Under the pieces are notes generated by a model. That model was not told the DNA's origin and ran no database searches. It was given only the letters and a program-made list of their open reading frames with translations. A stretch of DNA of 7,670 bases from Candidatus Rokuibacteriota bacterium (GTDB taxonomy: Bacteria > Methylomirabilota > Methylomirabilia > Rokubacteriales > JACPHL01), in the NCBI GenBank assembly GCA_016188625.1, contig JACPHL010000015.1, forward strand, positions 1 to 7,670. Direction: 5' to 3'. The stretch's first letter is position 1. The number at the start of each line of letters is the position of its first letter. Made by a program: the position numbers and the translations under genes. Positions 1 to 7,670 of the stretch are shown one piece after another.

Positions 1-1
1 A

Positions 2-169
2 GAAGGTGGCTGGCTTCTAACCGATTTCGAGCGTTTCCTCTGTCATGCCCAAGCACGGGGGGTTCTGATTCAGCGACTCTCCGATGTCGCTGAACCGTTC
101 ATCTCGGAGATTGAACATGTGCCTGTCGCCCGGATTGAGCGCAGGTGGAGTCGCGGCCGAAGTGGATGA
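2..169 (+). CDS. C-terminal fragment of a probable ArnD/NodB-type polysaccharide deacetylase
   Basis: The gene enters from outside the window; only its last 55 codons are visible, read in frame 2 and ending at TGA 167-169. The residues include a helix like FERFLCHAQARGV followed by RLSDVAEP, the usual last helix and strand of NodB-fold deacetylases (a C-terminal residue block then 'x-x-LxDLA'). The tail, with VPVARIERRW then RGRSG, resembles the end of ArnD-like deformylases, which normally finish near GR-x-G-W. Such enzymes remove acyl or formyl groups from sugars in envelope or lipid-linked glycans. The catalytic NodB motifs lie upstream and cannot be checked. Codon GC3 is lower than in the genes from 617 onward. 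If the stop TGA were TGG (Trp), the frame would continue another 13 codons to TAG 209-211, so an early stop is possible. The family assignment is from pattern memory only. Confidence 0.45.
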   Translation, partial: EGGWLLTDFERFLCHAQARGVLIQRLSDVAEPFISEIEHVPVARIERRWSRGRSG

Positions 170-207
170 GTCCTTGTGCAACTGGGCTCTGACGATCTGG
201 AGCTGGT

Positions 208-317
208 CTAGTGCCGTTCCCACTATTTCGAGCTGTCTGGGACATGTCGCTGAGGCATGAGGTACGGCACAAGGTGGGGAGGCAATGATGGCGTCCATTA
301 AGTTGGAACGGCACTAG
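208..317. mobile_element. 110-bp MITE-like element with near-perfect terminal inverted repeats
   Basis: The left end (208-224, CTAGTGCCGTTCCCACT) and right end (301-317, AGTTGGAACGGCACTAG) are reverse complements at 16 of 17 positions, with the outermost 13 bp perfect. The 76 bases between them carry no domain-bearing ORF. Both ends finish in CTAG. This fits a non-autonomous element or relic of a transposon that targets TA or CTAG, as IS630/Tc1-type elements do at TA. The family cannot be named from the sequence. It lies just past the deacetylase stop, and that frame's next stop (TAG 209-211) falls inside its left end. A long-range hairpin of another origin is an alternative. Confidence 0.55.
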
Positions 318-364
318 CCGTGAGCAAGGCTGTTGGGGGTTCTGCCCCCCGGCAGGCCCCGAAG

Positions 365-386
365 CCGGTCGTAGAAGAGCGACCGG
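365..386. repeat. Perfect 7-bp inverted repeat (hairpin)
   Basis: CCGGTCG at 365-371 pairs perfectly with CGACCGG at 380-386 around an eight-base loop. There is no T tract after it, so it is not a classical intrinsic terminator. Confidence 0.55.
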
Positions 387-452
387 TCCCTGCGGGGGGG
401 GCGTCGGCCCCGAGCGGAACGTTAAGCGGAGCGGCGCGGGTCCCCGTCGTGA

Positions 453-479
453 GCGAGCCGGGTGGGGAAGCCGGCTCGC
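453..479. repeat. Perfect 9-bp inverted repeat (hairpin)
   Basis: GCGAGCCGG at 453-461 is the exact reverse complement of CCGGCTCGC at 471-479, with a nine-base loop. It is the longest uninterrupted stem in the region before udg. No U tract follows. Its role is unknown; RNA stabilisation or a dispersed repeat unit are both possible. Confidence 0.55.
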
Positions 480-583
480 GGGCTCGGAACGAAGGAGGAG
501 GGGCCCCGCCCGGCGAGCCACTGGCGGGCGCGCCGCGGAGCGTGTGGAGCGAGGGGCTGAGGCCTCCCGCAGGACCGTCCGAA

Positions 584-600
584 GGGGGCTCCGCCCCCCT
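584..600. repeat. GC-rich hairpin, copy 1 of a 17-bp repeat
   Basis: The 17 bases GGGGGCTCCGCCCCCCT form a hairpin with stem GGGGGC (584-589) and GCCCCC (593-598) and loop TCC. The identical 17-mer occurs at 3685-3701 after def, and a looser relative (GGGGG-TTCTG-CCCCCC) occurs at 335-350. No T tract follows. It ends 16 bases before the udg start codon, so in RNA it would sit immediately ahead of or within the udg initiation region. Confidence 0.6.
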
Positions 601-616
601 CCGCGTTGACTAGGCC

Positions 617-1303
617 ATGGGCGCGCCCGCCGACCACCTGGCCGAGGCATTCCACGGCTTGGCCGACCACTTGAGGTTCCTCCAGGCCCTCGGCGTCAAG
701 GAGCTCCCCCTGTCGCGCGAGTACCTCGCCGGCCCGGGCGGCGGGCTGCGCCGCCTCGAGCAGGCCATCGAGGGGTGCACGCGCTGTAAGCTCTGCCGCG
801 GCCGCCGGACCATCGTCTTCGGGAGCGGCCCCGCCGAGGCCGGGCTGATGCTCATCGGCGAGGGCCCCGGGGAGGAGGAGGACCGGCAGGGGAAGCCCTT
901 CGTCGGGCGGGCCGGGCAGCTCCTCACCCGGATGCTCGAGTCGGTGGGGATCTCCCGGGACGAGGTCTACATCACCAACATCGTGAAGTGCCGGCCTCCC
1001 GGGAACCGGAACCCCGAGCCCGACGAGATCGCCGCCTGCGCCCCCTTCCTGGACGGCCAGCTCGCCGCCATCCGGCCCCGGATCGTCTGCGCGCTGGGGA
1101 CCTTCGCGGCCCAGACCCTCCTCCGGACCCGCGAGCCCATCGGGAAGCTCCGCGGGCGGGTCCACGCCTTCGGCGCCATCCCCCTCATCCCGACCTTCCA
1201 CCCCGCCTTCCTCCTCCGGAACCCCGGGCCGCAGTACCGGCGCCTGGCGTGGGAGGACATGAAGCTTCTCAGGCGAGAGTACGACCGGGCGAGGGGGGGA
1301 TGA
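617..1303 (+). CDS. udg: Type-4 uracil-DNA glycosylase (iron-sulfur UDG)
   Basis: This enzyme cuts uracil from DNA, starting base-excision repair of deaminated cytosine. The 228-residue protein carries the family-4 signature GEGPGEEEDRQGKPFVG at 81-97, followed by RAG, and the C-terminal HPAFLLR motif at 195-201. Four cysteines, C54 and C57 (in CTRCKLC) with C125 (NIVKCRPPGN) and C141, are placed as the [4Fe-4S] ligands typical of this family. The GEGPG motif separates it from type-5 UDGs. The first ~45 residues are an extension seen in many bacterial members. The ATG at 617 is preceded by CTAGGCC and no clear Shine-Dalgarno; no better in-frame ATG precedes the core, although TTG codons at 662 and 671 are possible starts. 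The stop overlaps the next start as ATGA, so priA is probably translationally coupled. Function is confident; the exact start is less so. Confidence 0.92.
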   Translation: MGAPADHLAEAFHGLADHLRFLQALGVKELPLSREYLAGPGGGLRRLEQAIEGCTRCKLCRGRRTIVFGSGPAEAGLMLIGEGPGEEEDRQGKPFVGRAGQLLTRMLESVGISRDEVYITNIVKCRPPGNRNPEPDEIAACAPFLDGQLAAIRPRIVCALGTFAAQTLLRTREPIGKLRGRVHAFGAIPLIPTFHPAFLLRNPGPQYRRLAWEDMKLLRREYDRARGG

Positions 1304-3132
1304 TCGCCCGGGTCGTCTTCGACCTGCCGGTGGAGCGCGCCTTCTCCTACCGGGTCCCGACCGCCCTCGCCGGGAGGATCGGCCCGGGTCAGCGGGTCCT
1401 GGCCCCCTTCCGGGGGCGGCCGCGCCTCGGCGTCGTCGTGGGGATGGAGCCCGCGGATGACCCGGCCCTGGCCTCCCTCGACCGGGCGCGGGACCCGATC
1501 GCGGCCCTCTCCCCGGTCCTCCTCGAGGTGGCCCAGGCCGTCGCCCGCGAGGCGTGCGCGGCGTGGGGCCAGGTCGTCCTCCGGAGCCTCCCGCCCGAGG
1601 CCCGGGGCGGTGCGCCCGACGGTCTCCCGGAGGCCTCCCGGGTCTCGAGCGGCATCGCCCGGGCCCGGCTCGTCGTCGGGCGGGAGAGGGAGCGGCTGAT
1701 CGAGGAGGGCGCGGCCGAAGCGCTCGGGGCCGGTCGGGGGGTCCTCGTCCTGGCGCCGGAGATCGAGCTGGCCAAGGCGTGGGTCCGCCGGCTCCGGGTC
1801 CGGTGCGGGGTCGAGCCGGTCCTCCTCCACGGCGCGGTCCCGCCGGCCAGGCGCTGGGAGGGGTGGTGGGCGCTCCGGCAGGGGCGCGCGCGGCTCGCGG
1901 TCGGGACCCGGTCGGCGTGCCTCGCCCCGATCCCCGCGCCGGGGCTGACGGTGGTTGTGGACGAGCACGATCCGGCCCACAAGGCCCCGGCGGCCCCGCG
2001 GGTCCACGCCCGGGAGGTCGCCCGGGCGCGGGCCGCGCGGGAGGGGGGCGATCTCCTCCTGACCAGCGCGGCGCCGAGCCTCGAGAGCTGGTATCGGGCC
2101 CGGGCCGGTGAGGCCGAGCTGGAGGAGACCAAGGGCGACGGCTGGCCGACCATCGAGCGGGTGGACCTCCGGGGCGCGCCGCGGGATCGCTGTCTCGCGC
2201 CGCCGCTCCGGGCCGCGATCGCCCGGACCCTGGGCGAGGGGCGTCAGGTCCTGCTGCTCCTCAACCGCCTCGGCTTCGGCGCCGCCCTGCGCTGCCGGGA
2301 GTGCGGCGCGGTGCGCCGCTGCCCCGCCTGCCGGATCGCCCTCACCTACCACCTGGAGGGGCGGCGCCTCCACTGCCACCTCTGCGGCCTCTCCACGCCG
2401 GCCCGGAGCCTCTGCCCCCGCTGCCGCGGGCGACGGCTGGAGGGGTTGGGGTGGGGGACCGAGCGGGTGGAGGCCGAGGCGCGCGAGGCCTTCCCGGGCG
2501 TGGCGGTGGCGCGCCTGGACGGGGAGAGCGCCCGAGGCCGACGCGGGCCGGCGATCCGCCGCGCCTTCCAGGCGGGGGCGATCCGCCTCCTGGTCGGGAC
2601 CCAGATGGCGGCCCGCCTCCTCCCCCATCCCGAGGTCGGGCTGTGCGCGGTGGTGTCGGCCGATGCCACCCTCGACCTCCCCGACTTCCGTGCCGGGGAG
2701 CGGACCTTCCAGTTGCTCTGGGGACTGGCGGAAGCCCTCGGCCCCGACGCCTCGCTCTGGATCCAGTCCCACTACCCCGAGCACTACGCCCTGGAGGCGG
2801 TCGCCCGGCGCCATGCTGAGGCGTTCTACGAGACCGAGCTGGCCTTTCGCGAGGAGCTCGACCTCCCTCCGCGGCGCCGCCTGGCCCGGCTGCTCGTGCG
2901 CGGCCCCGACGGGGCCGGCCTCGCCGCCTCGCTGGGGGCCCGGCTGCGCACCGACGCCGGCCTGGCCGTCTACGGGCCCACCCCCCTGGGCGACCGGCGC
3001 TGGCAGCTCCTGGCGAAGGGGGGGGCGACCCTCCCCGATGCCCTCGGGGCCTGCCTGGAGCCGCTCCGCGGCCGGCACCGCCTCGTCGGCGGCCGGTGGG
3101 AGCTGGATGTGGACCCGGTCGAGTTAGGATAG
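1300..3132 (+). CDS. priA: PriA-family primosomal protein N' with degenerate helicase motifs
   Basis: PriA binds stalled or repaired replication forks and directs reloading of the replicative helicase. The start is ATG 1300, overlapping the udg stop; the frame is open further upstream only as the udg shadow. The protein has 610 residues against about 730 for typical PriA. Visible parts are a 3'-DNA-binding domain (about 1-100, beginning ARVVFDLPVERAFSYRVP), then GTRSACLAPIPAPGL (202-216), and a complete zinc region with C332, C335, C341, C344, C359, C362, C372 and C375. GWGTERVE (384-391), LPDFRAGERTFQLL (460-473) and a C-terminal domain with RWQLLAKGG (567-575) also remain. Key ATPase motifs are lost: the Walker A place reads VVGRERERL (125-133), DEEHD has become DEHD (221-224), and the QVAGRAGR segment is replaced by WGLAEALGPDAS (474-485). 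The winged-helix segment is absent. Actinobacterial PriA proteins are likewise known to lack usable helicase motifs. It is likely a DNA-binding scaffold rather than a motor. Confidence 0.9.
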   Translation: MIARVVFDLPVERAFSYRVPTALAGRIGPGQRVLAPFRGRPRLGVVVGMEPADDPALASLDRARDPIAALSPVLLEVAQAVAREACAAWGQVVLRSLPPEARGGAPDGLPEASRVSSGIARARLVVGRERERLIEEGAAEALGAGRGVLVLAPEIELAKAWVRRLRVRCGVEPVLLHGAVPPARRWEGWWALRQGRARLAVGTRSACLAPIPAPGLTVVVDEHDPAHKAPAAPRVHAREVARARAAREGGDLLLTSAAPSLESWYRARAGEAELEETKGDGWPTIERVDLRGAPRDRCLAPPLRAAIARTLGEGRQVLLLLNRLGFGAALRCRECGAVRRCPACRIALTYHLEGRRLHCHLCGLSTPARSLCPRCRGRRLEGLGWGTERVEAEAREAFPGVAVARLDGESARGRRGPAIRRAFQAGAIRLLVGTQMAARLLPHPEVGLCAVVSADATLDLPDFRAGERTFQLLWGLAEALGPDASLWIQSHYPEHYALEAVARRHAEAFYETELAFREELDLPPRRRLARLLVRGPDGAGLAASLGARLRTDAGLAVYGPTPLGDRRWQLLAKGGATLPDALGACLEPLRGRHRLVGGRWELDVDPVELG

Positions 3133-3138
3133 AGAGAG

Positions 3139-3146
3139 AGGAGGAG
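3139..3146 (+). promoter_or_regulatory. Strong Shine-Dalgarno for def
   Basis: AGGAGGAG, at the end of a purine-only run (AGAGAGAGAGGAGGAG) that begins inside the priA stop codon, sits five to seven bases before ATG 3152. It fixes the def start and is much stronger than the sites ahead of udg and fmt. Confidence 0.8.
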
Positions 3147-3151
3147 CGCCG

Positions 3152-3673
3152 ATGCCGATCCTGTCGATCCGACGGTACGGGGACCCGATCCTCCGGCGCC
3201 GGGCCGCCCCCGTCGCCGAGATCACCCCCGAGGTCCAGCGGCTGATCGACGACATGGTCGAGACCATGTACGACGCCCTCGGGATCGGCCTGGCCGCCAC
3301 GCAGGTGGGCGTTGCGCTCAGGGTCCTCGTCGTGGACGCGGGCGGGGGGGCGGTGCGGACCTACATCAACCCGGAGATCGTGGAACGGCACGGCGAGGTC
3401 GTGGGGGAGGAGGGGTGCCTCTCCCTCCCCGGGATCTTCGCCGACGTGGCGCGCGCCGAGCGGGTGGTCGTCGAGGCCCGGGATCGGGAGGGGCGACCGG
3501 TCCGGGAGCGGGCGGAGGGGCTCCTGGCCAGGGTCTTCCAGCACGAGATCGACCACCTGGATGGGATCCTCTTCATCGACCGCCTGGACAAGGTGTCCCG
3601 GGACCGGATCAAGCGGCGGATCAAGAAGGAGGGGCTCCCCGATGAGATGCCGGCCGGCGCCACTGCGCTCTGA
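3152..3673 (+). CDS. def: Peptide deformylase
   Basis: This metalloenzyme removes the formyl group from the N-terminal formyl-Met of nascent proteins. The 173-residue length is normal. All three family motifs are present: motif I as GIGLAATQVG (44-53), motif II EGCLSLPG (87-94) and motif III QHEIDHLDG (130-138). C89, H131 and H135 are the metal ligands and E132 the catalytic acid/base. Motif I has Thr50 where most deformylases have Pro (GLAAPQVG), a variant that should not abolish activity. The N-terminus (MPILSIRRYGDPILRRRA) is canonical. It lies 19 bases after priA and shares the formyl-methionine pathway with fmt downstream, the usual def-fmt pairing, although a hairpin-rich gap separates the two here. 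Confidence 0.97.
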   Translation: MPILSIRRYGDPILRRRAAPVAEITPEVQRLIDDMVETMYDALGIGLAATQVGVALRVLVVDAGGGAVRTYINPEIVERHGEVVGEEGCLSLPGIFADVARAERVVVEARDREGRPVRERAEGLLARVFQHEIDHLDGILFIDRLDKVSRDRIKRRIKKEGLPDEMPAGATAL

Positions 3674-3677
3674 ATCA

Positions 3678-3707
3678 CTCGGAGGGGGGCTCCGCCCCCC
3701 TTCCGAG
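3678..3707 (+). terminator. Strong hairpin after def, terminator-like but without a T tract
   Basis: Bases 3678-3690 pair with 3694-3707 to give a 13-bp stem with one bulged T and a TCC loop, beginning five bases after the def stop. It contains the 17-mer GGGGGCTCCGCCCCCCT (3685-3701) that is also found at 584-600 before udg. The sequence after it is C-rich (CCTCCCCCC), so standard intrinsic termination is not supported; transcript 3'-end protection, attenuation, or a dispersed palindromic repeat are as likely. The rest of the 187-base def-fmt gap shows no gene and no clear promoter. Confidence 0.5.
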
Positions 3708-3724
3708 CCTCCCCCCGTCAGGTT

Positions 3725-3743
3725 GCGCCGGCAGAGCCGGCGC
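3725..3743. repeat. Perfect 8-bp hairpin in the def-fmt gap
   Basis: GCGCCGGC at 3725-3732 pairs perfectly with GCCGGCGC at 3736-3743 around a three-base AGA loop. It follows the previous hairpin by 17 bases. No T tract follows. Two adjacent strong stems in one gap suggest a composite palindromic repeat rather than a simple terminator. Confidence 0.6.
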
Positions 3744-3860
3744 TCGAAGCGGACCATCCGTGCGCGAGCCGAGGGGCAGAGCGCGCGAGCAGCATCGGCG
3801 TGACTCGAATAGACGCCTATCAGTGCCGGCGCGGCGCCAGGCCGCCTCGGGGGTGAGCCG

Positions 3861-4799
3861 GTGCGGGTCCTCTTCTTCGGGACCTCGGAGTTCGCCCTCC
3901 CCTCGCTCGAGGTCCTGCTGGCCGGTCATCGGGTCGTCGGGGTCGTGACCCAGCCGGATCGGCCCGCCGGGCGCGGCCGCCGCCCGAGCACCCCTCCTGT
4001 CAAGCGCCTGGCCGAGCTCCACGGCCTCCCCTGCCTCCAGCCCCCCCGCCTGCGGGACCCCGGCTGGGTCGAGCGCCTCACCGCGCTCGACCCCGAGATC
4101 GGCGTCGTCGCGGCCTACGGCCAGATCCTCCCCCCCGCGATCCTGGCCGTCCCGCCTCGCGGGTGCGTGAACCTCCACGCCTCGCTCCTCCCGCGCTACC
4201 GGGGGGCGGCCCCGATCCAGTGGGCGATCATCCGGGGCGAGCGCGAGACCGGCCTCACCACCTTCGTGATGGACGAGGGGATGGACACCGGCCCCATCCT
4301 GCTCCAGGAGCGGGTCACCATCGGGCCCGAGGAGACCGCGGGCGAGCTGGCCCGCCGCCTCGCGGCCCGGGGCGCCACGCTCCTCCTCGAGACGCTCGAC
4401 GGCCTCGCCGCAGACCGCCTCGCCCCGGTCCCCCAGCCGCCCGGCCCGGCCGTGATGGCGCCGCGCCTCTCCAAGGAGGACGGGTGGATCGACTGGGGGC
4501 GGAGCGCCGAGGAGATCGTGAGCCTCATCCGGGGGGCGAACCCCTGGCCCGGGGCCGCGACCGCCGTCCCTTCCGGACGACTCCTCCTCTGGCGGGCCCG
4601 GGCGTTCCCCGGCGAGGGGGAGCCGGGGTCGCTCCTGCCCGGCCCCGAGGGCGGCCTGGTCATCGCCGCCGGCCAGGGGGTCGTGCGGCCGGTGGAGGTC
4701 CAGCCCGAGAACCGGCGGGCCATGACCTGGGAGGAGTTCCTGCGCGGCGCCCGCCTGGCCCCGGGGGTCCGGTTCGGCTCCACGGTCCCGGCGAGGTGA
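3861..4799 (+). CDS. fmt: Methionyl-tRNA formyltransferase
   Basis: The enzyme transfers a formyl group from 10-formyl-tetrahydrofolate to Met-tRNA(fMet), preparing it for initiation. The 312-residue length is normal. The N-terminal half is the formyltransferase fold with catalytic N104, H106 and D142, seen within VNLHASLLPRYRGAAPIQ (103-120) and MDEGMDTGPIL (137-147). The nucleotide-like N-terminal strand reads MRVLFFGTSEFALPSLE. The C-terminal OB-like domain starts near residue 205 (SKEDGWIDW) and includes RGANPWPGA (224-232). The start is GTG 3861; GGTGA at 3852-3856 is a modest Shine-Dalgarno four bases before it. No stronger start fits. It is followed almost directly by rsmB, the common fmt-rsmB order. 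Confidence 0.96.
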   Translation: MRVLFFGTSEFALPSLEVLLAGHRVVGVVTQPDRPAGRGRRPSTPPVKRLAELHGLPCLQPPRLRDPGWVERLTALDPEIGVVAAYGQILPPAILAVPPRGCVNLHASLLPRYRGAAPIQWAIIRGERETGLTTFVMDEGMDTGPILLQERVTIGPEETAGELARRLAARGATLLLETLDGLAADRLAPVPQPPGPAVMAPRLSKEDGWIDWGRSAEEIVSLIRGANPWPGAATAVPSGRLLLWRARAFPGEGEPGSLLPGPEGGLVIAAGQGVVRPVEVQPENRRAMTWEEFLRGARLAPGVRFGSTVPAR

Positions 4800-4807
4800 G
4801 GGCGGGG

Positions 4808-6075
4808 ATGCGGGCGCTCCAGGGCCTTCCGGTCTCGGCGCGGGCGGAGGCCCTCAGGATCCTCTGCCGGGTCGAGGTCGATGCCGCCTACGCCGACATC
4901 CTCCTGGACCGCGCGCTCAGCCGTCGGGGGCTGGCCGTCCGCGACCGGGCCCTCACCACGGAGCTGGTCTACGGGACGCTCTGCTGGCAGCGCCGGCTGG
5001 ACTGGCACCTGGCCCGCGTCTCGCGCCGGCCCCTCGCCGAGCTGGACCCCTGGGTCCGGAATCTCCTCCGGCTGACGGCCTACCAGCTCCTGCTCCTCGA
5101 TCGCATCCCCGCCCGGGCGGCGGTCCACGAGGCGGTCGAGCTGGCCAAGCGGCTCGGCCACCCCGGGGTGGCGGAGTTCGTCAATGCGACCCTGCGCGCG
5201 CTGGTCAGGAGTGGGCGTGAGCTGCCGGCGCCGCTCCCCGAGGATCCGGTGGCGGCCCTGGCGGTCCGGGCCTCGTTCCCCGACTGGCTCGCCGCGCGGT
5301 GGGTGGCGCGGTACGGGTTCGCCGAGGCGGAGGCCCTCCTCGCGGCCCTCAACGACCGCGCCCCGCTCACCCTCCGGGTCAACCCGCTCAAGGCCGACCC
5401 CGAGACGCTCCGCCGGACCCTGGCCGGCGAGGGGATCGAGGCGCGCCCCTGCCGCTTCGCTCCCGACGGGCTGGTCGCCGCGGGGGTGCCGGCCCTCGAT
5501 CGGCTCCCCGCCCTCCGCGCCGGCTGGTGCGTCGTCCAGGATGAGGCCTCGATCCTGGTGGGGCATCTCCTTGCCCCGGAGCCGGGCGAGGCGGTGGCGG
5601 ACGTCTGCGCGGCCCCGGGGACCAAGACGACCCACCTGGCCGGCCTCATGGCCGACCGCGGGCGCCTCCTCGCCTTCGACCCCCACCCGGGCCGGCTCGG
5701 GCGCGTCCAGGAGGCGTGCCGGCGGCTCGGGGTCAGCATCGTGGAGTGCCTGGAGGGGGAGGTCGCCCGGCTCGCCCCCGCCTACCCCGAGGCCTGCCAT
5801 CGGGTCCTGGTCGATGCCCCCTGCTCGAACCTGGGGGTCCTCCGCCGGAACCCCGAGGCGAAGTGGCGCTGCCGGGAGGCGGACCTCCCCGCCCTGAAGG
5901 CGCGGCAGCGGGCGATCCTCGAGGTCGCGGCGACGATGGCCCGGCCGTCGCCCCGGCGCCGCCCCCCCGGGGCTTCCCGGCCGCCTGCGTGGACGCCCGG
6001 GGGACGCTCCGGATGCTCCCCCATCGGCACGGCTCGGACGGGTTCACCGCCGTACGCCTCAGGAGGCGCGGATGA
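4808..6075 (+). pseudogene. rsmB: 16S rRNA (cytosine-5) methyltransferase RsmB, frameshifted with internal deletion
   Basis: RsmB uses S-adenosylmethionine to methylate a 16S rRNA cytosine (C967 in E. coli). Residues 1-376 are well preserved: a NusB-like RNA-binding domain (about 8-140), the SAM motif VADVCAAPGTKTTHLAGLM (263-281), and motif IV VDAPCSNLGVLRRNPEAKWR (335-354). After ILEVAATMARP (370-380) similarity stops. The expected next block, PGG-x-LVYSTCS-x-EPEEN with the motif VI catalytic cysteine, is absent in every frame. The true tail resumes in another frame from about 5947 (VAPAPPPRGF, then TLRMLPHRHGSDGFTAVRLRR) and ends at TGA 6073-6075. I infer a deletion near 5940-5950 of roughly 90-120 bases, length 1 mod 3. 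The unshifted frame runs through rpe to 6814. The start is ATG 4808 with GAGGTGAG before it; an in-frame GTG at 4796 overlapping the fmt stop is an alternative. A sequencing or assembly error cannot be excluded. Confidence 0.85.
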
Positions 6076-6737
6076 TCAAGATCGCCCCCTCGATCCTCTC
6101 CGCCGACTTCGCCCGCCTCGGGGACGAGATCGCCCGGGTGGAGGCGGCCGGCGCCGACCAGATCCACGTGGACGTGATGGACGGCCGCTTCGTCCCGAAC
6201 CTCACCATCGGGCCGCCGGTGATCGAGGCGATCCGCCGGCGGACCCGGCTCCCCCTGGATGTCCACCTGATGGTCGTCGAGCCGGAGCGCTCCCTGGAGG
6301 CCTACGTCAAGGCGGGGGCCAGCGCCCTCACCGTCCACGTCGAGGCCGCCCCGCACCTGCACCGGACCCTCCACCGGATCCGCGAGCTCGGCTGCCGCGC
6401 CGGGGTGGCGCTGAACCCGGCCACGCCCCCCGCGGCCGTCGAGTACGTGCTGGACGACCTCGAGGTCCTCCTGGTCATGTCGGTCAACCCCGGCTTCGGC
6501 GGGCAGGAGTTCATCCCGGCGACCTACGCCAAGGTCCGCCGGCTCTCCACCCTCCTCGGCGGCCGGCCGGCGGAGCTGGCCGTGGACGGCGGGGTGAGGG
6601 TGGAGCACTGCGAGCGGCTGGTCGCCCACGGCGCGACGACCCTGGTCGCCGGCACGGCCATCTTCGGGGCCCAGGACGCGGGCGAGGTCATCCGCCGGAT
6701 GCGCGCGGAGGGCGCGAAGGCCCGCCCTGCACCTTGA
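6072..6737 (+). CDS. rpe: Ribulose-phosphate 3-epimerase
   Basis: The enzyme interconverts ribulose-5-phosphate and xylulose-5-phosphate in the pentose-phosphate and Calvin cycles. The 221-residue TIM barrel is complete. APSILSAD (5-12), HVDVMDGRFVPN (32-43), DVHLMV (63-68), MSVNPGFGGQ (136-145) and DGG (172-174) are all present. By family knowledge H32, D34, H65 and D172 bind the metal, with D34 and D172 acting as acid/base. The start ATG 6072 overlaps the rsmB stop (ATGA), and AGGAGG at 6061-6066, inside the rsmB tail, is its Shine-Dalgarno, which suggests translational coupling. Because rsmB is now frameshifted, ribosomes from rsmB would read through this start instead of stopping on it. 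The stop TGA lies within a probable ffh -35 box. Confidence 0.97.
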   Translation: MIKIAPSILSADFARLGDEIARVEAAGADQIHVDVMDGRFVPNLTIGPPVIEAIRRRTRLPLDVHLMVVEPERSLEAYVKAGASALTVHVEAAPHLHRTLHRIRELGCRAGVALNPATPPAAVEYVLDDLEVLLVMSVNPGFGGQEFIPATYAKVRRLSTLLGGRPAELAVDGGVRVEHCERLVAHGATTLVAGTAIFGAQDAGEVIRRMRAEGAKARPAP

Positions 6738-6762
6738 CGTTTCCCCGGTTTCCCTCTAACAT
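6734..6762 (+). promoter_or_regulatory. Probable sigma70-type promoter for ffh
   Basis: TTGACG (6734-6739, five of six to TTGACA) and TAACAT (6757-6762, four of six to TATAAT) are separated by exactly 17 bases. This is the one AT-rich patch (CTAACATAAATTG) in several kilobases of GC-rich DNA, between the rpe stop and the ffh ribosome site. It would give ffh a leader of about 37 bases. The -35 box overlaps the rpe stop codon. Confidence 0.6.
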
Positions 6763-6795
6763 AAATTGCTTACAGTCTTCCCGCATCACCCCGAT

Positions 6796-6803
6796 GGAGG
6801 AGG
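6796..6803 (+). promoter_or_regulatory. Shine-Dalgarno that sets the GTG start of ffh
   Basis: GGAGGAGG lies three to six bases before GTG 6807. It supports that start over the upstream ATG 6794, which opens only a six-codon frame (MEEARV). Confidence 0.75.
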
Positions 6804-6806
6804 CCC

Positions 6807-7670
6807 GTGTTTGAAGCCCTGAGCGCCCGCCTGGAAGCCATCCTGGATCGCCTCCGGGGGGCCGGGCGCCTGACCGAGGAGAACATCCAGGAGGCCCTGC
6901 GCGAGGTGCGGGTGGCCCTCCTCGAGGCCGACGTCCACTTCCGCGTGGCGAAGGGCTTCATCGAGCGCGTGCGCGAGCGCGCGGTCGGGCACGAGGTCCT
7001 CCGGAGCCTCACCCCCGGGCAGCAGGTGGTGAAGGTGGTGCACGACGAGCTGGTCGCCCTCCTGGGCGGGACCGTCCACCGCCTGGCCCTGGCCCCCCAG
7101 CCGCCCACGGTGCTGATGCTCATGGGCCTCCAGGGCTCCGGGAAGACGACCACGGTGGGGAAGCTTGCCCGGCACTACCAGCGGGAGGGGCTCCACCCCC
7201 TCCTGGTGGCCGCGGACGTCCGCCGGCCGGCCGCCATCGACCAGCTCAAGACGCTCGGCGCCGAGCTCGGCCTGCCGGTCCACGGGGCCGAGGGGGCGGA
7301 GCCGGTCCAGCTCTGCCTGGAGGCGCGGGCCGTCGCGGCCGAGCACGGATGGAGCCCCCTCCTGCTCGACACCGCGGGGCGGCTCCACATCGACGAGGCG
7401 ATGCTGGAGGAACTCCGCCGGCTCAAGCGGGCCCTGACCCCCCACCACGTCCTCCTGGTCGTGGACGCCATGACCGGGCAGGACGCGGTGACCATGGCCG
7501 AGCGCTTCCAGCGGGAGGTGGGACTCGACGGGGTCGTCCTCACCAAGCTCGACGGCGACGCCAGGGGCGGCGCGGCGCTCTCCATCCGGGCCGTCAGCGG
7601 CAAGCCGATCGTCTGCGCGGGGGTGGGGGAGCGGCTCGGCGCCCTGGAGCCCTTCCACCCGGACCGGCTG
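6807..7670 (+). CDS. ffh: Signal recognition particle protein Ffh, N and G domains (runs off the window)
   Basis: Ffh is the SRP54-type GTPase that, with 4.5S/6S RNA, delivers ribosomes making membrane proteins to FtsY. The gene starts at GTG 6807 and stays open for all 288 codons to the window end. The N domain covers about 1-95 with the usual opening (VFEALSARLEAILDRLRGAG) and ADVHFRVAKGFIERV. The G domain shows G1 GLQGSGKTTT (107-116), DVRRPAAIDQL (137-147), G3 DTAGRLH (188-194), VVDAMTGQDAV (218-228), G4 TKLDGDARGGAALS (246-259), and GVGERLGALEPFHPDRL (272-288). The C-terminal methionine-rich M domain that binds RNA and signal peptide lies beyond the window. DVRRPAAIDQL distinguishes it from FtsY, which has DTFRAAA-type residues. 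Confidence 0.96.
   Translation, partial: MFEALSARLEAILDRLRGAGRLTEENIQEALREVRVALLEADVHFRVAKGFIERVRERAVGHEVLRSLTPGQQVVKVVHDELVALLGGTVHRLALAPQPPTVLMLMGLQGSGKTTTVGKLARHYQREGLHPLLVAADVRRPAAIDQLKTLGAELGLPVHGAEGAEPVQLCLEARAVAAEHGWSPLLLDTAGRLHIDEAMLEELRRLKRALTPHHVLLVVDAMTGQDAVTMAERFQREVGLDGVVLTKLDGDARGGAALSIRAVSGKPIVCAGVGERLGALEPFHPDRL

Follow-up and report, generated by a model that had tools for sequence, protein, structure and literature searches.

In Escherichia coli PriA bound to a fork, the zinc region and lobe 2 pivot, and the cysteine-rich region (CRR), lobe 2 and the C-terminal domain (CTD) make up a pore around the lagging-strand ssDNA; after pore formation, the zinc region docks PriB (PMC10175261). 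E. coli PriA can do without its ATPase for PriA-PriB restart in vivo, and the K230A protein loads DnaB in vitro (PMC10175261). In cells mutated for recG and ruvAB, joint molecules are unwound by PriA acting as a helicase, and priA300 (K230R) suppresses this (PMC4752480). PriA of Deinococcus radiodurans presents no ATPase or helicase activity; it binds ssDNA and forks, and there is evidence that it binds DnaB (PMC4504706). The Deinococcus-Thermus PriAs share a Lys-to-Arg change at Walker A, and in 2015 they were described as notable exceptions to motif conservation, in a work with logos from 100 PriAs of 18 phyla (PMC4504706). The PriA of Actinobacteria has been described as highly divergent and of smaller size (PMC1193525). 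In addition, it has been suggested that DciA perhaps acts with PriA (PMC9825169). Three papers contain both terms, Rokubacteria and PriA; judged from titles and abstracts, none of them deals with a PriA from Rokubacteria.

The window analysed here is a stretch of 7,670 nucleotides on contig JACPHL010000015.1 (C42 in our numbering) of a 2.6-Mb metagenome-assembled genome (MAG), which is 84% complete. The original prediction considered that the host might or might not be actinobacterial; an actinobacterial host is ruled out, as the genome belongs to the order Rokubacteriales and its named relatives are Candidatus Rokuibacteriota/Rokubacteria. The window was also predicted to encode an intact PriA-family protein, and coordinates, codon count and profile matches agree with this: the frame is single, uninterrupted, and runs for 610 codons from ATG through the stop (Table 1). 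The protein passes the curated PriA model TIGR00595, whose cut-off is 230 bits, matches the Pfam domains for the PriA 3'-DNA-binding domain (3'BD) and zinc ribbon, and has Klebsiella and E. coli PriA among its homologues of solved structure (E about 1e-66). Full-length homology above the cut-off, the 3'BD with the eight-cysteine zinc region, and the PriA fold place it in the PriA family.

Table 1. Features of the priA locus, in window positions (aa, residues of the PriA protein)
Feature	Position	Strand	Basis
priA, 610-aa PriA, predicted motor-dead (pseudohelicase)	1300..3132	+	TIGR00595, 328 bits; frame intact
3'-DNA-binding domain, aa 4-98, retained	1309..1593	+	PF17764, 52.7 bits; AlphaFold2 pLDDT 91-96
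Short linker, aa 99-123, without winged helix and Q motif	1594..1668	+	Linker length; gapped columns
Walker A, degenerate (VVGRERERL, aa 125-133), with Arg130 for Lys and Glu131 for Thr	1672..1698	+	Alignment
Degenerate DEEH box DEHD, aa 221-224	1960..1971	+	Alignment
Cysteine-rich region, eight zinc cysteines, aa 332-375, retained	2293..2424	+	8/8 invariant; PF18319, 33.6 bits
Motif V, GTQM present, KGHDFP replaced by RLLPHP	2596..2634	+	Alignment
Lobe-2 segment DFRAGERT, retained as in canonical PriAs of the class	2683..2706	+	Alignment
Place of motif VI, QVxGRxGR replaced by WGLAEALGPDAS; Trp474 and Glu478 order-wide	2719..2754	+	Alignment
C-terminal domain, retained	2857..3126	+	Aligned to E. 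coli and Klebsiella PriA CTD

The state of each motor motif was read by alignment to canonical PriAs from the class. An active PriA helicase, which is an SF2 ATPase, carries the Walker A motif GxTGSGKT, the DEEH box and QVxGRxGR, and none of these is present in the window protein. The loss of Walker A that had been predicted holds: the place of GSGKT reads GRERE (aa 127-131), with no misplaced Walker residues. Arg130 is present in 50/50 sequences of the order, and all outgroups have Lys there. The DEEH box is degenerate as predicted, but not by the absence of one Glu: in an ungapped alignment, the DEEHD of canonical PriAs corresponds to VDEHD, so that the first Asp is changed to Val and the catalytic Glu to Asp. 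The predicted replacement of KGHDFP and loss of motif VI were recovered in the same alignment, in which QVxGRxGRG stands against GLAEALGPD, a change common to all aligned sequences of the order. The winged helix is also missing, as predicted, and to this is added the loss of the Q motif, whose invariant columns are gaps in the window protein. Just 24 aa separate the 3'BD from lobe 1, compared with 193-206 aa in class sisters; some canonical PriAs have linkers of 36-65 aa. From these motifs we infer that the ATPase activity was lost; a weak ability to bind nucleotide may persist.

On the other hand, the parts that contact DNA and zinc are kept. The eight zinc cysteines and the start of the 3'BD had been predicted to remain, and all eight cysteines and the 3'BD domain match were found. 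The C-terminal RWQLL, the third part thought to be conserved, is present in the window protein, but most members of the order retain no more of it than the Arg. An AlphaFold2 model built from a 42-row alignment reached pLDDT 88.1 and pTM 0.88. The closest fold is that of an E. coli PriA with a winged-helix deletion (PDB 6dcr; Z 35.2, 3.4 A, 552 residues), which differs in being an engineered deletion within an ATPase-type PriA. PriA structures as a whole matched the model at Z 28.8-35.2, and the next family, Mfd, at Z 17.9; thus, both lobes, the zinc region and the CTD are predicted to fold together despite the loss of the motor.

Among the closest described systems is PriA of D. radiodurans, also a PriA ortholog without a functional ATPase site in which the Walker Lys is changed to Arg. 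DNA binding is kept and DnaB reloading has been proposed in that system; for the window protein both are predicted from sequence. The two differ in phylum, and the D. radiodurans protein was assayed biochemically, while the Rokubacteriales loss is traced to one order that has canonical sisters. Actinobacterial PriA (NCBIfam PRK14873), which the original prediction gave as the known parallel, does lack Walker A, DEEH and motif VI, has a short linker where the winged helix would be, and keeps the eight cysteines. The parallel needs the addition that a helicase-free scaffold was known earlier in Deinococcus-Thermus (PMC4504706). Actinobacterial PriA is, moreover, a separate sequence family, in which GTQM is lost, whereas the window protein keeps it, and in which the DEEH box reads DDGDD. 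The predicted fold is the same as that of E. coli PriA, whose Walker Lys K230 corresponds to Arg130. The ATPase-dead K230A and K230R (priA300) forms are a further likeness, as both PriA-PriB restart and the loading of DnaB proceed with them (PMC10175261, PMC4752480). Wild-type E. coli PriA differs in that it is active as a helicase, has a winged helix and has PriB, DnaT and DnaC as partners, and the details of PriB docking are not transferable to the Rokubacteriales protein.

The original prediction held that the changes were not random decay and might be shared more widely than this genome, and both statements are supported by the distribution of the motifs. The same replacements occur in 50/50 aligned sequences of Rokubacteriales, including the nearest lineage (G003) and a large family (f2), and the loss is common to all members of the order examined. 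A DNA pattern for the canonical PriA Walker A was found in 0/60 genomes of the order and, with the same pattern, in 29/35 genomes of the class outside the order. The simplest history is one loss of the motor at the base of Rokubacteriales. The lobe-2 motifs GTQM and NRxG[FY] are still present in the window protein and in G003 and are altered in the other family, which indicates that the decay was stepwise. A sequencing or assembly artefact might be suspected from a record made of MAG contigs only, but it is refuted by the recurrence of these replacements in some 50 genomes that were binned independently, and its probability is practically nil.

The search for a second, intact priA that the original prediction had called for gave none in the window's own genome with TIGR00595, at its 84% completeness. 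A second canonical copy was rejected: the two weaker matches (51 and 40 bits) are a Mfd-type protein and RecG, the latter with 752 bits as RecG, and the canonical Walker A is absent order-wide.

Selection on the gene was estimated as dN/dS by Nei-Gojobori counts. The medians from 14 close pairs within the order were 0.23 (whole gene), 0.22 (lobe 1), 0.09 (lobe 2) and 0.15 (zinc region); eight pairs of ATPase-type class sisters gave 0.20, 0.13, 0.11 and 0.11, respectively. Low dN/dS in an intact frame had been named beforehand as the sign of a functional non-helicase, and the order's pairs do present purifying selection. The lobe values (0.22 vs 0.13 in lobe 1, 0.09 vs 0.11 in lobe 2) point to an approximately two-fold relaxation, mainly at the ATP-binding lobe. 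A decaying relic, whose restart role passed to another pathway, would be consistent with this relaxation and with the many changed catalytic residues. It is nevertheless very improbable: frames are intact in nearly all members of the order that have the complete gene, dN/dS is far below 1 everywhere, the constraint on lobe 2 equals that of active PriA, and gene order is conserved. In addition, new residues were fixed across the order, with Arg130, Trp161, His227, Trp282, Trp385 and Trp474 in 100% of the sequences and Glu478 in 98%. The window protein, derived from the PriA helicase, deprived of its ATPase motifs and still under selection, corresponds in these respects to a pseudohelicase in the sense used for D. 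radiodurans PriA; the lack of ATPase and helicase activity and the binding of forks and DnaB, which also belong to that definition, are predicted for it.

This fixation bears on another explanation, in which the ATP site was re-used and a pocket of Arg130-Glu131, Trp282, Trp474 and Glu478 would serve as a docking site or as a sensor of a ligand that is not hydrolysed. Across more than 20 genera the replacement residues are invariant or nearly so, a pattern not expected from loss alone. The same invariance is explained equally well by packing of a collapsed pocket or by retained DNA contacts, no ligand or partner is known, and the residues of the remodelled pocket are not common to other motorless lineages. 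We thus regard re-use of the site as unlikely.

Phylogenetic trees were built on an alignment of 464 columns, from which Walker A, the DEEH core, the KGHDFP core and motif VI were left out. The PriAs of the order form a single group (support 96 in one tree and 90/87 in another). The free trees set two actinobacterial-type PriAs beside the order (support 88; 96/92), as would be expected if a motorless priA had been gained horizontally from Actinobacteria instead of arising by loss inside the class. The actinobacterial branch is very long, however, and a tree forcing the order to join its class sisters was 13 log-likelihood units better than the free tree (p-AU 0.687). The window protein scores 360 bits with PRK05580 and 170 with the best actinobacterial PRK14873 model, far from the cut-off of 812, and does not belong to that family; the two actinobacterial-type PriAs reach 1152 and 770 bits with their best PRK14873 model (cut-off 980). 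GTQM, present in the window protein, is lost in the actinobacterial type. The gene order udg-priA-def-fmt-rsmB-rpe is identical in four other genomes of the order, from two families, and udg lies within about 4 kb of priA in 3/4 class-sister contigs examined; both observations support vertical inheritance of the locus. Model scores, retained motifs and gene neighbourhood thus favour vertical descent of the order's PriA, the tree by itself being ambiguous, and we hold horizontal gain to be improbable.

In the same neighbourhood, rsmB (window 4808-6075) is broken. Its homology in frame stops at ILEVAATMARP (about position 5945). The usual C-terminal sequence, LPHRHGSDGF, follows in a different frame, and some 40 residues are absent, the YATCSLEPEEN motif among them. 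The gene is intact in four relatives (L174, L179, L180, L181), and the break is either a real deletion or an assembly error.

In a wider survey, 293 other bacterial genomes were scanned for the Walker A pattern, and 78 pattern-negative genomes with completeness of at least about 91% were then searched with TIGR00595. Motorless PriAs, with no Walker A and further motifs degenerate, were found in 23 genomes of 20 families (L079-L100, L102). Two of the 23 are of the actinobacterial type, and some others may be of the known Deinococcus-Thermus type. In the tree alignment, the eight cysteines are kept in 23/23 motorless and 83/83 canonical PriAs and in all Rokubacteriales rows. Every motorless row and nearly every canonical one also has prolines 523-524, and most rows have the Gly/Thr pair at 433-434; the catalytic columns are lost in the motorless PriAs. 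The tree needs at least four changes of motor state, a rough count, as long branches join at its base. These sequence comparisons are an indication that motorless PriA arose repeatedly in bacteria. By alignment, about 13 of the 23 other motorless PriAs have Arg at the position of the Walker Lys; at exact spacing, in an alignment-free count, 6/23 do, with about 1.6 expected. This is only a hint of convergence on Arg.

Some proteins of the survey deserve separate mention. The motorless PriAs L080 and L082 are nested among canonical ones (96 with the GKS-type L111) and apparently represent a further, separate loss of the motor. L101 (genome G277) keeps the P-loop GPPRSGKT with motifs II and VI degenerate; it stands outside both the motorless and the canonical classes, and is possibly an intermediate state of motor loss. 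Three genomes (G207, G368 and G110, 93-96% complete) gave TIGR00595 matches at the level of RecG/Mfd only, and their PriA may be absent, missed, or past recognition.

As for the partner genes, DnaB, the loader DciA and RecG were detected in 12/12 genomes of the order and 6/6 class sisters checked. No homologues of PriC or of the DnaD family were found in these 18 genomes, in which controls were detected. DciA is present in 19/23 motorless and 47/57 canonical genomes, so that a link between motor loss and this loader was rejected. DnaB matches were spread over frames of 1229 aa (G001:C4:30953-34573) and 826 aa (G011:C135:2816-5173), suggesting that dnaB of genus g2 carries inteins.

Then, we propose, as a highly probable reading, that this Rokubacteriales bacterium has no other PriA, that the common ancestor of the order lost the ATPase/helicase site, and that the protein is maintained as a motorless initiator of replication restart. 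Restart in this organism probably runs on a motorless PriA scaffold. As the domains for fork binding and pore formation are kept and the motor is lost, the protein would be a non-hydrolysing clamp or scaffold that hands forks to DnaB with DciA; absence of ATP hydrolysis, fork binding and DnaB loading are predicted for it. At an abandoned fork or D-loop, the 3'BD would recognise the 3' end of the leading strand. Lobe 1, lobe 2, the CRR and the CTD, folded together, would clamp the lagging-strand ssDNA in a pore of the E. coli type, and the zinc domain with its neighbouring surface would recruit the machinery for DnaB loading, here DciA plus DnaB. If lagging-strand duplex must be unwound, RecG or another enzyme may do this; alternatively, forks of this kind may not be used.

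Motorless PriA in Deinococcus-Thermus and the divergent PriA of Actinobacteria were already known. What is new is the order-wide case of Rokubacteriales with its canonical sisters, together with the parallel loss of the winged helix and the Q motif and the signs from the survey that the motor was lost repeatedly. A broader reading, that motor loss is recurrent (the order and the 20 families) with the zinc domain always spared, and that the Rokubacteriales pocket was rebuilt as a contact or sensing site, is put forward only tentatively, and we would not expect it to hold; if true, Rokubacteriales PriA would be a clamp with an added function, and not a helicase minus its motor. In either case, an order with motorless PriA beside families of the same class with active-type PriA constitutes a natural experiment. 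The parts that selection keeps without ATP hydrolysis, namely the zinc cysteines, lobe 2 and the 3'BD, are those expected to recognise the fork and reload the replisome. The survey indicates that motorless PriA is commoner than the original prediction or the 2015 work (PMC4504706) assumed. It suggests that "conserved except Deinococcus-Thermus" understates how frequently bacteria lack the PriA motor, and that many proteins annotated by pipelines as 'replication restart helicase PriA' may be non-helicases.
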